A DNA stretch of 64,000 bases from Sediminispirochaeta smaragdinae DSM 11293 (lineage in GTDB: Bacteria > Spirochaetota > Spirochaetia > DSM-16054 > Sediminispirochaetaceae). The stretch is from assembly GCF_000143985.1 (NCBI RefSeq), contig NC_014364.1, forward strand, positions 4,092,001-4,156,000. The letters are read 5' to 3'. Numbering within the stretch: position 1 is the first letter of the stretch; each line of letters begins with the position of its first letter. The notes under the pieces were generated by a model that was not told the DNA's origin, did no database searches, and saw nothing but the letters and a program-made list of their open reading frames with translations. A program made the position numbers and the translations under genes. This document shows, in pieces, positions 1 to 64,000 of this stretch.

Positions 1-1
1 G

Positions 2-2566
2 ATTTTGCTCCTCGATATCGATGATCTCGCCATTGCCCAGGTGGGAACCTGGCCATGGAGCAGAAGCGTGGTAGCGGACGGGCTGATCCTTCTCAGCGAA
101 TTCGATGCCGAAGCGGCGGTTTTCGATATCGAGTATGTAGACAAAAGCCCCCTGGGAATCGACTCCCGCTATCTCGAGCAGAAAATTCCCGCCCTGTTTC
201 AAGAAAACTTCTCGGTTCTCGGAGAAAACGTCACTGCCTTTTTTACGGCCCTGGTCAACGGCGATATTCCCCTCAACGGGGCTGAAAGCTATATTTCCGA
301 TCTGAAGGGCATCAACCAACAGGTAATGAAACTGCTGCTGGATGCGGTTCGTTCCGTTTCCCGGGACAACGACGCATACCTCGGCGAGGCTCTCAACTTT
401 TTCGGGAACGGCTGGATAACGGTAAATATGCTGCCCAACGAGGTTGAGCTGGCAAAGGTCAGCGATGACCTGAAAAGCTATGTGAAAGAGCATGTGAGCC
501 TGAAAAACGTCCGTGTAGAAGGAACCTATGCCCCCTCTTTGCAGGGCCCTTCAGTCCAGCCGGCGATTATGAAACTTCTATCGAAGGCGGCAGGGGCCGG
601 TTTTCCCAATGTTGTGGTTGACAACGATGGTGTACGGCGGAGAATCGATCTCTTGGCGGAATATGATGGAAAGTATTTCGGTCAGCTCGCCTTTGTCCCC
701 CTGCTGAAGCGGCTTGGGAATCCGCAGATCATCGCGAAGCCGGGAAGCATCACCCTCAAGGGGGAGAAAAAAAGTGTCACGATCCCCTTTGATGGCAAGG
801 GAAGGATGCTTATCAATTGGCCGCCGAAAATTTTCGACGACAGTTTTCGACATCTCTCCTATAACAACCTGGTGGTACACGGCCGTCTGGAAGAGCAGAT
901 CGTTGCGAATCTGAAGATTATGGAAGAGGCAGGATATCTCGATTTTTACAAGGGCCAGGCGCCCCCCATGGATCTTTATCGCTATGCGGAACAGCTGAAG
1001 GAAGATCTGCTCGCCGAAGCGGGCAAGGAGGGTATACAAGATCGCTCAAAGGTCGACGAATATCGAGAAGTTCGCAAGCAGTTCTTTGAGGAATGTACGG
1101 CCCTCATAGCCGGAGACACAGAGCGTGCCATCATAGGTGAAATCGATCGACTCCTTTCCTCCGGCCAGCTGAACGAAGAGCAGAAGAAGGAATACGAGGC
1201 GATCAAGGTGGAAGTTACGGACTCCTTTGCCGCAATAGCGACCGATATTTCAAAGCTATCGGAGATACGGGAGAGGCTTTCGCACGAGCTCTCAGGGGCC
1301 TTCGTCATCATCGGTCACACCGGAATATCGACCACCGATATCGGCGTAAACCCCTTTGCGAAGGAGTATATGAACGTCGGAACCCACGCGGCCGTCGTCA
1401 ATACGATTTTGCAGGAGGACTTTCTCCGGGAACTGCCGCTTTCGGCAGGAGTGGCCATAGCACTGCTTTTCACCCTGCTGCTTTCCCTTATCATCAGACG
1501 TCTCTCGCCGCTGCCTTCCATTCTCGTGGGGATCGCCTTCATACTTGGAACCTTCGGTGCGGGGCTCATCCTCTTTCTTAGCCTCGGTTGGTATCTTCCG
1601 CTCCTAACACCCTTGTTGATGATTTCCATCACCTTCCTCTCGATTTCCCTCATCAAGTTTTTAAAAACCGAGGGCGAGAAGAGCTTTTTGCGAACAGCCT
1701 TCGGCCATTATCTGTCGAACGAAGTAATCAATCAGCTGATTGCCGAACCGGAACGGCTCAACCTCGGGGGAGAAAAGAAACGACTCACAGCCATGTTCAC
1801 CGATATCAGAGGATTTTCCACGATCAGCGAACAGCTTGATCCGACCGAACTGGTAACCCTGCTCAACAATTATCTGACCGGTATGAGCAATATTATTTTG
1901 GAGCAGTTCGGAACCATTGACAAATACGAAGGAGACGCCATCATTGCCTTTTTCGGAGCGCCTGTCGATTATCAGGACCATGCGTGGAGGGCCTGTCACT
2001 CGGCGATACGGATGAAGCGGGTGGAAAAGGAGTTGAATAAACGTTTTCTTGATGAGAAGATGGCCCCCGGTCCCCTTATGACGAGGATCGGCATCAACAC
2101 CGGAGAGATGGTTGTGGGTAATATGGGGACCCTCCAGAAAATGGACTACACCATCATGGGAAATGCCGTAAACCTTGCCGCGAGACTCGAAGGGGTAAAC
2201 AAAAGATACGGTACATGGATCCTTATCAGCGAAGAAACAAGAAAGGGATTCACAGAGGAATTTGTCGTTCGTAAACTCGACAGGGTGCGGGTAGTCGGAA
2301 TAAACACCCCGGTACGTCTCTACGAATTGGTTGAAGAAACAAGCCATATCGACGACAACATAGGGGAAGGGCTTGAACTATTCGACAGGGGGATGAACCT
2401 TTTCGAGGCCTGGAACTGGGAAGAGGCTAAAAATATGTTTTCCCGGGTTTTGAAGATGATTCCAGGCGACGGTCCCTCCCTCTTTTTTATCGATCGTGCG
2501 GAGAAATTCATGAAGACGCCACCGCCGAAGGAGTGGGACGGGGTCTTTAATCTTACCCTGAAATAA
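2..2566 (+). CDS. CHASE2-domain class III adenylate/guanylate cyclase, 5' end cut by window
   Basis: Membrane receptor that makes a cyclic nucleotide in response to an extracytoplasmic signal. The first visible residues already match the start of a CHASE2 sensor (a DIDD motif, then a WPWSR motif), so the true start and the N-terminal membrane anchor lie upstream of the window. The sensor covers about the first 440 visible residues, followed by three hydrophobic helices (about 475-565) and a guanylate-cyclase-fold catalytic domain (about 585-775). Metal-binding aspartates are visible in FTDIRGF and in KYEGDAI, and the MGNAVNLAARLE segment is typical. The last 80 residues look like a short TPR-type tail. 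The stop codon touches the GTG start of the next gene. ATP rather than GTP as substrate is likely but not proven. Confidence 0.9.
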   Translation: MLLLDIDDLAIAQVGTWPWSRSVVADGLILLSEFDAEAAVFDIEYVDKSPLGIDSRYLEQKIPALFQENFSVLGENVTAFFTALVNGDIPLNGAESYISDLKGINQQVMKLLLDAVRSVSRDNDAYLGEALNFFGNGWITVNMLPNEVELAKVSDDLKSYVKEHVSLKNVRVEGTYAPSLQGPSVQPAIMKLLSKAAGAGFPNVVVDNDGVRRRIDLLAEYDGKYFGQLAFVPLLKRLGNPQIIAKPGSITLKGEKKSVTIPFDGKGRMLINWPPKIFDDSFRHLSYNNLVVHGRLEEQIVANLKIMEEAGYLDFYKGQAPPMDLYRYAEQLKEDLLAEAGKEGIQDRSKVDEYREVRKQFFEECTALIAGDTERAIIGEIDRLLSSGQLNEEQKKEYEAIKVEVTDSFAAIATDISKLSEIRERLSHELSGAFVIIGHTGISTTDIGVNPFAKEYMNVGTHAAVVNTILQEDFLRELPLSAGVAIALLFTLLLSLIIRRLSPLPSILVGIAFILGTFGAGLILFLSLGWYLPLLTPLLMISITFLSISLIKFLKTEGEKSFLRTAFGHYLSNEVINQLIAEPERLNLGGEKKRLTAMFTDIRGFSTISEQLDPTELVTLLNNYLTGMSNIILEQFGTIDKYEGDAIIAFFGAPVDYQDHAWRACHSAIRMKRVEKELNKRFLDEKMAPGPLMTRIGINTGEMVVGNMGTLQKMDYTIMGNAVNLAARLEGVNKRYGTWILISEETRKGFTEEFVVRKLDRVRVVGINTPVRLYELVEETSHIDDNIGEGLELFDRGMNLFEAWNWEEAKNMFSRVLKMIPGDGPSLFFIDRAEKFMKTPPPKEWDGVFNLTLK

Positions 2567-3313
2567 GTGAGCATTATTGTGAAACAGGAAAGTAAGGCAT
2601 TACAGGAGGCGGCTAAACTGCTTAGCCGTCGGGTGGACAGTATGGCATTCAATCGTCCCCCAGGGGCGGTGATCTACAACCCCCTCGACTATGCATGGGA
2701 GCCCTTTGCCGCCTATACCGACCGGTACGGAGGCGGAAAAAAAAGGACACTCTTTCTCGGAATGAATCCGGGTCCGTGGGGAATGGCTCAGACCGGAGTA
2801 CCCTTTGGAGAGGTTGAAACCGTTAAGAACTGGCTCGGCATCGACGGAAGGATAAAGAAACCGAGGGAGGAACATCCCAAACGGCCGATTGAGGGATTCG
2901 ACTGCAGGCGAAGTGAGGTGAGCGGCCTTAGGCTCTGGAGTCTTATGAAAGAGCGATTTCACGATCCCGACGACTTCTTTCGGGATCATCTTATTGTAAA
3001 CTACTGCCCGCTTATCTTTTTGGAGCCCTCAGGAAGAAACAAGACCCCGGACAAGCTGCCGAAAGAGGAACGGAATCGGCTGCAGGAGGCGTGCGATATC
3101 CACTTGAAGCAGGTTATCGAGATTACCGGTGCCGAATATCTGATCGGCATCGGTAAATACGCGGAAAAGGCTTTCATGCGAGTAGCAGGTGCGATGGGTA
3201 AAACGATAGCCTCGATCCTTCATCCAAGCCCGGCGAATCCAGCGGCAAATCGAGGATGGGGCGAGCAGGCTAGCAAACACTTGGAGGCCCTGGGGGTCTG
3301 GGTCTGTGAATAA
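2567..3313 (+). CDS. SMUG1-type uracil-DNA glycosylase
   Basis: Base-excision repair enzyme that removes uracil and oxidised pyrimidines from DNA. The 248-residue protein carries the SMUG1 signature GMNPGPWGMAQTGVPFG, which includes the catalytic-site Asn, and the second motif HPSPANPAAN with the active-site His near the C-terminus. Length fits the family. GTG start directly follows the cyclase stop codon, so it is probably co-transcribed with it. SMUG1 is mainly known from animals but has bacterial members. No sign of damage. Confidence 0.9.
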   Translation: MSIIVKQESKALQEAAKLLSRRVDSMAFNRPPGAVIYNPLDYAWEPFAAYTDRYGGGKKRTLFLGMNPGPWGMAQTGVPFGEVETVKNWLGIDGRIKKPREEHPKRPIEGFDCRRSEVSGLRLWSLMKERFHDPDDFFRDHLIVNYCPLIFLEPSGRNKTPDKLPKEERNRLQEACDIHLKQVIEITGAEYLIGIGKYAEKAFMRVAGAMGKTIASILHPSPANPAANRGWGEQASKHLEALGVWVCE

Positions 3314-3341
3314 GTAAGGAAATAGCGTATAGTGATGCACA

Positions 3342-4967
3342 ATGAAATTCGAAGAGTTTAACTTACACGAAGATGTCCTTGCGGGCATCAAAGACGCGGG
3401 CTTTGAAGCATGTATGCCCGTACAGGAAGCAACCCTGAAAGAGACGCTTCAGGGAAAAGACGTTACGGTCCAGTCGCAAACAGGATCGGGAAAAACCGCA
3501 GCCTTTCTCGTTACCATTTTTCAGCGGTGGTGTACCACAAAACCGGAAGAACGGCGGAGTACGATGATCATCTCCCCCACTAGGGAACTTGCCGTCCAGA
3601 TTGAGGATGAGGCCAAACTTCTCGGAGCCCATATGGGTATGAATATCGGCTGTTTTTACGGCGGTGTCGGTTATAAACAACAGGAAGAGGCCCTGAAAAA
3701 GGGGGTCGATCTTTATATCGGAACCCCCGGACGGCTTATCGATTTCGGACAAAACAGGAAGATTGATTTTACCACCATCGGAACCGTCGTGATCGACGAA
3801 GCCGATCGGCTGTTTGATATGGGATTCTACCCCGATATTCGCCGTATGCTGAAGATGATGGGCCCCCGGGAGAAGAGAATGACCATGCTTTTCAGTGCCA
3901 CTCTCGGGACCAAGGTGCTTAATGTCGCTTGGGAACATATGAATATGCCGGTAGAAGTTTCCATCGAACCCGAGCATATTACGGTTCGGGAGATCACCCA
4001 GGAACTCTACCATGTGGAAGGGGAGAAGAAATTTTCTCTTATGTTGGGGCTGCTGAAGAAGTATGACCCGCCCAACGCCATCATTTTTACCAACATGAAG
4101 GTGACTGCCGTTGAGGTGGCAAAGCGTCTCTCGCGAAATGGTTATGCCGCCAAATTCCTCATGGGCGATCTGCCGCAAAAAAAACGACTTTCCACCATAG
4201 ACCGCGTCAAGCATGGTGAAATTCGCTTTCTGGTGGCAACGGACGTTGCAGCAAGAGGCTTGCATGTGGACGACCTTGCAATGGTGATCAACTACGATAT
4301 CCCCGAAGACCCCGAAAGCTATGTACATAGAATCGGAAGGACCGCACGGGCGGGAAAAAGCGGCAGGGCCATAACCCTGGCGTGCGAACGCTACGTCTAC
4401 GGTCTTGAGCCCATAGAACAGTTGCTCGAACAGAAGATTCCCGTCGAATGGGCCGACGATGCGCTCTTTCTCGAGGACAAAAGTGCAGGGATTGATTTCC
4501 GATCCGAATACAGACGAGCATCTTCTTCAGGGACAAGGAGCAAGGGACGCGCTGTTCCGCAGGGCACCAAGGGAAGGAGAAAGGATTCAGGAGGTCGCGA
4601 TACTCATCGAGGCCAGGCCTCCGCTACTCCCCGCCGAAGTGCTGCCTCTCCCCAACGCAGTAACGAGACCGGACGGCGAAGCAATCAGACAAAGAAACAT
4701 AGTGGGCCAAAAAGCAGATCGAACAACCGAAAACCGGCCACGGCAGGCCGTCCCTCATCAGCCCCGTCGGAGAGAAAAGAGAGAAAGCCGCAGTACAAGA
4801 ACCCGGACAGAAAGGCCACGGTCGAAAAGCGGTTGGAACTGTACCGCCAGAAGTACGGAGAGGATTTCAAGGTAGTTTCTTCAACGTCGAACAGCAAAGA
4901 GGTTGGTAAAAAGAAGCAAAAAAAGAGCATCATCTCCCGCATTAAGCGGAAGCTCTTCAAAAAATAG
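3342..4967 (+). CDS. DEAD-box ATP-dependent RNA helicase (RhlB/RhlE type) with basic tail
   Basis: Unwinds RNA duplexes in ribosome assembly or RNA decay. The 541-residue protein has the Q motif (GFEACMPVQ, about residue 20), Walker A SQTGSGKT (about 45-52), DEAD at 152-155, SAT in the ATPase core, and HRIGRTAR at about 329-336. From about residue 390 the protein becomes a low-complexity tail rich in Lys, Arg, Ser, Pro and Gly, which in this family usually gives non-specific RNA binding. Several shadow reading frames in the tail reflect this skewed composition. It stands 28 bases after the glycosylase gene and 13 before the lipid kinase gene. Confidence 0.92.
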   Translation: MKFEEFNLHEDVLAGIKDAGFEACMPVQEATLKETLQGKDVTVQSQTGSGKTAAFLVTIFQRWCTTKPEERRSTMIISPTRELAVQIEDEAKLLGAHMGMNIGCFYGGVGYKQQEEALKKGVDLYIGTPGRLIDFGQNRKIDFTTIGTVVIDEADRLFDMGFYPDIRRMLKMMGPREKRMTMLFSATLGTKVLNVAWEHMNMPVEVSIEPEHITVREITQELYHVEGEKKFSLMLGLLKKYDPPNAIIFTNMKVTAVEVAKRLSRNGYAAKFLMGDLPQKKRLSTIDRVKHGEIRFLVATDVAARGLHVDDLAMVINYDIPEDPESYVHRIGRTARAGKSGRAITLACERYVYGLEPIEQLLEQKIPVEWADDALFLEDKSAGIDFRSEYRRASSSGTRSKGRAVPQGTKGRRKDSGGRDTHRGQASATPRRSAASPQRSNETGRRSNQTKKHSGPKSRSNNRKPATAGRPSSAPSERKERKPQYKNPDRKATVEKRLELYRQKYGEDFKVVSSTSNSKEVGKKKQKKSIISRIKRKLFKK

Positions 4968-4980
4968 CCGGGGGTGGTGG

Positions 4981-5925
4981 ATGCGCTACAAGGTCATACT
5001 GAATCCGGTTGCAGGCAAGGGCCGGGCCCTTACTCTTGAGCCGGAAGTGGAAAAGGCCTTGAAGCGGCTTGGGGTTGACTTTTCTGTCTCCCTGACAGTG
5101 GGAGTTATGGACGCGGCATATCTTGCCGAATGCGCCTATGAGGAAGGCTTCGATGCCGTGATAGCGGCGGGAGGCGATGGAACCTGTAACGAGGTGATAA
5201 ACGGCCTGATGAGAATCGTCGACCGAGGGGAAACGCCTCCGGCATTCGGGGTCCTCCCTGTCGGACGGGGAAACGATTTTTCCTATGGTGCCGGCGTACC
5301 CGCCGATTTTCACGAGGCCTGTACAATGATTGCGACGCTTCCCCCCCGCCCCCTGGATGTGGGATGCATAGAAGGCGGGTTCTATCCCGAGGGACGCTAC
5401 TTTGGAAACGGTATCGGGATTGGGTTCGACACCATGGTCGGACTGGAAGCGGCCAAGCTAAAGCATGTCCACGGATTTGCCGCGTATGTAATCGGCGCCG
5501 TAAAGACCTTTCTTCGCTTTCCCCCTCCTCCGAAGATTCGCCTCCTTTTTAACGATCAAGAAATCCAAACGCGGGCGAACCAGATAAGTATTCTCAATGG
5601 GAAACGAATGGGCGGGACCTTTTTTATGGCGCCGGACGGTATGAGCGACGATGGGCTTCTGGATCTTTGCATGACCAGCAAGGCGCTGACACGACTTGAG
5701 ATGGCAGGTTTGATTATCAGATACATTAAGGGGACGCAAGCCGGCCACAGGGCGATCATGACCGAACGTTCAGCGGCATTTTCCATCACGGCACAGGAGG
5801 GTGGACTTGTATGTCATGCCGACGGCGAAACAATCTGCACCGACGGCCGTCATTTGGACATTACGCTCTTTCCCGGTGCCCTTTCCATCTTTGCCCCCCC
5901 TTCCTTCTTAGGAGAGCATCGGTGA
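4981..5925 (+). CDS. Diacylglycerol kinase / YegS-BmrU-type lipid kinase
   Basis: Phosphorylates a lipid such as diacylglycerol to phosphatidic acid at the inner membrane face. The ATG at 4981 follows a GGGGGTGG ribosome site and gives MRYKVILNPVAGKG, the usual N-terminus, whereas an in-frame start 78 bases earlier would lie inside the helicase gene. The nucleotide motif GGDGT sits at residues 64-68 followed by NEVING, and GNDFSYG lies about 30 residues later. At 314 residues the length is standard. Its TGA overlaps the GTG of the next gene. It opens a five-gene lipid cluster, which supports a phospholipid-supply role. The exact lipid substrate cannot be read from sequence. Confidence 0.88.
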   Translation: MRYKVILNPVAGKGRALTLEPEVEKALKRLGVDFSVSLTVGVMDAAYLAECAYEEGFDAVIAAGGDGTCNEVINGLMRIVDRGETPPAFGVLPVGRGNDFSYGAGVPADFHEACTMIATLPPRPLDVGCIEGGFYPEGRYFGNGIGIGFDTMVGLEAAKLKHVHGFAAYVIGAVKTFLRFPPPPKIRLLFNDQEIQTRANQISILNGKRMGGTFFMAPDGMSDDGLLDLCMTSKALTRLEMAGLIIRYIKGTQAGHRAIMTERSAAFSITAQEGGLVCHADGETICTDGRHLDITLFPGALSIFAPPSFLGEHR

Positions 5926-6617
5926 CAAAAGCGGCTCGAATTGTAGACCCGGTTCTTAAGATGATTCTCCGAGGATTATGCAGGATCGATGCAAGCCAGT
6001 TGGATACGGTACCCTTGGCCGGTCCCCTTATCATCATGGTAAACCATATCAATTTTCTCGAAGTTCCGCTCATGCATCTCTACACCTCTCCCCGCCCGGC
6101 CCTTGGGCTCGTCAAAAAAGAGACCTGGGATACTCCTTTTTTAGGTTTTCTTGCGCGAATCTGGAAGGCAATTCCAATCGATCGATCTGGAGTTGACCTT
6201 TCGGCACTGAAACAGGCAGGGGAGCATCTTAAAAACAGGGGAATCATCATGCTCGCCCCGGAGGGAACCAGGAGCAGCGACGGAGTGCTTCAGGAGGCTC
6301 ATGCGGGAGTTATCTCTCTGGCGGTCCGGTACAAAAGTCCGATTCTTCCGGTGGCCCATTTTGGAGGCGAAGCCTTTTGGGATAACTGGAAACATCTTCG
6401 AAGAACGGATGTGACCTTCAAGGTCGGTGTACCGATCAAGGTCGATTTTCACGGACAGACCGTGACGGGAAGCAAACGGAAGGCAGCACTTACCGAACTC
6501 ATGGCAAGCCTCGCTATGATGATGCCGGAGCACTACCACGGCTATTACGCCGAAGCGGTTACGCAATGCCGCCGTGACGGCTTTCATTGGCTCAGGGAGG
6601 TTCCCGCCAATGAGTGA
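5922..6617 (+). CDS. PlsC-family 1-acylglycerol-3-phosphate acyltransferase with HX4E motif
   Basis: Transfers an acyl chain to a lysophospholipid or glycerol phosphate. The GTG at 5922 overlaps the preceding TGA and has GGAG 8 bases upstream; a longer frame from 5811 is only read-through of the kinase gene. Motif I is NHINFLE (His42 to Glu47), so the usual HX4D Asp is Glu; motif III EGTRS is at 114-118. The protein is 231 residues without a clear N-terminal membrane helix. It ends overlapping the start of the phosphatase gene. The family is clear; the substrate is inferred from its neighbours. Confidence 0.85.
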   Translation: MTKAARIVDPVLKMILRGLCRIDASQLDTVPLAGPLIIMVNHINFLEVPLMHLYTSPRPALGLVKKETWDTPFLGFLARIWKAIPIDRSGVDLSALKQAGEHLKNRGIIMLAPEGTRSSDGVLQEAHAGVISLAVRYKSPILPVAHFGGEAFWDNWKHLRRTDVTFKVGVPIKVDFHGQTVTGSKRKAALTELMASLAMMMPEHYHGYYAEAVTQCRRDGFHWLREVPANE

Positions 6618-7278
6618 GTGGCAAAAGGAAGCGGCCATCTTTGATGTCGATCATACCCTTCTTCGCGGCTCCACCGGTGCCGCATTCCTTCTTGAGGCAT
6701 TCAAGGCAGGAATTATTCCCCTTTCGCTTGTATTTCGGGTCCCAATTGAAATAGTGAAATATCGTTTCGGGATCTTTTCCTTTCAGGATATTGGGAAAAA
6801 AATGCTTCCGATTCGCGGTATGGCTATCGAGAAACTTGAACATATAGCGCAGGGACGCTATCGGCAGCTCATACAGGCCCGGCTCTTCTCACAGGCACTT
6901 CAAAGGATCGAGGAAGAACGCAATAAGGGGAGGATTATTATCCTTGCATCCAGCAGCCTCGACATGCTGATTGCTCCCATCGTCGAGGCGACGAAGGCCG
7001 ATCATTTCGTGGCGACAAGACTCCAGGCCGATGAATCCGGTCTCTGCACCGGTGATTTTATCGAAGGACCAGCCTTCGGCAAGGGGAAACTTCACAAGGT
7101 GGACCGGTTGCTCCGGGAACTTGAGATACCGGTCGGCATTTGCTCCTTCTACAGCGACAGCATGTACGATCTCCCTTTACTGGACAAGGTAAAGGAACCC
7201 CAGGTCGTCAATCCGGACAGGGCCCTCAGAAGGGTCGCCCGAAAGCGGTCCTGGCGAATCCACCGGTTTCGGGTATAA
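6610..7278 (+). CDS. HAD-superfamily subfamily IB hydrolase (SerB-like phosphatase)
   Basis: Phosphatase of the SerB-like HAD-IB group (the TIGR01490 type). The nucleophile motif is FDVDHTLL (Asp12 and Asp14), motif II is the ASSS segment, and the acid motif is SDSMYDLPLL with Asp183. The ATG at 6610 overlaps the end of the acyltransferase gene by 8 bases and puts the DxDxT motif where the family has it. At 222 residues its length is normal. Embedded between acyltransferase and glycerol-kinase-like genes, it may dephosphorylate a lipid or glycerol phosphate intermediate, but a phosphoserine or other small substrate is equally possible. Confidence 0.85.
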   Translation: MSEWQKEAAIFDVDHTLLRGSTGAAFLLEAFKAGIIPLSLVFRVPIEIVKYRFGIFSFQDIGKKMLPIRGMAIEKLEHIAQGRYRQLIQARLFSQALQRIEEERNKGRIIILASSSLDMLIAPIVEATKADHFVATRLQADESGLCTGDFIEGPAFGKGKLHKVDRLLRELEIPVGICSFYSDSMYDLPLLDKVKEPQVVNPDRALRRVARKRSWRIHRFRV

Positions 7279-7285
7279 TACGAAG

Positions 7286-8833
7286 ATGGATAGCGAACAA
7301 CGATTTCTTCTTGCTTTCGACGCAGGAGGAACGACGATACGGGCAATTATCTATAAAGAAGACGGGGATGAGCTTGCCAGAGCCTTCCGAACAACCAGTG
7401 AGATACGGAGTGAGCAAGGTGCTGTCGAGCACGATCCTGAGGAACTTTTTCAGGCTCTGCTGGCCGCCGGGCGGGAGGTCCTTAGCAAGGCGGCCATTCC
7501 TCCCGAAAAGATAGCAGGGGCAGGCATTACCGTTCAACGGGCCACCTTTTGTCTCTGGGATAAAAAAAGCGGAAAGCCGCAATGTAACTTTATCAGCTGG
7601 TCGGATGTCCGCGCCGGGGACAAGGCCTTCAAAATGAACCGATCATGCATCTGGAACGGCATGAAAATTGCCGCTGCCGTGGGCGGGTTCATTACCAGAA
7701 GCCCAATGCTTACGGCAACCGGCATGCTCTCTTTCGTTACCGACCATGTTCTGGTGAGGCTCTGCTGGCTTTTTGAACAGCGTCCGGACCTGAGGCAGGC
7801 GGCAAAACGAGGTGACCTGCTTTTCGGGACCATCGAAACCTGGTTTCTCTATCGCCTTACCGGAAACAGGGTGCATGCCACCGATACCAGCAACGCTGCG
7901 GCAACCAGTCTCTACAACCCCTTTGAGATGAAGTGGAACGCCATTTTCTGCAGGCTTTTTTCCATTCCCATGAGGATGCTGCCCGAAGTCAAAAACTCGG
8001 CGGACCAATTCGGCTTTACCGATCCATCCTGCTTCGGTGCGCCCATTCCCATAACCGCGCTTATAGGCGATCAAATGGCGGCCCTTTTCGGTCACGGATG
8101 CTTCACCCCCGGCGATGTAAAAATCAGCCAGGGAAGCGGCAGCTTCGTGGATATCAACGTAGGCAGGCGGGGAAAGGTCTCCCGCAGAGGTCTTTTTCCC
8201 CTGATTGCCTGGACCCTAAGGGGAAAACCGGTATATATGCTCGAAGGATCGGTAGCAACGGCGGGAAGGCTGATCGACTGGCTGGGAAACGGGATAGGGC
8301 TCTCCGACACACCCGCGGTGCTCAACGATTTCGCCTCCCAGTGTGATGATACCGAAGGGGTCGTCTTTGTGCCGACCGCTGCGGGCATCCGGTTTCCCTA
8401 CTTTAATCCGAAGGCACGGGGAACCATCTTCGGACTTTCCTTGTCGACACACCGCCGTCATGTTGCAAGGGCCGTACTGGAGGGAATCGCACACAGGGTT
8501 GTCGATATTCTCGAGGGAATCGAAAAGGATACCGGTATGTCGATTCGCCGGATCAAGGTAGACGGCGGAGTGAGCAGAAGCAATGTCCTTCTTCAGGCAA
8601 TTGCCGACCTCTCCGGTCATGAAGTTGAGCGCCCCGATGAGACCGATATGACGGCCCGGGGAACCGCCGCTCTTGCTGGTTTGGGGGCGGCGGTGTGGAA
8701 GGATGTGGAAGAACTGGGAAGCATGGCGAGGAGTTACGAGCACTTTCATCCTCGTTTCGACCATAACCAGCGGAGGGAAAAACGAAGACGCTGGAACGAG
8801 GCTCTTAATACCCTTGTTAAGTTTTATCATTAG
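7286..8833 (+). CDS. FGGY-family carbohydrate kinase, glycerol-kinase-like
   Basis: ATP-dependent sugar or polyol kinase of 515 residues. The N-terminal phosphate-binding segment is DAGGTTIRAI, the catalytic base is expected at Asp262 in GDQMAALFGHG, and the second ATPase half has VDGGVSRSN. The GTIETWFLYRLTG and ATDTSNAAATSLYN segments resemble glycerol kinase most, but the glycerol kinase motif YGTGCF reads QGSGSF, so glycerol as substrate is an inference. The neighbouring acyltransferases and lipid kinase would fit supply of glycerol 3-phosphate. It starts 7 bases after the HAD gene. Confidence 0.8.
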   Translation: MDSEQRFLLAFDAGGTTIRAIIYKEDGDELARAFRTTSEIRSEQGAVEHDPEELFQALLAAGREVLSKAAIPPEKIAGAGITVQRATFCLWDKKSGKPQCNFISWSDVRAGDKAFKMNRSCIWNGMKIAAAVGGFITRSPMLTATGMLSFVTDHVLVRLCWLFEQRPDLRQAAKRGDLLFGTIETWFLYRLTGNRVHATDTSNAAATSLYNPFEMKWNAIFCRLFSIPMRMLPEVKNSADQFGFTDPSCFGAPIPITALIGDQMAALFGHGCFTPGDVKISQGSGSFVDINVGRRGKVSRRGLFPLIAWTLRGKPVYMLEGSVATAGRLIDWLGNGIGLSDTPAVLNDFASQCDDTEGVVFVPTAAGIRFPYFNPKARGTIFGLSLSTHRRHVARAVLEGIAHRVVDILEGIEKDTGMSIRRIKVDGGVSRSNVLLQAIADLSGHEVERPDETDMTARGTAALAGLGAAVWKDVEELGSMARSYEHFHPRFDHNQRREKRRRWNEALNTLVKFYH

Positions 8834-8841
8834 GAGATAAC

Positions 8842-9576
8842 ATGATTCGGACCGTTATATATTTGCTCTCTCTGACGCTCATTTTGATACTCAGTGCCAT
8901 TTTTGTGGTATTTCCGGCCCTGCTGCTTCGGCTTTTTGGCATGCATCGGGCATCGACTGCTTGGCTTTCTTCGATAGGTTCCTTTATTCACAGGCTTGTG
9001 ATTTTCGCCACAGGTGCAAGGGTAACGGTCAAAGGGATGGAGAATTTTCCTGCACTCCGGCAGAGAGGCAGCCTGTGCCTTGTTGCAAACCACCAGAGTT
9101 ATTTCGACATTCCCCTGGTCGTAGGGTTTCTTCCCGGCATCACCGGTTTCATCGCAAAAAAAGAGGTCTTCAGCGTCCCTTTCATCAATCTCTGGATGCT
9201 TGCCCTCGGTTGTATAAAGCTCGATCGTTCCAGCCCCCGCTCCTCGGTCAGAGCAATCGAGAAGGGCATCGACTCCATAAAAAAGGGCAAAGCGGTCATG
9301 ATCTTTCCCGAAGGCACCCGCAGCAAGAGCGAAAAGGTCGGCCCCTTCAAGGCCGGGAGCCTCAAGCTGGCAACCAGGTCGGGTGCCATTATTGTTCCCC
9401 TCACCATCGAAGGAACCGCCGATATGTTCGAGGCTAAGGGGTGGATCACCCCCTCACGAGTAACCATCACCATTAACCCTTCAATTGATACGAAGAGCCT
9501 TTCACAGGAGGAGCGCCGGGGGCTGGCTGAGCGGCTGAGACGTACCATTATCGATGAAGGAACAACGCTTGTCTGA
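8842..9576 (+). CDS. PlsC-family lysophospholipid acyltransferase
   Basis: Second acyltransferase of the cluster, 244 residues, with a hydrophobic N-terminal anchor (about residues 5-32). It has the standard HX4D motif as NHQSYFD (His84, Asp89), a substrate-binding segment around 115-135, and FPEGTRSKS (EGTRS at 157-161), and so is a canonical 1-acyl-sn-glycerol-3-phosphate acyltransferase. AGGAG lies 7 bases before the ATG, and the gap to the FGGY kinase is 8 bases, so the two are co-transcribed. It contrasts with the HX4E paralogue upstream. Confidence 0.9.
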   Translation: MIRTVIYLLSLTLILILSAIFVVFPALLLRLFGMHRASTAWLSSIGSFIHRLVIFATGARVTVKGMENFPALRQRGSLCLVANHQSYFDIPLVVGFLPGITGFIAKKEVFSVPFINLWMLALGCIKLDRSSPRSSVRAIEKGIDSIKKGKAVMIFPEGTRSKSEKVGPFKAGSLKLATRSGAIIVPLTIEGTADMFEAKGWITPSRVTITINPSIDTKSLSQEERRGLAERLRRTIIDEGTTLV

Positions 9577-9603
9577 AACTGCTCATAGTGCTACGTTTAC
9601 ATC

Positions 9604-10158
9604 ATGGACAGCAAAAAGAAAATGAAGAGGACAATCCTGTGCATTATTCTGGCGGGATTATGCGTACACACACAACTACTTTTCGGTCAAACACAAAAGG
9701 GAAGCAGTGAAGGAGACTACGGGCTCCCTGCTTTTTCCGCCCATATAGGTACCGACTTTTTCCTCTGGGACGATCCCTTTCTCGTAACCGGTGGAGATAT
9801 CAGGTTCCCGATTCAGCAGGCCCTCTACGGCTCCATTGGAGTCGATTTTGGTATTCATACAAATAACGACGACAGTAAGACCACACCGGCCTTTCTCTTG
9901 CCAATAAGAGTGGCACTCGTCTTCCCTTTTCCGGACAAGAAAAAGATATCGTTTTCGCTGGTAACGGGACTCATGCCGGTTTTTCACTTCTACGATGGTG
10001 ATTCTTCCTTTTATCTTGGTCCCTATACAGGAGCACGGGCCCAAATTGCCGTTCACCCGGTTCTCAGCCTCTTCGCAGAGGTGCAGCAGGTCCTCCTGTT
10101 CGGAGGTGACGACTGGATCAACACCGGGACAAGGATTGTAGGCGGTATCAGTTTTTAA
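9604..10158 (+). CDS. Small secreted outer-membrane beta-barrel protein, unknown function
   Basis: Unrecognised 184-residue protein. It starts with a basic segment and a hydrophobic stretch ending near LFGQTQKG, a Sec signal peptide. The mature part alternates short amphipathic strands with turns and ends in a C-terminal Phe (GGISF), a pattern of outer-membrane barrels. Several GxD/WDD turns are seen. No enzyme motif. It lies 27 bases after the acyltransferase gene and is the last + strand gene before the convergent patatin gene. No good ribosome site is visible before the ATG. Confidence 0.6.
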   Translation: MDSKKKMKRTILCIILAGLCVHTQLLFGQTQKGSSEGDYGLPAFSAHIGTDFFLWDDPFLVTGGDIRFPIQQALYGSIGVDFGIHTNNDDSKTTPAFLLPIRVALVFPFPDKKKISFSLVTGLMPVFHFYDGDSSFYLGPYTGARAQIAVHPVLSLFAEVQQVLLFGGDDWINTGTRIVGGISF

Positions 10159-10216
10159 CGGAAGAGCTGCCCGTTTTTCGGGGGCAACATCAATACCCTT
10201 TTGGTATGAATATATA

Positions 10217-10278
10217 TAGTGTTCCGAATTATCGTAAGGAACAAGGAATTGCATATATCACCAGGATTCGGAACACTA
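10217..10278. repeat. TA-flanked inverted repeat between convergent genes
   Basis: A perfect 13-bp inverted repeat (TAGTGTTCCGAAT at 10217-10229 and its complement at 10266-10278) separated by 36 bp. Both ends begin with TA next to GTGTTCC, as if a TA target had been duplicated. The right end, read inward as TAGTGTTCCGAATCCTGGTG, shares a consensus with the 149-bp element at 49217-49365 and with a solo end at 50325-50346. It lies between two converging genes and lacks a T-tract, so a deleted MITE-like element fits better than a terminator. Confidence 0.5.
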
Positions 10279-10285
10279 TTTACGC

Positions 10286-12604
10286 CTATCTTACCCCAAA
10301 AGAGCCTATATCCACAGCAACAAAACCCTTGGTTGCGTCATCCACAAATCCTCCTGACATACCAACTCTCAACATGATGCCGAATGCATCGTTCAAACGT
10401 ATTCCCATTCCCCAATCTGCATTCCAGTACCGATAATCCTCGGCATGGCGAATATCATCACGATTTTGGAATGTGTAACCCATTGCCCCATGAAGCAAGG
10501 CAAAAATCGGTACACCCAAATCCTTGCTTCTCCAATTAATATGATATTTTCCCATTACGCTCATGCCAGCTACATAACTTCCAGTACGCTCGGCTGCATA
10601 CATCTCCCCCGGAAACATCCTTCGGTTGCGGAGACTTGGCTTGAACCCTGACGGTGCGACTGCCGTATCATCGCCGTCTATAGAAAAATCAGTTCCGCCT
10701 TGCCATTCCAGCTCAAATGATACGGGATCAATGAAACATGGAATAACCACAGATCCGGAGGTTTCGAAAATCTTGGCTTCGTGCGATTCTTCAATGTTGG
10801 GGATCACATAGTTGAATATTGCGTTAAAATATATCCCGCTTTGTGGGAAGATAAACGAATCCAAGGTTAGGATGTTAAACTCACCAGTCAGCATAGGCAC
10901 CGTCGTCATCTCGGAGTCTTCTTCGATATCGGTTGTGTCATGCCGGTAACCGACGATGAAGTCATAGTACGGCGAAGGGGCAAAACCGATCTCCAACCGA
11001 GAGCTGGATCTCCTAAACTGAAAAGAGTATTGATCCAGGCTATTCGAGAGATATATATTGTTTTCCGTACTTGCCGAATATCCAAGATTCAGATAAAAAG
11101 CCTGACCAAGAGGCTGCAAAAATGATACGGAAAGTCCTGGCTGGGCATTCATGTCGAAACCAACGGTAAATTTCGAATTTGATGTAAAGAGCCCCCTGAA
11201 TACAAAGGCGGCTGAAATGATGTCTTTGCTGTTTATTGAATCGCTGTAGGTCGATGCGGAGGAGTAACCTATCATGATTTGATTTTCTTTTTTCTCCTGT
11301 TCCCCCAGTCTAAGGTTCAGTGCAGATCTCCCATCCTCCTGAATGAAACGGGACAGGCGAAGCGACTGATAATTCCCCCTATTGTTGAGATTGGAAAGAA
11401 AATTCAGTAATGACTGAGTTTCAAGGTTTTGATCCACCAAATCGCGAAGTTGATCATGTACTTTCACACGAGTACCTTCGTCTCCTCCCTTAACGGTTAT
11501 TAAATCCACAGGTGCAAGAGATGGTTTTTCTACTATGCCTTCCTCTTCTCTCCTACCCATATCAAGTATTTTCTGTTTAACACCTAAGAAATCCGATAGA
11601 TGAGATCTCGCGGTTTCTTCCCCAATGGTGAGAATTTCTTCACTCTTAAGAAAGTCTCCGGCCTGATAGCCATCGAGATCGATATGGAGAACATAATCTG
11701 CTGCATCAAGCTGATGCCGAATATTTTGGTAGATCAGAATATCGATGGAGCTTGATACAGCGGCAAAGGGAGAACGGTTGATCTCTTCATCCGAAAATTG
11801 AGAGGTTCCTGATAACTGGATTGCAATAATAAAATCGGCGCCCAGCTCCCTGGCAACATCGATCGGCAGATTATCAACGATACCGCCATCAATCAGATAA
11901 CGCCCATCCACATAATAGGGAGCAAAGATACCTGGAATTCCCATACTCGCTCGCATTGCATCGGGAAGGGAACCACTGCTCAAGACGACCCGTTCTCCAG
12001 TCGCAACATCTGCGGCGACGGCCCGGAATTGCCGGGGAAAGGAATCAAAATTACTTGGTGTCGACTCTGAAAGTGTCAGGATGTCGAAATATGACAGAAT
12101 TTTATGATCGGATAACAGGCTGTTGGGAAGTTTTATTCCGTTTCGGTCAAAAATGAAAGAAGAAAAGTATCTGGATTTATCCATTCGTTCCCATATAGGT
12201 TCGTTGAAAGCATATGCATTGTCAAAAAAGAGATTCAACCAATTTGTATCATGGACAAGGGACTCAAGATCTGCTGAGGTATATCCTATAGAATAGAGCC
12301 CGCCGATTATGGATCCCATACTTGTCCCAACCACAATATCGATGGGAATTCCCAGTTCTTCTATAATCTTGATGACACCGATGTGAGCGATTCCAAGAGC
12401 TCCGCCGCCTTGGAGCACTAATGCTATGCGCGGTTCATCGTCTGTCCTTGCTTCTTCAGCCTGAACGTATGCAAGGGGTGCCAGGAGTAGAAAAATCAAG
12501 AGGACGATATGTCCGAAGACAGAAAAAAATGAACAGAAGTATGTACCTGCATCTTTTTCTGTCCATGCATAATTCTCGATAGGTATAGTGTTTCGACGGA
12601 TCAC
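10286..12604 (-). CDS. Patatin-like phospholipase with POTRA and Omp85-type barrel (type Vd autotransporter-like)
   Basis: The 772-residue protein has a Sec signal ending near AYVQA (about residue 49) and then a patatin lipase domain: oxyanion loop QGGGALGIAH (65-74), nucleophile Ser95 in GTSMG, and catalytic Asp239 in IDGG. A POTRA-like segment (about 365-430) and a C-terminal barrel of about 16 predicted strands follow. This is the layout of PlpD-type type Vd autotransporters, in which the lipase is shown on or released from the cell surface. The last residues are FGVR rather than an aromatic end. It lies about 100 bases downstream of the histidine kinase gene on the same strand, so it is probably part of that regulon. 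Confidence 0.85.
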   Translation of the reverse strand: MIRRNTIPIENYAWTEKDAGTYFCSFFSVFGHIVLLIFLLLAPLAYVQAEEARTDDEPRIALVLQGGGALGIAHIGVIKIIEELGIPIDIVVGTSMGSIIGGLYSIGYTSADLESLVHDTNWLNLFFDNAYAFNEPIWERMDKSRYFSSFIFDRNGIKLPNSLLSDHKILSYFDILTLSESTPSNFDSFPRQFRAVAADVATGERVVLSSGSLPDAMRASMGIPGIFAPYYVDGRYLIDGGIVDNLPIDVARELGADFIIAIQLSGTSQFSDEEINRSPFAAVSSSIDILIYQNIRHQLDAADYVLHIDLDGYQAGDFLKSEEILTIGEETARSHLSDFLGVKQKILDMGRREEEGIVEKPSLAPVDLITVKGGDEGTRVKVHDQLRDLVDQNLETQSLLNFLSNLNNRGNYQSLRLSRFIQEDGRSALNLRLGEQEKKENQIMIGYSSASTYSDSINSKDIISAAFVFRGLFTSNSKFTVGFDMNAQPGLSVSFLQPLGQAFYLNLGYSASTENNIYLSNSLDQYSFQFRRSSSRLEIGFAPSPYYDFIVGYRHDTTDIEEDSEMTTVPMLTGEFNILTLDSFIFPQSGIYFNAIFNYVIPNIEESHEAKIFETSGSVVIPCFIDPVSFELEWQGGTDFSIDGDDTAVAPSGFKPSLRNRRMFPGEMYAAERTGSYVAGMSVMGKYHINWRSKDLGVPIFALLHGAMGYTFQNRDDIRHAEDYRYWNADWGMGIRLNDAFGIMLRVGMSGGFVDDATKGFVAVDIGSFGVR

Positions 12605-12705
12605 TTGTTTCTCCTCCCAAAAGTTTGAAACTGACCGGATGCATGCCGATCTTTCCCGGTAGTCTGTCTATACTATATCTCGTCAGATGTTCCAATGCCC
12701 CATAA

Positions 12706-14049
12706 TCAATGTGGGATCATAATTTGAAAAGTCGTACCATGTCCAACTTTCGAATCGATGCTTATAGACCAGCCATGTAAATCAATGATGCTTTTAACTA
12801 CAGCAAGCCCCAAGCCCATACCTTGTGTCCGTCTTGATGGTGAACCACGATAAAAAGAATCAAAAATGAAAGGAATATCTTCCTCTGATATCCCGGGGCC
12901 GTTGTCTGCTATGGCAATACAGATATCCTTCGACGCTTCATAGGCAATAATTGTCACTACGCCATTTTTTCCCGTATATCGCAAAGCATTGTGCACAATA
13001 TTATCTAATGCCCGTTCCACAAGTTTGTCATTCATCGACAAAACTTTTTTTTCTTCGATATGTATGTCGCCCGTTATTGTTTTCCCTAATAATTGTGCAT
13101 CGGATTTTGATCGGCTGATAAAATATGATAACCACTTCAATAAATTTACTTTGCTAAAACTGAAATTCCGAGCATCGGTATCAATGGAGATGAAGTCCAA
13201 TAAATCGTCCATCATTCCCTCTAGCTGATCAACCTTCGAAGTAATTATTTCGATATAATTTTTTTCTCCGGTATTAATACCTTGTTGACCGCTTTTCATA
13301 ACTTCCGCATAACCTTTTATGAGAGCTAAGGGAGTCTTAAAATCATGCGACAGGCCCATTATAAACTGCGAACGTCGAATATTTGCGGTTCTTATCGAGG
13401 AGCGCATAAGATTAAAAGAATGGGCCAGTGACTGAATTTCTTCACTTCCGGTAACAGTGATTTTCTTGTCCAGGCGGAAAGGAGATATATTCCTCGTTTC
13501 ATTGTCAAGTTTGACGATAGACATCACGATAGAACGAATGATGGAGGAGTAAATAATAACGATAAGAAGTAATAATACAAAGAAGGCCGATAGGATATAA
13601 TATTTAGCGCTCCCGAGGAAAGAAAGTATGTCTTGTTTTTCTCGCTCCCTGATAAAAAATAAAAAGTCGTCATCAAAGTCTCTCATATAGCGTGATATCA
13701 TTCCAATTGAATAGCGAAACCCCGGGCTATCTTTTGAGAGAAAGGATTTAATACTTGTAAAGAAATCATCATCTTGAACAAGTGAGGGAATTGTCGAAAA
13801 GATGATCTTGCCTTCATCATTGATCACAACAGAATTAACTCCAATATCTTCCATAAAGGTTTCATCGACTTTAAACTGATCTAGTCGACCTTCACTCATG
13901 GCTTTCTGATATTCGCGCAACGTCTCTTCACTTCTGTTTTCAAATTGTTTTTCTGAATATCCTTTCATAAGAATAAACATTAATGTGATAAGAATGGTTA
14001 TGAGCACTGTGCTCGACAACATGATCCGATATTGGGTTTTAATTGTCAT
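12706..14049 (-). CDS. Membrane sensor histidine kinase, two-component system
   Basis: 447-residue sensor with two membrane helices (about 8-28 and 150-170) bounding a roughly 120-residue extracytoplasmic sensor, then HAMP-like linker, HisKA with phosphoacceptor His235 in GLSHDFKTPLAL, and a full HATPase (N box DNIVHNALRYTG, G1 DNGPGIS, G2 GMGLGLAVVKS). It follows the response regulator gene with a 3-base gap, and the pair forms one operon. The divergent neighbour is an Omp85/RND efflux operon and the downstream gene encodes the patatin protein, so envelope or membrane stress is a plausible stimulus. This role is inferred from context only. Confidence 0.92.
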   Translation of the reverse strand: MTIKTQYRIMLSSTVLITILITLMFILMKGYSEKQFENRSEETLREYQKAMSEGRLDQFKVDETFMEDIGVNSVVINDEGKIIFSTIPSLVQDDDFFTSIKSFLSKDSPGFRYSIGMISRYMRDFDDDFLFFIREREKQDILSFLGSAKYYILSAFFVLLLLIVIIYSSIIRSIVMSIVKLDNETRNISPFRLDKKITVTGSEEIQSLAHSFNLMRSSIRTANIRRSQFIMGLSHDFKTPLALIKGYAEVMKSGQQGINTGEKNYIEIITSKVDQLEGMMDDLLDFISIDTDARNFSFSKVNLLKWLSYFISRSKSDAQLLGKTITGDIHIEEKKVLSMNDKLVERALDNIVHNALRYTGKNGVVTIIAYEASKDICIAIADNGPGISEEDIPFIFDSFYRGSPSRRTQGMGLGLAVVKSIIDLHGWSISIDSKVGHGTTFQIMIPH

Positions 14050-14052
14050 CTT

Positions 14053-14751
14053 TTAACTCTTTTCAGCGTCAGGAAAACAAAAACCATATCCTCTCCCGAA
14101 GGAGGTTTTTAGATAGATGGGTGAAGATGGATCATCTTCTATCTTCCTTCTGAGTCTTTGAATGTATACGGCTACGACCGTCAAGTCTCCGAATTCGTTT
14201 TTCCATACATCTTTATGAATAACTTCCGGCTTTGCGTATTTACCAGCCCTGTTTATAAGATAAGCAAGAAGTCTGCATTCCAGGTTTGACAAAGGGATGG
14301 GATCTCCGTCCTTTTTAAGTACAAAATCGTCAGGAAAGAACTCAAAAGGGCCAAACGTAATTATCTTTTCGTTGTTATTTTCCAGCCCTTCGGCACGTCG
14401 CAAGAATGCCCGAATTCTGGCAACCAAAACTTCGGAGGAAAATGGTTTTGTGATGAAATCATCCGCTCCAAAGCCCAAGCCTGCAACGGCATCGGTGTCG
14501 CTTCTCCTTGCCGTGATAATCAGTATCGGAACACTTGTCAGTTTTCTTGCATGGCTGATGAACATGAAACCATCCATGCCAGGTAAGTTTATATCTACGA
14601 GGATTATATCAACGTTATTTTTTTTAAGATAATCCAATCCCTCTTCAGCTGTTCCGAAGTCAAGAGTATGAAAGCCTTCATTTCTTAAAAAGATGCTAAT
14701 GAGAGCCGCCATCTCATTGTTATCTTCTATTGTCATAACAGTCTGCTTCAT
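14053..14751 (-). CDS. OmpR/PhoB-family response regulator
   Basis: 232-residue DNA-binding regulator with a receiver domain (acidic pair Glu9/Asp10, phosphoacceptor Asp53 in LVDINLPGMDG, Lys in ITKPF) and a C-terminal winged helix (about 130-228, with the VYIQRLRRKI recognition-helix segment). Partner of the adjacent kinase. The ATG at 14751 has no ribosome binding site, and a -10-like TATACT lies at 14759-14764 on the same strand, so the transcript may begin at or near the start codon. The 135-bp divergent spacer to the Omp85/RND operon is where its binding sites would be expected. Confidence 0.92.
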   Translation of the reverse strand: MKQTVMTIEDNNEMAALISIFLRNEGFHTLDFGTAEEGLDYLKKNNVDIILVDINLPGMDGFMFISHARKLTSVPILIITARRSDTDAVAGLGFGADDFITKPFSSEVLVARIRAFLRRAEGLENNNEKIITFGPFEFFPDDFVLKKDGDPIPLSNLECRLLAYLINRAGKYAKPEVIHKDVWKNEFGDLTVVAVYIQRLRRKIEDDPSSPIYLKTSFGRGYGFCFPDAEKS

Positions 14752-14758
14752 GCAGAAA

Positions 14759-14788
14759 AGTATAATCGCTAATAAAATACAATAACAA
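14759..14788 (-). promoter_or_regulatory. Candidate promoter for the response-regulator operon, possibly leaderless
   Basis: Read on the - strand, TTGTTA (14783-14788), an 18-base spacer, then TATACT (14764-14759). Transcription would start about 7 bases downstream, at or next to the ATG at 14751. There is no Shine-Dalgarno sequence between the -10 box and the start. Assignment is by eye only. Confidence 0.35.
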
Positions 14789-14886
14789 CAAAATATAACA
14801 AATGTTCATAATAGATTTAAACGATTTATATGGGAAAGCATTTTCTCCTCCCCTTATATTAAGGAAGATTTTATTGGGGAGTCATT

Positions 14887-16203
14887 ATGAAACCGCTCTA
14901 TGAGCTCAAAGCATTACACAAAAATATGCAAACCAAGAAGCTGTACCTCTTTCTTCTCCTTGGTTTTTTTTCTTCCGGCAGCCTCTGGCCGCTCGATAAT
15001 GTCAATAAAACTCAAGCAGCAACAGAATCGGATACCATTGTAAAGATAACGTTTAAAGGGCTGAAGCGGACAAAGGAAGAAACGATACAAGACATTACCG
15101 AAATCGACATCGGACAAGGAATTGATACGATCAATATCAAGGGAATAGAGCAAAAACTCATGGGGACCGGTTTATTCAGTGATGTCTCGGCTTCAATTAA
15201 TCACTTAACCAATGCTGAATATGAATTAGTTATCATAGTTTCGGAAAAGCTGACACTTGTGCCTGTGCCTTTCCTTTACTTTTCCGATTCTTCAATAGTC
15301 GTGGGTGGGATGCTTTTTGATTCAAATCTCTTTGGCAAAGCGAAGAATTTTGTCACAGGCGGCTTATATTCCGAAACAGAGAAAACGGCATTTATCAATT
15401 TCATCGATCCTCATTATTGGGGCAGGACTCTTATTGTAGGCTTATCAGGGTTTGTTTCAACCGACGATAATAAAGAGTTCACCTATGTGGATGATGACTC
15501 ATTTGCAGACTACGACAGCATAGAAGCAAGCGGCGGTATCTCGCTCTCTTACAGAAGGAATCAAAGCTTTATACCGACAATTGATGTGACAACAGCATAT
15601 TATCATGCCGCTAATTTCGATGATATTCCCGGAGTGGAAGACGAACTTTTCATGATATCTCCAGGGGCAAGTATTACCTTTCACAACATGAAACATGGCG
15701 GCAGTAGCCCCAAAGGATTTTCAGTTTCTATTGCCTATCATCACGGTTTTTCCATTGTTGGTTCCGAAGCGTATGATTCGATAGCAATGCATACGAACTG
15801 GTCAACCGCTCTCTTAGACGACAAAACATTTCAATTAGGCTTATCTGGTGAATATAGTGATCGTTCGTTGCAAGTGATGGATAATTTGTCAGAAAAAGGG
15901 AGAGGGTATCGAATACTGCCGCAGAATGTGTATGCTTCAAAATATACAGCCGGTTATGGTGCATACAGTATACCTATTATAAAGGCTGCGTGGGGTATTC
16001 TTGAAACGAATTTTCTTTATGAGTTTGGTTTTCTTGAGACAGGCATGAAAGGAGACTCTCAATCAGAATATTATCATGGCCCCGGTTATTCGTTTAATCT
16101 TTATTTGAACAAGGTTGCTATTCCAGCCCTTGGTATCTGTTTCGCATATAACATCCGAACGGAAACCCCTGTAATGAGTTTTTCGCTCGGATTTTCGATG
16201 TAA
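14887..16203 (+). CDS. Small Omp85-family outer-membrane protein with a single POTRA domain
   Basis: 438 residues: N-terminal signal (hydrophobic stretch around residues 18-35), one POTRA-like domain (about 50-125, with VKITFKGLKRTKEETI and GTGLFSDVSASI), then a barrel to the C-terminus ending in FSLGFSM. This is shorter than BamA (usually five POTRAs, about 800 residues) and resembles the single-POTRA Omp85 proteins found next to exporters. GGGGAG precedes the ATG at good spacing. It is first in the operon with the membrane-fusion, RND and TolC genes and divergent from the two-component system, which probably controls it. Its substrate is unknown. Confidence 0.75.
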   Translation: MKPLYELKALHKNMQTKKLYLFLLLGFFSSGSLWPLDNVNKTQAATESDTIVKITFKGLKRTKEETIQDITEIDIGQGIDTINIKGIEQKLMGTGLFSDVSASINHLTNAEYELVIIVSEKLTLVPVPFLYFSDSSIVVGGMLFDSNLFGKAKNFVTGGLYSETEKTAFINFIDPHYWGRTLIVGLSGFVSTDDNKEFTYVDDDSFADYDSIEASGGISLSYRRNQSFIPTIDVTTAYYHAANFDDIPGVEDELFMISPGASITFHNMKHGGSSPKGFSVSIAYHHGFSIVGSEAYDSIAMHTNWSTALLDDKTFQLGLSGEYSDRSLQVMDNLSEKGRGYRILPQNVYASKYTAGYGAYSIPIIKAAWGILETNFLYEFGFLETGMKGDSQSEYYHGPGYSFNLYLNKVAIPALGICFAYNIRTETPVMSFSLGFSM

Positions 16204-16233
16204 CGTACAAAGGCATTAGATAAGGAGAAGCCT

Positions 16234-17283
16234 ATGAATATTTCTACATTAAAAATAACAGCACTTTTGCTTTCACTCGTTGTTTTCTTTAGCTCGTGCA
16301 CGGGAAAAGATGATGCAACCGAAGCTCAGGAAAGCATGGAAAGTATACAGAAGCAGAACGGGATTCCCGTCAGGATACGAACGATCGAACCTGAGGTGTT
16401 TTCGGTATATCGCAAATATCCGACGACCCTTCGGGCGCTGTCCGAGTCAACGGCCTACTCTCTGCTGAACGATGTCGTAAGAGAGATCAAGTTTGAAGTC
16501 GGAGATCATGTTAGCCGTGATCAGATCGTCCTTTCTTTTTCCCGGGATAATGCTTCGTTTTTGCAGGCCGAGGCCAATTTTAAGAATGCCGAGACAACGT
16601 ATAAGCGAAGTTCCGCTCTCTTTGAAAACGCCGGACTGTCAAAACAGGAATTCGATAACGTACGAACCCAATACGAGGTTGCACGTGCCGCATACAAATC
16701 CGCAGCCGATATGGTGGATGTAAAGGCTCCGATAAGCGGTTACATATCGAGTATTGATGTCCGGCAGACAGAGAACGTTAGTCAGGGGACGGCGCTTTTT
16801 ACCGTTACCGCTTCCAACGGCTTTGAGGCTCGGCTTTATGCCACTACGGACGAAGTGTCTGATATTCATGTAGGCACTCGGGCTCGTATCCAAGAGGGAG
16901 CATCGACCATAGAAGGCAGTGTGACCCAGGTCCCCCTCATCATGGATAGCAGCAGGCAGGCTTTCCCCGTTGTGGTGAATTTCCCCGGTGTCGTGACAGG
17001 CCTGGTAAGCGGGATGAGCAGTGATGTCGCTTTAGAGACCTACCGCAATGAAGAAGCTGTCGTCGTCTCACGAACCGATCTGGTAAGAATCAATGGTGGA
17101 TGGGGAGTCTTTATTGTACAGGATGGTCAGGCCGAACTCCAGCCGGTAGAGACAGGTAAGGAGAACGGACTGGAAATCGAAGTCGTTTCAGGACTCTTAC
17201 CGGGTGATGCCATGATTTCGGAAGTAAGAGACGGCCTGAGCTCGGGTGACAAGGTTTTAGTTGTTCCGGGCCTTTCTGATTAG
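16234..17283 (+). CDS. RND efflux periplasmic adaptor (membrane fusion protein), lipoprotein
   Basis: 349-residue HlyD/AcrA-family adaptor linking the inner-membrane pump to TolC. The N-terminal hydrophobic segment ends in FSSC (Cys22), a spirochaete-type relaxed lipobox, so it is likely lipid-anchored. The two lipoyl half-motifs (around EIKFEVGDHVSRDQIV and VDVKAPISGYISSI) surround a short coiled-coil hairpin (about 110-150), followed by a beta-barrel and membrane-proximal domain. AAGGAG ribosome site. It is 30 bases after the Omp85 gene and 9 bases before the pump gene, so it belongs to one tripartite efflux operon. Confidence 0.9.
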   Translation: MNISTLKITALLLSLVVFFSSCTGKDDATEAQESMESIQKQNGIPVRIRTIEPEVFSVYRKYPTTLRALSESTAYSLLNDVVREIKFEVGDHVSRDQIVLSFSRDNASFLQAEANFKNAETTYKRSSALFENAGLSKQEFDNVRTQYEVARAAYKSAADMVDVKAPISGYISSIDVRQTENVSQGTALFTVTASNGFEARLYATTDEVSDIHVGTRARIQEGASTIEGSVTQVPLIMDSSRQAFPVVVNFPGVVTGLVSGMSSDVALETYRNEEAVVVSRTDLVRINGGWGVFIVQDGQAELQPVETGKENGLEIEVVSGLLPGDAMISEVRDGLSSGDKVLVVPGLSD

Positions 17284-17292
17284 GGGAAACAC

Positions 17293-20200
17293 ATGCATAT
17301 TGTTGATATTTCCATAAAACGGCCGGTTCTTACCATTACGTTAATTGCGGCCTTCATAGTATTTGGGATCCTTGCATACCTGCGTATTTCTGTTAGCCTT
17401 TTTCCCGATATTAAGGCTCCGTATGTCACGATCCAGACGGTGTACCCAGGGGCCAGTCCCCAGGTCATTGAGTCCCAGATTACCGAGCGTATCGAAGATC
17501 AGATTTCCGCTATTGCCGATCTGGAATCGATTACCTCCTATTCGATGGACAGCGTGTCCCTTGTGACCGTTGAATTTACCTATGGCAAGGACGAAAATCT
17601 TGCTCTCCAGGAAGTAAAAGACAAGGTGGAAGTCATTATCTCCGAGCTTCCCGACGATGCCGAACGCCCGGCTATCTCAAAGGTCGATATTGCGTCTTCG
17701 ATGCCGGTTATGAACATCGTTCTTGAAGGAGATATGACGCCGACAGAGCTCTATACCTACGCCAGTACCACGGGTTCTTCCGGTTTGGCACAGGTAAGCG
17801 GTGTTGGTAGTGTAGAAGTATCCGGTGGACAGGAGCGTGAAATACATGTCGAGCTTGATCGGACAGCGACCTTTTCCCGTTCGATACCCTTGACGCAGAT
17901 TGTATCGATGCTTGCTGCTGCAAATGTGGAACTTCCCGGTGGCAGCTTGAAGATGAATAAGGAGGATTTCCCTGTCCGCTTCAAGGGAGAGTTCAACGAA
18001 CTTGACGCTATCCGTGATCTTGATGTCGAATCAGGAGTAGGAACATTCAAGCTTCGCCAGCTTGCAGACGTTGTTGATTCCCATGCCGAAGTAAAGGAGC
18101 GAACCGTTCTTTTTGATAAAAAGGACAATATTCGAAACGATAATGCGCTGCTCATCCAGATCATAAAAAACCCGACGGCAAACACGATCGATGTCGTTGA
18201 CGGAGTCATGAAACGGATAAAGAGTCTGGAGGCTGAATCCGACGGCAGGGTTTCCTTTAAGGTTGTCAAGGAAGATGCAAGTTTTGTCCGTGATACGGTA
18301 AACGACACACTGAGCAATGTATACCTCGGCATACTTTTTACCGGTTTGGTTCTGCTCATCTTTCTCCACGATCTGCGATCGATGTTAATCGTCGCCATTT
18401 CCATGCCCTTTTCGATCATATCGACGTTTCTCATCATGCATGCAATGGGCATCAGCCTTAATATTCTCTCCCTCATGGGCTTATCCAGTGCTACCGGTAC
18501 CCTGGTTGCCAATTCGGTTGTAGTTCTGGAGAATATATTTCGTTATAAAGAATTAGGTCATAACCGTGTTGAGTCCGCATCCCGCGGAACCAAGGAAGTT
18601 ATGATGGCGGTCTTTGCTTCCACCCTCACAAATATCGCGGTATTTGTTCCACTGGCAAACATGTCGGGGGTCATGGGAGCAACCTTGTCCAATTTTGCAT
18701 ACACTATTGTCATCGCCACATTATTTTCAATCTTCGTTTCTTTTACGCTGACTCCTCTCATGGCCTCCCGAATACTGCCGGAAAAGATAAAAAAAGACGG
18801 ACGCATCGGAAACTTTCTTGAAAAATTCTTTACGAGCTGGGAACGTTTTTACGCCGCAACGCTGAGGGGGATTCTAAAAAATCGTTTTCGCAGCGCACTT
18901 GTCGTTGTAGCAACCATCGCTCTTTTCATGTTGGCCCTATCCAAAGGCTCAGGGGTTAATTTCGAGCTCATGCCGACAACCGACGGAGGTAAAATCGGTA
19001 TCAACGTTGAATTACCGCAGGGAAGCGAGTTGGAAAGCACGGCGGCAACCCTGAAGGCCATAGAAGATCGGCTTGCCCAATATCCTGAAGTTGAAACCCT
19101 TCTGACAACACTGGGGAGCACGGGATCGCGCGATCAGGACGTAAACCTGGCAAGGATGGAAGTATTCCTTAACCCGAAATCGGAACGGAGTGCAAGTAAC
19201 TCGGCAATTGCGGCCCGCGCTATACGGGACCTTGCGGACATTCCCGGGGCGGAAATCCGGATCTCCCCGATATCCGAGATTTCCGTAGATGCCGCAGGTA
19301 CCCCTATAGATCTCTATCTTCGCGGTAGCGATACCGATACGCTGCTTAATCTTGCAGAAAGAATGAGAGAGGCAATCACCCAGGTACCGGGGACGATGAA
19401 TACCATGCTGAGCTCAAAACAGGGAAAGACGGAAATCATCTTTGAGCCCGACCGCAAGCGTATCGCCGCCGATGGACTTACGGTACAGTCCGTTGCCATG
19501 TCCCTCCGTATGGCAGTAGATGGCTATGTTGCCACTACCTACAAAACAGGCGGGGAAGAATACGATGTGCGTGTCATGCTCAAAGACTCGGAGCTCCTCG
19601 ATATCGAAGATCTGAAAAACATTCCGGTTGTAAGCGCAGGCGGGGTAAAACCCCTTTCACGCTATGCGGACATTTATTTTTCAAACGGATACAACCAAAT
19701 CATGAGAACCGACAAGGTCCGCACGATAGAGATTTCCGCCGGGCTTCTGCCTGGATATTCTCAGGGAGCTGTTCTGAATCAAGTTATGGCTGCTGTTGGA
19801 GCAATCGACCTTCCTGCCGGATATTCCATCAAGGCGGCTGGAACATCTGAAAGCCTCAACGATACGGTAACCGATCTTGTTACCGTCTTCTTCATCGCAA
19901 TCATTCTGACCTATATGCTTCTTTCCGCCATTCTTGAAAGTTTTGTACAGCCATTGTTTATTCTTGCAACGGTTCCCCTTTCTATTATCGGAATCATCGG
20001 TGCAAGTCTCGCGACCGGTGCAGTGTTAAACTTTGTCGCCATGCTCGGCGTTATCATGCTGATCGGTATCGTGGTTAATAATGCCATCCTTATTCTCGAT
20101 TATTACAACCAGCTTAAACGGAGTGGCAAAAGTTCCCATGATGCCCTGATCGAGGCCTGTCCGACGAAGCTCAAACCTATTCTGATGAGTAACATAGCTA

Positions 20201-20385
20201 TCATTCTTGGAATGCTTCCCATGGCACTCGGTATCGGAGCATCTGGTGCAGAAATGCGTCAGCCCATGGGTATCGTCATTATCGGCGGTATCATTTCCTC
20301 TACGTTGATGACCCTCTGGGTTATCCCCTCCCTGGAATTGTTGCTCAGTCGTCATCATCTGAAATCAAAGAGGGTAAAGGAGTGA
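17293..20385 (+). CDS. RND-superfamily efflux pump (HAE-1 type) lacking the TM4 proton-relay Asp pair
   Basis: 1030-residue inner-membrane pump with the usual 12 helices and two large periplasmic loops, near the length of AcrB. N-terminal PGASPQVIE motif and the TM4 and TM10 blocks are well conserved, but in TM4 the AcrB block LVDDAIVVVEN reads LVANSVVVLEN, so Ala406 and Asn407 replace the Asp407/Asp408 proton-relay pair. In TM10 the AcrB Lys940 position reads Asn (VVNNAIL). In AcrB these residues couple drug export to proton flow, so this pump may use another residue or another ion. Flanked by its adaptor and TolC partner. Substrate unknown. Confidence 0.93.
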   Translation: MHIVDISIKRPVLTITLIAAFIVFGILAYLRISVSLFPDIKAPYVTIQTVYPGASPQVIESQITERIEDQISAIADLESITSYSMDSVSLVTVEFTYGKDENLALQEVKDKVEVIISELPDDAERPAISKVDIASSMPVMNIVLEGDMTPTELYTYASTTGSSGLAQVSGVGSVEVSGGQEREIHVELDRTATFSRSIPLTQIVSMLAAANVELPGGSLKMNKEDFPVRFKGEFNELDAIRDLDVESGVGTFKLRQLADVVDSHAEVKERTVLFDKKDNIRNDNALLIQIIKNPTANTIDVVDGVMKRIKSLEAESDGRVSFKVVKEDASFVRDTVNDTLSNVYLGILFTGLVLLIFLHDLRSMLIVAISMPFSIISTFLIMHAMGISLNILSLMGLSSATGTLVANSVVVLENIFRYKELGHNRVESASRGTKEVMMAVFASTLTNIAVFVPLANMSGVMGATLSNFAYTIVIATLFSIFVSFTLTPLMASRILPEKIKKDGRIGNFLEKFFTSWERFYAATLRGILKNRFRSALVVVATIALFMLALSKGSGVNFELMPTTDGGKIGINVELPQGSELESTAATLKAIEDRLAQYPEVETLLTTLGSTGSRDQDVNLARMEVFLNPKSERSASNSAIAARAIRDLADIPGAEIRISPISEISVDAAGTPIDLYLRGSDTDTLLNLAERMREAITQVPGTMNTMLSSKQGKTEIIFEPDRKRIAADGLTVQSVAMSLRMAVDGYVATTYKTGGEEYDVRVMLKDSELLDIEDLKNIPVVSAGGVKPLSRYADIYFSNGYNQIMRTDKVRTIEISAGLLPGYSQGAVLNQVMAAVGAIDLPAGYSIKAAGTSESLNDTVTDLVTVFFIAIILTYMLLSAILESFVQPLFILATVPLSIIGIIGASLATGAVLNFVAMLGVIMLIGIVVNNAILILDYYNQLKRSGKSSHDALIEACPTKLKPILMSNIAIILGMLPMALGIGASGAEMRQPMGIVIIGGIISSTLMTLWVIPSLELLLSRHHLKSKRVKE

Positions 20386-20387
20386 AG

Positions 20388-21749
20388 ATGTTTTATCGAC
20401 TTCGATCTAAATTAAGCATAACAGTGTTGATATTCATGTCATGTTCCATGGCCGTGGCCCATGCCGGGGAGTATGACCTTGCAGCCTATCTTGAGAGGGT
20501 GGAAAGGGAAAATCTCAATTTGAGACTTTCCCGCAATGATCTCGATACGGCGAATGAGACCACGGCCCAGGCGCGTTCGGCTTTGCTACCCTCCATTGCG
20601 GCACAAGGCGGTTATACTCGTAATCTCAGTGACATAGATCAATCCACGGCCGTGGCTGCCGATGTCCCCTCCGGCACCGATGCTACCGGAGGGACCGCTC
20701 CCCTGATGTATGACGACCTGGATTCCAATTACGACAACGAATATCTTATGGCACTGTCGGTCACACAGAAAATTTTTGCCCCCGATGCCATTGCTTCGCT
20801 TATGCAGGCGAAAAAGGGTGAAGAAATCAGCCGCACGACTTATGAGGCAACTCGACGCAACATTCTGAATTCGGCAAAAAAATTGTATGCACAGACGCAA
20901 TTGGCAAACCAGGTTCTGGAGGTCATGGAAGCGGCGGAAGAAACGGCAAAAGAGAATTACCAGAATGCCAAGCGTCGTTTTGAGGCCGGACTTTCGGCGG
21001 AGCTCGATCTGCTTATGGCCGAAAGTACCTGGAAGTCCAGTATTCCGGAAACTGCCGAGGCCCGCCGTAATGCACAAATTGCGCTTATCTCTTTTAAGAC
21101 ACTGGCGGGGATTCCCAATGATGAGGAGGTCGTGCTGACGGAAAATAATGACGAAATCCCGCCTCTTCCCGAACAATACGATTTAAGCGATGTACTTGCA
21201 CAGCGACCCGATTATGAGGCGACTTTGTTATCGAAGGAAATCGCGGACATAGCGAAAAAGGCGGCAATGGCCTCCTTCCTTCCATCCGTTGATGCCAGCC
21301 TCACCTATGCGAAAGGCTTATACCGGGGCTATACCTCCAGCAGTGATAGGTATGATTACGATTCATTTCAACTTGGGTTGACCGTTACCGTTCCCCTGTC
21401 CACCGGTGGGTATCGCGTATCGCTAACAAAATCGGCAAATCTTGCACAGAATAAGGCACATATCGCCATAGCCCAGAAACACAACGATATAGAGCAGGAA
21501 CTGCTCAGTTTGCGGCTGACGCTGGAAGAGGCTTACCAGCGTATTGAATCGGCCAGGGCCTCAGAAAGTGTTGCCCAGAAGGCCTTGAGGGTAGCACAGA
21601 GCTCCTACGCAAATGGACTAGGCACACAATATGCCGTCAACGACGCCCTCGATCAATACCAGCAGGCTCGTCTTGGGGTATATCATGCCCTTTTTGAATA
21701 TCGGGCGGCATATTATGACTGGGAGCTGGCCACCGGCAAAAGTTATTGA
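20388..21749 (+). CDS. TolC-family outer-membrane efflux protein
   Basis: 453-residue outer-membrane channel with a signal peptide (ending near AVAHA) and two OEP repeats containing long alpha-helical segments (about 25-230 and 240-450). The ATG at 20388 is preferred over a GTG at 20382 because AAAGGAG at 20376-20382 gives good spacing to the ATG but would overlap the GTG. It starts 3 bases after the pump's stop codon and completes the tripartite efflux system. A hairpin at 21776-21803 follows. Confidence 0.92.
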   Translation: MFYRLRSKLSITVLIFMSCSMAVAHAGEYDLAAYLERVERENLNLRLSRNDLDTANETTAQARSALLPSIAAQGGYTRNLSDIDQSTAVAADVPSGTDATGGTAPLMYDDLDSNYDNEYLMALSVTQKIFAPDAIASLMQAKKGEEISRTTYEATRRNILNSAKKLYAQTQLANQVLEVMEAAEETAKENYQNAKRRFEAGLSAELDLLMAESTWKSSIPETAEARRNAQIALISFKTLAGIPNDEEVVLTENNDEIPPLPEQYDLSDVLAQRPDYEATLLSKEIADIAKKAAMASFLPSVDASLTYAKGLYRGYTSSSDRYDYDSFQLGLTVTVPLSTGGYRVSLTKSANLAQNKAHIAIAQKHNDIEQELLSLRLTLEEAYQRIESARASESVAQKALRVAQSSYANGLGTQYAVNDALDQYQQARLGVYHALFEYRAAYYDWELATGKSY

Positions 21750-21770
21750 CAGGCCGAGGTTCAAGACCAT

Positions 21771-21803
21771 AAAAAGGGCTGCCCGGAATTCCCCGGACAG
21801 CCC
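21771..21803 (-). terminator. Rho-independent terminator of the rhodanese operon
   Basis: The segment 21776-21803 folds into a GC-rich hairpin (GGGCTG, one mismatch, CCGG on one arm and the complement on the other, six-base loop). On the - strand it is followed by five T residues (21775-21771), a classical intrinsic terminator just after the double-rhodanese gene. On the + strand the following bases are GATTTCT, so it may also weakly end the efflux operon. Confidence 0.8.
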
Positions 21804-21826
21804 GATTTCTACCGAACAGGCCTTAC

Positions 21827-22756
21827 TTACTGAACGACAGGATATCCCTGGTTCGCCCAACCAGAGGGGGCGTTCGACCCCATACCCATACCACCTTTCA
21901 GACTGACAGCATCGTAGCCGAGCACTCTGAGAGCGGCAACGGTCTGACCGGCGGTCTGGCCTGTGTAGCAATAGACAATCAACTTCTTATCGGCGGGGAG
22001 GCTGGCAAAGTTCTCCTGCATGCCCTTTCCCCATGGAATGTTGATGGCGGTGTCGATATGCCCCTTGGCGTAATCGGCGGCACCTCTGACGGAAACGAAC
22101 TGCACCTGATCATCACCGGAATCGAGAATCTTCTTGGCATCCTCTTCGCTGATGATGTTGTTGGTATACATGGTACCCTTGGTGTTTGCAAGATCGGCAA
22201 AGTAGTCCTCGACCATCTTTTTGACGGCAGGATCGTAGCTGGCGCCACTTTTGCCGGAAAAGTCGTTTGCAGTGGTTTCAAGGGATGCATCAACCCCTTC
22301 CACCTTGGAGATGCCGAGATTGAAACCGAGGTTAACCGACCGGGCCTTCACACCGGCAAAGTTAAGTACGGCAACGGTCTGACCGGCGGTCTGGCCGGTA
22401 TAGCAGTAGACCATTACAGGCTTGTCGGTGGGGAGGTTTCCCAAAACTTTTCCCAGTTCGGGTCCCCAGGGAGCGTTGATAGCACCCTTTACATGCCCCT
22501 TGGCATAATCGGCGGCCTGACGAATGTCGAGAACAAGCATGTCGTCACCGGCTTTTACCATATTGATAAAATCGGCCTGGCCGATCTTGTAGATATGATC
22601 CGGCATATTGGCAAAATAGTCATAGACAAGCTGGTCGATATCGACGCTACTCTCAGCGGCCGCAGGAGCGGCTTTTTCTTGTTGCCCCTCGGCAAAGACT
22701 GCAGTTGCAAGACAAAGCATCAATGCAACCGTAAGCACCTTTTTCATGGCTTTCAT
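21827..22756 (-). CDS. Exported double-rhodanese sulfurtransferase-like protein
   Basis: 309 residues with a signal peptide ending at VFAEG and a Q/A-rich linker, then two rhodanese domains, each with the active-site loop CYTGQTAG (Cys118 and Cys263). Both cysteines are kept, unlike thiosulfate sulfurtransferases, where only the second domain is active. The ATG at 22756 is chosen because GAGGAG lies 6 bases upstream; the longer frame to 22771 overlaps the ribosome site. It follows the other rhodanese gene by 29 bases on the same strand. A periplasmic role in sulfur or thiosulfate metabolism is inferred from family and location. Confidence 0.88.
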   Translation of the reverse strand: MKAMKKVLTVALMLCLATAVFAEGQQEKAAPAAAESSVDIDQLVYDYFANMPDHIYKIGQADFINMVKAGDDMLVLDIRQAADYAKGHVKGAINAPWGPELGKVLGNLPTDKPVMVYCYTGQTAGQTVAVLNFAGVKARSVNLGFNLGISKVEGVDASLETTANDFSGKSGASYDPAVKKMVEDYFADLANTKGTMYTNNIISEEDAKKILDSGDDQVQFVSVRGAADYAKGHIDTAINIPWGKGMQENFASLPADKKLIVYCYTGQTAGQTVAALRVLGYDAVSLKGGMGMGSNAPSGWANQGYPVVQ

Positions 22757-22785
22757 ACACACTCTCCTCAAGAATAGTTGTTTTA

Positions 22786-23709
22786 CTATGAACCGTCCTG
22801 GCTATTCAGGGCGGGAAGTTCCGATTTTTCCGGCATTTGCACGGGAAGCGACGGTTTACTAGACCATTCAACCCAGGCGCCATCGTAAAGTTTCAGATTT
22901 CGATACCCTGCATTGTAGAGGGCGACATAACTCTGAGCCCCACGGATGGAGGTTTTACAGAACATGATCACCGTCTTGGAGGGATCGATCTCTTTTTCCA
23001 GATAATCGATTCTGATTTGCTGGACCGGACGATAGGTGTTGTCGGAAAAGTTGTTGTTCTCGTAGTCGATATGAACAGAACCGGGAATGGTACCCGCTTC
23101 TACCTCTTCGGTGGTCCGGGTATCGAGAATCACGGTATTGGAATCGGGATTGTTTACCTGCGCTTTCACATCGGCCAGGGTGGCAATCATGGATGTATCG
23201 AAGTCCTTCGCAGTATAGGAACTCGAAGCCGGCGTAGTTCTCCCGGAACTCATTGCCGAACCGGCAGCCTTCATCGCGGCAAGCCCTCCGCTAATCACTT
23301 TTACCTTTTCAGGATCATGGCCATAGGCGACCATGGTCCACCACAGCCTGGCGGCATCCATATTCTTGCTGTCGTCGTAGGCAACGACGGTGGAATCGTT
23401 GCTTATTCCACGACTCTGCATCACCTTCTCGAACTGTGCCTTGTCGGCAACAAGATTAGGATAGGGCGTGTTTACTACAATATCGGCTCGGCCAATATTG
23501 ACAGCCCCATCCGCATGTTCTTTGTTATATTTGACTCCTGTCTGAGCGTCCACAAGAACAACACCGCCCTTCTGCACCATGGCGAGAGCATCCTTTGCAT
23601 CAATAATCTGGGAACCGCTTTCTGCGAAATGGGGTCCGCCACAGGAAATGAACCCAACGGCCGCAACGATCGCAAGAACGGCTATCGGCATCTTCCGACG
23701 AAACTTCAT
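22786..23709 (-). CDS. Rhodanese-family sulfurtransferase lipoprotein
   Basis: 307 residues in the thiosulfate/3-mercaptopyruvate sulfurtransferase layout: an inactive N-terminal rhodanese domain, where the Cys position reads Asp (AYDDSKN, about residue 112), and a C-terminal domain with Cys251 in MFCKTSIRG. The N-terminus ends in GFISC (Cys23), a relaxed lipobox, so it is probably anchored in the periplasm or outer membrane. A GGGAGG ribosome site precedes the ATG. It is the first gene of the operon. The loop CKTSIRG differs from the usual CGSGVTA, so its acceptor cannot be predicted. Confidence 0.88.
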   Translation of the reverse strand: MKFRRKMPIAVLAIVAAVGFISCGGPHFAESGSQIIDAKDALAMVQKGGVVLVDAQTGVKYNKEHADGAVNIGRADIVVNTPYPNLVADKAQFEKVMQSRGISNDSTVVAYDDSKNMDAARLWWTMVAYGHDPEKVKVISGGLAAMKAAGSAMSSGRTTPASSSYTAKDFDTSMIATLADVKAQVNNPDSNTVILDTRTTEEVEAGTIPGSVHIDYENNNFSDNTYRPVQQIRIDYLEKEIDPSKTVIMFCKTSIRGAQSYVALYNAGYRNLKLYDGAWVEWSSKPSLPVQMPEKSELPALNSQDGS

Positions 23710-23778
23710 TAATCCTCCCTCTCCGGTCGTTTATTACAAACCGGCTATATTTTTTAATTACTATGATATAGTACAAGT

Positions 23779-25518
23779 ATGCTGAATTTACCTCGAAAAA
23801 TAGTACCTTGCAAGTCTTTTATATACATATTTTCCTATTTTTTTGTGAATCTATTCCTGTTAACGCACTATCCATTTGTTCATAGTGACGAAGCGTGGCT
23901 AAGCGGCCTCAGCAGGAATTGGCTGATTTCACACTCGATCACCGTTACCGAACCATTTTTTGATCTCGTTCCAAGGTCTCCCCATGCCATAAAACTGCTC
24001 TTTCACCTTTTACAGGCAAGCGTTTTCAGCATCTTCGGCTACGGCATCTACCAGGCACGAATGATATCCCTCTCTTTTGGGGTAGCCTCGTTGCTTCTGT
24101 TTCAGCAAGTGATCAAAAGATTTCTCGGTTCGGATACAGGGAAAAAAGAAAACGACACGATTGCCTTTCTTTTTATGGTGCTCCTCTCCCTTGATCCGCA
24201 ATTCCTGGCCTCATCCCACTTTGCCAGACAGGAAATTGCCTTGCTGTTTTTCCTCCTTCTCGGCCTCAATATACTTCTTTCACAGGGGAAAGGAGACGGA
24301 AGACGGGAAGGCCTTCACAAAGGACTAAAAATGGGGGCTGTCGTTACCCTGGCAATAGGCTTTCATCCCGCCGCATTTCTGGTTGCGGCGGCACTTTTCG
24401 GAGCGATTCTTTCCCGTAAACGCCCGCTATCGAGGGCCATAGGCTTTGTAACAGGCTGTACGGTCGGGGGCCTGCTGTTTATGGGAATCAGTCTTATTAT
24501 GAATCCCGGCTTCATCCATGATTATCAGAGTTTCGGCACAAGCGTCGAGGTCATGGTACCCTGGTATATAAAAGTCATCAGGTTTCCCCATTACTACGAA
24601 AAGCTGTGGCATAGCTATTCGGGCACCTATTTCATACCGATGATGAAACCGCTGTTGGGACTTCACGCCTTGGCTTTTGCTCTTTGCATGGTAAAGGCCT
24701 TTGCAGGATCACGGCAGGCACGGTTACCACTCTTCGCGCTTTTCGGTTTCAATGCGGCGCTCCTTTTTATCGGGAAATACGGTCCGCCCCTCTTTGCTAT
24801 AGCGTTGCCCCTGTTTTATCTTGCCTGGGCTGCTGCCCCTCGCCATCCCCTCCTCTTTCACAGGTGTAATAGCGCACGATCTAAAGTATTTCGCTGTGCC
24901 GGTCTTATCGCCATGCTGAGCCTGATCGGAGTGTCGACCGCTCTCTCCCTTACAAACATTCTTCAGGAGTATCAAACGGGAGAAAGCTATGCTGTTTACC
25001 GTCGCAATATCGAAACGATCGTCAAAAAGGAGGAGGCTGAGGGGAGATCAAAAGAAAAGCGGATGCGACTGCTTGCGAATTTGAACGCCGAATACGCTCT
25101 GCCGGAGGGAAGCTTTCTTGATTACCGGAACCTCATCCATCTCCGCGAAAGCGGACTCGACTTCTCGGAGTACATACGAAGCAGGGGCATCACCCATATC
25201 CTCTATTCTCAAGAGCTTGATTTCATCTACGAAAAGCGACCGGTGTGGAACATCCTCTACGGGAATGTGGCGGCCTACTATGGGGAGATGAAGGGCTTTA
25301 TCGCCGCACACTGCACCCCGGTTGGCTCCTTCACCTCCCCCGGCTACGGCATGCGTATCGTCTCACAGCGGGGAAAAAGGCCGTGGAAGATTACCCTCTA
25401 TCGGGTTGAAAACGACGCCTCAGTTCCCTCATCAGGGTCAATGCTTCTGTCGTCTCCAGTTCACGCAGGGGCTGCCCGGTCGGAACAAGAGGCTCTATCT
25501 GGGCATCACCCGGATTAG
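23779..25518 (+). CDS. GT39/ArnT-like integral membrane glycosyltransferase
   Basis: 579 residues with about ten hydrophobic helices. The first periplasmic loop carries HSDEAW (Asp37-Glu38), the acidic pair found in the first loop of PMT/ArnT-type GT-C enzymes, followed by a GIYQARMISL segment like that of the family. Such enzymes move a sugar from a polyprenyl-phosphate donor to lipid or protein outside the membrane. It may use the product of the GT2-ATP-grasp enzyme and EmrE-like pair in the neighbouring operon. The last 128 bases overlap the convergent ABC ATPase gene; the natural fold probably ends near ITLYRVE and the remainder is a variable tail. Confidence 0.75.
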   Translation: MLNLPRKIVPCKSFIYIFSYFFVNLFLLTHYPFVHSDEAWLSGLSRNWLISHSITVTEPFFDLVPRSPHAIKLLFHLLQASVFSIFGYGIYQARMISLSFGVASLLLFQQVIKRFLGSDTGKKENDTIAFLFMVLLSLDPQFLASSHFARQEIALLFFLLLGLNILLSQGKGDGRREGLHKGLKMGAVVTLAIGFHPAAFLVAAALFGAILSRKRPLSRAIGFVTGCTVGGLLFMGISLIMNPGFIHDYQSFGTSVEVMVPWYIKVIRFPHYYEKLWHSYSGTYFIPMMKPLLGLHALAFALCMVKAFAGSRQARLPLFALFGFNAALLFIGKYGPPLFAIALPLFYLAWAAAPRHPLLFHRCNSARSKVFRCAGLIAMLSLIGVSTALSLTNILQEYQTGESYAVYRRNIETIVKKEEAEGRSKEKRMRLLANLNAEYALPEGSFLDYRNLIHLRESGLDFSEYIRSRGITHILYSQELDFIYEKRPVWNILYGNVAAYYGEMKGFIAAHCTPVGSFTSPGYGMRIVSQRGKRPWKITLYRVENDASVPSSGSMLLSSPVHAGAARSEQEALSGHHPD

Positions 25519-26146
25519 GGTGCATGAAGATGATCGTTTTTGCAATGCGGACAGCCTCCCTGATGTCATGGGTAACGAAGAGGATACTTTTTCCGCTTTT
25601 GTGCCAAAGTTCGACAAGTAGTTCCTGGAGGGTTTCACGGCTAAAGGCATCGAGGCTGACAAAAGGCTCATCAAAGAGCAATAGATCCGCATCGGAGGCA
25701 AGGGCCCTGGCAAGAAGCGCCCGCTGTTTCATACCGCCGGAAAGCTGACGAGGAAAATCATCTTTTCGTTCTGCAAGACCGACCATTCCAAGGGTCTTTG
25801 CGGCCCGGGCCTCTGCTTCTTCCCCGGCAAGAGGATTCGGTCCGACCATAAGGGGCAGAGCGGTATTTGCAAGGACGCTTTTCCAGGGAAAAAGCTGATC
25901 GACATCCTGATGGATGAGGAAACGACTGCGTCCGGGAGACAATACAGGAAGCCCTCCGAACAGAACCGTCCCTGAAGCAGGGCGAAGAAAGCCGGAGGCA
26001 AGTCGCAGGAGGGTACTTTTACCGCAGCCGCTGGGGCCGAGCAGCACCGTAAGGCTCCCCAGCTCCAAAGAAAACCTGCAGGAGTCGAGGATCGGTATGC
26101 CGAAAGAAAAAGAGACATCCCGAAATTCAAGGCCTTGTTTCATCAT
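25391..26146 (-). CDS. ABC importer ATPase, SsuB/TauB/ThiZ type
   Basis: ATP-hydrolysing subunit of a nitrate/sulfonate/taurine/pyrimidine-class importer. Walker A GPSGCGKST, Q-loop region, signature LSGGMKQR and Walker B LLLFDEPF are all present. A longer frame begins at 26164, but two adjacent ATGs at 26146 and 26143 overlap the permease stop codon and follow GGTGGAGGG, so a start there is preferred. Its 3' end overlaps the convergent glycosyltransferase gene by 128 bases. With the next two genes it makes a complete importer. Confidence 0.88.
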   Translation of the reverse strand: MMKQGLEFRDVSFSFGIPILDSCRFSLELGSLTVLLGPSGCGKSTLLRLASGFLRPASGTVLFGGLPVLSPGRSRFLIHQDVDQLFPWKSVLANTALPLMVGPNPLAGEEAEARAAKTLGMVGLAERKDDFPRQLSGGMKQRALLARALASDADLLLFDEPFVSLDAFSRETLQELLVELWHKSGKSILFVTHDIREAVRIAKTIIFMHPNPGDAQIEPLVPTGQPLRELETTEALTLMRELRRRFQPDRG

Positions 26147-26898
26147 CCCTCCACCTTCCCCCAACGGCAGTCGGTAAAACGGCGAAGGCTACCGAATAGG
26201 AAGCGGTCTACGGCAGCCCCCGACAGCATGACCAGCAATAATCCGGCGTAGAGTCCGGCCGTATCCATATAGACTCGACGCTCAAATATGTACCAGCCGA
26301 GGCCGCCGAGGAAACCGGCGGCTCCGAAAACCATTTCGGCGGCAATAAGGGCACGCCAGCAGCGCGCCCAGGCGGTTTTCAGGCCGGAAAGAAGCGAAGG
26401 GAAAATAGAGGGGAGTACGAGATGGAACAGCCTCTGGGTCATGGTCATTTCCCAATTGGCAGCCATCTCGCGATAGCGTGGGGGGATTTCATCGATTCCG
26501 GACTGCAGATTCAGATACACCGGCCAGAGGGCACTGTGAACCATCACCAGGAGCACCGCCGGGGTACCGGTTCCCGCCCAGAGAACGACCAGAGGAAGAA
26601 GGGCGATGCCGGGAAGGGGATGCAGAAGCGCATTCAGAAGCCCGACTCCCTGCCTTGCCCGTCTTCCCAGGGAGGCGAGAAATACCAAAAGGGCCGCTCC
26701 TGCGGTCCCGATGAGCGCCCCAAGGGCAACAAGGAGAAGGGAAAAAAGCAGTTGAGCGGGAAGGAGGCCGGAAAGGGTATCCCGAACCAGGGCCTTCCCA
26801 ATGGAAAACAGGGAAGGAACCAAAATTGGAGAGACCAGCCCACTGACGGAAAGCAACTGCCACAAAATAAGGACAGCTGCAATCACAAAGAAGATCAC
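26143..26898 (-). CDS. ABC importer permease, SsuC/TauC type
   Basis: 251-residue BPD_transp_1 permease with about six helices and an EAA-type loop (around REMAANWEMTMTQRLFHLVLPSI). Its reading frame overlaps the binding-protein gene upstream by 4 bases and the ATPase gene downstream. The subfamily is that of sulfonate, taurine, nitrate and thiamine-precursor importers. Substrate unknown. Confidence 0.88.
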   Translation of the reverse strand: MIFFVIAAVLILWQLLSVSGLVSPILVPSLFSIGKALVRDTLSGLLPAQLLFSLLLVALGALIGTAGAALLVFLASLGRRARQGVGLLNALLHPLPGIALLPLVVLWAGTGTPAVLLVMVHSALWPVYLNLQSGIDEIPPRYREMAANWEMTMTQRLFHLVLPSIFPSLLSGLKTAWARCWRALIAAEMVFGAAGFLGGLGWYIFERRVYMDTAGLYAGLLLVMLSGAAVDRFLFGSLRRFTDCRWGKVEG

Positions 26899-27887
26899 CG
26901 ATTGCCTCCGCCATCCCCGGTATCGCTATCCCGAACCGCCGTGGCCCAAAAAAGCTCCCCGCCTGAGCCGAAATCGGCGGGAAGATAACCGGTATCCTTC
27001 ATAAAAGAGACAAATTCCTCGATGCCCACCACATCACGTGAATAATCCAGCCCCTTGGAACCGAGCATATCCAGGACATCGTCGCTGTTCATCTGATAGA
27101 TAGGAGCAAGGAGAGCGGCACTTTTTTCGGGATTGCTGCGCAGGTATTCCATTCCCCGATCAACTGCATCCATGAAGGCTGCCAACACCTTCGGCCGCTT
27201 TTCAGCAAGCTCTTTGGTGGCAACGGTGACGATGAAGGTAAAGGGACCGCCAAAGCATTCTCTGCCCGATACAACCTGTTTCATCCCCTGCTCTTTGAGT
27301 TCCAGAAAGAGGTAGGGGGGGGAGGTAAAATGTGCTGCGATTTCCCTGCGGGCCAAGAGGGCTTGCATGCCGTCGGGATGGTTCATGGTAACCAGCTGAC
27401 GATCGAAATGGGCGGCATCGCCGGTCAGACGCCGGGAAGCCATGGCAAGAAGGATGTGCTGGATGCTTCCCGGCTGCGGCAGAGCAATCCTGTCAGAGGA
27501 GTCAAAATCGGAGAGGTTATTAAGATCTTCCCGCCAGGTGACAAGGCCCAAAGGCGACTGATTTAAACCTCCGGCGATCTTCCAATCCATGCCCCCTGCC
27601 CGGCTGATAAGAAAGGGGGGGATGCCGATAAAGGCGGCGTCCACCCGACCGGCAACGGCTGCCTCGCGGATCGTTGCGGTATTGCCGAGGCGCAACCACT
27701 GGAGGGTCACAGGATGATCGAGCGTCTCAAGGGCTTCTTCCACAAAGCCGAGCTCCCTGGCGATGGTGACCGGCGCGTAGGCTAAGCCGTACTGTTCGGC
27801 AACCCGCAGGGGCTGTTCATCATGGCTGCAGGAAGAGAGGGATAGGGCAAGGATCAAAAGAAACGTGCAAAGCCGGGCACACCTCAT
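26895..27887 (-). CDS. NMT1/SsuA-type substrate-binding lipoprotein
   Basis: 330 residues with a lipoprotein signal ending LSLSSC (about Cys20). The mature domain fits the NMT1/THI5-like and SsuA periplasmic binding fold: YAPVTIARELGFVEE at the N-terminus, then AAVAGRVDAAFIGIPP, the segment expected to shape the ligand cleft. Family ligands include alkanesulfonates, taurine, nitrate and thiamine precursors; none can be chosen from sequence alone. Its start overlaps the end of the GT2-ATP-grasp gene by 4 bases, placing importer and fusion enzyme in one operon. Confidence 0.82.
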   Translation of the reverse strand: MRCARLCTFLLILALSLSSCSHDEQPLRVAEQYGLAYAPVTIARELGFVEEALETLDHPVTLQWLRLGNTATIREAAVAGRVDAAFIGIPPFLISRAGGMDWKIAGGLNQSPLGLVTWREDLNNLSDFDSSDRIALPQPGSIQHILLAMASRRLTGDAAHFDRQLVTMNHPDGMQALLARREIAAHFTSPPYLFLELKEQGMKQVVSGRECFGGPFTFIVTVATKELAEKRPKVLAAFMDAVDRGMEYLRSNPEKSAALLAPIYQMNSDDVLDMLGSKGLDYSRDVVGIEEFVSFMKDTGYLPADFGSGGELFWATAVRDSDTGDGGGNR

Positions 27888-29926
27888 GGGACCTCCGAAT
27901 CGGGTAAAGGGTCGGGATGGAGCGCGAAACTGCGTAAATCCTGCATGAGATTCTCCCCCGAATCGCCGATAACTTCAAGCGCATCATATACACCCTCTAC
28001 GCTCCTGTTTACCCGGGCGGCACTCTTTCCCCGGACCACGGCCCAGGCGGCCCGGCCCGTGGAGTTTTCAAGCTCCCCTATCCTCCGGCCAGGGGCCAGG
28101 AGATACCCTCCGTCGACCACCCCCTCCACGGCACGAATTTTCGAAAGCTCACCGATGCTTCGTACAACCCCTTTCTGCGCAAAGGCAAGGATCACCGAAG
28201 CGAAGCCCTCCGGAGGCCAGGAGGCTCCGGCCCGCACCAGAACATCATGGTTTTGCGGCGACAGCCTTCCTTCTATGGCCAGATCAATCTGAAGATCAAG
28301 GATATCGACCCCGGTAAGGGCGGGGATGAGCAGCTCCTCATAGGCCCCTCCGATCCGGCATGCAAGTTCATTAATCTTTATCCCCTCCTCACCAACCAAA
28401 AGCTGAACATAGATAGGCCCGGAGGGAATAGGAAAGCCCCTGACAAAGCGGTCGCATAATGCAAACACCTCCCGGCTGCGGGCTGCATGGAGGGAGGGGT
28501 AACGATGTGCAGGGCAGATGCCGATATGGGGACCGGAAGAGAGCGTGGCCCGATCCGTGAGGAGAAGAGGAACGAGACGCCCCTCTTCCACCCAGCCGCT
28601 GAAGGTCACCTCGTCCGCAGGGTAAAAGGTCTCAACCATGGCCTTTGCTTCCCTGCTGCAGGCAAGCGTTGCAGACAGCCTTTGATAAAGTTCTTCTTCG
28701 CTTTCGACCCGAACAACCCCTCGCTGGCCCTGACTATCCACCGGTTTGAGCACCGCAGGGAAACCTGGCAAAGCGATGGGGACAGGGCCGGTATCAGCAG
28801 CGGAAGCGGTTTCTTCGCCGATAAGGCTCCAGGGAAGAGTCGGCAGCCCCAACGCCTCCAGGCGCCGCTTCATCACCCGCTTGTTGGTAACCGCAAGGGC
28901 GATTTCCGGCCTCAAGGCCCCCGGCAGCAAAAAGTGATCGGCAACAAGAGAGACGGTAAGCACCGGCTGGTCTGTCCCTGCGGTAGCCACACCCCGAATG
29001 GGGATGCCCTTCCACATCGCATCGATACAGGCTGCTATACTCTGTTCTCCGTCAAAGGTGTCTGCGGAAAGAAAATAGTCGGCAGCCGAAACACCGGGAG
29101 CCGAACTGTCCCTGTCGCTTACCGCAACGATGAGGGAACGCTTCTTGGCTCGACGGATCAGTCCCAGCTGCCCTCCCCCGGCACCTACGACAAGAAGAGC
29201 CCGCCTCGAAGAGCGAAGAGGGTCCCTTCGCCAGGGCAACAGATAGCTTGCCAGGGATAAGGTTCCCCGGACAAGGGAGGATGCAGGATGGCGGCTTGTT
29301 CCCGGGAGTGAAGGAGGAGTCCCTGCCCCTATCGTTGCCGTAGCCCCCCCAGCCGTAAGAAGAAGGCTTTCGGCTTTGCGGGAGTGGCGCACAAGCTCCA
29401 CCGAAAGATAACGGCAGGCAGCCGGTGCGAGAAACAGCGACCGGGCGCAGCTCCTGGAGAAGAGGCGAAAACTCGACGGTATTAGTTTCTTTCTGCCGGA
29501 GGCAAGGTGAAAGAGGGTGCTGCGCAGGCTGCTGCCGAGGTTCCGCAAGGAACTCCTTCTTCCCCTTTCGGGAACACCGAAAACAAGATTGGCCCCGCCC
29601 TCTTTTACGGCAAGAAGCTTCTCCACATCTTCGGGCCTGTGGCCAAAGTCGTCGTCTAGGGTAAGAAACCACGATCCCCGTCCACGGAGGATTCCTTCCA
29701 GCGTCGCCCGCTGCTGTCCCGATCGTACGGGAAGCTCACAAAGCACATCCACGATTCCCTCCTCGATGAGGGGAACAAGAAGATCCCGGCTTTCGTCGCT
29801 GCTGCCATCGAGAACAACGATGATCTCCCGATCGAGGCCAAGGCGCCGCAGTACATCCGAGAGGCTACGGCAAAGGGGCACAAGGGTTGCTGCTCCGTTA
29901 TAGGAGGGAATAACAACGCTAATCAT
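27884..29926 (-). CDS. Fusion of GT2 glycosyltransferase and ATP-grasp ligase
   Basis: 680 residues from the ATG at 29926, which gives MISVVIPSYNG, the normal GT2 N-terminus; the upstream extension to 30136 overlaps the neighbour gene and has no family match. Residues 1 to about 215 are a GT2 domain like polyprenyl-phosphate glycosyltransferases, with the nucleotide-sugar motif LTLDDDF (Asp91-93). There are no C-terminal membrane helices. After a linker, residues 243-256 start a second Rossmann-like domain (ALLVVGAGGGQLGL) of an ATP-grasp enzyme, with the phosphate-binding Lys in FPAVLKPVDSQG and the metal-binding INELACRIGG near the C-terminus. The fusion suggests that one product is both glycosylated and ligated to a carboxylate or amine. 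It overlaps both neighbours by 4 bases. Confidence 0.82.
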   Translation of the reverse strand: MISVVIPSYNGAATLVPLCRSLSDVLRRLGLDREIIVVLDGSSDESRDLLVPLIEEGIVDVLCELPVRSGQQRATLEGILRGRGSWFLTLDDDFGHRPEDVEKLLAVKEGGANLVFGVPERGRRSSLRNLGSSLRSTLFHLASGRKKLIPSSFRLFSRSCARSLFLAPAACRYLSVELVRHSRKAESLLLTAGGATATIGAGTPPSLPGTSRHPASSLVRGTLSLASYLLPWRRDPLRSSRRALLVVGAGGGQLGLIRRAKKRSLIVAVSDRDSSAPGVSAADYFLSADTFDGEQSIAACIDAMWKGIPIRGVATAGTDQPVLTVSLVADHFLLPGALRPEIALAVTNKRVMKRRLEALGLPTLPWSLIGEETASAADTGPVPIALPGFPAVLKPVDSQGQRGVVRVESEEELYQRLSATLACSREAKAMVETFYPADEVTFSGWVEEGRLVPLLLTDRATLSSGPHIGICPAHRYPSLHAARSREVFALCDRFVRGFPIPSGPIYVQLLVGEEGIKINELACRIGGAYEELLIPALTGVDILDLQIDLAIEGRLSPQNHDVLVRAGASWPPEGFASVILAFAQKGVVRSIGELSKIRAVEGVVDGGYLLAPGRRIGELENSTGRAAWAVVRGKSAARVNRSVEGVYDALEVIGDSGENLMQDLRSFALHPDPLPDSEVP

Positions 29927-30300
29927 GGGAACACATTCCAGACCAAAAAGCCGGCAAAAATCAAGAGCCCTCCGGCGATGTGACGCAGGCTGATGCGCTC
30001 CCGAAGGATAACGGCACTGCCGAATATGACCAGAGGATAGGTAAGCCCCGTTGCCCCATACGCCTTGGTAAGGGAAAGGGAAGCAAGGGCCCTGGTATAA
30101 AGAAAGGGAACAGCAGCCACCACCACAAGTCCGCATATAAGGAATGGGTTCGCCGCCTTTCTTAAGAAACGCCTCACGGCGGCAAAAGGTGACACATTCT
30201 TCGAAGAATCGGAATCAGGCAGGGTACGATCCGCCCCCGCTTTCGTCAAAAGCTGGCCGACCGCCGATAGCACCACCGTCAGTGCCAAAAGCAGATTCAT
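29923..30300 (-). CDS. EmrE-like small membrane protein (ArnE/F-type flippase half)
   Basis: 125 residues with four hydrophobic helices in the EmrE/DMT fold. The ATG at 30300 begins MNLLLALTVVLSAVGQLLTK; the longer frame to 30489 only reads into the neighbour gene. A loop of about 35 polar residues after the first helix is longer than in drug-exporting SMR proteins. It is one of a pair, overlapping the second by 4 bases, as ArnE and ArnF form a heterodimer that flips a polyprenyl-phosphate sugar. Its overlap with the GT2-ATP-grasp gene supports this role. Confidence 0.72.
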   Translation of the reverse strand: MNLLLALTVVLSAVGQLLTKAGADRTLPDSDSSKNVSPFAAVRRFLRKAANPFLICGLVVVAAVPFLYTRALASLSLTKAYGATGLTYPLVIFGSAVILRERISLRHIAGGLLIFAGFLVWNVFP

Positions 30301-30689
30301 CCCTGCCCCTTTGTATCCGCCGTACCGATCAGGGCAACCCCGGCAGTCACCAGGATCATGCCCGCAAGCGTTCCCCAGCTTAAGTCTTCGCCGAGAAAGA
30401 GCGCGGCGGCAAGGGGCACCAGGCAGTAGCCGAGGCTCATCACCGGATAGGCAAAGGAAAGGGAAAGATAGCGCACAATCAGTACCCAACTGACGCCTCG
30501 TGCGCCGAGGAAACAGTAGAGGGCAAGGGTATAGATGTTGAACGGCGAGGCACCGGATGCAATGGCACGCCCGGAAAGGGCCGCGGAGAGCTGTCCGGCT
30601 GTCAGCAGAAGAAGCGGAACGGCCAAGGCAATTCCATGAGACCTGTGAGAGGAGTGAGCTAACGACGCTCCTCTATTGCTCCTCGTCAT
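30297..30689 (-). CDS. EmrE-like small membrane protein, second half of pair
   Basis: 130 residues with four hydrophobic helices ending LVTAGVALIGTADTKGQG. The ATG at 30689 (MTRSNRGAS) is chosen; the longer frame to 30803 lies wholly within ftsK. Its start overlaps the ftsK 3' end by 17 bases. Together with the preceding gene it most likely forms a lipid-carrier flippase. The closest functional analogy is ArnE/ArnF, inferred from the pairing and from the GT2 enzyme next door. Confidence 0.72.
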   Translation of the reverse strand: MTRSNRGASLAHSSHRSHGIALAVPLLLLTAGQLSAALSGRAIASGASPFNIYTLALYCFLGARGVSWVLIVRYLSLSFAYPVMSLGYCLVPLAAALFLGEDLSWGTLAGMILVTAGVALIGTADTKGQG

Positions 30690-33093
30690 CACCCCGGCCC
30701 TCTCGATAACGATCGGGAACGTGGATAATCTCCCGGGGCTTGGAGCCGTTCTGGGGTCCGACGATTCCCCGCTCTTCCATCTCTTCCACGAGCCGTGCGG
30801 CACGATTGTAGCCGATCTTTAGTCTGCGCTGCAGGTAACTGGCGCTCGCCTTTCCTGCTGTGGTAACGATCTCCAGAGCCTTGTCCATGAGCGGATCATC
30901 GATTCCACCACCGTCAAAGAGGGTATCCGAATCCTCGTCGTCGATAAAAATTTCGTCGTCGATATATTCGGGCTCACCAAGAGTTCGTACATAGGCTGCA
31001 ATACGTTCGACTTCCTCTTCGCTCAGATAGGCACCCTGAATTCGGGAAGGCACAGGATCCCATGCGCTGGTAAAGAGCATGTCCCCGCGCCCCAGCAGCT
31101 TCTCGGCTCCCACGGCGTCGATGATGATTCGGGAATCGAACTTACCCGCCACCATGAAGGCGATCCTGCTCGGGATGTTGGCTTTGATCAATCCGGTGAT
31201 GACATCGATGGAGGGACGCTGGGTTGCCAGCACAAGATGGATGCCCACCGCGCGGCTCATGGCAGCAAGACGTGCAAGGGTGGATTCAAGCTCCTTCCCT
31301 GTTGTGGCCATGAGGTCGGCAAACTCGTCGATGATCACCACGAGATAGGGAAGCGGTCTGGTGGCCAGACGTTTTTTCTTCACCTTTCGGTTGTAGGAGC
31401 GAATATCCCGGACACCGAGGGAGTCGAGCAGAGCATAGCGGCGCTCCATTTCATACAGGCAGTACTGAAGTGCCTGAAAGGCCTTCTTCGGCTCGGTGAT
31501 GACCGGTGTCAGGAGGTGAGGAATATCGTTGTAGAGCTTCAACTCGACGATCTTCGGGTCGATGAGGATCATGTTGACCTCATCGGGGCTCCTCTTGTAC
31601 AAAATCGAACAGATAATCGAATTGACGCAGACCGATTTTCCCGAACCGGTGGCTCCCGCAATCAGCAGGTGAGGGGTCTGCACCAAATCGATGATCTGGG
31701 TTTCTCCGGTGATATCCTTGCCGAGGATGATGGGAACCTCTTTGTCGGAGTTTTCAAAGCTCTCATCCTCGATCATCTCCTTAAAACTGACCAGGGCCCG
31801 TTTTCGGTTCGGAACCTCGATTCCTACTGCGTGTTTACCCGGTATGGGAGCAACGATTCTGACCCGGCTGGCTGCCAGACGCAGGGCAATGTTGTCGGCA
31901 AGATTGACGATCTTCGAAAGCTTGACCCCGGGCGCAGGAAGAATCTCAAACATGGTGATAACCGGTCCCTTCCTGATACCGGTCACCTCGGCCTGAATCT
32001 TGAACTCCCGTAGGGTATCTTTCAGAATTTCGGCGGACTCCCGGGTTGCCTCGTCTATCACCCAATATTTGCTGTCAGGATATTCATCGAGAAGATCATC
32101 CCGGGGCACCTCATATCGCATGATATTCCGTGCCACTGCCTGGTGAGAGGCGGGAACAGGGAGGACTTCCTCTTGCTCATCGTGCGCTTCATCTTCCTCG
32201 TCATCCTCATATTCCTCATCCTCGGGAACAAGGACCTCCTCGTCTTCATCATCGTCTTCACTTTCATCAAGGTCGATATCATCTATCTCCTCGTCATCTT
32301 CCAAACATACTTCGTCGGAACGGAGAGAAGCAAAGTCGAGATCGACGGGTTCCTCCTCGACATCTTCCTCAGGTTCCAATGAAACAGGCAGGTCATTCGG
32401 CAGATCATTCGATTCGGCAGGAGGCTCCTCCGCATACTCCTGATCTTCGACACGTTCATCTTCTAACACATGCTCATCTGTGGGAACCGGGGTCTCGGAA
32501 ATCTCAGGCAGTGGGGAAGTATCAACCCCCTTAAGCCGCCTTCTCTCAAACTCCTCCCACCAGGCATCGTCGTCCTCCTCTTCAGGCTCATCGGAAGAGG
32601 GCTGAGGAAGCGCAATGATACCCTTCTTGCGGGGACCTTTTTTTTCCCGGTCCGAAACCTCCGTGGTACGGCCGGAGAAGAGCTGTTGGGCGACAAGGTA
32701 AATGACGATGAGTTCGGCAAGTAGAAGGAGAAAAAGGATAAAGGAGCTTCCCCCCGAGCCAAAACGAGAAAGAAAAGCGTCCGCAGCCGCGGAACGGGGT
32801 GCCGGTTCGATGAGCTGCAGCCAAAACCCCGCGGTGACCATCGGCACCACGCCGGCGGTTGCAACGAAGAGGGGAAGTGGCGCAAATCCCTTCCGAAGTA
32901 AAAGGGCCGCACAAAAAAAGAGATAAGCGGGGATATACCAGGCTGCAATCCTGAAACCGGCGACAAGGAGCTCGCCGGAAAAGATAAACCACCCAGAGAC
33001 CCCTGATGTGGAAAGAGCCATGGAAACAGATAGGTAAGCGGCCGCAAGTATGAGGACAATGGCTGTTGCCATAGTAGGCTTAGAAAAACGCAA
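30673..33093 (-). CDS. ftsK: FtsK/SpoIIIE DNA translocase
   Basis: 806-residue septal DNA pump. Four membrane helices occupy about residues 8-130, then a very acidic linker of about 200 residues (runs of Glu and Asp around 185-320), and then the RecA-like motor: Walker A GATGSGKSVCVNS (about residue 480), Walker B VVIIDEFADLM, and a C-terminal gamma domain (about 740-790) that in the family reads KOPS sites. The acidic linker makes long antisense shadow frames. Full length for the family. Confidence 0.95.
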   Translation of the reverse strand: MRFSKPTMATAIVLILAAAYLSVSMALSTSGVSGWFIFSGELLVAGFRIAAWYIPAYLFFCAALLLRKGFAPLPLFVATAGVVPMVTAGFWLQLIEPAPRSAAADAFLSRFGSGGSSFILFLLLLAELIVIYLVAQQLFSGRTTEVSDREKKGPRKKGIIALPQPSSDEPEEEDDDAWWEEFERRRLKGVDTSPLPEISETPVPTDEHVLEDERVEDQEYAEEPPAESNDLPNDLPVSLEPEEDVEEEPVDLDFASLRSDEVCLEDDEEIDDIDLDESEDDDEDEEVLVPEDEEYEDDEEDEAHDEQEEVLPVPASHQAVARNIMRYEVPRDDLLDEYPDSKYWVIDEATRESAEILKDTLREFKIQAEVTGIRKGPVITMFEILPAPGVKLSKIVNLADNIALRLAASRVRIVAPIPGKHAVGIEVPNRKRALVSFKEMIEDESFENSDKEVPIILGKDITGETQIIDLVQTPHLLIAGATGSGKSVCVNSIICSILYKRSPDEVNMILIDPKIVELKLYNDIPHLLTPVITEPKKAFQALQYCLYEMERRYALLDSLGVRDIRSYNRKVKKKRLATRPLPYLVVIIDEFADLMATTGKELESTLARLAAMSRAVGIHLVLATQRPSIDVITGLIKANIPSRIAFMVAGKFDSRIIIDAVGAEKLLGRGDMLFTSAWDPVPSRIQGAYLSEEEVERIAAYVRTLGEPEYIDDEIFIDDEDSDTLFDGGGIDDPLMDKALEIVTTAGKASASYLQRRLKIGYNRAARLVEEMEERGIVGPQNGSKPREIIHVPDRYREGRGDDEEQ

Positions 33094-33164
33094 GATTATT
33101 CTTCCTTTCCGTTCAAATAGTTCGCGCTTCTAGTATCGGCGGAAACGGCCGAGGCCTGAGTCCG

Positions 33165-33959
33165 CTATAGAAGAATGAACCCCAGTATACCGGCGGGAAT
33201 GAGATAAAAGGAAAAGTAGTAAAGCTTCCCTCGCCGAATCAATCTCAAAAGCAAAACAAGACTCGCCATGCCGACGATAAAGGCCGAGAGGAAACCGGCA
33301 ATAAGCGATGAGGGGGGGACCGTCGCCAGCAGAGATCCGACGTCGCGAAGTTCGAGTAGCAAAGCCCCGGCAATGGCTGGCAAGCTGATAAGAAAGGAAA
33401 ACTCCCCGGCGCTTTCCCGATTCATGCCGGAGGCCAGGGCCGCCGAGATGGTAATCCCCGAACGGCTTATGCCCGGAAGGACCCCAAGTCCCTGGGCCAA
33501 ACCGGTAAAAAGGCCGTGCCGAAGGCCGAGTCCTTCATAACCGATATTTCCAGAAAAGCGTTTCGCACCAAGCAATATGAGACCGGTAACGACAAGAAGG
33601 GCAGCAACGGCCCTAGGAAACCGGCCGACATCCAAACCTTCGAGGAAAAGGCCGAGGACTCCGGTTACCAGTGTGGCTGCAAGGATGATAAGAATCAAAT
33701 GCAAATTCTGATTATCTTCTTCATCCCGTTTGCCCGTGATCAGATGGCCGAGAGCGAGGAACAGTCTTCCAACCTTTGCACGGAAAACCCATATAACAAC
33801 AAAAAGGGTTGCAACATGAAGAATAACATCAAACAGTATCGGAACATCTTCAAGATCCATAAAGTATTTCATGAGAGCAAGATGTCCTGAGCTTGAAACA
33901 GGAAGGAATTCGGTTACCCCTTGTAATGCACCCAAAAAAAGTGCCTGTACCATACTCAT
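33165..33959 (-). CDS. uppP: Undecaprenyl-diphosphate phosphatase UppP/BacA
   Basis: 264-residue membrane enzyme that recycles the polyprenyl carrier for peptidoglycan and glycan synthesis. Motif GVTEFLPVSSSGHL near the N-terminus and GISRSGITI in the middle are diagnostic, with about eight helices. The ATG at 33959 has AAGGAG 8 bases upstream; the longer frame to 34145 would run into the transglycosylase gene. Its carrier-recycling role fits the nearby lipid-linked glycosylation and murein genes. Confidence 0.95.
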   Translation of the reverse strand: MSMVQALFLGALQGVTEFLPVSSSGHLALMKYFMDLEDVPILFDVILHVATLFVVIWVFRAKVGRLFLALGHLITGKRDEEDNQNLHLILIILAATLVTGVLGLFLEGLDVGRFPRAVAALLVVTGLILLGAKRFSGNIGYEGLGLRHGLFTGLAQGLGVLPGISRSGITISAALASGMNRESAGEFSFLISLPAIAGALLLELRDVGSLLATVPPSSLIAGFLSAFIVGMASLVLLLRLIRRGKLYYFSFYLIPAGILGFILL

Positions 33960-33981
33960 ATCGTAGCTCCTTCTTGTATTG

Positions 33982-36237
33982 TCAGCGTTTCGGGAAAAAG
34001 GTATCGACCGGCCAGAGGGGCCCCTCCGGAGAGTCGGCCCGGTAAAGATAGCGATAAATGGAGGTTGAGACAAGGAGCTTTCTTCCGTAATACTGGGTTT
34101 CGGCAAAGGGGATGGTCTCGGCAAACAGATCATCGGGAAGATCACTATTCGAACTACGCCAGCGTCTGACTCGTGTCAATCCCCCGTTGTAAGCAAAAAG
34201 CGCTTCGGAAATATTATCCGTACGTCCGGCAAGGTGAGCAAGGTACCAGGCGCCAATGGACAGATTCAGACGGGGATCATGAAGATCCTCATTCGAGGGA
34301 ATCTTCAGCCCCATTCTGCCGGCAACATCCCTCGCTGTAGAAGGCATCAACTGGCTCAAACCAACGGCTCCTACACGACTGTAGATATCGGGAGTAAAAT
34401 GGCTTTCTTCCCGAACCAGGGCATAAAAGAGATTCTCCTCAAGGCCTTCTCGTTCCGTCACCTCATGTACATAGGCCCGAAAGGGACGGGGATAAAGGAT
34501 ACGGAGCTCTTCATTGCCGCTTATCCCTCGCTCATTTGCAAAACGATCGAAACGGCGGATTGCTTCAAGATGATGCCCCTCATGGGAAAGTCCCTTTACC
34601 GTGTCGATGATGAGACTCCGGGGAGGAAGAAAACCGCAAGACTCCAGGCGAGACAGCTCCTTTTCGGCTTCGAGAGAAAAGCCGTGATCGAGCAGTCCCC
34701 GGATAACTCTCATGCAACAGGGGAACGAGGATTCTTCCTGTGTAGCCTCATCTCGACCTTCGGCTGCCGGATAAAAAAAGGCGTAATCGGCCTCCTCTTC
34801 ACCGGAAAAGCGCTCCAAAGCCGAAGCAGCAAGAATACGATAGTAGCGCGCCGTTGTCCCGGAAGGAGGCAGATCGAGGATACGCCGAAAAAGCGTCTCT
34901 TGCATCCCGTCCTCGGGCAAAAGAGCAAGCTGGCGACCTCTGGCAGCCAGATAGTAGTATCGTGAGGCCGAAGCAGCGGGAAGATCCCTGCCAAGGGAAC
35001 GGGCAATCGTATCGATCAGGGGCCACTCGCTCTGCCGGAGCAGTTCATCGAGAAGAGCACCAAGAGTATCGTCGAAATAACGGGGATCAACCATGTTGCC
35101 GAGGAGTTGAGGAATGGCGGATGCGGCACGATGAGGATCAGCGTGAACCAGAGAATCGAAACGGTACCACACAATACGCTGCATATGCAGGGAATCGAAG
35201 GAGGCCGCCTCGGCCGCGCTATCCACCGCCTCGTCGAACAGAGGAAGCGCATCATCGTATTGTCCGGCTCTTCTTGCCAGAAAACCGGCGGCCTCCAGGA
35301 GCGCCGCTTTACGCTCCGGGAAAGGTTCTACAAAAGGAAGAAGCTCAAGCGTATGATCGAACAGGAGCCCTGCGTCGCTACCGTAGCCACAATTTCTGAC
35401 AGCCGATAGATACAGAGGGGTTCCGGCGATCTCTGCACCGGCATCGCGAATCGCTATAAGAAATGTCGAAAGCACCTCTTTTCTGCTGCCCCCGTTCAAG
35501 GCCAGCAGAAGATCGGCAATCGCGTGTATCTCCCTATCCCGAGAAAGGTGAAGAGAGCCGCCACCATTGATAATCGAGGCCAAACCTTCCCCTGTCAGCT
35601 CCCCGTCATTCGAAACGAAGGCCTGAAGCAGGGAGGATGTTTCCCGCTCCGTCTCATATCGAGCCAAAGCCAAGGTAAGGGCGAGTCTTTGAGATGATGC
35701 TGGGTCCGCGTCGAGGGGAAGTTCTTGTTCCGCGGAGGCAAGGATCTCCATCCAGAGCCCCAAAGAGGCTCTGGTTTCATTAATCATCGTACGTAAACGA
35801 AGATCGGGATCGATTTTCTCTCCAGCGGAAAGCGACACAAGCTTGTGCAAAAGAATATGCACCTGCTCGCCGTTCCCCCCGGCCGCAGAGGCTTTTTGCG
35901 CTTGATCAAAATACAGCAGTCCGAGCCGATACCGTGCTTCCCGTCGAAATTCGGGAGAGGCGAGGTTAGAAGCCTTTATGAAGAAGTTTTCTGCGTTGGT
36001 CTGTTCCCCACAACGAAGCTGATCCATCGCCACAAAAAAAAGGGCGTCTCCCTTCGTCTCGTCGGATAGCCGAACAGACGCCGTTTCGATATCTCTCGAG
36101 GGATAAAGGGCGGAGGTCCACAGTATAAAAAAAAGAAGAAGGAAAAAAAGCAGACTATTTCGTCGGAATAAATATTTTTTGTTCGGCAAAGATGATATCT
36201 GGATTATTGATGTTGTTTTCTTCCGCAATTTGTCCAT
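33982..36237 (-). CDS. Soluble lytic transglycosylase (SLT) with helical N-terminal domain
   Basis: Cleaves peptidoglycan glycan strands. The C-terminal SLT domain has the catalytic Glu in FYALVREESHF, followed by GAVGLSQLMPSTA and the SIGAWYLAHL and ALFAYNGG segments. The long N-terminal part is alpha-helical with TPR-like repeats, as in Slt70, after a hydrophobic signal (LLFFLLLFFILWTSA). The start is uncertain: an ATG at 36237 and a TTG at 36189 both lie inside the end of the LysM gene and neither has a good ribosome site, so translational coupling is likely. It sits 22 bases upstream of uppP. Confidence 0.88.
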   Translation of the reverse strand: MDKLRKKTTSIIQISSLPNKKYLFRRNSLLFFLLLFFILWTSALYPSRDIETASVRLSDETKGDALFFVAMDQLRCGEQTNAENFFIKASNLASPEFRREARYRLGLLYFDQAQKASAAGGNGEQVHILLHKLVSLSAGEKIDPDLRLRTMINETRASLGLWMEILASAEQELPLDADPASSQRLALTLALARYETERETSSLLQAFVSNDGELTGEGLASIINGGGSLHLSRDREIHAIADLLLALNGGSRKEVLSTFLIAIRDAGAEIAGTPLYLSAVRNCGYGSDAGLLFDHTLELLPFVEPFPERKAALLEAAGFLARRAGQYDDALPLFDEAVDSAAEAASFDSLHMQRIVWYRFDSLVHADPHRAASAIPQLLGNMVDPRYFDDTLGALLDELLRQSEWPLIDTIARSLGRDLPAASASRYYYLAARGRQLALLPEDGMQETLFRRILDLPPSGTTARYYRILAASALERFSGEEEADYAFFYPAAEGRDEATQEESSFPCCMRVIRGLLDHGFSLEAEKELSRLESCGFLPPRSLIIDTVKGLSHEGHHLEAIRRFDRFANERGISGNEELRILYPRPFRAYVHEVTEREGLEENLFYALVREESHFTPDIYSRVGAVGLSQLMPSTARDVAGRMGLKIPSNEDLHDPRLNLSIGAWYLAHLAGRTDNISEALFAYNGGLTRVRRWRSSNSDLPDDLFAETIPFAETQYYGRKLLVSTSIYRYLYRADSPEGPLWPVDTFFPKR

Positions 36238-37090
36238 AAAGCCAAGGGGTACTATAAAAGGAAGAGGATATGTCCCAGAGTGTATCACCCCAGCGGATTC
36301 TGTACCAGACCCCCTCGACCTCAACCCTCACCGTTTCTCTCTCGGGAACAGGTGCCTGCTCGACCGTCGCCTGCGGCACGGGAACAGGCACGGGAGGAGA
36401 TTCCGCAACGGGTGCCGTCTGTTCCACCTCGTTTCCTGACGCCCGAAGGGGAAGAGCCTTTTCTCCCGGAAGGTAGTTCATCAGGCAATAGATAAGAAGC
36501 CCGATAAAGGCAAGGGAAAGGATCACAAGCAGGGTGATAAGCAGGGGGCGAATCCGACTTCTCCGGGGTACTTCCTCTTCAAGGGGATAATCATCAGATG
36601 TTTCGGAGAAAAAATCCTCGGAAGGAGGAACATCCTCGTCCGAATCACCATCCAATTCGTCAAAGGGAAAATCCGGTTCAAATCCTTCGGAAGGTTCCTG
36701 TGAAAGATCAAAATCAGGAATGTCGTACGCCGAGGGAGTTCCGTTGTCGTCGATTCGTACCGAAAGTGTCCGTTTTTCCCCGGACTGCCCCTCACTCGCC
36801 TCGGCCGTAAGGTTCCCATCATCGTCGATTCCAACGACCAGTTCGATTTCAGGACTTCCTTTTGCCGCGGCCGGAATATTTTCGATCAAAAGGCTGCCTA
36901 TATAACTGGCACTCTCGATCTCTTCTCTACCACGATACAGATCGATCTGGACATTGGTTTGTCGATCATTTACCGTCGTCAAAACCAAACGCTTTTTGGC
37001 CCGTTTTCCCTCTTCCATGATGGGATAAAACGAACCGTCAGCGATCTTTATTCCGATCCTGGAATCTGCCACTGTTTTTCTCCTCTTCAT
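36155..37090 (-). CDS. Hsp70 substrate-binding-like domain fused to membrane helix and LysM
   Basis: 311 residues from the ATG at 37090. The first about 115 residues resemble the beta-sandwich substrate-binding domain of DnaK/Hsp70: LVLTTVNDRQTNVQIDLYRG, a GSLLIENIPAAAKG loop, and IELVVGIDDDGNLTAEA follow the DnaK order. There is no ATPase domain. Next come an acidic Pro/Glu/Asp linker (about 120-175), one membrane helix (about 183-205), a Pro/Val/Glu stretch, and a C-terminal LysM domain (WGDTLWDISSSFY to KIFIPTK). The topology implies that the Hsp70-like part is cytoplasmic and LysM binds peptidoglycan outside. Its stop lies inside the next gene. Function unknown. Confidence 0.8.
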   Translation of the reverse strand: MKRRKTVADSRIGIKIADGSFYPIMEEGKRAKKRLVLTTVNDRQTNVQIDLYRGREEIESASYIGSLLIENIPAAAKGSPEIELVVGIDDDGNLTAEASEGQSGEKRTLSVRIDDNGTPSAYDIPDFDLSQEPSEGFEPDFPFDELDGDSDEDVPPSEDFFSETSDDYPLEEEVPRRSRIRPLLITLLVILSLAFIGLLIYCLMNYLPGEKALPLRASGNEVEQTAPVAESPPVPVPVPQATVEQAPVPERETVRVEVEGVWYRIRWGDTLWDISSSFYSTPWLYGQIAEENNINNPDIIFAEQKIFIPTK

Positions 37091-37173
37091 TCCAAGCCTA
37101 TAACCGCCACGAAAGCTTGTCAATAAAAAGGGCTTCCTTGACGCAGGACCAATTGCAAATCATAATACTGGTC

Positions 37174-38535
37174 ATGGAAACCAATCTGTTTCTGCTGCTC
37201 CCCGTTGCGGTCGTAGCAATAGCAATCGTTATACTTTTCGTCATAAGCGCAGGCAAAAATAAGGGGAACGGAGACAAAAAGAACAAAAAATTCAAAGGTA
37301 AAGATTCCAATGCAATCATTCGGGAGGCAAACAAACGCCTCAGCCAGAATCCAAAAGATGCGGAAGCCCTTCTCGCCCTTGCCGAGGCACACTTTAACGA
37401 CGGAAGATTCGACAAGGCGCTTCGTACCTATAATATTCTGATCGATCTCTGTGCAACCAATAAGGAACTAAACGAATTCGAGATCAACCTTCGTTATGCC
37501 ATCTCCGCAATGAAACTTCAAAATTTCGAAGAGGCATATAAAAGCTTTTTGATCTGTAAGACGATGAAACCGGACGGTTTCGAGGTGAACTTCAACCTCG
37601 GTTATCTCGAGTTTAGGAAAGGAAATTTCGAGAAGGCGGTCGTTCTGCTTCAATCTGCGCGGCAAAAAGATCCGGAACACGGTTCCATGCTCAAATATCT
37701 CGGTCATTCCCTTTTTAAAATCACAAAATACAAGGATGCTGCAGGAGCCTTACGCAAGGCACTGGAAATCGAGCCGGAAGATAAGGAGAGCCTCTTTGTC
37801 CTTGGCCAGGTCTACCATAACCTTGGCCAAAACGATCAGGCCCTTCGAATCTTCAGCCATCTTCGTCCAGATCCGAATCTCGGCCCCAATGCGGCCCTCT
37901 ACGCTGGAACCATTCATGTCGCTTCGGGTCAGTTCGATAAGGCGGTTCTCGATTTCGAAATCGGCCTGCGCCATAATAATATAAAGAAAGAGACGGCCCT
38001 GGAGCTGAAATACCGACTTGCCGCCTCCTATGCGAAAAAGCAGGATATGGGAAGGGCCTTGAAACTCCTTCAGGAAATTCAGAAAACGGCTCCGGGCTAC
38101 CGTGATGTTCCTGCCCTGCTGGAAAAGTACGCGGAGCTTAATTCAAATCGAAATCTTCAAACCTATCTTATCGCTCCAACCAGTGATTTTGTTACCCTCT
38201 GCAGAAAATTAACGAACACCATCTTTCCCGGAGCAAAGGTCCAGATTACCGATATATCGGTTACGGGAAATGACTATGCCGATATCCTTGCGGAAATAAG
38301 TACCAGGAAATGGGAAGATGTGGTACTGTTTCGATATGTAAGAACAAACGGCCAGGTGGGAGAACTGATCCTCCGGGATCTCTATGCACGTATCAAGGAA
38401 CTACGAGCAGGTAGAGGATTCTGTCTCTCGGCGGGAGAGTTTACCGAAGGTGCAAAGCAGTTTGTCGAAGCCCGTCTCATCGACCTCGTGGAAAAGGAGG
38501 GGCTTATGCGAAAGATGAAGGAGATCGATCGGTAA
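37174..38535 (+). CDS. Membrane-anchored TPR protein with degenerate Mrr-like restriction endonuclease fold
   Basis: 453 residues from the ATG at 37174, which places the single N-terminal membrane helix (about 4-25) at the start. A Lys/Asn/Gly linker is followed by about seven TPR repeats (about 55-310). The last 100 residues end with LRDLYARIKELRAGRGFCLSAGEFTEGAKQF and so resemble the Mrr-type PD-(D/E)XK domain, which typically has VRELYG...GIFVTTSGFTEGA. The catalytic QAK core reads LFRYVR, so nuclease activity is doubtful. Its 3' end overlaps rsmG by 32 bases in opposite orientation. Confidence 0.75.
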   Translation: METNLFLLLPVAVVAIAIVILFVISAGKNKGNGDKKNKKFKGKDSNAIIREANKRLSQNPKDAEALLALAEAHFNDGRFDKALRTYNILIDLCATNKELNEFEINLRYAISAMKLQNFEEAYKSFLICKTMKPDGFEVNFNLGYLEFRKGNFEKAVVLLQSARQKDPEHGSMLKYLGHSLFKITKYKDAAGALRKALEIEPEDKESLFVLGQVYHNLGQNDQALRIFSHLRPDPNLGPNAALYAGTIHVASGQFDKAVLDFEIGLRHNNIKKETALELKYRLAASYAKKQDMGRALKLLQEIQKTAPGYRDVPALLEKYAELNSNRNLQTYLIAPTSDFVTLCRKLTNTIFPGAKVQITDISVTGNDYADILAEISTRKWEDVVLFRYVRTNGQVGELILRDLYARIKELRAGRGFCLSAGEFTEGAKQFVEARLIDLVEKEGLMRKMKEIDR

Positions 38536-39175
38536 ATACCAGAAGGTTTCGCTCGCCTTTCAGCAGATTGCCGGAATCGGGAATTCCGACAATGCGAAGA
38601 TCTCCTTCCGGCCGCTGCCTTAGTTCCGAAAGCTGGCTTTGAAGCAGCTTTCGGGTTCCGGCATAGATAACGGCAGATCCTCCCGGAACCAGCCTACCTG
38701 CAAGGATGGGAAGGGCCTCGTTGACGGGCCGAAAGGCTCTGCACGTTGCAAGCTGCCATCGGGCCCCGAGGGTTTCGGCATCTACCTGGAGAATATGGAC
38801 CCGATCGGCAACCCCGAGCAGGGCAACGGCATTCTGCAGGAATCCGGCCTTACGCCCCGAACGCTCCACAAGGGTGTATTCATACCGAGGCAGAGCAAGG
38901 GCAAGGGGAATGGCGGGAAACCCTCCGCCGCTGCCGATATCCACAACACCGCTTCCAGGTCCCGGCAGCAGGCCGGAGGCTTCGAGCAGGGGCAAAGGAG
39001 CCAGTGAATCGTAGAGATGCCGAAAAACAAGCTCATCGACCGATTCCATCTTCACCAGTCCCACCTTGCGATTCCAGAACAACAGCTCCTTCAGATAGAC
39101 CTCACACTTTTGCGCCATTGAAGCATCGAAGGACCATGCCACGGCATCAAGCGCCTGTTTGATAAGCTCCCTCAC
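38504..39175 (-). CDS. rsmG: 16S rRNA (guanine-N7) methyltransferase RsmG
   Basis: 223 residues. Methylates G527 (E. coli numbering) in 16S rRNA using SAM. The Rossmann SAM motif VDIGSGGGFPAIPLALALP and the preceding NLVKMESVDE-like region fit GidB/RsmG. Its ATG overlaps the end of mnmG by 4 bases, the usual gidA-gidB arrangement. It converges on, and overlaps by 32 bases, the TPR protein gene. Confidence 0.95.
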   Translation of the reverse strand: MRELIKQALDAVAWSFDASMAQKCEVYLKELLFWNRKVGLVKMESVDELVFRHLYDSLAPLPLLEASGLLPGPGSGVVDIGSGGGFPAIPLALALPRYEYTLVERSGRKAGFLQNAVALLGVADRVHILQVDAETLGARWQLATCRAFRPVNEALPILAGRLVPGGSAVIYAGTRKLLQSQLSELRQRPEGDLRIVGIPDSGNLLKGERNLLVFTDRSPSSFA

Positions 39176-41031
39176 CGTCTTCTCCTGAGCATCACCATAA
39201 GAACGGCTATATCCGAGGAACGGACACCCGAGATCCTCGAGGCCTGTCCCACCGAGAGGGGCCGTATCTGTTTCAGTTTTTCCCGTGACTCATTGCTGAT
39301 ACCTTCGATGGTATTCCAGTTAAAATCCGCAGGAATCTTGAGCCCCTCCATACGCTGAAAGCGATCCACCTGCTCGTCCTGCCGCCTGATGTAGCCTTCA
39401 TAACGAATATCAAGGGCGGCACGACGGAGCCACTTGTCGGGAAACGCCTCCAACTCGGGCTGCAGCGGCACAAGCATATCGATAGAAACCTCAGGGACCT
39501 TCAAGAGATCAAGAAATTTCTTGCCCTCCTGACCCGAAAGGTCGAGACCAGCAGCTTCTGAAGAACGTAAACGCCTTGAGGCAAGGAGCTCCTTTATCGC
39601 CGCTTCCCCTTCGAGCCGCTTATTAAGGGCCTCCATCGCGTCATCGTTCTGTAATCCAATACGATGGCCGAGCGGCAAAAGCCGACGATCCGCGGTATCA
39701 TGGCGGAGATTGAGGCGATATTCGGCACGACTGGTAAACATCCTGTAGGGTTCCTCGGTCCCAAGGGTAACGAGATCGTCGATAAGAACCCCCGCATAGG
39801 CCTCGGCCCGGGAAAGTACCAGAAGGTCTTCTCCACGCATCAAGAGTGAGGCATTGATACCGGCAAGGAGCCCCTGACAGGCGGCCTCTTCGTAGCCCGA
39901 GGTGCCATTTGTCTGACCGGCAATGAAGAGACCCGCCACAGCCTTTGTCTGGAGGCTGGGGAAGAGCTGGCGAGGATCGATATAATCATACTCAACGGCA
40001 TAGCCGGGCCGCATAATAACCGCGCGCTCTAATCCCGGAACAGAATGGATAAACTGTTCCTGGACCCATTCGGGGAGGCTCGAAGAGATCCCGTTGAGGT
40101 ACATCTCCTCGGTATGGAGCCCTTCAGGTTCCACAAATATCTGATGCCGCTGGCGGTCAGGGAAACGAACCACCTTGTCTTCGATGGAGGGGCAATAACG
40201 AGGGCCTTTACCGACGATCTTTCCTCCGTAAAGGGGGCTTGTTCCCAAATTTTCGGAAATCAGCGAGTGGGTTTTCTCGTTCGTATAGGTAATCCAGCAG
40301 CTGCGTTCCGGTCGATCTATCGTATCATGGGAAAAGCTGAAAGGAAGCATCAGCTCGTCCCCTTTCTGCTCCTCCATTTTATCGTAATCAAGGGAAGAGG
40401 CGGCAACTCTGGCGGGAGTTCCCGTTTTCATCCGTCCAAGGTGAAAGCCCTTCGCCCGCAGAGCGCTGCCCAGTCCGATGGCGGCAGGCTCTCCAAGGCG
40501 CCCGGAAGAAGCTTCCCAGCTGCCGATGAAAACCTTTCCCTCCATAAAGGTCCCGGTGGTCAAGACCACCGAGCGGGTGGAAATCTCTTGTCCGCGATCG
40601 GTCCTCACCCCGACGATCCTTGCCCCGCCTAAGGCAATGTCCCCTTCGATGACCAAATCCGTCACCGTATCCTGGTAGAGATCGAGGCCGGGCTGTTTTT
40701 CAAGGGTCTCTTTCGCAAGAAGGTTGTAGGCAAATTTATCAGCCTGAGCCCTGGGAGCCTGAACAGCAGGGCCTCGACGCTGGTTGAGAATACGGAATTG
40801 GATCATCGTTGCATCGATAAGATGCCCCATCTCACCGCCCAGGGCATCAACCTCACGAACAATGTTACCCTTGGAAAGTCCGCCTACCGCAGGGTTACAG
40901 CTCAATCGGCCTATGGCATCGAGGCTCTGGGTGATAAGCAGAGTACGGTGGGAAAGACGGGCAAGGGCAAGAGCGGCCTCTATGCCGGCGTGTCCCCCGC
41001 CGATGACAACAGCATCGTAGTCACGAACCAT
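39172..41031 (-). CDS. mnmG: tRNA uridine 5-carboxymethylaminomethyl modification enzyme MnmG
   Basis: 619-residue FAD enzyme that works with MnmE to modify the wobble uridine of certain tRNAs. FAD-binding GGGHAGIEAALALARL lies at the N-terminus, SCNPAVGGLSKGNIVREVDALGG follows, and GYEEAACQGLLAGINASL marks the second nucleotide half. A helical C-terminal domain of about 90 residues completes the enzyme. It is 18 bases after mnmE and overlaps rsmG. Confidence 0.97.
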   Translation of the reverse strand: MVRDYDAVVIGGGHAGIEAALALARLSHRTLLITQSLDAIGRLSCNPAVGGLSKGNIVREVDALGGEMGHLIDATMIQFRILNQRRGPAVQAPRAQADKFAYNLLAKETLEKQPGLDLYQDTVTDLVIEGDIALGGARIVGVRTDRGQEISTRSVVLTTGTFMEGKVFIGSWEASSGRLGEPAAIGLGSALRAKGFHLGRMKTGTPARVAASSLDYDKMEEQKGDELMLPFSFSHDTIDRPERSCWITYTNEKTHSLISENLGTSPLYGGKIVGKGPRYCPSIEDKVVRFPDRQRHQIFVEPEGLHTEEMYLNGISSSLPEWVQEQFIHSVPGLERAVIMRPGYAVEYDYIDPRQLFPSLQTKAVAGLFIAGQTNGTSGYEEAACQGLLAGINASLLMRGEDLLVLSRAEAYAGVLIDDLVTLGTEEPYRMFTSRAEYRLNLRHDTADRRLLPLGHRIGLQNDDAMEALNKRLEGEAAIKELLASRRLRSSEAAGLDLSGQEGKKFLDLLKVPEVSIDMLVPLQPELEAFPDKWLRRAALDIRYEGYIRRQDEQVDRFQRMEGLKIPADFNWNTIEGISNESREKLKQIRPLSVGQASRISGVRSSDIAVLMVMLRRRR

Positions 41032-41049
41032 GTAATGAAAACTCCTATC

Positions 41050-42420
41050 TCATTTTCCGAGGCAAAAGCCGGAAAAGATTGATTCAAGAATGTCGGCAGA
41101 GGTCACCTCACCGGTAATTTCGCCCAGGGCATCCACGGCATCTTTGAGGTCCATGGCAAGCTCATCCCAGGATCGGCTGCCAACCCCTTCCAATACAGCC
41201 TGTAGGGCAGAGGAACAGCGGTCAAGAAGCCGTTTCTGCCGAAGCGAATCAACCACAGGCTCTCCGGAAGTCAGGGGAGCCTTGGCGCTCAGGCATTTCG
41301 CCATCTTCTTCTGCAAGCGGTCAAGGCCCTGTCCCGTTACGGCACTGACAGCGACTACTCCATCGTCCCAGACCTGGCAGCCAAGATCGCTTCTCGTCAT
41401 CACAAAGATGTAGCGGCCCTGTCCCTCAGCACTTGTCTGATCAGCAAGCAGGGAGAACTCATCCGGAGAAGGGCCTGTCGTTCCGTCAATCAGATAAAGG
41501 ACAAGATCGGCGGCATCCACAACCTTTCCGCTTCTTCTTATTCCCTCGACCTCAACAGGATGACCGGCATCGCGCAGACCGGCGGTATCGTAAAGGCAGA
41601 CAGGAATCCCCGCTATAGTGGTCCATGCCTCGATATAGTCCCTGGTCGTACCGTGGATGTCAGATACGATGGAGCGGTCCTCCTTGAGAAAAAGATTGAA
41701 GAGCGAGCTTTTGCCGGCATTCGTTCTACCGGCAATGGCAACCTTTGCCCCTTCCCGGTAGAGACGCCCCTCCTGAAAGGTAGCGGACAAAGCCTCAACA
41801 GAGTGAAGTACCTCTGATAGAGGGGCAAAATCGGGTTCAGGAGCATCAAGGAGCTCCTCTTCAGGGTAATCGAGGAGAACCTCCACCGATGCAAGCACTT
41901 CGACAATCCTCTTTTTCAGGGCATCGATCGATCGAAAAAGCGAGCCGGATAAGCGGTCCATGGCCATGGCATGGGCTGCGGAAGACTTCGCATCGATAAT
42001 CTCCGCCACCGCCTCGGCCTCGGTCAAATCAATCTTTCCATTCAAAAAGGCCCGAAGGGTAAACTCCCCGGGAGCCGCCTCACTGAATCCAACCTCGTAG
42101 AGGCGGGAAAGAAGGCGCTGTATTCCCGAGGGTGAACCATGGGTATAGATTTCAACGCTCTCCTCTCCTGTATACCCCCTCGGAGCATGGAATACCCCAA
42201 GGACCACCTGTTCTATGGGAAGGCCCGAAGCATCAAGCATGTGGCCATAAGTAAGAGAGTGGCTTTTCGCCCCGGAAAGAGCCGCCGGACGGGAAAAGGT
42301 TCGGGCAAGGAGATCGAGGCACCCCTCCCCTGAGGTCCGCACAACAGCAATGGCGCTTCGTCCCCAGGGGGTGGCAAGAGCGGCAATGGGACGATCGGTA
42401 TCATAGGAAAGGTCTTTCAT
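41050..42420 (-). CDS. mnmE: tRNA modification GTPase MnmE
   Basis: 456 residues from the ATG at 42420; the N-terminal extension to 42522 covers the divergent promoter and is not coding. The N-terminal THF-binding domain (about 1-120), the helical domain and the G domain (about 220-380) are present. G1 is GRTNAGKSS, G2 GTTRD, G3 DTAG, and the C-terminal FCLGK matches the family's catalytic Cys-containing end. The G4 motif reads TRSD instead of NKxD, which is unusual for guanine recognition. Divergent from the methyltransferase/metal-uptake operon. First gene of mnmE-mnmG-rsmG. Confidence 0.95.
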   Translation of the reverse strand: MKDLSYDTDRPIAALATPWGRSAIAVVRTSGEGCLDLLARTFSRPAALSGAKSHSLTYGHMLDASGLPIEQVVLGVFHAPRGYTGEESVEIYTHGSPSGIQRLLSRLYEVGFSEAAPGEFTLRAFLNGKIDLTEAEAVAEIIDAKSSAAHAMAMDRLSGSLFRSIDALKKRIVEVLASVEVLLDYPEEELLDAPEPDFAPLSEVLHSVEALSATFQEGRLYREGAKVAIAGRTNAGKSSLFNLFLKEDRSIVSDIHGTTRDYIEAWTTIAGIPVCLYDTAGLRDAGHPVEVEGIRRSGKVVDAADLVLYLIDGTTGPSPDEFSLLADQTSAEGQGRYIFVMTRSDLGCQVWDDGVVAVSAVTGQGLDRLQKKMAKCLSAKAPLTSGEPVVDSLRQKRLLDRCSSALQAVLEGVGSRSWDELAMDLKDAVDALGEITGEVTSADILESIFSGFCLGK

Positions 42421-42485
42421 CTTCGATGAGTATATCCCGGAGGAATGCGATTCGCCAAGAGATAGGAAGAGATAGACTGATCTTG

Positions 42486-42517
42486 TTGACTCCATTATAT
42501 ACGTATATATATAATGG
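42486..42517 (+). promoter_or_regulatory. Strong promoter overlaid by a perfect palindrome, operator candidate
   Basis: TTGACT (42486-42491), an 18-base spacer and TATAAT (42510-42515) make a near-consensus sigma-70 promoter reading into the methyltransferase/DUF364/ABC operon. A perfect 10-bp inverted repeat, CCATTATATA (42492-42501) and TATATAATGG (42508-42517) separated by six bases, covers the spacer and -10 box, so a bound repressor would block RNA polymerase. The gene order suggests a metal-responsive regulator. It does not match the Fur or NikR consensus that I know. Sequence observation; regulator unknown. Confidence 0.6.
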
Positions 42518-42566
42518 TTCATCTACCCAATACAGCGATGTACATGAAAGGAAAAGGAGACAGGCA

Positions 42567-43652
42567 ATGGATGGATGTAACGAAATTCCTTTCTTAATGA
42601 GGCTTGCCCCACCGACGGAAATCAAAGGTTTCGGCTGTCTGCTGGAAGGATATCAAAACTATCAGGCACTCATAGCAGCTCTCGATACCGGTATCTGCGA
42701 CTACCTCGGCGAAAAGGGCCAAAGCGATAAAGAAGAGCTTGCAAAGGAGACCGGTATCAACGGGATGTTTATCAGGCCTTTTCTCGCTACTCTCGTTGAT
42801 ATAGGAGTTCTTACCGTCGAAGACGGGGTATACGCCAATACCAAGGCCGCAACGGAGTTTCTCGTGAGCAGCAGTGCCTTTTTTCAAGGCGATCAACTGC
42901 GAACGGTGGGCAAGGGGCAATGGAACAAGCTCTCCGAAGCAATCAGGCGTAAAGAACCGAAGCTGAACGGTTTCTCCTCCGGTCCAAGTGGTGCTTTTAT
43001 CAACGCGCTTGCGCAACGCAGTCTTCAGGGAGAACTCCAGACTATTGTTCGGACAATTACACAATGGGACGGCTTTCATAATGCAAAGAGGGTCCTGGAC
43101 CTTGGGGGCGGTCATGGATTGTATACCATAGCACTTTGCCAGGAAAACCCGTATTTGCATGGCCTTGTTTTCGACAAACCGCATATAATTGAAACGACAC
43201 AACGATACATCAGTCAATACAAAATGGATAATCGCATAACGGCAAAAGGTGGCGACATCTGTATCGATACCTTTGGTTCCGGCTATGATATTGTTCTCAT
43301 CTCTCATCTCCTCTATAAATTTCGCAAAAATCTCGAGCCGATTTTTAATAAGGTGTATGACGCACTCAAGCCTGGGGGACTGTTAGTTAGCAACCACTGG
43401 TTCTGCGCCCCAGGATGCAAGCCGGGAAGCCATGGGGTCGAAGAACTTGCAAAGGCACTTCAAAGCTTCGGACATCCCCTTTGCCATGTCGAAGAATTCG
43501 GTGCCTTGTTCGAAAAAAAAGGATTTCGAGTTATTGCCTCGTCTGATGTCCCGACCCCTTACGGGAATTCACGTCTTCACTTAGCAGTGAAGGACCAGGA
43601 CCTTCCCTGCAAGAGGACGGCGGAAGAACGTGCGTGCTGTTGCCGATCATAG
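42567..43652 (+). CDS. SAM-dependent O-methyltransferase-like protein with winged-helix dimer domain
   Basis: 361 residues from the ATG at 42567, with AAAGGAGA at 42552-42559. An N-terminal winged-helix/dimerisation domain (about 20-110) precedes a class I methyltransferase domain with SAM motif VLDLGGGHGLYTIALC, the arrangement of acetylserotonin/hydroxyneurosporene O-methyltransferases. The expected catalytic region has SNHWFC. The C-terminus is Cys-rich (LPCKRTAEERACCCRS), a possible metal-binding tail. It leads the operon with DUF364 and a FecCD-type importer, so methylation of a metal-binding metabolite is a reasonable guess. Substrate unknown. Confidence 0.78.
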   Translation: MDGCNEIPFLMRLAPPTEIKGFGCLLEGYQNYQALIAALDTGICDYLGEKGQSDKEELAKETGINGMFIRPFLATLVDIGVLTVEDGVYANTKAATEFLVSSSAFFQGDQLRTVGKGQWNKLSEAIRRKEPKLNGFSSGPSGAFINALAQRSLQGELQTIVRTITQWDGFHNAKRVLDLGGGHGLYTIALCQENPYLHGLVFDKPHIIETTQRYISQYKMDNRITAKGGDICIDTFGSGYDIVLISHLLYKFRKNLEPIFNKVYDALKPGGLLVSNHWFCAPGCKPGSHGVEELAKALQSFGHPLCHVEEFGALFEKKGFRVIASSDVPTPYGNSRLHLAVKDQDLPCKRTAEERACCCRS

Positions 43653-43681
43653 TGAACGACGTAAAACACAAAGAGGACCAG

Positions 43682-44536
43682 ATGGAAACAAAAAAGAGAA
43701 AGATGATTCTGGAGGAGACGATAGAGACGATACGGTCGCAACTTGGAAGCGAGATGGACTCGATTACCGTTGAAAGGGCGGTAATAGGCCTCTTTTTTTC
43801 AGGCGTAAGACTTTCAACCGGAGACGGAGGCATTTGCTTTACCCCGGTTAAGGAGATTCCGGAGGCGGTCTGTTGCCCCAGCTCGGCTCGGGCAATCCCG
43901 GGGGCCGGTAAACTAGCACATCAGCCGGTGAGCTACTATCTTGACGAAATGGATCAGAACGCCCCTTTAAAAAAGGCCCTTGGAATTGCCGTTCTCAATG
44001 CCCTTTCCACCAGTTGCTGGCATAGGAAAACACCAAAAGAATATGGCTTCGATCTTGGTATAGACCCTTTGGAAGGGGCCTCCATCCCGGAAGATGCCTA
44101 TGTCGTTGTCATAGGAGCCCTTGTACCCTATATCAAGATGTTGAAGGCAAGAGGAAAGCCTTTTTGTATCCTGGAAAAAGATGCACGTACGCTAAAGGCC
44201 GACGAGATGCGCTACTATGTTCCCCCGGAACACGCAAACGAGGAGATCTCAAAGGCTGACTGGCTCATTATCACCGGCACAACCCTGATTAACGATACCC
44301 TTGAGGACATTCTCGATCACTGTCGTTCCGATGCAAACATCACCCTCGTAGGGCCGACGGCAAGCATGTTACCGGATGCCTTTTTCCGTCGGGGAATCGA
44401 TAGCATCGGAGGCATCATCGTCACCGATCCCGATAGACTTCTGGACACATTGATAGAGGCGGGCTCGGGATATCATTTCTACGGAAAATCGGCCGAACGC
44501 CTCGTTATCAGACGCTATACAGTAGCAATACAATGA
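43682..44536 (+). CDS. DUF364-family (PF04016) putative heavy-metal chelation protein
   Basis: 284 residues from the ATG at 43682 (AGAGGA upstream). The N-terminal part is small and enolase-like (IGLFFSGVRLSTGDGGICFTP) and the C-terminal part is Rossmann-like, with YVVVIGALVPYIKMLKARGKPFCILEKD and the ADWLIITGTTLINDTLEDIL segment typical of DUF364. A structure of this family showed a combined enolase/Rossmann fold with a proposed heavy-metal chelation role; no reaction is established. It sits between the methyltransferase and the binding-protein genes of a FecCD-type importer, which supports a link to metal or metallophore handling. Confidence 0.8.
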   Translation: METKKRKMILEETIETIRSQLGSEMDSITVERAVIGLFFSGVRLSTGDGGICFTPVKEIPEAVCCPSSARAIPGAGKLAHQPVSYYLDEMDQNAPLKKALGIAVLNALSTSCWHRKTPKEYGFDLGIDPLEGASIPEDAYVVVIGALVPYIKMLKARGKPFCILEKDARTLKADEMRYYVPPEHANEEISKADWLIITGTTLINDTLEDILDHCRSDANITLVGPTASMLPDAFFRRGIDSIGGIIVTDPDRLLDTLIEAGSGYHFYGKSAERLVIRRYTVAIQ

Positions 44537-44549
44537 AAAGGAGTTTCGT

Positions 44550-45617
44550 ATGAAAGAGAAAAAGAAAGTTCAGGGGGATAATCGATACAAAATCTTGATT
44601 CTGTCTCTGACATTTTTTTTGCTTGCCGTTTGTATCCAAGAGAAAGCAGAGGCCCAAGCGCTTACCAAAACGGTTGTGGATATGGGCGGAAATGAAGTCA
44701 CCGTGCCCAAGAACGTCAATAGAATTGTCATCACCTGTTATGGGGGTGCCACCCATGAAATTGCAGCCCTCGGAGGAGCTGAAAAAATAGTAGGTCAACC
44801 ATCAATGCTACGTTTTCCAACCCTTGTTCGTATGTATCCCGGTTTTAAAAAAACCGTCGATCCCGGGTCGTTTAATAACGTAAACATCGAAGAGATCCTT
44901 AACCTGAAACCGGATGTCGTTATCGCAAGCCTTACAGCAGAACAGGGAAATCGAAAAATAGTCGAGGCAGGAATTCCTGTTATTAGGGTTTATACCGGCA
45001 GAGCCAATGACCCATCGGACAGTAAACGGGAATTCTTGATGATTGGAGAATTACTGAACAGCAAACGGCAAGCTGAAGAACTGGTTGAATTTTGGGACCG
45101 ACAGCTACAGATAATAGAAGAGAGAACCGCTGATATACCGCAGGGGATGCGGAAACGAGTTTACTATCTTCTCGGTTCCCTGACGCATACCAACGGGAGT
45201 GCATGGTGGGGTGAGACGCTGATCACTAGTGCAGGAGGCATCAATGTAGCACATGAGATCGGGAAGCTTAGAGATATCACCGTTGAACAGCTGCTCGGCT
45301 GGAACCCGGACGTAATGATTCTAAGTAGCAATGAGGGCAAATTCGTTCCTGTAGAAGAGGTCATGAACAACGGTCAATTACAGGGAGTCAGGGCCGTTAT
45401 CGACGGCGCCGTATACCTCTGTCCCGTCGGCACCTTCTGGTGGGACAGACCAGCCCCCGAAGCCATTCTCGGTATTACCTGGCTGGCCCAAACCCTTTAT
45501 CCGGAACGCTTCGGGGATATCGATCTGGAAAAGCTTTCCCAAGATTTCTATCACCGATTTTATGGCTATAGGCTGAGTCATGACGAGTTTGCATCGTTCA
45601 TAACTCCCCAAGATTGA
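44550..45617 (+). CDS. FecB/BtuF-type periplasmic metal-complex-binding protein
   Basis: 355-residue class III binding protein (Peripla_BP_2). The signal region ends with LAVC and then AEAQA, so either a lipobox with a relaxed consensus or a Sec cleavage site. Mature N-terminal VDMGGNEVTVPKNVNRIVI and NVNIEEILNLKPDVVIAS fit the iron-siderophore and cobalamin binding proteins. AAGGAG ribosome site 6 bases before the ATG; the gap to DUF364 is 13 bases. The ligand is a metal complex by family; nickel is inferred from the lar genes nearby. Confidence 0.82.
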   Translation: MKEKKKVQGDNRYKILILSLTFFLLAVCIQEKAEAQALTKTVVDMGGNEVTVPKNVNRIVITCYGGATHEIAALGGAEKIVGQPSMLRFPTLVRMYPGFKKTVDPGSFNNVNIEEILNLKPDVVIASLTAEQGNRKIVEAGIPVIRVYTGRANDPSDSKREFLMIGELLNSKRQAEELVEFWDRQLQIIEERTADIPQGMRKRVYYLLGSLTHTNGSAWWGETLITSAGGINVAHEIGKLRDITVEQLLGWNPDVMILSSNEGKFVPVEEVMNNGQLQGVRAVIDGAVYLCPVGTFWWDRPAPEAILGITWLAQTLYPERFGDIDLEKLSQDFYHRFYGYRLSHDEFASFITPQD

Positions 45618-45646
45618 CCATAGGATATTACTGAGACACGTACCGC

Positions 45647-46678
45647 GTGAAAACTATTATGCAGACATCCACAAATCGTAAGAAAATCGTGTGGGCTTTA
45701 CTTGTCATCCTGCCGATCGTACTCTTCTTTTTTTCTCTGACGCTGGGACGCTATCCAATCTCGTTCACGACCTGCATCAAGATACTTGCTTCAACCATTT
45801 TCCCGATACATAAAAGCTGGTCGGTAACGGATGCCACCGTCGTTCTTCAAATACGGCTACCCCGAACATTTCTGGCCATGTGTGTAGGCGGCGCTCTCTC
45901 CATCAGTGGGGCAGCCTTTCAGGGAATCTTTAGGAACCCGCTGGTTAGCCCCGATATCCTCGGCGTATCGGCCGCCGCGGGATTCGGGGCAGCCTTGGCC
46001 ATATTGATATCGGGAGATCCGGCCTTGGTACGCCTTCTTGCCTTTAGTTTCGGGCTTACGGGGGTGATGATTACCTACTTTCTAAGCAGGGTCTATAAAA
46101 CGACCTCAGTCGTCATGCTTGTACTTTCGGGAGTTGTCGTCTCTGCTTTTTTCAGTGCCTTGATTTCGGTTGCCAAGTATGTTGCAGACCCATATTCCAA
46201 ACTACCTGCCATAACATTCTGGCTGATGGGAGGATTAAACACCGTTAGTACTCGCGATATATGGTGGACCCTTCCCCCTCTTGTTTTGGGTATAACATTG
46301 TTACTTCTTGTTCGTTGGAGAATCAACATTCTCTCCTTCGGTGATGAAGAAGCAAGCTCCCTGGGCATCAATACGGAACTATTGAAAGCAATTGTAATTT
46401 TCTCCGTTACATTAATGACCGCCGCCTCCGTATGCATCAGCGGTATTATAGGCTGGGTAGGCCTTGTGATTCCGCACATCGGAAGAATGCTGGTCGGCCC
46501 CGACCACAAGGTGCTGCTGCCGGTAACGTTGATCATAGGCGCATTCTATTTGCTGGCGATGGATGATATAGCCCGTACCGTTTCATCGGCCGAAATTCCA
46601 CTCGGTATTCTCACCGCCATCGTCGGTTCTCCCTTTTTCGGCTATCTGATTCGCAAGACAAGAGGCGGCTGGTCTTAG
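45647..46678 (+). CDS. FecCD/BtuC-type ABC importer permease
   Basis: About 343 residues with roughly ten helices, of the FecCD family. Conserved blocks are LRLPRTFLAMCVGGALSISG-like (here QIRLPRTFLAM), NPLVSPDILGVSAAAGFGAA and GLVIPHIGRMLVG. A GTG at 45647 or an ATG at 45659 could start it; neither has a strong ribosome site, so the start is uncertain by four residues. Partner of the preceding binding protein and following ATPase. Confidence 0.88.
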   Translation: MKTIMQTSTNRKKIVWALLVILPIVLFFFSLTLGRYPISFTTCIKILASTIFPIHKSWSVTDATVVLQIRLPRTFLAMCVGGALSISGAAFQGIFRNPLVSPDILGVSAAAGFGAALAILISGDPALVRLLAFSFGLTGVMITYFLSRVYKTTSVVMLVLSGVVVSAFFSALISVAKYVADPYSKLPAITFWLMGGLNTVSTRDIWWTLPPLVLGITLLLLVRWRINILSFGDEEASSLGINTELLKAIVIFSVTLMTAASVCISGIIGWVGLVIPHIGRMLVGPDHKVLLPVTLIIGAFYLLAMDDIARTVSSAEIPLGILTAIVGSPFFGYLIRKTRGGWS

Positions 46679-46725
46679 CACATTTTTCAGTACATGCCAA
46701 AGGCAACAAGATCTAAGGAGAAGGT

Positions 46726-47526
46726 ATGAGCCCTAAACTAGGTTTATACAAAGGCAGATTCGATTATGGGCATCGGACCATTTTTGAAGACCTTAATTTC
46801 GAAATCGACAAAGGGGATATCCTCTGCCTTCTCGGAGCAAATGGATGCGGAAAGACGACCCTACTACGCTGCCTCAGGGGGTTCCTACCACTACGATCAG
46901 GATCTTGCCGCATAGACGGAACGGAGATCTCGATAATGAGAACATCAAGTCTGGCTCAGAAAATCGGCTTTGTGTTTCAAGATAACGGGGCTCCTTTCCC
47001 CTACCCCGTTATTGAAGTTGTTAAAATGGGCAGGGCACCGCATTTGAAGATGTTTTCATCCCCCGGTGCACACGATACAGCAATCGCCGAACAGGCCCTG
47101 GAGACTGTCGGGATTCCCCATCTGCGGGATAGGGAATTCACCCACATAAGCGGCGGGGAACGACAGCTTGTCGCCATCGCCAGAACAATAGCCCAAGGGC
47201 CGGACGTCATCCTGATGGACGAGCCGACATCGGCCCTTGATTTTCGAAATCAAACCTTGGTTCTGCAGGTAATTGATAAGCTTGCCCGTGCAGGATTGAC
47301 CATCATCTTGACAACCCACTATCCGAACCATCCGCTCCTCCATGCCTGCAAGGTGGCCATGATGAACAATGGGAACTTTATTGCCTTCGGCTCCGCCGAA
47401 AGCGTCATTACGGAATCCAATCTGCGAAGAACCTATGGCATCGACGTACAGATTCTGACTTCGCAGTGCCATGAAGGCGAGGCCCCGGTACGATTCTGCG
47501 TGCCGAGACAAGATGGAGAAACATAG
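46726..47526 (+). CDS. FecE/BtuD-type ABC importer ATPase
   Basis: 266 residues with Walker A GANGCGKTT, signature ISGGERQLVAIA, Walker B VILMDEPTSALDF and the H-loop His in ILTTHYPNH. AAGGAGA ribosome site before the ATG. Completes the first metal-complex importer. Its stop is 6 bases from the convergent DUF4386 gene. Confidence 0.9.
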   Translation: MSPKLGLYKGRFDYGHRTIFEDLNFEIDKGDILCLLGANGCGKTTLLRCLRGFLPLRSGSCRIDGTEISIMRTSSLAQKIGFVFQDNGAPFPYPVIEVVKMGRAPHLKMFSSPGAHDTAIAEQALETVGIPHLRDREFTHISGGERQLVAIARTIAQGPDVILMDEPTSALDFRNQTLVLQVIDKLARAGLTIILTTHYPNHPLLHACKVAMMNNGNFIAFGSAESVITESNLRRTYGIDVQILTSQCHEGEAPVRFCVPRQDGET

Positions 47527-47532
47527 ATTAAT

Positions 47533-48264
47533 TCATCGAAGGCTATCTCCTTTTCGCTCTTCCCACCGTTTCTCATTTACCCCCTTGATGAGAAGCCATA
47601 AGGTAAATGCCAGTTCCCCCGGAATGGAGAGTATCACCACAATCTTGGCAAGCATGTCATCATACTGAGGTACCACAATATGCCCATAACTTTGGGCGAG
47701 ATAGCCCAAGGCGGCAATAAGAAGCAGAATTCCCAAAATTTTCGGCCAAAATCCCGACCTGTAAACAAGGTACCCAAGCAGCAGCAGATGGAAACCGAAG
47801 AGTAGCCCCCAGATCATAATCACAAAAGCATTTATATCCATGAAAAGAAGAACAAGGGCATTCTGCTGACCGGGATCGAAGGCCGAAAGGTAGTTCTGCC
47901 CGCTCAGCAACAGCAAGGCAGGGACAGCGGTAAAGAGCGTGACGGCCTGTAGTATGGATTGGGCGAAACGGGCAAAAGAAGAAGCCAGTGCAAGCGGCCT
48001 GCTTACCGGCCGAAGCAGGACATAGAGCAGGGCACTCACCACAATCTCGATCAATACAATAGCGGTCTCGGCTACCATACCAAGACGAAATAAGAGCTGT
48101 GAGGAGATCAAATTGCCGATTGTTCCGGAAGGATCTCCGGGAACAAACACACCGCTTCTTCCCATGAAAAAGGCAAAGGGCCCAAGAAAGAAGATTACCA
48201 GATATAAGACACCGGTAATCCTGGCATATCTCCGGGGGGAAGTCTGGGGATACGGACTTGCCAC
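47533..48264 (-). CDS. DUF4386-family integral membrane protein
   Basis: 243 residues, about six helices. The N-terminal PRRYARITGVLYLVIFFLGPFAFF, the FVPGDPSGTIGNLI segment and the middle RPVSRPLALASSFARF match DUF4386, a family of unknown function. It overlaps the oxidoreductase gene by one base on the same strand, so the two are co-transcribed. Confidence 0.72.
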   Translation of the reverse strand: MASPYPQTSPRRYARITGVLYLVIFFLGPFAFFMGRSGVFVPGDPSGTIGNLISSQLLFRLGMVAETAIVLIEIVVSALLYVLLRPVSRPLALASSFARFAQSILQAVTLFTAVPALLLLSGQNYLSAFDPGQQNALVLLFMDINAFVIMIWGLLFGFHLLLLGYLVYRSGFWPKILGILLLIAALGYLAQSYGHIVVPQYDDMLAKIVVILSIPGELAFTLWLLIKGVNEKRWEERKGDSLR

Positions 48265-49190
48265 TATAGTTCCTCCTTTTCACTAAGGTTTTGATCTATC
48301 GTTATGACAACATTTCCTTTCTTGTGATTCTCTCCGACATATCTGTATGCCTGAGCCGTCTGTTCCAGGGAATACCTTCTGTCTATGACCGTCCGGATTT
48401 TTCCCGCCTCAATAAGGCCTTTGAGGAAAATCAAATCTTGTGAACGCTCTATGGCGATTCCCTTTCTAACCGTCACATATCGCCCGTTCGTAGCGAGTGC
48501 CTCTTTTATTTTCGATCCCGGTATTTTCCCAACAGCATCAAAAATGATATCATAACGCTCACCACGATCAGCAAAATCTTCTTTGGTGTAATCAACGACC
48601 TTATCAGCCCCCAGCGATCGTACCAATTCCGTATTCACGGTACTGGATACACCGGTAACCTCCGCTCCGTAGTATTTGGCGATCTGTACCGCAAAGGTAC
48701 CTACCGAGCCGGAGGCCCCAAAGATAAGAACCTTCTCCCGGTCCCGAATCTTTCCCTTTCTCAGAAAATATAATGCGGTAAGTCCGCCGACAGGCACGGC
48801 AGCGGCTTCTTCATACGTCATATTGCCCGGCTTTTCGGCCAGCGTTCCCTCCTGGGAGAGACAGAGATATTCGGCACAGGAACCAACCGGTAACCCGGTG
48901 GTCGTTCCGAAAACCCGGTCGCCTTTTTTAAACGAGGTGACGGCTGATCCTACAGCCGCGATGGTTCCCGCAAACTCATGCCCCGGTATGCTTTTCCGTT
49001 TAAGACCGAATATGATCCGCAATGGGAGCCAGGCGATGAAGGGAAGATTCTGGAGAAAAACGTCTCCCCGGGTGACGGATGCCGCATACACTCGTATCAG
49101 TACATCACGGCTCTTCGGAATTGGCTTATCCACCTCTTTGAGTTGAAGGAAATCTGGTGCTCCGTATCTCAGAGCTTCAATCGCTTTCAT
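48264..49190 (-). CDS. Medium-chain NAD(P)-dependent dehydrogenase, quinone-oxidoreductase-like
   Basis: 308 residues from the ATG at 49190 (MKAIEALRYG). Family features are GHEFAGTIAAVGSAVTSFKKGDRVFG in the catalytic domain and FGASGSVGTFAVQIAKYYGAEVTGV, the NAD(P)-binding Rossmann. No structural-zinc Cys cluster is seen, so it belongs with zinc-free quinone-type reductases. The start is between two ATGs 6 bases apart; AAAGGG spacing favours the second. Substrate unknown. Confidence 0.85.
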   Translation of the reverse strand: MKAIEALRYGAPDFLQLKEVDKPIPKSRDVLIRVYAASVTRGDVFLQNLPFIAWLPLRIIFGLKRKSIPGHEFAGTIAAVGSAVTSFKKGDRVFGTTTGLPVGSCAEYLCLSQEGTLAEKPGNMTYEEAAAVPVGGLTALYFLRKGKIRDREKVLIFGASGSVGTFAVQIAKYYGAEVTGVSSTVNTELVRSLGADKVVDYTKEDFADRGERYDIIFDAVGKIPGSKIKEALATNGRYVTVRKGIAIERSQDLIFLKGLIEAGKIRTVIDRRYSLEQTAQAYRYVGENHKKGNVVITIDQNLSEKEEL

Positions 49191-49216
49191 CGCCATACCC
49201 TTTTTTTGACCAATTG

Positions 49217-49365
49217 TAGTGTCAGGAATATTGGTGGTACAAGGATCTTAATTCCTTTTCTCATCGTCCATTGCACATATAAGCATACAAAATACCAGAC
49301 AGCGGTGGAAAAGCAAGATTTTTTCCAGGGGAAACGGCACATCACCACCAATATTCCTGACACTA
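49217..49365. mobile_element. 149-bp MITE-like element with 22-bp terminal inverted repeats, TA-flanked
   Basis: A perfect 22-bp inverted repeat (49217-49238 and 49344-49365) encloses 105 bp without coding capacity. Inner to each end is GTGTCAGGAATATTGG, bordered by TA on both sides, as for TA-targeting IS630/Tc1-type transposons. The consensus TAGTGTNNNGAATNNTGGTG also fits the right end of the repeat at 10217-10278; the end at 50325-50346 shows it with one change in the first six bases. It lies between the oxidoreductase gene and the CPBP remnant. It probably moves only with a related transposase elsewhere, which is inferred. Confidence 0.65.
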
Positions 49366-49568
49366 TTAAAACATTAGTAATTTAGTAATATAAGTGCCAT
49401 AGTTTTACCACAAAAAATCTATTATTTTATTACATAGTAACATCACGCGGAGAAGGCCAATGGCGCCCTTTACTAAACACCAACGCCATGCCGTTAATAC
49501 CCAAAGGAAAAGCGAAAAGCATCAATGAACCAGTGAAAGGATAGTGTAGTCATCAGCCCCCATCTAAA
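49366..49568. other. AT-rich intergenic stretch, nothing recognised
   Basis: About 200 bases with many A/T runs and no convincing reading frame, RNA or hairpin. It separates the MITE-like element from the CPBP remnant and may be degraded sequence. Confidence 0.4.
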
Positions 49569-49850
49569 TTAAATCAGAGCCATGGGAAGGCCGAATACGA
49601 TGCTGGTTCCCCCAAAAAGAAAAAGTGCACTCAGAGGCTGCTTCAGAAAAAGGTCCGGCACATGGTTCAAGCTATGCGGAACTACCGCCAACACAAGAGA
49701 AATCGCGATACCTGATTGGGGATGCCGGGAATAGCGAAGTAGGTAAAGACAGAAAGAGAGAATAAAAAGCCGAAACACGATCTCTTCGTGAATTGCAGGA
49801 CTCAATGCAAAAAAGGCCACGGATTGACCACCGGCGGTAAGCCATTTATA
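49569..49850 (-). pseudogene. CPBP-family intramembrane protease remnant, both ends lost
   Basis: The frame shows the CPBP core: HEEIVFRLFILSFCLYLLR with the EExxR motif and a downstream PHSLNHVP that matches motif 2, then GGTSIVFGLPMALI before a stop. The family needs about 200 or more residues and several more helices, including C-terminal motifs that are missing here. The N-terminal part is replaced by the promoter region of the DUF3842 gene. Best read as a broken immunity or maturation protease. Confidence 0.6.
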
Positions 49851-49852
49851 GT
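49824..49852 (+). promoter_or_regulatory. Candidate sigma-70 promoter for DUF3842/lar genes
   Basis: TTGACC (49824-49829), 17-base spacer, TATAGT (49847-49852). It lies 40 bases before the ATG of the DUF3842 gene, which has a strong GGAGG site. Assigned by eye. Confidence 0.5.
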
Positions 49853-49892
49853 CAAAGTGTTTTGAGCATGGGTTTGCGTATGAGGAGGTTCC

Positions 49893-50315
49893 ATGAAAAT
49901 AGCGGTTATCGATGGACAAGGCGGAGGCGTGGGAAAGGCTATTGTACAGGCGCTAAAACCGCATCTTGCTGAAATCGACGAATTGCTTGCACTTGGAACC
50001 AACGCAACGGCAACCGTTACCATGTTGAAATCGGGAGCTTCGATAGGAGCAACCGGAGAGAATGCAATCATCTACAACGCATCACGGGTCGATATTATCG
50101 CCGGCCCCATCGGAATCATCATTGCAAATGCATTGTACGGAGAAATCAGCCCGAAAATCGCAAGCGCTGTTGCGGAGAGTTCGGCTACAAAGGTTTTGAT
50201 TCCCATCGATCGATGCCGGCTCATCATTCCCGGGGCCTCGTCCCGGACCTTACAGACCAATATAAAAGATGCCGTGGAGCAGATCATTGCCTTGATGTCG
50301 GAGGGCTCAAGTTAG
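49893..50315 (+). CDS. DUF3842-family protein
   Basis: 140 residues. The N-terminal MKIAVIDGQGGGVGKAIVQAL is a glycine-rich nucleotide-binding-like segment and the GPIGIIIANALYGEISPKIA and KVLIPIDRC segments are typical of DUF3842. No catalytic site is known. A GAGGAGG ribosome site precedes the ATG. It stands upstream of larE on the same strand with a 281-base spacer holding hairpins, so a link to nickel-cofactor metabolism is suggested by context only. Confidence 0.75.
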   Translation: MKIAVIDGQGGGVGKAIVQALKPHLAEIDELLALGTNATATVTMLKSGASIGATGENAIIYNASRVDIIAGPIGIIIANALYGEISPKIASAVAESSATKVLIPIDRCRLIIPGASSRTLQTNIKDAVEQIIALMSEGSS

Positions 50316-50324
50316 GCCTTGGCT

Positions 50325-50346
50325 ATCACCAGGATTCGTAACAGTA
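50325..50346. repeat. Solo terminal repeat related to the MITE-like ends
   Basis: 22 bases that match the right end at 10257-10278 in 20 positions (ATCACCAGGATTCG, then TAACAGTA instead of GAACACTA). No partner inverted copy was found nearby. It lies 10 bases after the DUF3842 stop codon and may be an insertion scar or part of the leader. Confidence 0.45.
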
Positions 50347-50389
50347 GAAAAGATTAATTGACAGAATCTCGCCGAAAATGGTAGCCTGC

Positions 50390-50513
50390 ATGAACGGAAT
50401 GAATCCGCGAAGGGGCACACGGCCTTAGGCCTATCCGATGAACGGATGGCGCTCATCATAAAAAATTTTCTATCAACGGTACCAAGAAGGACCTCACGGG
50501 AGATGAACTCCTT
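50390..50513 (+). ncRNA. Candidate structured leader upstream of larE, hairpins with ATGAA loops
   Basis: In the 281-base gap before larE, three small hairpins share the pentaloop ATGAA: CGGA/TCCG (50395-50407), CTATCCG/CGGATGG with two end G-T or G-C pairs (50431-50449), and GGAG/CTCC (50499-50511). A fourth ATGAA follows at 50390-50394, and a GGCC/GGCC hairpin is at 50421-50431. It does not fit the cobalamin, Moco or fluoride riboswitch patterns that I know. A cis-regulatory RNA for the lar operon is plausible but unproven. Confidence 0.4.
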
Positions 50514-50596
50514 ACGATTATGCTTAGGGAGTGAGGTATGTCTTGGGAAACTTTCACCGCCTCTCCGGCTACTGCGCCGAGGGAGATGCGGGAAGA

Positions 50597-51424
50597 ATGA
50601 CAATACAGGATAAATATAACAAGCTGTTGGAACATATTTCCGCCTATGAAAGGGTCGCAATCGCCTTTTCAGGCGGGGTCGATAGTACCTTCCTGTGCCG
50701 GGCGGCCATGGAAGCATCGTGCCTACGGCCCATTGCCATAAGCCTTGTATCACCTTTTATCCCCCACCGGGAAGTGGAGGAGGCAAAGGATCTTGCAAAA
50801 AAAATCGGTATCGAACATGTCTGCATCCAAGCCCAGCTGCTTTCCGAAACGGTCGCTGCCAATCCGAAAGATCGCTGTTACCACTGTAAAAGGATCGTCT
50901 TTACCACGCTTCTCCAAACAGCGGCCGGCTACGGCATCGGCACGATCCTGGATGGTTCAAATGCCGACGACCGCTACGATTATCGTCCGGGTATGCGAGC
51001 TCTGGCGGAACTTGGAATCCACAGCCCGCTTTTGGAGATAGGGCTCGGCAAGAACGAGATACGGGAACTTTCGAAAATCCTTCACCTCCCGACTTGGAAC
51101 AAACCATCCTTTGCCTGCCTGGCCTCCCGTATCCCCTACGGAGATCGAATCAACACGGAAAAACTCAAAAAGATCGAGGAAGCGGAGGCTTTCTTGCGGA
51201 AAATCGGCTTTCACCAATATAGGGTACGGGTTCACGGCGACATTGCACGTATCGAGGTTGCCCCGGATGAGCGATTACATTTCTTCAATGAAGAGCGGCT
51301 GGATGAGATTTCAACAGCCTTGAAGCGGATTGGGTTTCTTTACGTCGCTTTCGAGTTATCGGGCTACCGGAGCGGCAGCATGAATAGGGCCATCGATAAC
51401 GAAAATGACAATATAACGTATTAA
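50597..51424 (+). CDS. larE: Nickel-pincer cofactor sulfurtransferase LarE
   Basis: 275 residues from the ATG at 50597; a GTG start at 50531 would put 22 unconserved residues in front. LarE is an ATP pyrophosphatase-type (PP-loop) enzyme that puts sulfur on the carboxylated nicotinic acid mononucleotide. The PP loop SGGVDST is at 25-31. Cys94 and Cys97 (DRCYHCK) and Cys174 (FACLASRIPYG) are all present: the third is the sacrificial-Cys position of Lactiplantibacillus LarE, and the extra CxxC suggests the iron-sulfur type reported in Thermotoga. Followed by larC and larB. Confidence 0.92.
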   Translation: MTIQDKYNKLLEHISAYERVAIAFSGGVDSTFLCRAAMEASCLRPIAISLVSPFIPHREVEEAKDLAKKIGIEHVCIQAQLLSETVAANPKDRCYHCKRIVFTTLLQTAAGYGIGTILDGSNADDRYDYRPGMRALAELGIHSPLLEIGLGKNEIRELSKILHLPTWNKPSFACLASRIPYGDRINTEKLKKIEEAEAFLRKIGFHQYRVRVHGDIARIEVAPDERLHFFNEERLDEISTALKRIGFLYVAFELSGYRSGSMNRAIDNENDNITY

Positions 51425-51436
51425 GGAGTGTTACAC

Positions 51437-52675
51437 ATGAAAACCCTACATTTTGACTGTTTCGCCGGGATTTCCGGTGATATGACCTTAGGAGCCTTTG
51501 TCGATCTGGGAGTCGATCCCCGGCGCATACAAAGCGAACTGGAGAAACTCGGTGTGGATCACTGGAGTCTCGATTTCCACCGTGACGAACGCTGCGGCAT
51601 CACTGGCACCCATGCCGTGGTGAAAGACCTGAATGATCACCATGACCATCACCATGAGCACGACCACGAGCACCACCATCATCACAGCCACACCACATGG
51701 AAGGAAATTCGCTCACTCATCGAGTCATCGAGCATATCAGAAGGAGCGAAAAAACGTGCCATCGATATCTTTTCACGAATAGCGGAAGCGGAAGCTCAGG
51801 TACACGGTAAAAGCGTTGAGGATGTGGCTTTTCATGAGGTGGGTGCCGTCGATTCGATCATCGATATTGTCGGTGCAGCCGTCTGCCTGGATATGCTTGC
51901 TCCTGAACGGATTACCTCCTCACCCATCGAACTTGGCGGGGGGACGGTCGAGTGTGCCCACGGTATTCTACCGGTCCCGGCACCTGCCACCCAGCTTTTG
52001 TGTAAGGGGTTGCCGGTGAAAACCGGTGGCTTCGATCATGAGATGACGACCCCCACCGGTGCCGCGATCCTGGCCTCTTGTGTGGACGAGTTTATCGAGA
52101 GCGGTAGTTTCACCGAGGTACGAACGGGGTACGGCATCGGAACCCGGAAACTGGAAAAGCCGAATATCCTTCGGGTTTCCTGGAGGGAAGAAGTTTCAAA
52201 GGATAAGGCACCTGCCTCTTCGGATAGCGATCCCTGGTTGACCGAGAATCTCATCCAAATCGATACGAACATCGACGATATGGACGGCGAAGCCATGGGG
52301 CATTTTATGCAAAGCCTTTTCGATGCCGGTGCCCTGGATGTAACCTTCATCCCCTGTGTGATGAAGAAGTCTCGACCCGGGACAATCGTCTCGATTCTCA
52401 CCGATGAGAATCATGCCGATGCCCTGCGACGTTGCCTCTTTACCGGCTCTACAACAATCGGTTTCCGGGAAACGGCGGTGACTCGCCGCTTCCTACGCCG
52501 CCAAGAGCATACCGTGACGGGAAGTTTCGGAACGGCCCACGCAAAAACCTCTTTTTTCGGAGAGCGGGCCTTACGAACGAAGATCGAGTTCGAAGATCGG
52601 CTCCGTGTCGCCCGAGAGCAGGGCATCAGCCTCAGGGAGGCTGAGCAGCTGATTGCCGGGGAGCTTGAAAAGTGA
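51437..52675 (+). CDS. larC: Nickel-pincer cofactor nickel insertase LarC, unsplit
   Basis: 412 residues from the ATG at 51437 (AAGGAG 8 bases before). LarC uses CTP to insert nickel into the dithiocarboxylated pincer nucleotide. LarC1 part: HFDCFAGISGDMTLGA, then a His-rich stretch (about 68-85, 13 His among 18), AFHEVGAVDSIIDIVGA and TPTGAAILA; the LarC2 part follows with NIDDMDGEAMGHFMQSLFDAGALDVTF. In Lactiplantibacillus plantarum larC is split into two frames joined by a ribosomal frameshift; here it is one open frame. The His-rich loop could hold nickel. Its stop overlaps larB by 4 bases. Confidence 0.95.
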   Translation: MKTLHFDCFAGISGDMTLGAFVDLGVDPRRIQSELEKLGVDHWSLDFHRDERCGITGTHAVVKDLNDHHDHHHEHDHEHHHHHSHTTWKEIRSLIESSSISEGAKKRAIDIFSRIAEAEAQVHGKSVEDVAFHEVGAVDSIIDIVGAAVCLDMLAPERITSSPIELGGGTVECAHGILPVPAPATQLLCKGLPVKTGGFDHEMTTPTGAAILASCVDEFIESGSFTEVRTGYGIGTRKLEKPNILRVSWREEVSKDKAPASSDSDPWLTENLIQIDTNIDDMDGEAMGHFMQSLFDAGALDVTFIPCVMKKSRPGTIVSILTDENHADALRRCLFTGSTTIGFRETAVTRRFLRRQEHTVTGSFGTAHAKTSFFGERALRTKIEFEDRLRVAREQGISLREAEQLIAGELEK

Positions 52676-53448
52676 CGGAGAGGGAGCGAGAAACATCAAC
52701 CGAAACGATTTTACGCTCGGTACAAGAGGGGAAACTCTCCGTACCGGAGGCGGCAAGGCTTCTTTCGGGTGGCGTCACGACGGACTTGGGCTTTGCGGTG
52801 ATCGATGCCGACAGAAGCCGGCGCACCGGTTACCCCGAAGTGGTCTACTGCAAAGGGAAACGTATCGAACAGGCCGAAGCGATTATGGTCGGAATGAGGG
52901 ATGCAGGATTGCCGGTTCTGGGGACCAGGGCCAGCCGTGAGCTTGCGGAAAGGATCGCTAGACGTTTTCCCGAAGCGGTATACGAGGAAGAAGGAGCCAC
53001 GCTCACCATCGGCAGCCTTACCGATCCTGACGAACGGGAAGGGTTGATTGCCGTGGTCGCTGCCGGGACCTCCGATCGGCCGATCGCCTGCGAAGCACTC
53101 AGGACCGCGGAATTCTTCGGCAGCAGGACCCTGTTCATCAACGATGTGGGGGTCGCGGGAATCCACCGTCTCTTTGCACGCCTGGAAGAGATACGGCAGG
53201 CCCGGGTTGTCATCACCGTGGCGGGGATGGAGGGGGCCCTGGCCAGTGTCGTCGCAGGGCTTGTGGCGGTACCGGTTATTGCCGTTCCCACTAGCGTCGG
53301 CTACGGCGCCTCTTTCGGTGGATTGTCGGCCCTCCTGGGCATGCTCTCGGCCTGTGCTCCGGGAATCTCCGTAGTCAATATCGACAACGGCTTCGGTGCG
53401 GGCTACCAGGCAAACCTCATCAACCGGCAAAAGGTGAAGCATGGTTGA
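52672..53448 (+). CDS. larB: Nickel-pincer cofactor biosynthesis carboxylase LarB
   Basis: 258 residues. LarB, related to PurE, carboxylates nicotinic acid adenine dinucleotide and hydrolyses it, the first step of pincer nucleotide synthesis. Family marks are EVVYCKGKRIEQ, VVAAGTSDRPIACEALRTAEFFG, VITVAGMEGALASVVAGLV, TSVGYGASFGGLSALLGML and the C-terminal NIDNGFGAGYQA. GTG start overlaps larC by 4 bases, and the end overlaps the next gene by 8 bases. The set larE-larC-larB is a complete cofactor pathway here. Confidence 0.95.
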   Translation: MTERERETSTETILRSVQEGKLSVPEAARLLSGGVTTDLGFAVIDADRSRRTGYPEVVYCKGKRIEQAEAIMVGMRDAGLPVLGTRASRELAERIARRFPEAVYEEEGATLTIGSLTDPDEREGLIAVVAAGTSDRPIACEALRTAEFFGSRTLFINDVGVAGIHRLFARLEEIRQARVVITVAGMEGALASVVAGLVAVPVIAVPTSVGYGASFGGLSALLGMLSACAPGISVVNIDNGFGAGYQANLINRQKVKHG

Positions 53449-54292
53449 ACAATTCGACTGGGCTAAGCTATGGATAGAGGCGCAGAAACGAAATATCGCA
53501 TCGGGTCGCGGGGGCGAGTGCTGGCTGGCATGGGACGATGAAGGATCGGCGCGCGCGTACCGGATACGTTCGTCGCAGCAAGAAGCGACACAGAAACGTA
53601 TCAAAGAAATCTGCAATCTTGCGAAACGTGATTGGCATGTTCTGGATATAGGAGCCGGTCCGGGAACCCTTGCGGTGCCGCTCTCCAGGTCGGTCGCTCA
53701 CATCACGGCCGTGGAACCGGCATCGGGTATGGCAGCGGTATTGGAAGAGGAGATCGCCAGCAGAGGCATCACCAATGTCACGATCATCAGAAAACGCTGG
53801 GACGATATCGACGCGATCGCGGATCTAAGGCCGCCCTATGACCTCTGCATTGCTTCCTTTTCCCTCGGAATGCTTGACGTAAGCACAAGCATCAAACAGA
53901 TGATGGCCGTAACGAAGCGCCACATCGTCATCTACTGGCACGCAGGGCTGCAGCCCTGGGATCGTGACGCCATCGAGTTGTGGCCCCTCCTCCATGGTCG
54001 TTCCTACGATCCTATTCCCAAGAGCGACATTGTCTTCAATCTCCTCTATTCCATGGGAATCTACCCGGATATACGGGTTACAAGGAGCCGAGGAACCATG
54101 GTATTCGGCTCTCTTGAGGAGGCCTTAAAACAGTACAGCGCCCGTTTTCATGCCCACAGTCACGAAAAGCGGGCAATACTCATTGATTTCCTAAAACGGC
54201 GAACAATACCCGACGGGAAACGTCTGGTCATGCCCCGCAACCATGTCGGTATGCGGATATCTTGGAACATGGAGGATTATCATGAAGCGTAG
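53441..54292 (+). CDS. Class I SAM-dependent methyltransferase in lar/ABC operon
   Basis: 283 residues with a SAM-binding motif VLDIGAGPGTLAVPLSRSV and an acidic second motif ITAVEPASGM. An N-terminal helical segment (about 1-55) precedes the Rossmann domain. It starts inside the end of larB and ends 11 bases past the start of the binding-protein gene, so it is firmly part of the lar-ABC operon. The other importer's operon also starts with a methyltransferase of a different subfamily (42567-43652). The substrate is unknown; a metallophore or cofactor is suggested by context. Confidence 0.75.
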   Translation: MVEQFDWAKLWIEAQKRNIASGRGGECWLAWDDEGSARAYRIRSSQQEATQKRIKEICNLAKRDWHVLDIGAGPGTLAVPLSRSVAHITAVEPASGMAAVLEEEIASRGITNVTIIRKRWDDIDAIADLRPPYDLCIASFSLGMLDVSTSIKQMMAVTKRHIVIYWHAGLQPWDRDAIELWPLLHGRSYDPIPKSDIVFNLLYSMGIYPDIRVTRSRGTMVFGSLEEALKQYSARFHAHSHEKRAILIDFLKRRTIPDGKRLVMPRNHVGMRISWNMEDYHEA

Positions 54293-55481
54293 ACAACATC
54301 CGGCCACCGGCGTAGCGGCCATCCTTTTTTTCTGCATTGTGAGTTTCGCAGTCGGTGCCCAAGAGCAGTACACCGTAACGGATATGAGGGGCAAGAGTAT
54401 CACCCTACCTAAAGAGCTGGAGCGCATCGCTACCATCGACGACGGTTTTGTTGAGGCGGTTATGACCCACCTTGGGGTCATCGATAAGGTTGTGGCCATC
54501 GGTTCCTGGTCCATGAAACGGGACTATACCTACAGCTTCGTCACCGGTTCAGGAGAGCATTACACCTATTCAAAGGGGTGGAACACCATGAAGTATCTCC
54601 ACCCCTGGCTCAACGATCTTCCCTGCATCAATTCGCCCCAAGGCAATATCCTCAGTTATGAGACCCTTGCACAAAGTAATCCCCAGCTGGTGATCCTGCG
54701 GGTCGGCGACTGCACGGTGGGTAGCGGGAACCGGGAGGCCGTAGAGAAAACCATCTCCACCATCGAAGCAATGGGCTTTCCCCTTTTGGTTCTCTACTCA
54801 CCCAGCTGGTATCGGAATTCTGATCTGACCAGCATGAACGAAGAGATGGCAGTGCTTGGTCGCCTTTTTCACCAGGAAGATAAGGCAAGGGCCCTGGCCG
54901 CCTATCTTCACTCCACCATCGACCTTATACGAGAAAGAACCCAAGCCATTCCCGAGAGCAAGAAATCCCGCCTCCTCATGCTGGGGCTGAATCCCAATAT
55001 AAGGACAAAGGGAGGGACAGGATCGGCATGGGGAATAGATACGCCGGAGTCCTATATCATCGAATCCATCGCTCATGCAAAAAATGCTTTTCGGGAAAAC
55101 GGCAGGGGAAAGATCCTCAATATCGAACAGATATACGCCCTTGATCCCGACGTGATCATTCTGCCCACATCCAACGGTTATCATCCGCCCAGGGAAATCC
55201 TCGAGGGACCCGATTTTAGCCTTCTTTCGGAGCTGCGGGCCATCAAAAACAGGCGGGTCTGCGCCATGCCCTGGACCCCGATGAACTGCTCACGCAGGGT
55301 CGAATACCCCCTCGATATGTTGATCATCGCGAAGGCCGCCTACCCCGAACTCTTCAGCGATATCAAGATTCATGAAGTTGCTTTGCAATTCTACAAAGAT
55401 GTCTACCACGTCGATGATGCAACGGCCCGGGGTTTACGCTCAGCCCAGTGGCTCGACTGGACCGTAGAAAATGACTTCTAA
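54282..55481 (+). CDS. FecB/BtuF-type periplasmic metal-complex-binding protein
   Basis: 399 residues from the ATG at 54282 (GGAGGAT upstream). Signal peptide ends near FAVGA. The mature part fits Peripla_BP_2: VTDMRGKSITLPKELERIATI at the start and DPDVIILPTSNGY late. It is about 45 residues longer than the first importer's protein, with an Asp/Tyr/Trp-rich insertion (around RDYTYSFVTGSGEHYTYSKGW) that may shape the ligand cleft, and a pair of Cys in LPCINSPQG and RVGDCTVGS. Binds an unknown metal complex; its position after larB suggests nickel. Confidence 0.8.
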   Translation: MKRRQHPATGVAAILFFCIVSFAVGAQEQYTVTDMRGKSITLPKELERIATIDDGFVEAVMTHLGVIDKVVAIGSWSMKRDYTYSFVTGSGEHYTYSKGWNTMKYLHPWLNDLPCINSPQGNILSYETLAQSNPQLVILRVGDCTVGSGNREAVEKTISTIEAMGFPLLVLYSPSWYRNSDLTSMNEEMAVLGRLFHQEDKARALAAYLHSTIDLIRERTQAIPESKKSRLLMLGLNPNIRTKGGTGSAWGIDTPESYIIESIAHAKNAFRENGRGKILNIEQIYALDPDVIILPTSNGYHPPREILEGPDFSLLSELRAIKNRRVCAMPWTPMNCSRRVEYPLDMLIIAKAAYPELFSDIKIHEVALQFYKDVYHVDDATARGLRSAQWLDWTVENDF

Positions 55482-56502
55482 GTCGAAGAGTAGTGTCCAA
55501 AAGCTGACCATGATCATGGTGCTCATTCTTCTCCTGGTCGTCGGGGCCCTCTGGGCTCTGACGGCCGGCACCTACGATATATCGGCAGAGGAAACCTATC
55601 ACATTCTCAGGACCAAGCTCATGGGAGGGAATGAAGAGGAGCTCTCCAAGCTTCATACGGTGATCATCTGGACCATCAGAACCCCTCGGGTCCTTCTGGC
55701 CATCATAACGGGCGTCGCCTTTGCCCTTTCCGGAGCGGCCTATCAGGCTTGCTTCAGGAATCCGCTGGTTGAACCATATATTTTGGGGGTCTCCGCAGGA
55801 GCAGCCTTCGGTGCGGCCCTGGGGATCATGTTTCCAACCATCATCAGATCGATGCAGCTCTCCGCCTTTGGCTTCGCGATTCTGGCAGTCGCACTAAGCT
55901 ATACCATTTCAAAGACGAGGGGCAGGGCCCCGGTTATCACCCTCGTCATCTCGGGAGTGGTCATCGGATCACTTTTCTCTGCCATGGTATCGCTTCTGAA
56001 ATATCTTGCTCCGGATGCGCAGCTTCGGGAAATAACCTTCTGGATGATGGGTGGATTCTACTATGCCACCTGGAACGATGTCATTCTCACGGCCCCCTTT
56101 GTGGCCGTTGTATTTGCCATCATATTCCTCACATCCTGGAAGCTGAATATTCTCTCCATGGGAGACGAAGAGGCGAGAACCCTTGGAGTACATCCGGAAC
56201 GATACCGTTTGCTGTATATCCTGTCGACGACGCTGGTAACGGCCCTCTGTGTTTCACAAGTAGGCATCGTGGCGTGGGTGGGACTAATGGCTCCCCATGC
56301 AGCAAGGATGATATTCGGTGCGGACAATAGCTATGTCGTTCCTGCGGGGGCCTTACTGGGAGCGCTCTTCATACTGCTCTGCGATACAATGGCAAGGACA
56401 ATCGCAAGCTCGGAGATCCCCATCGGCATCCTCACCTCCGTCGTGGGGGCCCCATTCCTGATCTATCTTCTGCGCAGCAAGGGTAAGACCCTTTATGGAT
56501 AA
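55471..56502 (+). CDS. FecCD/BtuC-type ABC importer permease
   Basis: 343 residues, about ten helices, FecCD family (TIRTPRVLLAIITG, RNPLVEPYILGVSAGAAFGAALG, GLMAPHAARMIFGADN). ATG at 55471 overlaps the binding-protein gene by 11 bases. It belongs to the second metal-complex importer and is similar in layout to the permease at 45647-46678. Confidence 0.9.
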   Translation: MTSKSKSSVQKLTMIMVLILLLVVGALWALTAGTYDISAEETYHILRTKLMGGNEEELSKLHTVIIWTIRTPRVLLAIITGVAFALSGAAYQACFRNPLVEPYILGVSAGAAFGAALGIMFPTIIRSMQLSAFGFAILAVALSYTISKTRGRAPVITLVISGVVIGSLFSAMVSLLKYLAPDAQLREITFWMMGGFYYATWNDVILTAPFVAVVFAIIFLTSWKLNILSMGDEEARTLGVHPERYRLLYILSTTLVTALCVSQVGIVAWVGLMAPHAARMIFGADNSYVVPAGALLGALFILLCDTMARTIASSEIPIGILTSVVGAPFLIYLLRSKGKTLYG

Positions 56503-57268
56503 GGAGAAGACGATGCTGAAAGCTGCTGAAATAGAGTTTTCCTACGACACCACCCCACTCTTTTCCAAGGTTTCCTTCCATGTCGAAAAGGGTCGGCTCT
56601 GCGGGCTCTTCGGTCCAAATGGCTCAGGGAAAACGACATTGTTCAAATGCTGCCTCGGACTTCTCAAGGCAAAGGGGAATATCACCATAGCAGGCAGGGA
56701 GCATTCCAAAATATCCACGGCGGCAATGGCAAAACTGGTGGCCTATGTTCCCCAAGACCATTCATCACCCTTTCCTTTCCTGGTACGCGAGGTGGTCCTC
56801 ATGGGGAGGGCTCCCCATTTCGGAGGAGTCTTCGGTATTACGAAGGAGGATCGTGAGCGCACCGAAGAGGCAATGGCACGATTGGGATTATCCAAAATCG
56901 CCGACAAACCCTATACCAATATATCAGGCGGCCAGCGTCAGCTTGTTCTCATAGCCCGAGCCCTTGCCCAGGACACACCTCTTATTATGCTCGATGAGCC
57001 GACTTCCTCTCTCGATTTCAAAAACCAGATCATGATCTGGAAGATCCTCAGAGAGATCGTCGAATCGGGGAAGACGGTCTTCGCCTGCGCCCATGACCCA
57101 AATCATGTCTCCTGGTTCTGCGACCATGTCCTGGTCATGGGCAGGGGAGGATTGATGGCAAAAGGAGATCCCTCCAGCATCCTCGATGAGCCGCTTCTGA
57201 CACGCCTCTATGGGGAAATATGCGGAATTGGTACAATCTCGGGGTTAAGGATGGTCTATCCGAAATAG
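56495..57268 (+). CDS. FecE/BtuD-type ABC importer ATPase
   Basis: 257 residues with Walker A GPNGSGKTT, signature ISGGQRQLVLIA, Walker B LIMLDEPTSSLDF and His-loop FACAHDPNH. Its ATG is inside the 3' end of the permease gene. Last gene of the lar-ABC operon. Confidence 0.9.
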   Translation: MDKEKTMLKAAEIEFSYDTTPLFSKVSFHVEKGRLCGLFGPNGSGKTTLFKCCLGLLKAKGNITIAGREHSKISTAAMAKLVAYVPQDHSSPFPFLVREVVLMGRAPHFGGVFGITKEDRERTEEAMARLGLSKIADKPYTNISGGQRQLVLIARALAQDTPLIMLDEPTSSLDFKNQIMIWKILREIVESGKTVFACAHDPNHVSWFCDHVLVMGRGGLMAKGDPSSILDEPLLTRLYGEICGIGTISGLRMVYPK

Positions 57269-57284
57269 CGAAACAACCGAATTT

Positions 57285-57312
57285 TTGCAATTGTGAACTT
57301 TCTTACTATACT
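57285..57312 (+). promoter_or_regulatory. Candidate sigma-70 promoter for the hybrid kinase gene
   Basis: TTGCAA (57285-57290), 16-base spacer, TATACT (57307-57312), 62 bases upstream of the ATG at 57374. Assigned by eye. Confidence 0.4.
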
Positions 57313-57373
57313 TAGGGCTGTCGTCGGTATTGAGCAACAGAGTGGGACTATCCGGCATATAGAAAGGAAGCCC

Positions 57374-59962
57374 ATGGGTAAAGAAAGAAAGACGCAGAGC
57401 GTTCGCATCAGAGCAGCGCGGCTTCTCTTACCGGTATTCTTATTCGGTACACTTGTTGCCGCTCTGATGGTTTTTATTCCCAATAGGGTTGAAAGAAGCT
57501 CTATTGTAGAATCTCAGAAGCATACCGTCGGAATCCAGTTTTATATCGTCGAAGACGAACTCATACAAATAATCTCCGATATAAATTTCCTGGCCCAGTT
57601 AAGTTGTATACCGGACCTTTTTTCCGATGATCCATGGGAAAAAAGCCGTGCCATGGAAAACATTCGTTGGGATTTCCTGATGTTTAGCAATGCACGTCAA
57701 ATATACGACCAGGTTCGGCTTATCGACGAAACAGGCTTTGAACGCATTCGGGTTAATCTTATAGATGGGAAGGCCGTTATCGTTCCGCAGGAAGAGCTGC
57801 AGGACAAACGAGACCGATACTATTTCACCGAATCATTCAAACTTGAGCCGGGAGAGGCCTATATTTCACCCCTGGATCTTAATATTGAACATGGGGAGCT
57901 GGAAGTACCATATAAAGCGATGATCAGAATCGGTATGCCAGTCACCGATCACCTGGGCAAAAAAAGGGGCATCATCGTGCTCAATTATCTCGGTGAGAAA
58001 CTACTCAAGCGCATGGAGCAGGCCGCCATACTCGGGAATCTCCGCCTCTTTTTTCTTAACTCCGACGGTTATTGGTTTAGAGGTCCAACGGCGGAAGACG
58101 AATGGGGGTTCATGTTCGACGATCGCAAAGAACGAACCATTTACGAGCGTTTCCCCGAAGCTGCCGCAGCAATCATGAACTTTGAAGAAGGAAGTATTGA
58201 AACACGCTCGGGGCTTTTCAGCTTTTCGACAATCCGCCCCCATGAAAAATGGCAGGCTCCTTTTTCTTTGCTCAAGGTCCACTTCAGCGAAGCGTGGAAA
58301 TGCGTATCATTTATCAGCAAAACAGATCTCAATCGGCCCATACACCAACGTCTGGCAACGATCGGTATGGGGTGGATCATCTATCTTTTTGTCACATGGC
58401 TGATCGTCTGGAATTGGGTCACTGCCGATGAAATGCGAAAACGATCGGAGAGGGAACTTCGCAGGGCCAAGAATGAAGCGGAATCAGCCAATAGGACCAA
58501 AACTATTTTTCTGGCCAACATGAGCCATGAAATACGTACGCCAATGAATGCAATCCTCGGTTTCACCGAAATCCTGGAAGCAGAAGAAAGAGACCCTCGT
58601 CGACGTAAGTATATCGAGGCAATCAACTCAAGCGGAACAACGCTTTTGGCTATCATCAACGATCTTCTTGATCTTTCCAAGGTCGAAGCAGACAAAATCG
58701 TTCTCAAACCGGAACCTACGGATATCACATCTCTTATGGAAGAGCTGCGTTACATCTATGCCCCTCTGGCGGAAAAGAAGCATCTCATCCTCGATGTCGA
58801 GATTGCAACGGCGACACCGGAGGCACTCCTCATCGACAGAACACGCCTTCGCCAGATATTGGTGAACCTTGTCGGCAATGCAATAAAATTTACGACAGTC
58901 GGAGGAGTGCGAATTGTGATAAACACGTGGAAGCAATCGGAAGAGTCCACAAGCGTGGACCTCCGTATCGATGTGGCCGATTCGGGACCGGGAATTGCAG
59001 TTTCCGATCAGGAACGTATTTTCGGTATATTCGAGCAAGGAGAGGTAGCGTGGGACCGCAAGTATGGGGGGACCGGCCTCGGACTCGCCATCAGCCGACG
59101 CCTTTCGACATTAATGGGAGGAACCATTTCACTTACAAGCAGTCCCGGCGAAGGGGCTATTTTTTCAATCGAGCTTCCCAATGTCGCCATCGTTGAGAAG
59201 GCCTCCCTTGAGAAAGAAAATGAGGATACAGAGAATGTACAATTTTCTCCTTCCAAACTCCTCCTCGTGGATGATGTGCCGGAAAATAATCTCCTGATAA
59301 GGGGTTTTCTGAGCGATTGCCCTTTCACGTATCGAGAGGCATCGAACGGGGCGGAAGCACTCTCACAGCTCTCCGACTTCACCCCTGACCTCATTATCTC
59401 CGATCTCAAAATGCCGATTATGGGCGGCATACAATTAATAGAAAAGATCAAGGCAGACGAAGGCACAGCCTCTATTCCGATCATTCTGCTCACAGCATCC
59501 ATCACAAAGAATGATGAGTGGGCCATGAAAATTTATGCCGATTCCTTTCTGCGGAAGCCAATTCGAAAAAGTCGGCTGATAGAAGAGGTAAAACGGTATC
59601 TCCCGTATGAAGAGGGGAGCTCATCAGATACCCCTTCCGATGACGAGGACGAAAAAACAACGCCACAGGGAGAGAGAGAAGCTTCTCGCGAAGAGCTGAA
59701 AAACCTGATTGCCACCATGGAACGAAGCTTTCTTCCAAGGTTGCACTCCATTGGCCAGGATTTACTTGTTGATGATATCATCGATATTGCAGATGAGATA
59801 GGAACATTGGCCCAAAGCTACCACGTTCCTGACCTTGTCAAGTGGGGCACATCCCTGCGGCAGTCGATGCTCTCCTTTGACATTGATGCCGTTCGCCAAC
59901 AGCTCGCCTCTTTCGATGAATTTTTGGCAGTCATGAAACAGAAGGTGGCAAGCGATGAATGA
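57374..59962 (+). CDS. Hybrid sensor histidine kinase with extracytoplasmic sensor and receiver
   Basis: 862 residues from the ATG at 57374 (AAGGAAG upstream). Membrane helix at about 13-35, a large extracytoplasmic dCache-like sensor (about 40-320), a second helix near 333-350, then HisKA with His385 in NMSHEIRTPMNAILGF, HATPase (NAIKF, DSGPGI, GTGLGLAIS), and a receiver with phosphoacceptor Asp677 in IISDLKMPIMGG. The C-terminal about 110 residues are helical and might be an HPt-like domain, but I see no clear phospho-His motif. Its stop overlaps the start of the partner gene by 8 bases. Signal unknown. Confidence 0.9.
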   Translation: MGKERKTQSVRIRAARLLLPVFLFGTLVAALMVFIPNRVERSSIVESQKHTVGIQFYIVEDELIQIISDINFLAQLSCIPDLFSDDPWEKSRAMENIRWDFLMFSNARQIYDQVRLIDETGFERIRVNLIDGKAVIVPQEELQDKRDRYYFTESFKLEPGEAYISPLDLNIEHGELEVPYKAMIRIGMPVTDHLGKKRGIIVLNYLGEKLLKRMEQAAILGNLRLFFLNSDGYWFRGPTAEDEWGFMFDDRKERTIYERFPEAAAAIMNFEEGSIETRSGLFSFSTIRPHEKWQAPFSLLKVHFSEAWKCVSFISKTDLNRPIHQRLATIGMGWIIYLFVTWLIVWNWVTADEMRKRSERELRRAKNEAESANRTKTIFLANMSHEIRTPMNAILGFTEILEAEERDPRRRKYIEAINSSGTTLLAIINDLLDLSKVEADKIVLKPEPTDITSLMEELRYIYAPLAEKKHLILDVEIATATPEALLIDRTRLRQILVNLVGNAIKFTTVGGVRIVINTWKQSEESTSVDLRIDVADSGPGIAVSDQERIFGIFEQGEVAWDRKYGGTGLGLAISRRLSTLMGGTISLTSSPGEGAIFSIELPNVAIVEKASLEKENEDTENVQFSPSKLLLVDDVPENNLLIRGFLSDCPFTYREASNGAEALSQLSDFTPDLIISDLKMPIMGGIQLIEKIKADEGTASIPIILLTASITKNDEWAMKIYADSFLRKPIRKSRLIEEVKRYLPYEEGSSSDTPSDDEDEKTTPQGEREASREELKNLIATMERSFLPRLHSIGQDLLVDDIIDIADEIGTLAQSYHVPDLVKWGTSLRQSMLSFDIDAVRQQLASFDEFLAVMKQKVASDE

Positions 59963-61079
59963 GAAAGAATATTGGAATATTCTCATCGTTGACGACACGC
60001 GCAATAATCTTTTCATTCTCAGCTCCATTCTCAGAAAAAAGGGGTATCGCATAGCCGCTGCCCTGAGCGGTCTGGAAGCTATCGAACTACTTCAGCATAA
60101 GCAGTTCGATCTTATACTGCTCGACATCAGGATGCCAGGTATTAACGGTATTGAGACCTGTAAGAGAATAAAAGCCACCCCGGAAACGGCAGAGATTCCC
60201 GTTTTGTTTATCTCAGCCATTGACGACCATGACTTGATAGCCGAAGCCTTTGCGGCCGGTGGCCGTGATTATATCCTCAAACCTTTTGAACCTGTGGAAC
60301 TTATAGCACGGATAGAAACACAACTCGACATTCAACGGGGAAGAAGACTGCTTGAACAGATCAATGCAGGGCTCGAAAAGGTCGTGGAAGAAAAAACCCA
60401 CGAACTCCACGAAAAGAATAAGGCTCTTGAACGGGCACTTGCAGAGCGGACCATCCTTCTACAGGAGGTCTACCACAGAGTCAACAACAATCTTCAATTT
60501 GTAAAAAGCCTCATATCGATTGATAAGCCGGAGAAAGTCTGCCCATGGACAGAAGATTTTTTTAAGCGGTTCGAATCCCGCATTCATTCCCTGGCCTATG
60601 TTCATGAACTCCTCTACCGTTCTCCGAATCTGAAAGAGGTGGACATGGCGCTCTATAGTCATGAAATATTTCGGGCGGCACATGAGTCCGCCGAAACATC
60701 TCCGACAGACTGTCAACTATTGCTTCACAATACCCCATTTACCTTAGGAATAAATCATGCAATCCCCTGCGGGATGATCATCAATGAACTGATTCGTACC
60801 GCCGTCAGCGGCTCAGCCGCATGTACACATGACAATGATCGAATCAGCATCATGTTTTCACAAGAGGGAAACAACTTCGTGATCACGCTAAAACTGGAAG
60901 GATCATTGGGAGGAAAAGAAGAGCTGGTCCCTTCGGGAACCGATCTGCTGATTACCACGGTCCTTGCCGAAGAACAGCTGTTTGGGAACATCTCCATTCA
61001 GGTCGATGATGTCACAACGATTTCAGTTGTATTCCCCAATATAGAGCTTGGAACATTCAGGGATGTGGATAATCTTTAA
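59955..61079 (+). CDS. Receiver-HisKA_2 histidine kinase-like response regulator
   Basis: 374 residues: receiver (Asp13/Asp14, Asp57 in LLDIRMPGING), a coiled-coil linker (about 130-170), then a HisKA_2 domain with His174 in LQEVYHRVNNNLQFVKSLISI. The C-terminal ATPase-like region has an N-box-like segment (MIINELIRTAV) but its G boxes are poorly kept, and it may bind ATP weakly or not at all. It follows the hybrid kinase with an 8-base overlap, so the two probably form a phosphorelay. Output unknown because no DNA-binding or enzymatic domain is present. Confidence 0.82.
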   Translation: MNEKEYWNILIVDDTRNNLFILSSILRKKGYRIAAALSGLEAIELLQHKQFDLILLDIRMPGINGIETCKRIKATPETAEIPVLFISAIDDHDLIAEAFAAGGRDYILKPFEPVELIARIETQLDIQRGRRLLEQINAGLEKVVEEKTHELHEKNKALERALAERTILLQEVYHRVNNNLQFVKSLISIDKPEKVCPWTEDFFKRFESRIHSLAYVHELLYRSPNLKEVDMALYSHEIFRAAHESAETSPTDCQLLLHNTPFTLGINHAIPCGMIINELIRTAVSGSAACTHDNDRISIMFSQEGNNFVITLKLEGSLGGKEELVPSGTDLLITTVLAEEQLFGNISIQVDDVTTISVVFPNIELGTFRDVDNL

Positions 61080-61104
61080 AGGCAGTGTCACCTCTCCACT
61101 CCCG

Positions 61105-62415
61105 CTATTCCAAGCCGACCCTTTCCCTCAGAAATTTAACCCTCTCCCTGCATTCGGAGAGCAGAGACTCTTCATCCTCGACCAATACTTTATTGTCATA
61201 CATGAGGATTTTTCCATCCACTATCACCGTCTCCACATCACTGCCGTGACAGCAGAGGGTAAGTGCGGAATCATAGTCGTGCACAGGGGTCGCCCGTGGA
61301 TGATCAAGGTTTACAATAATCAGATCAGCCGCCCCACCCTTCTCTATCCTTCTTCCATCAAGGGCCATATGGAGGGCCTCGGTAGGGCTTAGGCTATTGG
61401 CGTTATGTGTGGAAACTCTGGAAAGCAGCAAGGAGGCTTTTATTGTTTCAAAGATGTCCTGGGTATCATTACTTGCGGGGCCGTCGGTTCCAAGGAGTAT
61501 CCGCACATCTCGTGCAAGGAATGTGGATAGAGGCGCAATTCCGGAACCAAGCACTTCATTACTTACGGGGCAGTGAATAACGATAGCTCCAGAGCCGGCA
61601 ATTCTATCGACATCATGTTCATCGGCCCAGACAGCATGGACAAGCTGCATTCGAGCATCAAGAATACCGAGGGAATCAAGCCACGCGAAAGGAGACATCT
61701 GGTATTTCTCTCCACTCATCTCCATCTCATCCAGAGATTCTGCTATATGGATATGTGAAAAAGAACCGTTGTTCAGGGCAAGCTCGTGGCTTTCGAGAAG
61801 TGTCCGGGCACTGCATCGCCATGCGGCCAGCGGGCCATTTGCAATGGCAATACGTTCCCCCTTCCATGTCGAATAAAGAGAAGCAAGATGATCGAGAATC
61901 TGCCGGGGCTCTTCCGCACCAGCCCCTATATCCGACCAGGAACGGGCCAGTGTCATATAGACTCCCATGTCGTCGGCGGCCTTACAGACGACATGGGTAT
62001 GTTCCGGAGTGTACGTTACTTTATGATGATCGGTTATATGTGTTGCTCCACAACGGATGTTTTCAAGGATACCCAAGCGTGCGGCAAGATTCATATCATC
62101 CGCAGTGAAGGCGGCCTGAAGAGGCCAGATCCGCTCCTTCAGCCAGCGCAAAAGGGGTCTGCCGCTGGCAAGACCCCGCATAAAGGTCTGGGCAAAATGG
62201 GTATGCGCATTCGTCAGTCCGGGCACTACCGCACGGTTCGGTGCATGGATAACGGTATCGGCCTCTTGGGAAAGCCCCTGAGGGGCATCTCCCGCTCCCA
62301 GCTGTTCAACAACGCCATGCTTCAGGTAGATATATCCCGGCTCTATCCAGCCATCGGGCAGGAGCACGGCGGTCCCGTAGATCAAAACAGAGCGGCAGGA
62401 GGGAACCTCATTCAT
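61105..62415 (-). CDS. Amidohydrolase of the ATZ/TRZ and S-adenosylhomocysteine deaminase family
   Basis: 436 residues from the ATG at 62415; the extended frame to 62826 only overlaps the SDR gene. Metal ligands of the family are visible: His71 and His73 in NAHTHFAQT, HIHIAESLDE, the LVHAVWADEHD segment, and LLGTDGPASNDTQD with the catalytic Asp. The family deaminates aromatic amines such as adenosine homologues, guanine or methylthioadenosine. Start overlaps the SDR stop by 4 bases. The pairing with a pteridine-reductase-like SDR hints at a pterin or purine substrate, which is inference. Confidence 0.85.
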   Translation of the reverse strand: MNEVPSCRSVLIYGTAVLLPDGWIEPGYIYLKHGVVEQLGAGDAPQGLSQEADTVIHAPNRAVVPGLTNAHTHFAQTFMRGLASGRPLLRWLKERIWPLQAAFTADDMNLAARLGILENIRCGATHITDHHKVTYTPEHTHVVCKAADDMGVYMTLARSWSDIGAGAEEPRQILDHLASLYSTWKGERIAIANGPLAAWRCSARTLLESHELALNNGSFSHIHIAESLDEMEMSGEKYQMSPFAWLDSLGILDARMQLVHAVWADEHDVDRIAGSGAIVIHCPVSNEVLGSGIAPLSTFLARDVRILLGTDGPASNDTQDIFETIKASLLLSRVSTHNANSLSPTEALHMALDGRRIEKGGAADLIIVNLDHPRATPVHDYDSALTLCCHGSDVETVIVDGKILMYDNKVLVEDEESLLSECRERVKFLRERVGLE

Positions 62416-63143
62416 ACGAGAGACCGTCCACCATCGACAGGATATATCCCCCCGGTGATAAAATCGTTTTCGATGATCAAACGGATAAGCATGGCAGCCT
62501 CTTCCGGAGTTCCTATTCTCTTCAGCAACGACTTCTCCCGCGACCATGTGATTTTCTCTTCGCTTGCCCCGGGCGGCAGAAGGATGGTCCCCGGAGCAAT
62601 GGCATTCACCCGAATGTAAGGCGCCAACTCGGCCGCAAGGTACTTGGTAACAGAGACAAGGCCTGCCTTTGATGCGGCATGGTGGCTGTAGGAATCCCAT
62701 ACCTGAAAGGCAGATAGATCGGTTATATTGACGATTACCCCGCCCTTCTGTTTCTGCATAATGGGGGCAACAGCCTGAGAACAAAAGAAAGGTCCCTTGA
62801 GGTTTACGCTGATAGAAAGATCCCATTCTTTTTCACTGATCTCAAGAAAGGGAGACTTAAGCCAGATTCCGGCACCGTTAATAAGGGTGTCGATCCTCCC
62901 AAACCTATTCATGGTTTCTGTTACCAGCCTTTCGATCTGGTGAAGATCGGACACATCGGTCCTGACTGATAGTGCCCCCACCCCCAAGGCCTCTATCGCT
63001 TTTTTGGTTTCCTCCGGATTCTCTTCCGGACTGAGATAACTGAAGGCGATGTTGGCTCCCTGTTCGGCAAAATAGAGACCGAATGCTCTTCCTACCCGAA
63101 TGGCACCTCCCGTTATCAATATCACGCTATCCTTTATCTGCAT
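62412..63143 (-). CDS. SDR-family oxidoreductase, pteridine-reductase-like, Tyr-to-His at active site
   Basis: 243 residues with cofactor motif TGGAIRVGRAFG (Arg16 favours NADPH) and NGAG at 90-93. Aligning the active site, Asp142 and Lys159 match Asp181 and Lys198 of pteridine reductase PTR1, but the catalytic Tyr position reads His155 (HAASK). It ends DGG then RSLV, as in FabG/PTR1 relatives. Overlaps the amidohydrolase start by 4 bases. It could be active with His as acid or be altered in function. Confidence 0.8.
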   Translation of the reverse strand: MQIKDSVILITGGAIRVGRAFGLYFAEQGANIAFSYLSPEENPEETKKAIEALGVGALSVRTDVSDLHQIERLVTETMNRFGRIDTLINGAGIWLKSPFLEISEKEWDLSISVNLKGPFFCSQAVAPIMQKQKGGVIVNITDLSAFQVWDSYSHHAASKAGLVSVTKYLAAELAPYIRVNAIAPGTILLPPGASEEKITWSREKSLLKRIGTPEEAAMLIRLIIENDFITGGIYPVDGGRSLV

Positions 63144-63182
63144 AATCTTTACTCCTATTGTTTATCGGTTGTTTGCCGCGCA

Positions 63183-64000
63183 TCAACCTTTCAGGGCGCC
63201 TTCCAGCATTGCCTGGAAAAAAAACTTTCTGCCGAGAATGAAGGTAAGTAGTACGGGGATCGCAATAACGATACAGGCAGCCGCAAGGGTATGGTACGAG
63301 GTTTCGAATGCCGACTGAAAATCATACAAGCCTACCGTAGCTGTTTTGAGTTCATTATTGGTAATAAGGACTACCGCCGACAGAAATTCATTCCATGAGT
63401 CTACAAAAACCATAAGGAAAGCAGAGAAAAGGCCAGGGGCGGCCAGTGGGGTTATGACGTACCAAAGAGACTGAAGCGGGGTACAACCGTCCAAATGGGT
63501 GGCATCCTCAAGCTCTTCGGGAATTGCATCGATAAAACTCTTTATTATCCAGATGCTTATGGGCAGACCGTAGGAAACATAGACCAAAACAAGAGGGATT
63601 CTGGTCTGCAACAGGTGCAGCTGTGAACTCAGCTTATATAAGGGCAGTAAATTTGTAAGATGAGGAATCATCCAGACTGCAAGAATTGCCGTTTGAAGCA
63701 GCATACTTCCGCGAAATTTATAGCGTGAAAATCCATATCCTGCCAGGCTTGCAAGAGGAATCGCTATCGCAGAGGCTATGACCGAATTGATGATGGTATT
63801 GACCAGATACACATGTACCATGTCGCTTCGAAAGACCTGGGCATACCCGCTAAGAACCCATTTCGGCGGGAAAAAAGTGGGAGGTGCCGTTAGAACGTCT
63901 ATTTCATTTTTGAATGATGTCATCAGTGTGTAAACAACAGGAAAGATGATGAGAAGACATGTGATGATAAGAAACAGATGCACGAGTATGTTATTAAGAG
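63183..64000 (-). CDS. MalG-type sugar ABC permease, start cut by window end
   Basis: 266 residues from an internal GTG at 63983, but the open frame continues to the window end in the same frame with a hydrophobic lead-in, so the true start lies beyond 64000. Five to six helices are visible. The EAA loop reads EELEDATHLDGCTPLQSLWYVITPLAAPG, the hallmark of MalG/UgpE-type permeases, and the C-terminus FFFQAMLEGALKG is typical. Imports an unknown sugar or polyol with partner MalF-type permease and ATPase presumably further upstream on the - strand. It lies 39 bases upstream of the SDR gene on the same strand, so this could be one transport and catabolic operon. Confidence 0.88.
   Translation of the reverse strand, partial: LNNILVHLFLIITCLLIIFPVVYTLMTSFKNEIDVLTAPPTFFPPKWVLSGYAQVFRSDMVHVYLVNTIINSVIASAIAIPLASLAGYGFSRYKFRGSMLLQTAILAVWMIPHLTNLLPLYKLSSQLHLLQTRIPLVLVYVSYGLPISIWIIKSFIDAIPEELEDATHLDGCTPLQSLWYVITPLAAPGLFSAFLMVFVDSWNEFLSAVVLITNNELKTATVGLYDFQSAFETSYHTLAAACIVIAIPVLLTFILGRKFFFQAMLEGALKG

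Follow-up and report, generated by a model that had tools for sequence, protein, structure and literature searches.

We found that one gene within the window, the 64,000-nucleotide stretch of Sediminispirochaeta smaragdinae DSM 11293 DNA analysed here, encodes a protein in which a complete substrate-binding sandwich of the Hsp70 type, lacking the ATPase domain, is connected through an acidic linker and a single membrane helix to a LysM domain. Proteins of this family, for which we use the name HLM, have a conserved peptide groove, have lost the elements that couple Hsp70 to its nucleotide cycle, and occur only in genomes with flagellar genes. The reading that we prefer, at roughly even odds (about 0.5), is that HLM would act as a wall-anchored cytoplasmic docking hub at flagellar or envelope sites and not as a chaperone. 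The coordinates of the protein, its parts and its neighbours are collected in Table 1.

Table 1. Parts of the HLM protein and the surrounding genes, in positions of the window
Feature	Residues	Position	Strand	Basis or remark
HLM gene		36155..37090	(-)	311 aa; sandwich, acidic linker, membrane helix and LysM
Hsp70-type substrate-binding beta-sandwich, predicted cytoplasmic	11-116	36743..37060	(-)	Pfam HSP70, AlphaFold2, Foldseek/VIA, groove conservation
Acidic linker where Hsp70 has its lid, probably disordered, predicted cytoplasmic	117-182	36545..36742	(-)	
Short motif YDIPDFDL, [YF][DE][IVM]P[DE]F[DE][LI]	122-129	36704..36727	(-)	
Single membrane helix, predicted N-in/C-out	183-204	36479..36544	(-)	Hydropathy and flanking charges
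Pro-rich linker, predicted periplasmic	205-262	36305..36478	(-)	Sequence
LysM domain, predicted periplasmic	263-309	36164..36304	(-)	Pfam LysM 3.5e-9
Flagellar assembly lytic transglycosylase, BB0259 type		33982..36324 (ORF)	(-)	NF047373 8.4e-104; SLT Pfam 9.9e-29
UppP/BacA undecaprenyl-pyrophosphate phosphatase		33165..33959	(-)	Pfam BacA 2.3e-63
FtsK-type DNA translocase, end of the conserved block		30673..33093	(-)	Named from sequence; conserved neighbour
TPR protein with N-terminal membrane helix, divergent from HLM		37117..38535	(+)	Pfam TPR; synteny
RsmG		38504-39175	(-)	Named from sequence; synteny
MnmG		39172-41031	(-)	Named from sequence; synteny

Predicted fold and domain architecture

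An earlier note on this DNA had read the N-terminal half of the protein as the substrate-binding sandwich of DnaK, and profile, sequence and structure comparisons all agreed with it. HLM residues 13-116 matched positions 395-501 of the 599-position Pfam HSP70 profile (E = 1.9e-9; 36.7 bits against a cut-off of 20.6), the same stretch was matched by the NCBIfam DnaK and HscA models, and a phmmer search of the PDB returned Hsp70-family chains only among the matches listed (best E = 1.9e-8, residues 12-122). Residues 1-131 were modelled with AlphaFold2 from ten related sequences; the model displayed eight strands, with a pTM of 0.61 and, for most of the sandwich, pLDDT values of about 71-81. The top Foldseek matches of this model were all Hsp70 substrate-binding domains (E = 1.7e-7, probability 1.00, TM ~0.7 on the query), and VIA gave Z values of 9-14. 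The predicted sandwich is complete over residues 11-116, and the similarity spans all of it rather than a short segment, with pocket and arch positions alignable at about 22-28% identity to the solved domains. The remaining architecture also stood as the note had described it: the limits of the HSP70 match and the short length of the protein leave no ATPase domain, and a LysM domain lies across one membrane helix. Residues 263-309 matched the whole Pfam LysM profile (36.9 bits against a cut-off of 20.9), and a full-length AlphaFold2 model placed the helix at residues 181-206. This second model was poor beyond the domains (mean pLDDT 62), with low pLDDT across residues 208-257 and values below 50 over most of linker 117-182, 35% of which is D/E.

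That the resemblance is due to chance, or that the domain is what is left of a decayed Hsp70, might be suspected from the diverged members of one Borrelia-like and one T. pallidum-like genome, in neither of which Pfam HSP70 found a match. However, HLM profiles recovered both: one built without the Borrelia-like member still found that orthologue (7.2e-12), and the T. pallidum-like HLM, which lies outside the alignment, was matched at 7.4e-17. Profile, fold and independent family members thus agree, and the groove residues are under strong constraint. We consider such an origin extremely improbable, and groove conservation together with the family's distribution across Spirochaetia led us to reject it.

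Groove, coupling elements and linker motif

Groove positions, picked by hand with knowledge of the DnaK structure in an alignment of 31 HLM members, carried 3.16 bits compared with 2.40 for the rest of the domain (Mann-Whitney p = 2.7e-4). I14, the counterpart of DnaK I401, was kept in all 31 members, Q44 (DnaK Q433) and L37 (DnaK F426) in 30 each, and V47 (DnaK V436) in 27. The arch pair is A17/V40 in HLM versus M404/A429 in DnaK, and the charge differs at two groove positions, where K15 stands for E402 and K33 for H422. Judged from these residues, the groove would still bind peptides. The parts that serve nucleotide control in Hsp70 have gone: the VLLLDVTP interdomain linker was absent from the HLM rows of the alignment, the NTTIP loop, which has a part in Hsp70 coupling, was two residues shorter in almost all of them, and in the AlphaFold2 models the stretch from residue 114 to the membrane helix was free of any helix that could correspond to the alpha-helical lid. 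With ATPase domain, linker and lid missing and the NTTIP loop shortened, HLM, which unlike DnaK is also tethered to the membrane, does not belong to the Hsp70 chaperone family if the ATP cycle is taken as its definition, though the HLM sandwich is homologous.

The retained groove would also suit a holdase for flagellar or envelope clients, whose lidless sandwich would bind hydrophobic stretches of unfolded export substrates, such as flagellin or transglycosylase precursors, at the membrane and pass these on, either to the secretion machinery or to DnaK. The linkage with a flagellar transglycosylase (see below) is in keeping with this, as are the reports that DnaK binds flagellin and that its substrate-binding domain can act without ATP (PMC11816700). 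On the other hand, a lidless ATP-free domain would bind weakly and have no release step, the HLM linker is not a lid in the AlphaFold2 model, and a general holdase would hardly be expected to be anchored permanently in the wall. We regard this function as unlikely.

Just behind strand 8, where the DnaK lid begins, the linker carries a short motif whose core occurred 24 times, in 16 of the 31 linkers, where shuffled sequences gave an expectation of 2.3. The motif is a candidate groove ligand, in cis or between molecules, or else a docking motif for another protein. Should the groove bind the [YF]D[IVM]P[DE]F sequence within its own molecule or in an adjacent HLM, the protein would be a self-assembling clamp forming wall-tethered oligomers with no outside ligand. 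The enrichment of the motif, its position and its repetition (one rumen Treponema protein has six copies) all point in this direction, and precedent could be seen in the oligomeric BiP structures 7a4u and 7a4v among the PDB matches, in which the linker would fill the groove as a pseudo-substrate. Yet the motif is missing in 15 of the 31 members, including the Borrelia-like one, and neither the full-length AlphaFold2 model nor that of residues 1-131 placed the linker in the groove with confidence, making the clamp a rather unlikely arrangement. The sequence YDIPDFDL also recalls the DIPxFL tail of FtsZ; mimicry of this tail was not supported, as the FtsZ of the window genome ends in LGIPTVLRDRK and the Borrelia-like HLM has no such motif.

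Distribution and gene neighbourhood

The architecture had been called unusual, and it proved to be no one-off: a search across spirochaetes found full-length HLM relatives in most of 41 related genomes and the architecture conserved through Spirochaetia in the fixed gene order MnmG-RsmG-[divergent TPR protein]-HLM-transglycosylase-UppP-FtsK. Among 149 Spirochaetia genomes that were at least 90% complete, HLM was present in 99 of the 126 flagellated and in none of the 23 non-flagellated genomes, or, counted by family, in 30/35 flagellated and 0/4 non-flagellated families. Genomes were taken as flagellated when FliF, or in two genomes FliG, was present, and the figure of 99/126 is conservative in that four Borrelia-like genomes with weak matches were scored negative. 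The Fisher p value of 1.7e-13 describes an association and not a true error rate, the genomes being related. Three genomes elsewhere in the phylum, outside Spirochaetia, also contained the sandwich-helix-LysM protein, and FliF was found in all three. In three flagellated f26 genomes (G061, G073 and G096) HLM was lost cleanly: the transglycosylase was kept and lay too close to the TPR gene to leave room for it, indicating that HLM is not indispensable for flagella.

Pfam detected HSP70 in 23 and LysM in 27 of the 31 members, and for this reason the domain architecture may already be listed automatically in databases; a search of the openly accessible literature found no published description of HLM. 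The Borrelia-like and T. pallidum-like orthologues presumably correspond to the locus tags BB0260 and TP0042.

The note had also placed the gene beside a lytic transglycosylase and uppP, and both were confirmed in that order (NF047373, 8e-104; Pfam BacA, 2.3e-63). The transglycosylase is specifically the flagellar BB0259 type, and HLM lies immediately upstream of it in most Spirochaetia loci examined, including one in a Borrelia-like genome. In B. burgdorferi the periplasmic flagella require BB0259 to assemble properly, and the text of the paper that reports this makes no mention of BB0260 (PMC8517470). BB0259 is an enzyme, a lytic transglycosylase, whereas HLM is not. In the window the first ATG of the transglycosylase is at 36237, from which the overlap with HLM would be ~80 nt. 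Adjacency on the same strand, often with overlapping ORFs, and a LysM domain typical of wall enzymes would be compatible with HLM as an accessory of the transglycosylase, its periplasmic part presenting or restraining the enzyme and its cytoplasmic sandwich being a structural remnant. The strong conservation of the cytoplasmic groove and the several orthologues without LysM argue against this role, which we hold to be improbable.

Outside the class the TPR gene adjoined HLM in two of the three genomes, without an adjacent transglycosylase, and in the third neither gene was present in the 10 kb read; the association of HLM with the TPR protein is thus probably older than that with the transglycosylase. 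The C-terminus of the TPR protein in the window gave a weak match to an Mrr-like restriction-endonuclease fold (Pfam Mrr_cat, 5.8e-6). In the T. pallidum-like genome (1.14 Mb, one contig), HLM, transglycosylase and MnmG stand in a row. A few genes from this HLM are bactofilin-like and M23 peptidase-like genes, named from sequence (L091 13052-13492 and 13505-13999), the former of which would, from gene order, presumably be TP0048. Titz et al. linked TP0048 to motility through interactions with the FliS region (PMC2386257). Elsewhere in the window (21827-23709, minus strand), two adjacent exported or lipoprotein-like ORFs look rhodanese-domain-like by eye, and the S. smaragdinae genome paper has rhodanese-like protein among its keywords (PMC3035371).

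LysM was absent from the orthologues of the Borrelia-like genome, L050, L059, L061, L093, L099 and L100, which means that not every family member would be anchored in the wall. Five genomes (G010, G030, G035, G074 and G135) had two genes: one for a short protein of sandwich and helix, at the transglycosylase locus or the equivalent place, and one located elsewhere that adds LysM to sandwich and helix. The element that varies is LysM, and cytoplasmic sandwich, charged linker and membrane helix, in their predicted placement, are the constant core.

Other relatives were also noted. In one genome (G037), the protein at L070:2999-4225, near a MoxR-like gene, combined the family sandwich (profile 2.2e-16), a charged linker and a membrane helix with OmpA instead of LysM, repeating the HLM layout around a different wall-binding domain. 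Another (G142) contained two further diverged HLM paralogues (L095:2474-3736 and L094:3382-4341), one directly upstream of CheY-like and CheA-like genes and the other adjoining a HEAT-repeat/guanylate cyclase protein. A second, short Hsp70 of 486-568 aa, composed of an ATPase domain and a sandwich with the lid region reduced, recurs in spirochaetes (for example G000:C1:1702861-1704264 and L071, L072, L073, L074, L075, L076 and L034); in the Borrelia-like genome, which has a 503-aa short Hsp70, a short Hsp70 lies ~4 kb from the HLM orthologue. In a tree of 108 columns with low support, the HLM sandwich was nearest to these short spirochaete Hsp70s and not to DnaK, a lead towards an origin near them. 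The short Hsp70s differ from HLM in that they retain ATPase domain and linker and lack LysM.

Topology, known hub proteins and a possible role

HLM had no N-terminal signal sequence, and its membrane helix is preceded by the basic stretch RRSRIRP. Across 31 relatives the N-side flank was more basic than the C-side in most, the flank charges were about even in the rumen Treponema rows, and the Borrelia-like row was an exception. Missing signal sequence, basic N-side flank and the need of LysM for peptidoglycan together predict a cytoplasmic sandwich and an external LysM. The idea of a peptide-binding module tied to the cell wall therefore survives in part: LysM and helix provide an anchor, but the sandwich itself is predicted to be cytoplasmic, with only LysM at the wall. 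The linkers of rumen Treponema members (L039, L041, L042, L044 and L045) contain a Gly/Ala-rich hydrophobic segment of the VAAGVVAGAGLLAAAGIMA type, for example residues 154-172 of L039, and the topology of these HLMs would differ if the segment spans the membrane.

A comparable layout is known from HubP/FimV, in which a LysM in the periplasm and a membrane region are followed on the cytoplasmic side by an acidic, unstructured stretch and a client-binding TPR domain. The FimV LysM attaches to sacculi, and polar anchoring depends on it; HubP and FimV have also been linked to flagella and chemotaxis (PMC12918733). HLM, in its predicted topology, shares the LysM, the single membrane helix, the acidic cytoplasmic region and the cytoplasmic domain. 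In contrast to HubP/FimV, its domain order is reversed, with LysM at the C-terminus, and its predicted binding module is the Hsp70 sandwich instead of the FimV TPR domain. NCBIfam models gave no FimV match in HLM with E up to 1, and the C-terminus was LysM. The FimV C-terminal domain exceeded its cut-off in 0/12 spirochaete genomes, which is weak evidence of absence as it also did so in 0/14 control genomes. The proposed working principle of HLM resembles that of HubP/FimV; its parts do not.

In the docking-hub reading, HLM would be a one-pass inner-membrane protein whose cytoplasmic N-terminal sandwich, freed from nucleotide control, is connected by the flexible acidic linker and the membrane helix to a LysM that holds peptidoglycan. 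The groove would take hold of a partner in the cytoplasm by a short stretch in extended form or, alternatively, of the conserved [YF]D[IVM]P[DE]F motif in the linker of the same HLM molecule or one beside it. LysM would fix the captured complex at a site in the wall. Gene linkage and distribution point to flagellar or envelope sites as the place of action, presumably those on which the BB0259-type transglycosylase works. The extra paralogue beside CheY-like and CheA-like genes also speaks for the docking hub. Counting against it are the flagellated lineages that have lost HLM, the orthologues that lack LysM and the HLM genomes outside the class in which the transglycosylase is not adjacent.

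Spirochaeta smaragdinae SEBR 4228 is a motile spirochaete bearing periplasmic flagella (PMC3035371). More tentatively, the ATP-free, wall-fixed groove might serve as a landmark by which flagellar or division partners in the cytoplasm are positioned at sites of wall remodelling, similar to HubP/FimV but of separate origin and recognisable in Borrelia-type and T. pallidum-type genomes. If this is true, an Hsp70 peptide-binding module would have become a permanent, ATP-free anchor receptor, and HLM would be a candidate for the connection still missing between partners in the cytoplasm and the places in the wall at which periplasmic flagella are inserted. Since the Borrelia-like and T. pallidum-like orthologues are too diverged for standard annotation, the HLM family offers a testable role for genes that have stayed uncharacterised in well-studied spirochaetes.

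Follow-up and report, generated by a model that had tools for sequence, protein, structure and literature searches.

Short hairpins with a shared (A)NGNA loop in the leaders of nickel-uptake and lar operons of spirochaetes: a candidate class of leader RNA

The leader of the larE-larC-larB operon of Sediminispirochaeta smaragdinae DSM 11293 carries three short hairpins in which different stems close the same AUGAA loop, and hairpins of this kind recur in the leaders of other spirochaetes. We consider it probable, at roughly six chances in ten, that these leaders represent an undescribed class of spirochaete RNA that switches on nickel-uptake and lar operons when its loops are recognised. Computational analysis finds in members of the class a common loop, stems that are paired and covary, a promoter-like sequence positioned upstream, overlap with terminators or Shine-Dalgarno (SD) sequences, and a recurrent set of target genes.

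Hairpins in the larE leader

In the window (the whole analysed stretch of 64,000 nucleotides from contig NC_014364.1) the leader lies between a DUF3842 protein gene and larE, and is followed in order by larE, larC, larB, a methyltransferase gene, a periplasmic binding protein gene and a FecCD permease gene (Table 1). Many homologues of LarE align from residues 1–6 of the start given here; the GTG at 50531, which the open reading frame lister had chosen, is not conserved in a sibling of the same genus (G001; 94% identity over an 895-bp alignment).

Table 1. Features of the leader and its surroundings, in window coordinates.
Feature	Positions	Strand	Remarks
DUF3842 protein gene (PF12953)	49893–50315	+	Pfam E 3.9e-50; accompanies hairpin leaders in spirochaetes
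Promoter-like TTGACA-N18-TAGCCT, TG before it	50358–50387	+	9/12 consensus matches
Hairpin H1, CGGA-AUGAA-UCCG	50395–50407	+	Weak, −3.1 kcal/mol; core same in sibling
Hairpin H2, (CUA)UCCG-AUGAA-CGGA(UGG)	50431–50449	+	−11.2 kcal/mol; 4-bp core same in sibling, outer pair lost
Hairpin H3, GGGAG-AUGAA-CUCCU	50498–50512	+	3′ arm is anti-Shine-Dalgarno
Competing helix, CUCCU(U) with AGGGAG (SD)	50508–50531	+	CUCCUU/AAGGAG perfect in sibling
Shine-Dalgarno-like AGGGAG	50526–50531	+	6 nt 5′ of AUG 50538; AAGGAG in sibling
20-codon small ORF	50538–50600	+	Good SD; UGA overlaps larE AUG (AUGA)
larE	50597–51424	+	ATG start; TIGR00268 E 1.2e-93
larC	51446–52675	+	Profile match
larB	52672–53448	+	Profile match
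Periplasmic binding protein (PF01497) and FecCD permease (PF01032)	54243–56502	+	Further downstream, same direction

All three ATGAA-loop hairpins that the first-pass annotation had placed upstream of larE were found there; a fourth ATGAA, at 50390, lies outside any hairpin loop. H1 starts 7 nt past the promoter-like sequence and would therefore sit near the 5′ end of the mRNA; a general promoter scan of the window did not have this site among its output. From position 50385 to the AUG at 50538 the sibling differs by 11 substitutions and one indel, none of which falls in the 4-bp cores or the loops of H1, H2 and H3, the pair lost from the outer part of H2 being A-U. The folding energy of the leader as a whole is weak (z-scores of −1.17 for 206 nt and −1.35 for 124 nt), so that the hairpins are undetectable by stability alone. 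Counting both strands, the window holds 14 hairpins with an (A)NGAA loop, and the trio in the larE leader is their sole cluster within 120 nt. With at least two hairpins carrying (A)NGNA loops, a promoter-like site upstream and metal or lar genes downstream, the window leader belongs to the class as defined here.

At the level of DNA homology, a search of 394 genomes with the leader returned only the sibling, the remaining matches at E ≤ 10 being at chance level apart from those to a 33-bp repeat. This stretch lies between the DUF3842 stop codon and the −35 box (window 50325–50356), has a 94% copy elsewhere in the same genome (G000:C1:2723009-2723041), some 100 bp from which lies a third, shorter one. 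It occurs also in the sibling and is possibly a small dispersed repeat. A covariance model of the single hairpin (R1) failed to recover the hairpins of the window itself at E ≤ 10, its information content being too low. Its two matches in the same genome at that threshold have no paired array in the surroundings that were fetched, and ten binding-protein loci of this genome yielded no additional array. One lone hairpin of the ATGAA model (L231, G000:C1:810873-810891) scores 21.6 bits with R1; no paired array was seen near it.

Two reading frames run through this region. The 20-codon ORF is, from its position in the sequence, a possible translational coupling ORF for larE; it differs from its counterpart in the sibling by three non-synonymous and no synonymous changes, and protein constraint is not visible. 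The frame at 50442–50534 (FSINGTKKDLTGDELLTIMLRE; TDGAHHKK...MLRE) has a protein-like start but neither a Pfam match nor a significant PDB match, and was rejected as a coding gene. It is ended by a UGA at 50532 and in the sibling continues to the larE start; the sibling differences in this long frame before larE are non-synonymous only.

A common loop in spirochaete leaders

Hairpin pairs sharing a pentaloop and no more than 130 nt apart were counted in 110 sources (1.54 Mb over both strands). ATGAA ranked first of the 1024 pentaloops, with 8 loci against 5 for its reverse complement and 2 for the next best. These 8 loci, which amount to about five independent lineages, are the window, the sibling, three Treponema larE leaders (LarE 58% identical) and three leaders that follow DUF3842 genes; the larE leaders of termite-gut Treponema have hairpins of the same kind with unrelated stems. 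When no selection was made on pairing (L003, L046 and L047 excluded), at least four Watson-Crick pairs enclosed ATGAA at 18 of its 49 occurrences within 49 leaders and at 23 of 2814 elsewhere (Fisher 7e-23, although such p values overstate independence because the members are phylogenetically related). ACGAA, AAGAA, UGAA, AGAA and CGAA are likewise enriched in leaders. Among 38 instances, which had been picked for pairing and loop, the stem letters agree at 29%, close to random expectation, and the loop is almost fixed.

After inspection of the leaders the loop family was widened to (A)NGNA, covering the pentaloops AUGAA, ACGAA and AAGAA and the tetraloops UGAA, AGAA, CGAA, GGAA, UGUA and CGUA. 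Freely varying loops had been named in the first-pass annotation as evidence that would speak against selection; the variation found is confined to this narrow family.

Among 392 spirochaete genomes 46 have DUF3842, as do 28 of a further 30 from two genera. Leader stretches read at DUF3842 loci number 77: 61 contain one or more hairpins of the family (two or more in 29, exactly one in 32) and the other 16 contain none; seven altered loop definitions gave 1–5 hairpins in total, against 100 for the real definition. This count and the accompanying ones for larE and cbiM loci exclude the sibling (L003), four larE loci near DUF3842, one larE locus with less than 150 nt of upstream sequence and 14 of the 30 cbiM loci. 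The 77 include four loci twice, L147, L152, L153 and L154, in which DUF3842 overlaps larE and the hairpins precede DUF3842 and follow a good promoter-like site; their downstream stretches (no leader) are among the 16 without hairpins, and their upstream stretches (leader) are counted as well. The duplicates L007, L017 and L019 are excluded from all counts, as are L159 and L161.

At larE loci lacking an adjacent DUF3842 gene, 3 of 75 have at least one hairpin and 1 of 75 at least two (one weak array). No array was found in 14 cbiM leaders tested from spirochaetes that lack a DUF3842 match. Among DUF3842 loci of LarE-bearing genomes (L128–L144, excluding L137, L142 and L143), arrays occur only in L141 and in the Treponema already known. 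A promoter-like score of at least 9 is reached in 39 of 59 leaders and in 10% of shuffles, and in 31 of those 39 the −10 box ends 5–14 nt 5′ of the first hairpin.

The weak fold z-score of the window leader might be taken to mean that a common pentamer recurs by chance in a leader that is short and A-rich. This reading is refuted by the pentaloop rank, the enrichment in leaders, the altered-loop controls and the stem covariation described below, and we give it next to no credence.

Stem covariation

Eight orthologous leaders of ECF ATPase genes share a stem with 97.9% pairing, in which four of the six pairs have changed on both sides somewhere in the group; the covariation score was reached by 0 of 500 shuffles, and slid versions were 33–54% paired. 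A second group of eight leaders, upstream of binding-protein genes, has a stem that is 96.6% paired, with two-sided changes in 5 of 11 pairs and 24–59% pairing in slid versions. The first-pass annotation had held that a lack of compensatory changes in the stems would argue against it. Such changes are seen in these two orthologous groups of relatives; between the window and its sibling there are none, because the hairpin cores are identical. Together with the top pentaloop rank and the enrichment in leaders, the covariation upholds its view that the identical loops reflect selected structure and not coincidence.

These results also bear on the idea of a leader peptide or decayed small gene, in which each ATGAA would hold the start codon (Met-Asn/Lys) of a short upstream ORF and the hairpins would be by-products. 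ATGAA words could indeed begin short ORFs, a GMNP reading is common to the Treponema leaders and H1, and the 20-codon ORF with its good SD overlaps larE. The AGAA, CGAA and UGUA loops, however, contain no start codon, the long frame shows only non-synonymous changes in the sibling, and the stems covary in orthologous groups; we regard this explanation as improbable.

A further feature of the leaders before ECF ATPase genes is a largely conserved word, ATCGATAGC, located directly 5′ of the lone AGAA or UGAA hairpin (L015, L026, L034, L199, L207, L212, L214 and L216; alignment A4, columns 2–10).

Overlap with terminators and Shine-Dalgarno sequences

In leader L023, the 3′ arm of the hairpin UAAUAGUC-AUGAA-GGCUGUUA is at the same time the 5′ arm of an intrinsic terminator that is followed by a U run; folded separately, the hairpin has −6.0 and the terminator −19.8 kcal/mol. 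The last hairpin overlaps a terminator also in L013, L014, L021, L024 and L027 and, by reading, in L009, L011, L016 and L022. No intrinsic terminator was found in the window leader.

The 3′ arm is an anti-SD sequence in the window, the sibling, L141 and L018. L141, located before cbiM, has GGGAG-ACGAA-CUCCUU..AAGGAGG, the same layout as H3 of the window. The alternative folds of the window leader are nearly equal in energy (−13.8 kcal/mol with H3 and −13.4 kcal/mol with the 5′ arm of H3 blocked), and in the best fold H3 stands alongside an outer helix across the SD region; in the sibling, L141 and L018 the fold that hides the SD is favoured. In the predicted minimum of L045, the loop and 3′ arm of the second hairpin pair with the SD and the AUG.

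Two very short leaders (L155 and L157, 37–39 nt) before ABC ATPase genes have a single UCCUC-AGAA-GAGGA hairpin, whose arm GAGGA could be the SD sequence itself.

We propose that the 5′ leader of larE-larC-larB would belong to a class whose members have between one and four short hairpins close to the mRNA 5′ end, the stems differing and the loop being conserved. The last hairpin would compete with an OFF structure, either an intrinsic terminator, as in some relatives, or an SD-hiding helix, as in others and in the window. Recognition of the loops would keep the hairpins in place, so that neither the terminator nor the sequestering helix would form and the nickel-uptake and lar genes would be expressed. 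From the terminator overlap and the SD-helix folds we infer this direction, with OFF as the default and stabilised loop hairpins as the ON state. The loops would be recognised by a factor acting in trans, for which a protein is the likeliest candidate, and the signal would be nickel or the lar pathway. Since the SD in the window belongs to the 20-codon ORF that overlaps the larE AUG, control of larE itself would be exerted through translational coupling.

The layout is like that of the dual-hairpin antiterminator sites of ANTAR-domain proteins, known from eut and nas leaders, in which paired hairpins with conserved loops are free in stem sequence and the second overlaps, and so excludes, a terminator (PMC8934654). 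Such an overlap is present in relatives such as L023 and L024 and absent from the window. According to the same source, however, ANTAR-target RNAs have hexaloops with A1 and G4, whereas the loops here are tetra- and pentaloops of the family (A)NGNA, occur in one to four copies and are associated with SD switches as well. The ANTAR domain (PF03861), present in 18 of 44 genomes, is absent from the window genome (G000), the sibling (G001), the genomes of L005, L018 and L029 and two Treponema. An ANTAR target was excluded for the window genome, which has no ANTAR domain; the window leader, moreover, has neither hexaloops following the A1/G4 rule nor a terminator. We consider this explanation highly improbable.

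Target genes

The first genes after 26 of the leaders encode 17 ABC ATPases, five periplasmic binding proteins and one each of FecCD, CbiM, a ZnuA-like protein and a LarE homologue (L014). Longer stretches were covered for several loci, L234 not among them. In L240 (and, by reading, L246) a single leader is followed in one direction by genes for a binding protein, FecCD, an ATPase and FmdE and then by larE-, larB- and larC-like genes; in L242 one leader precedes CbiM and, further downstream in the same direction, larB-, larC- and larE-like genes. The LarE assignments in L240, L242 and L246 were made by reading. What these targets most simply have in common is nickel or the lar pathway, a theme that is unproved for the ECF operons because their PF12822 substrate-specific component has no known substrate. 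The FmdE-family gene of L240 and L246 lies between the FecCD-type transporter and the lar genes, under the common leader.

Recognition of the loops

The first-pass annotation could fit no known riboswitch consensus to the leader, and a search of Rfam agrees: the window has no match at the gathering score, and 17 related loci have no relevant one at E ≤ 1. NiCo and guanidine-II were rejected on these grounds, as were other Rfam families. The missing Rfam match and the compensatory changes in relatives also support its suggestion of an unrecognised cis-regulatory RNA before a nickel-cofactor operon.

Three known systems invite comparison. Guanidine-II (mini-ykkC) RNAs have two small hairpins with an identical loop, ACGR, upstream of transport genes; the present leaders likewise have small same-loop hairpins before transport genes, but their loops are AUGAA or NGNA in place of tandem ACGR tetraloops, and they precede metal and lar genes. 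The NiCo (czcD) riboswitch shares the nickel/cobalt theme but is a four-helix junction before metal exporters, whereas here the hairpins are separate and stand before importers and lar genes, and its curated covariance model finds no match. CsrA needs GGA in a hairpin loop. The small-hairpin arrays near SD sequences resemble CsrA/RsmA-binding hairpins, but the loops are AUGAA in the window and NGNA in the class, with ACGGA found only in or across stems.

It is conceivable, if doubtful, that the hairpins constitute a true riboswitch and bind Ni2+/Co2+, the nickel-pincer nucleotide or its precursor without a protein, in the manner of guanidine-II. The terminator and SD switches are of riboswitch type, the targets are metal and lar genes, the loop nucleotides are almost fixed, and the members have no known RNA-binding regulator in common, ANTAR being missing in 26 of 44 genomes. 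Against this, there is no junction or complex fold, the copy number runs from one to four, the lone 6-bp hairpin of the ECF group is small for an aptamer, and metal binding that switches uptake on would be the opposite of the usual logic. A minimal version, in which a string of (A)UGAA-type hairpins would directly sense nickel, the nickel-pincer nucleotide or a precursor, with copy number setting the response, and would thereby control nickel uptake and lar synthesis in spirochaetes, appears unlikely to us.

Our preferred reading, recognition by a trans-acting factor, includes the special case that this factor is the DUF3842 protein, which, when free of a ligand related to nickel or the cofactor, would bind the NGNA loops and hold the hairpins in the ON form. 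DUF3842 adjoins nearly every array found; the 75 larE loci without it nearby have one weak array, and the 14 cbiM leaders from spirochaetes lacking a match to it have none. This adjacency is partly by design, however, because DUF3842 itself served to find most of the loci. The protein is acidic, with pI values of 5.76 and 5.25. The best of five models, at a pLDDT of 80 against 42–49 for the others, has a Rossmann-like fold, and a fold search gave weak, uninformative PDB matches, none of them a known RNA regulator. Moreover, clostridial loci have no arrays, and some spirochaetes have DUF3842 with no adjacent hairpins. DUF3842 is the best genomic candidate for the loop reader, but we consider this role rather unlikely.

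In four clostridia-like loci without hairpin arrays (L130, L131, L133 and L136), DUF3842 comes after a short ORF starting M-C-E-S. This short ORF resembles CooT.

Implications

Searches of the open-licence literature turned up no paper on DUF3842 and none in which the nickel-pincer nucleotide and a riboswitch occur together; a term search of PMC11109978 and PMC8632094 found none of nickel, cobalt, Treponema and larE. If our reading is true, the nickel-pincer (lar) pathway and nickel uptake would have a cis-regulatory RNA in these leaders. DUF3842, a family with no published function in that literature, would gain a concrete context, and the leaders would add a design in which a variable number of hairpins with one common loop serves both transcriptional and translational switches.
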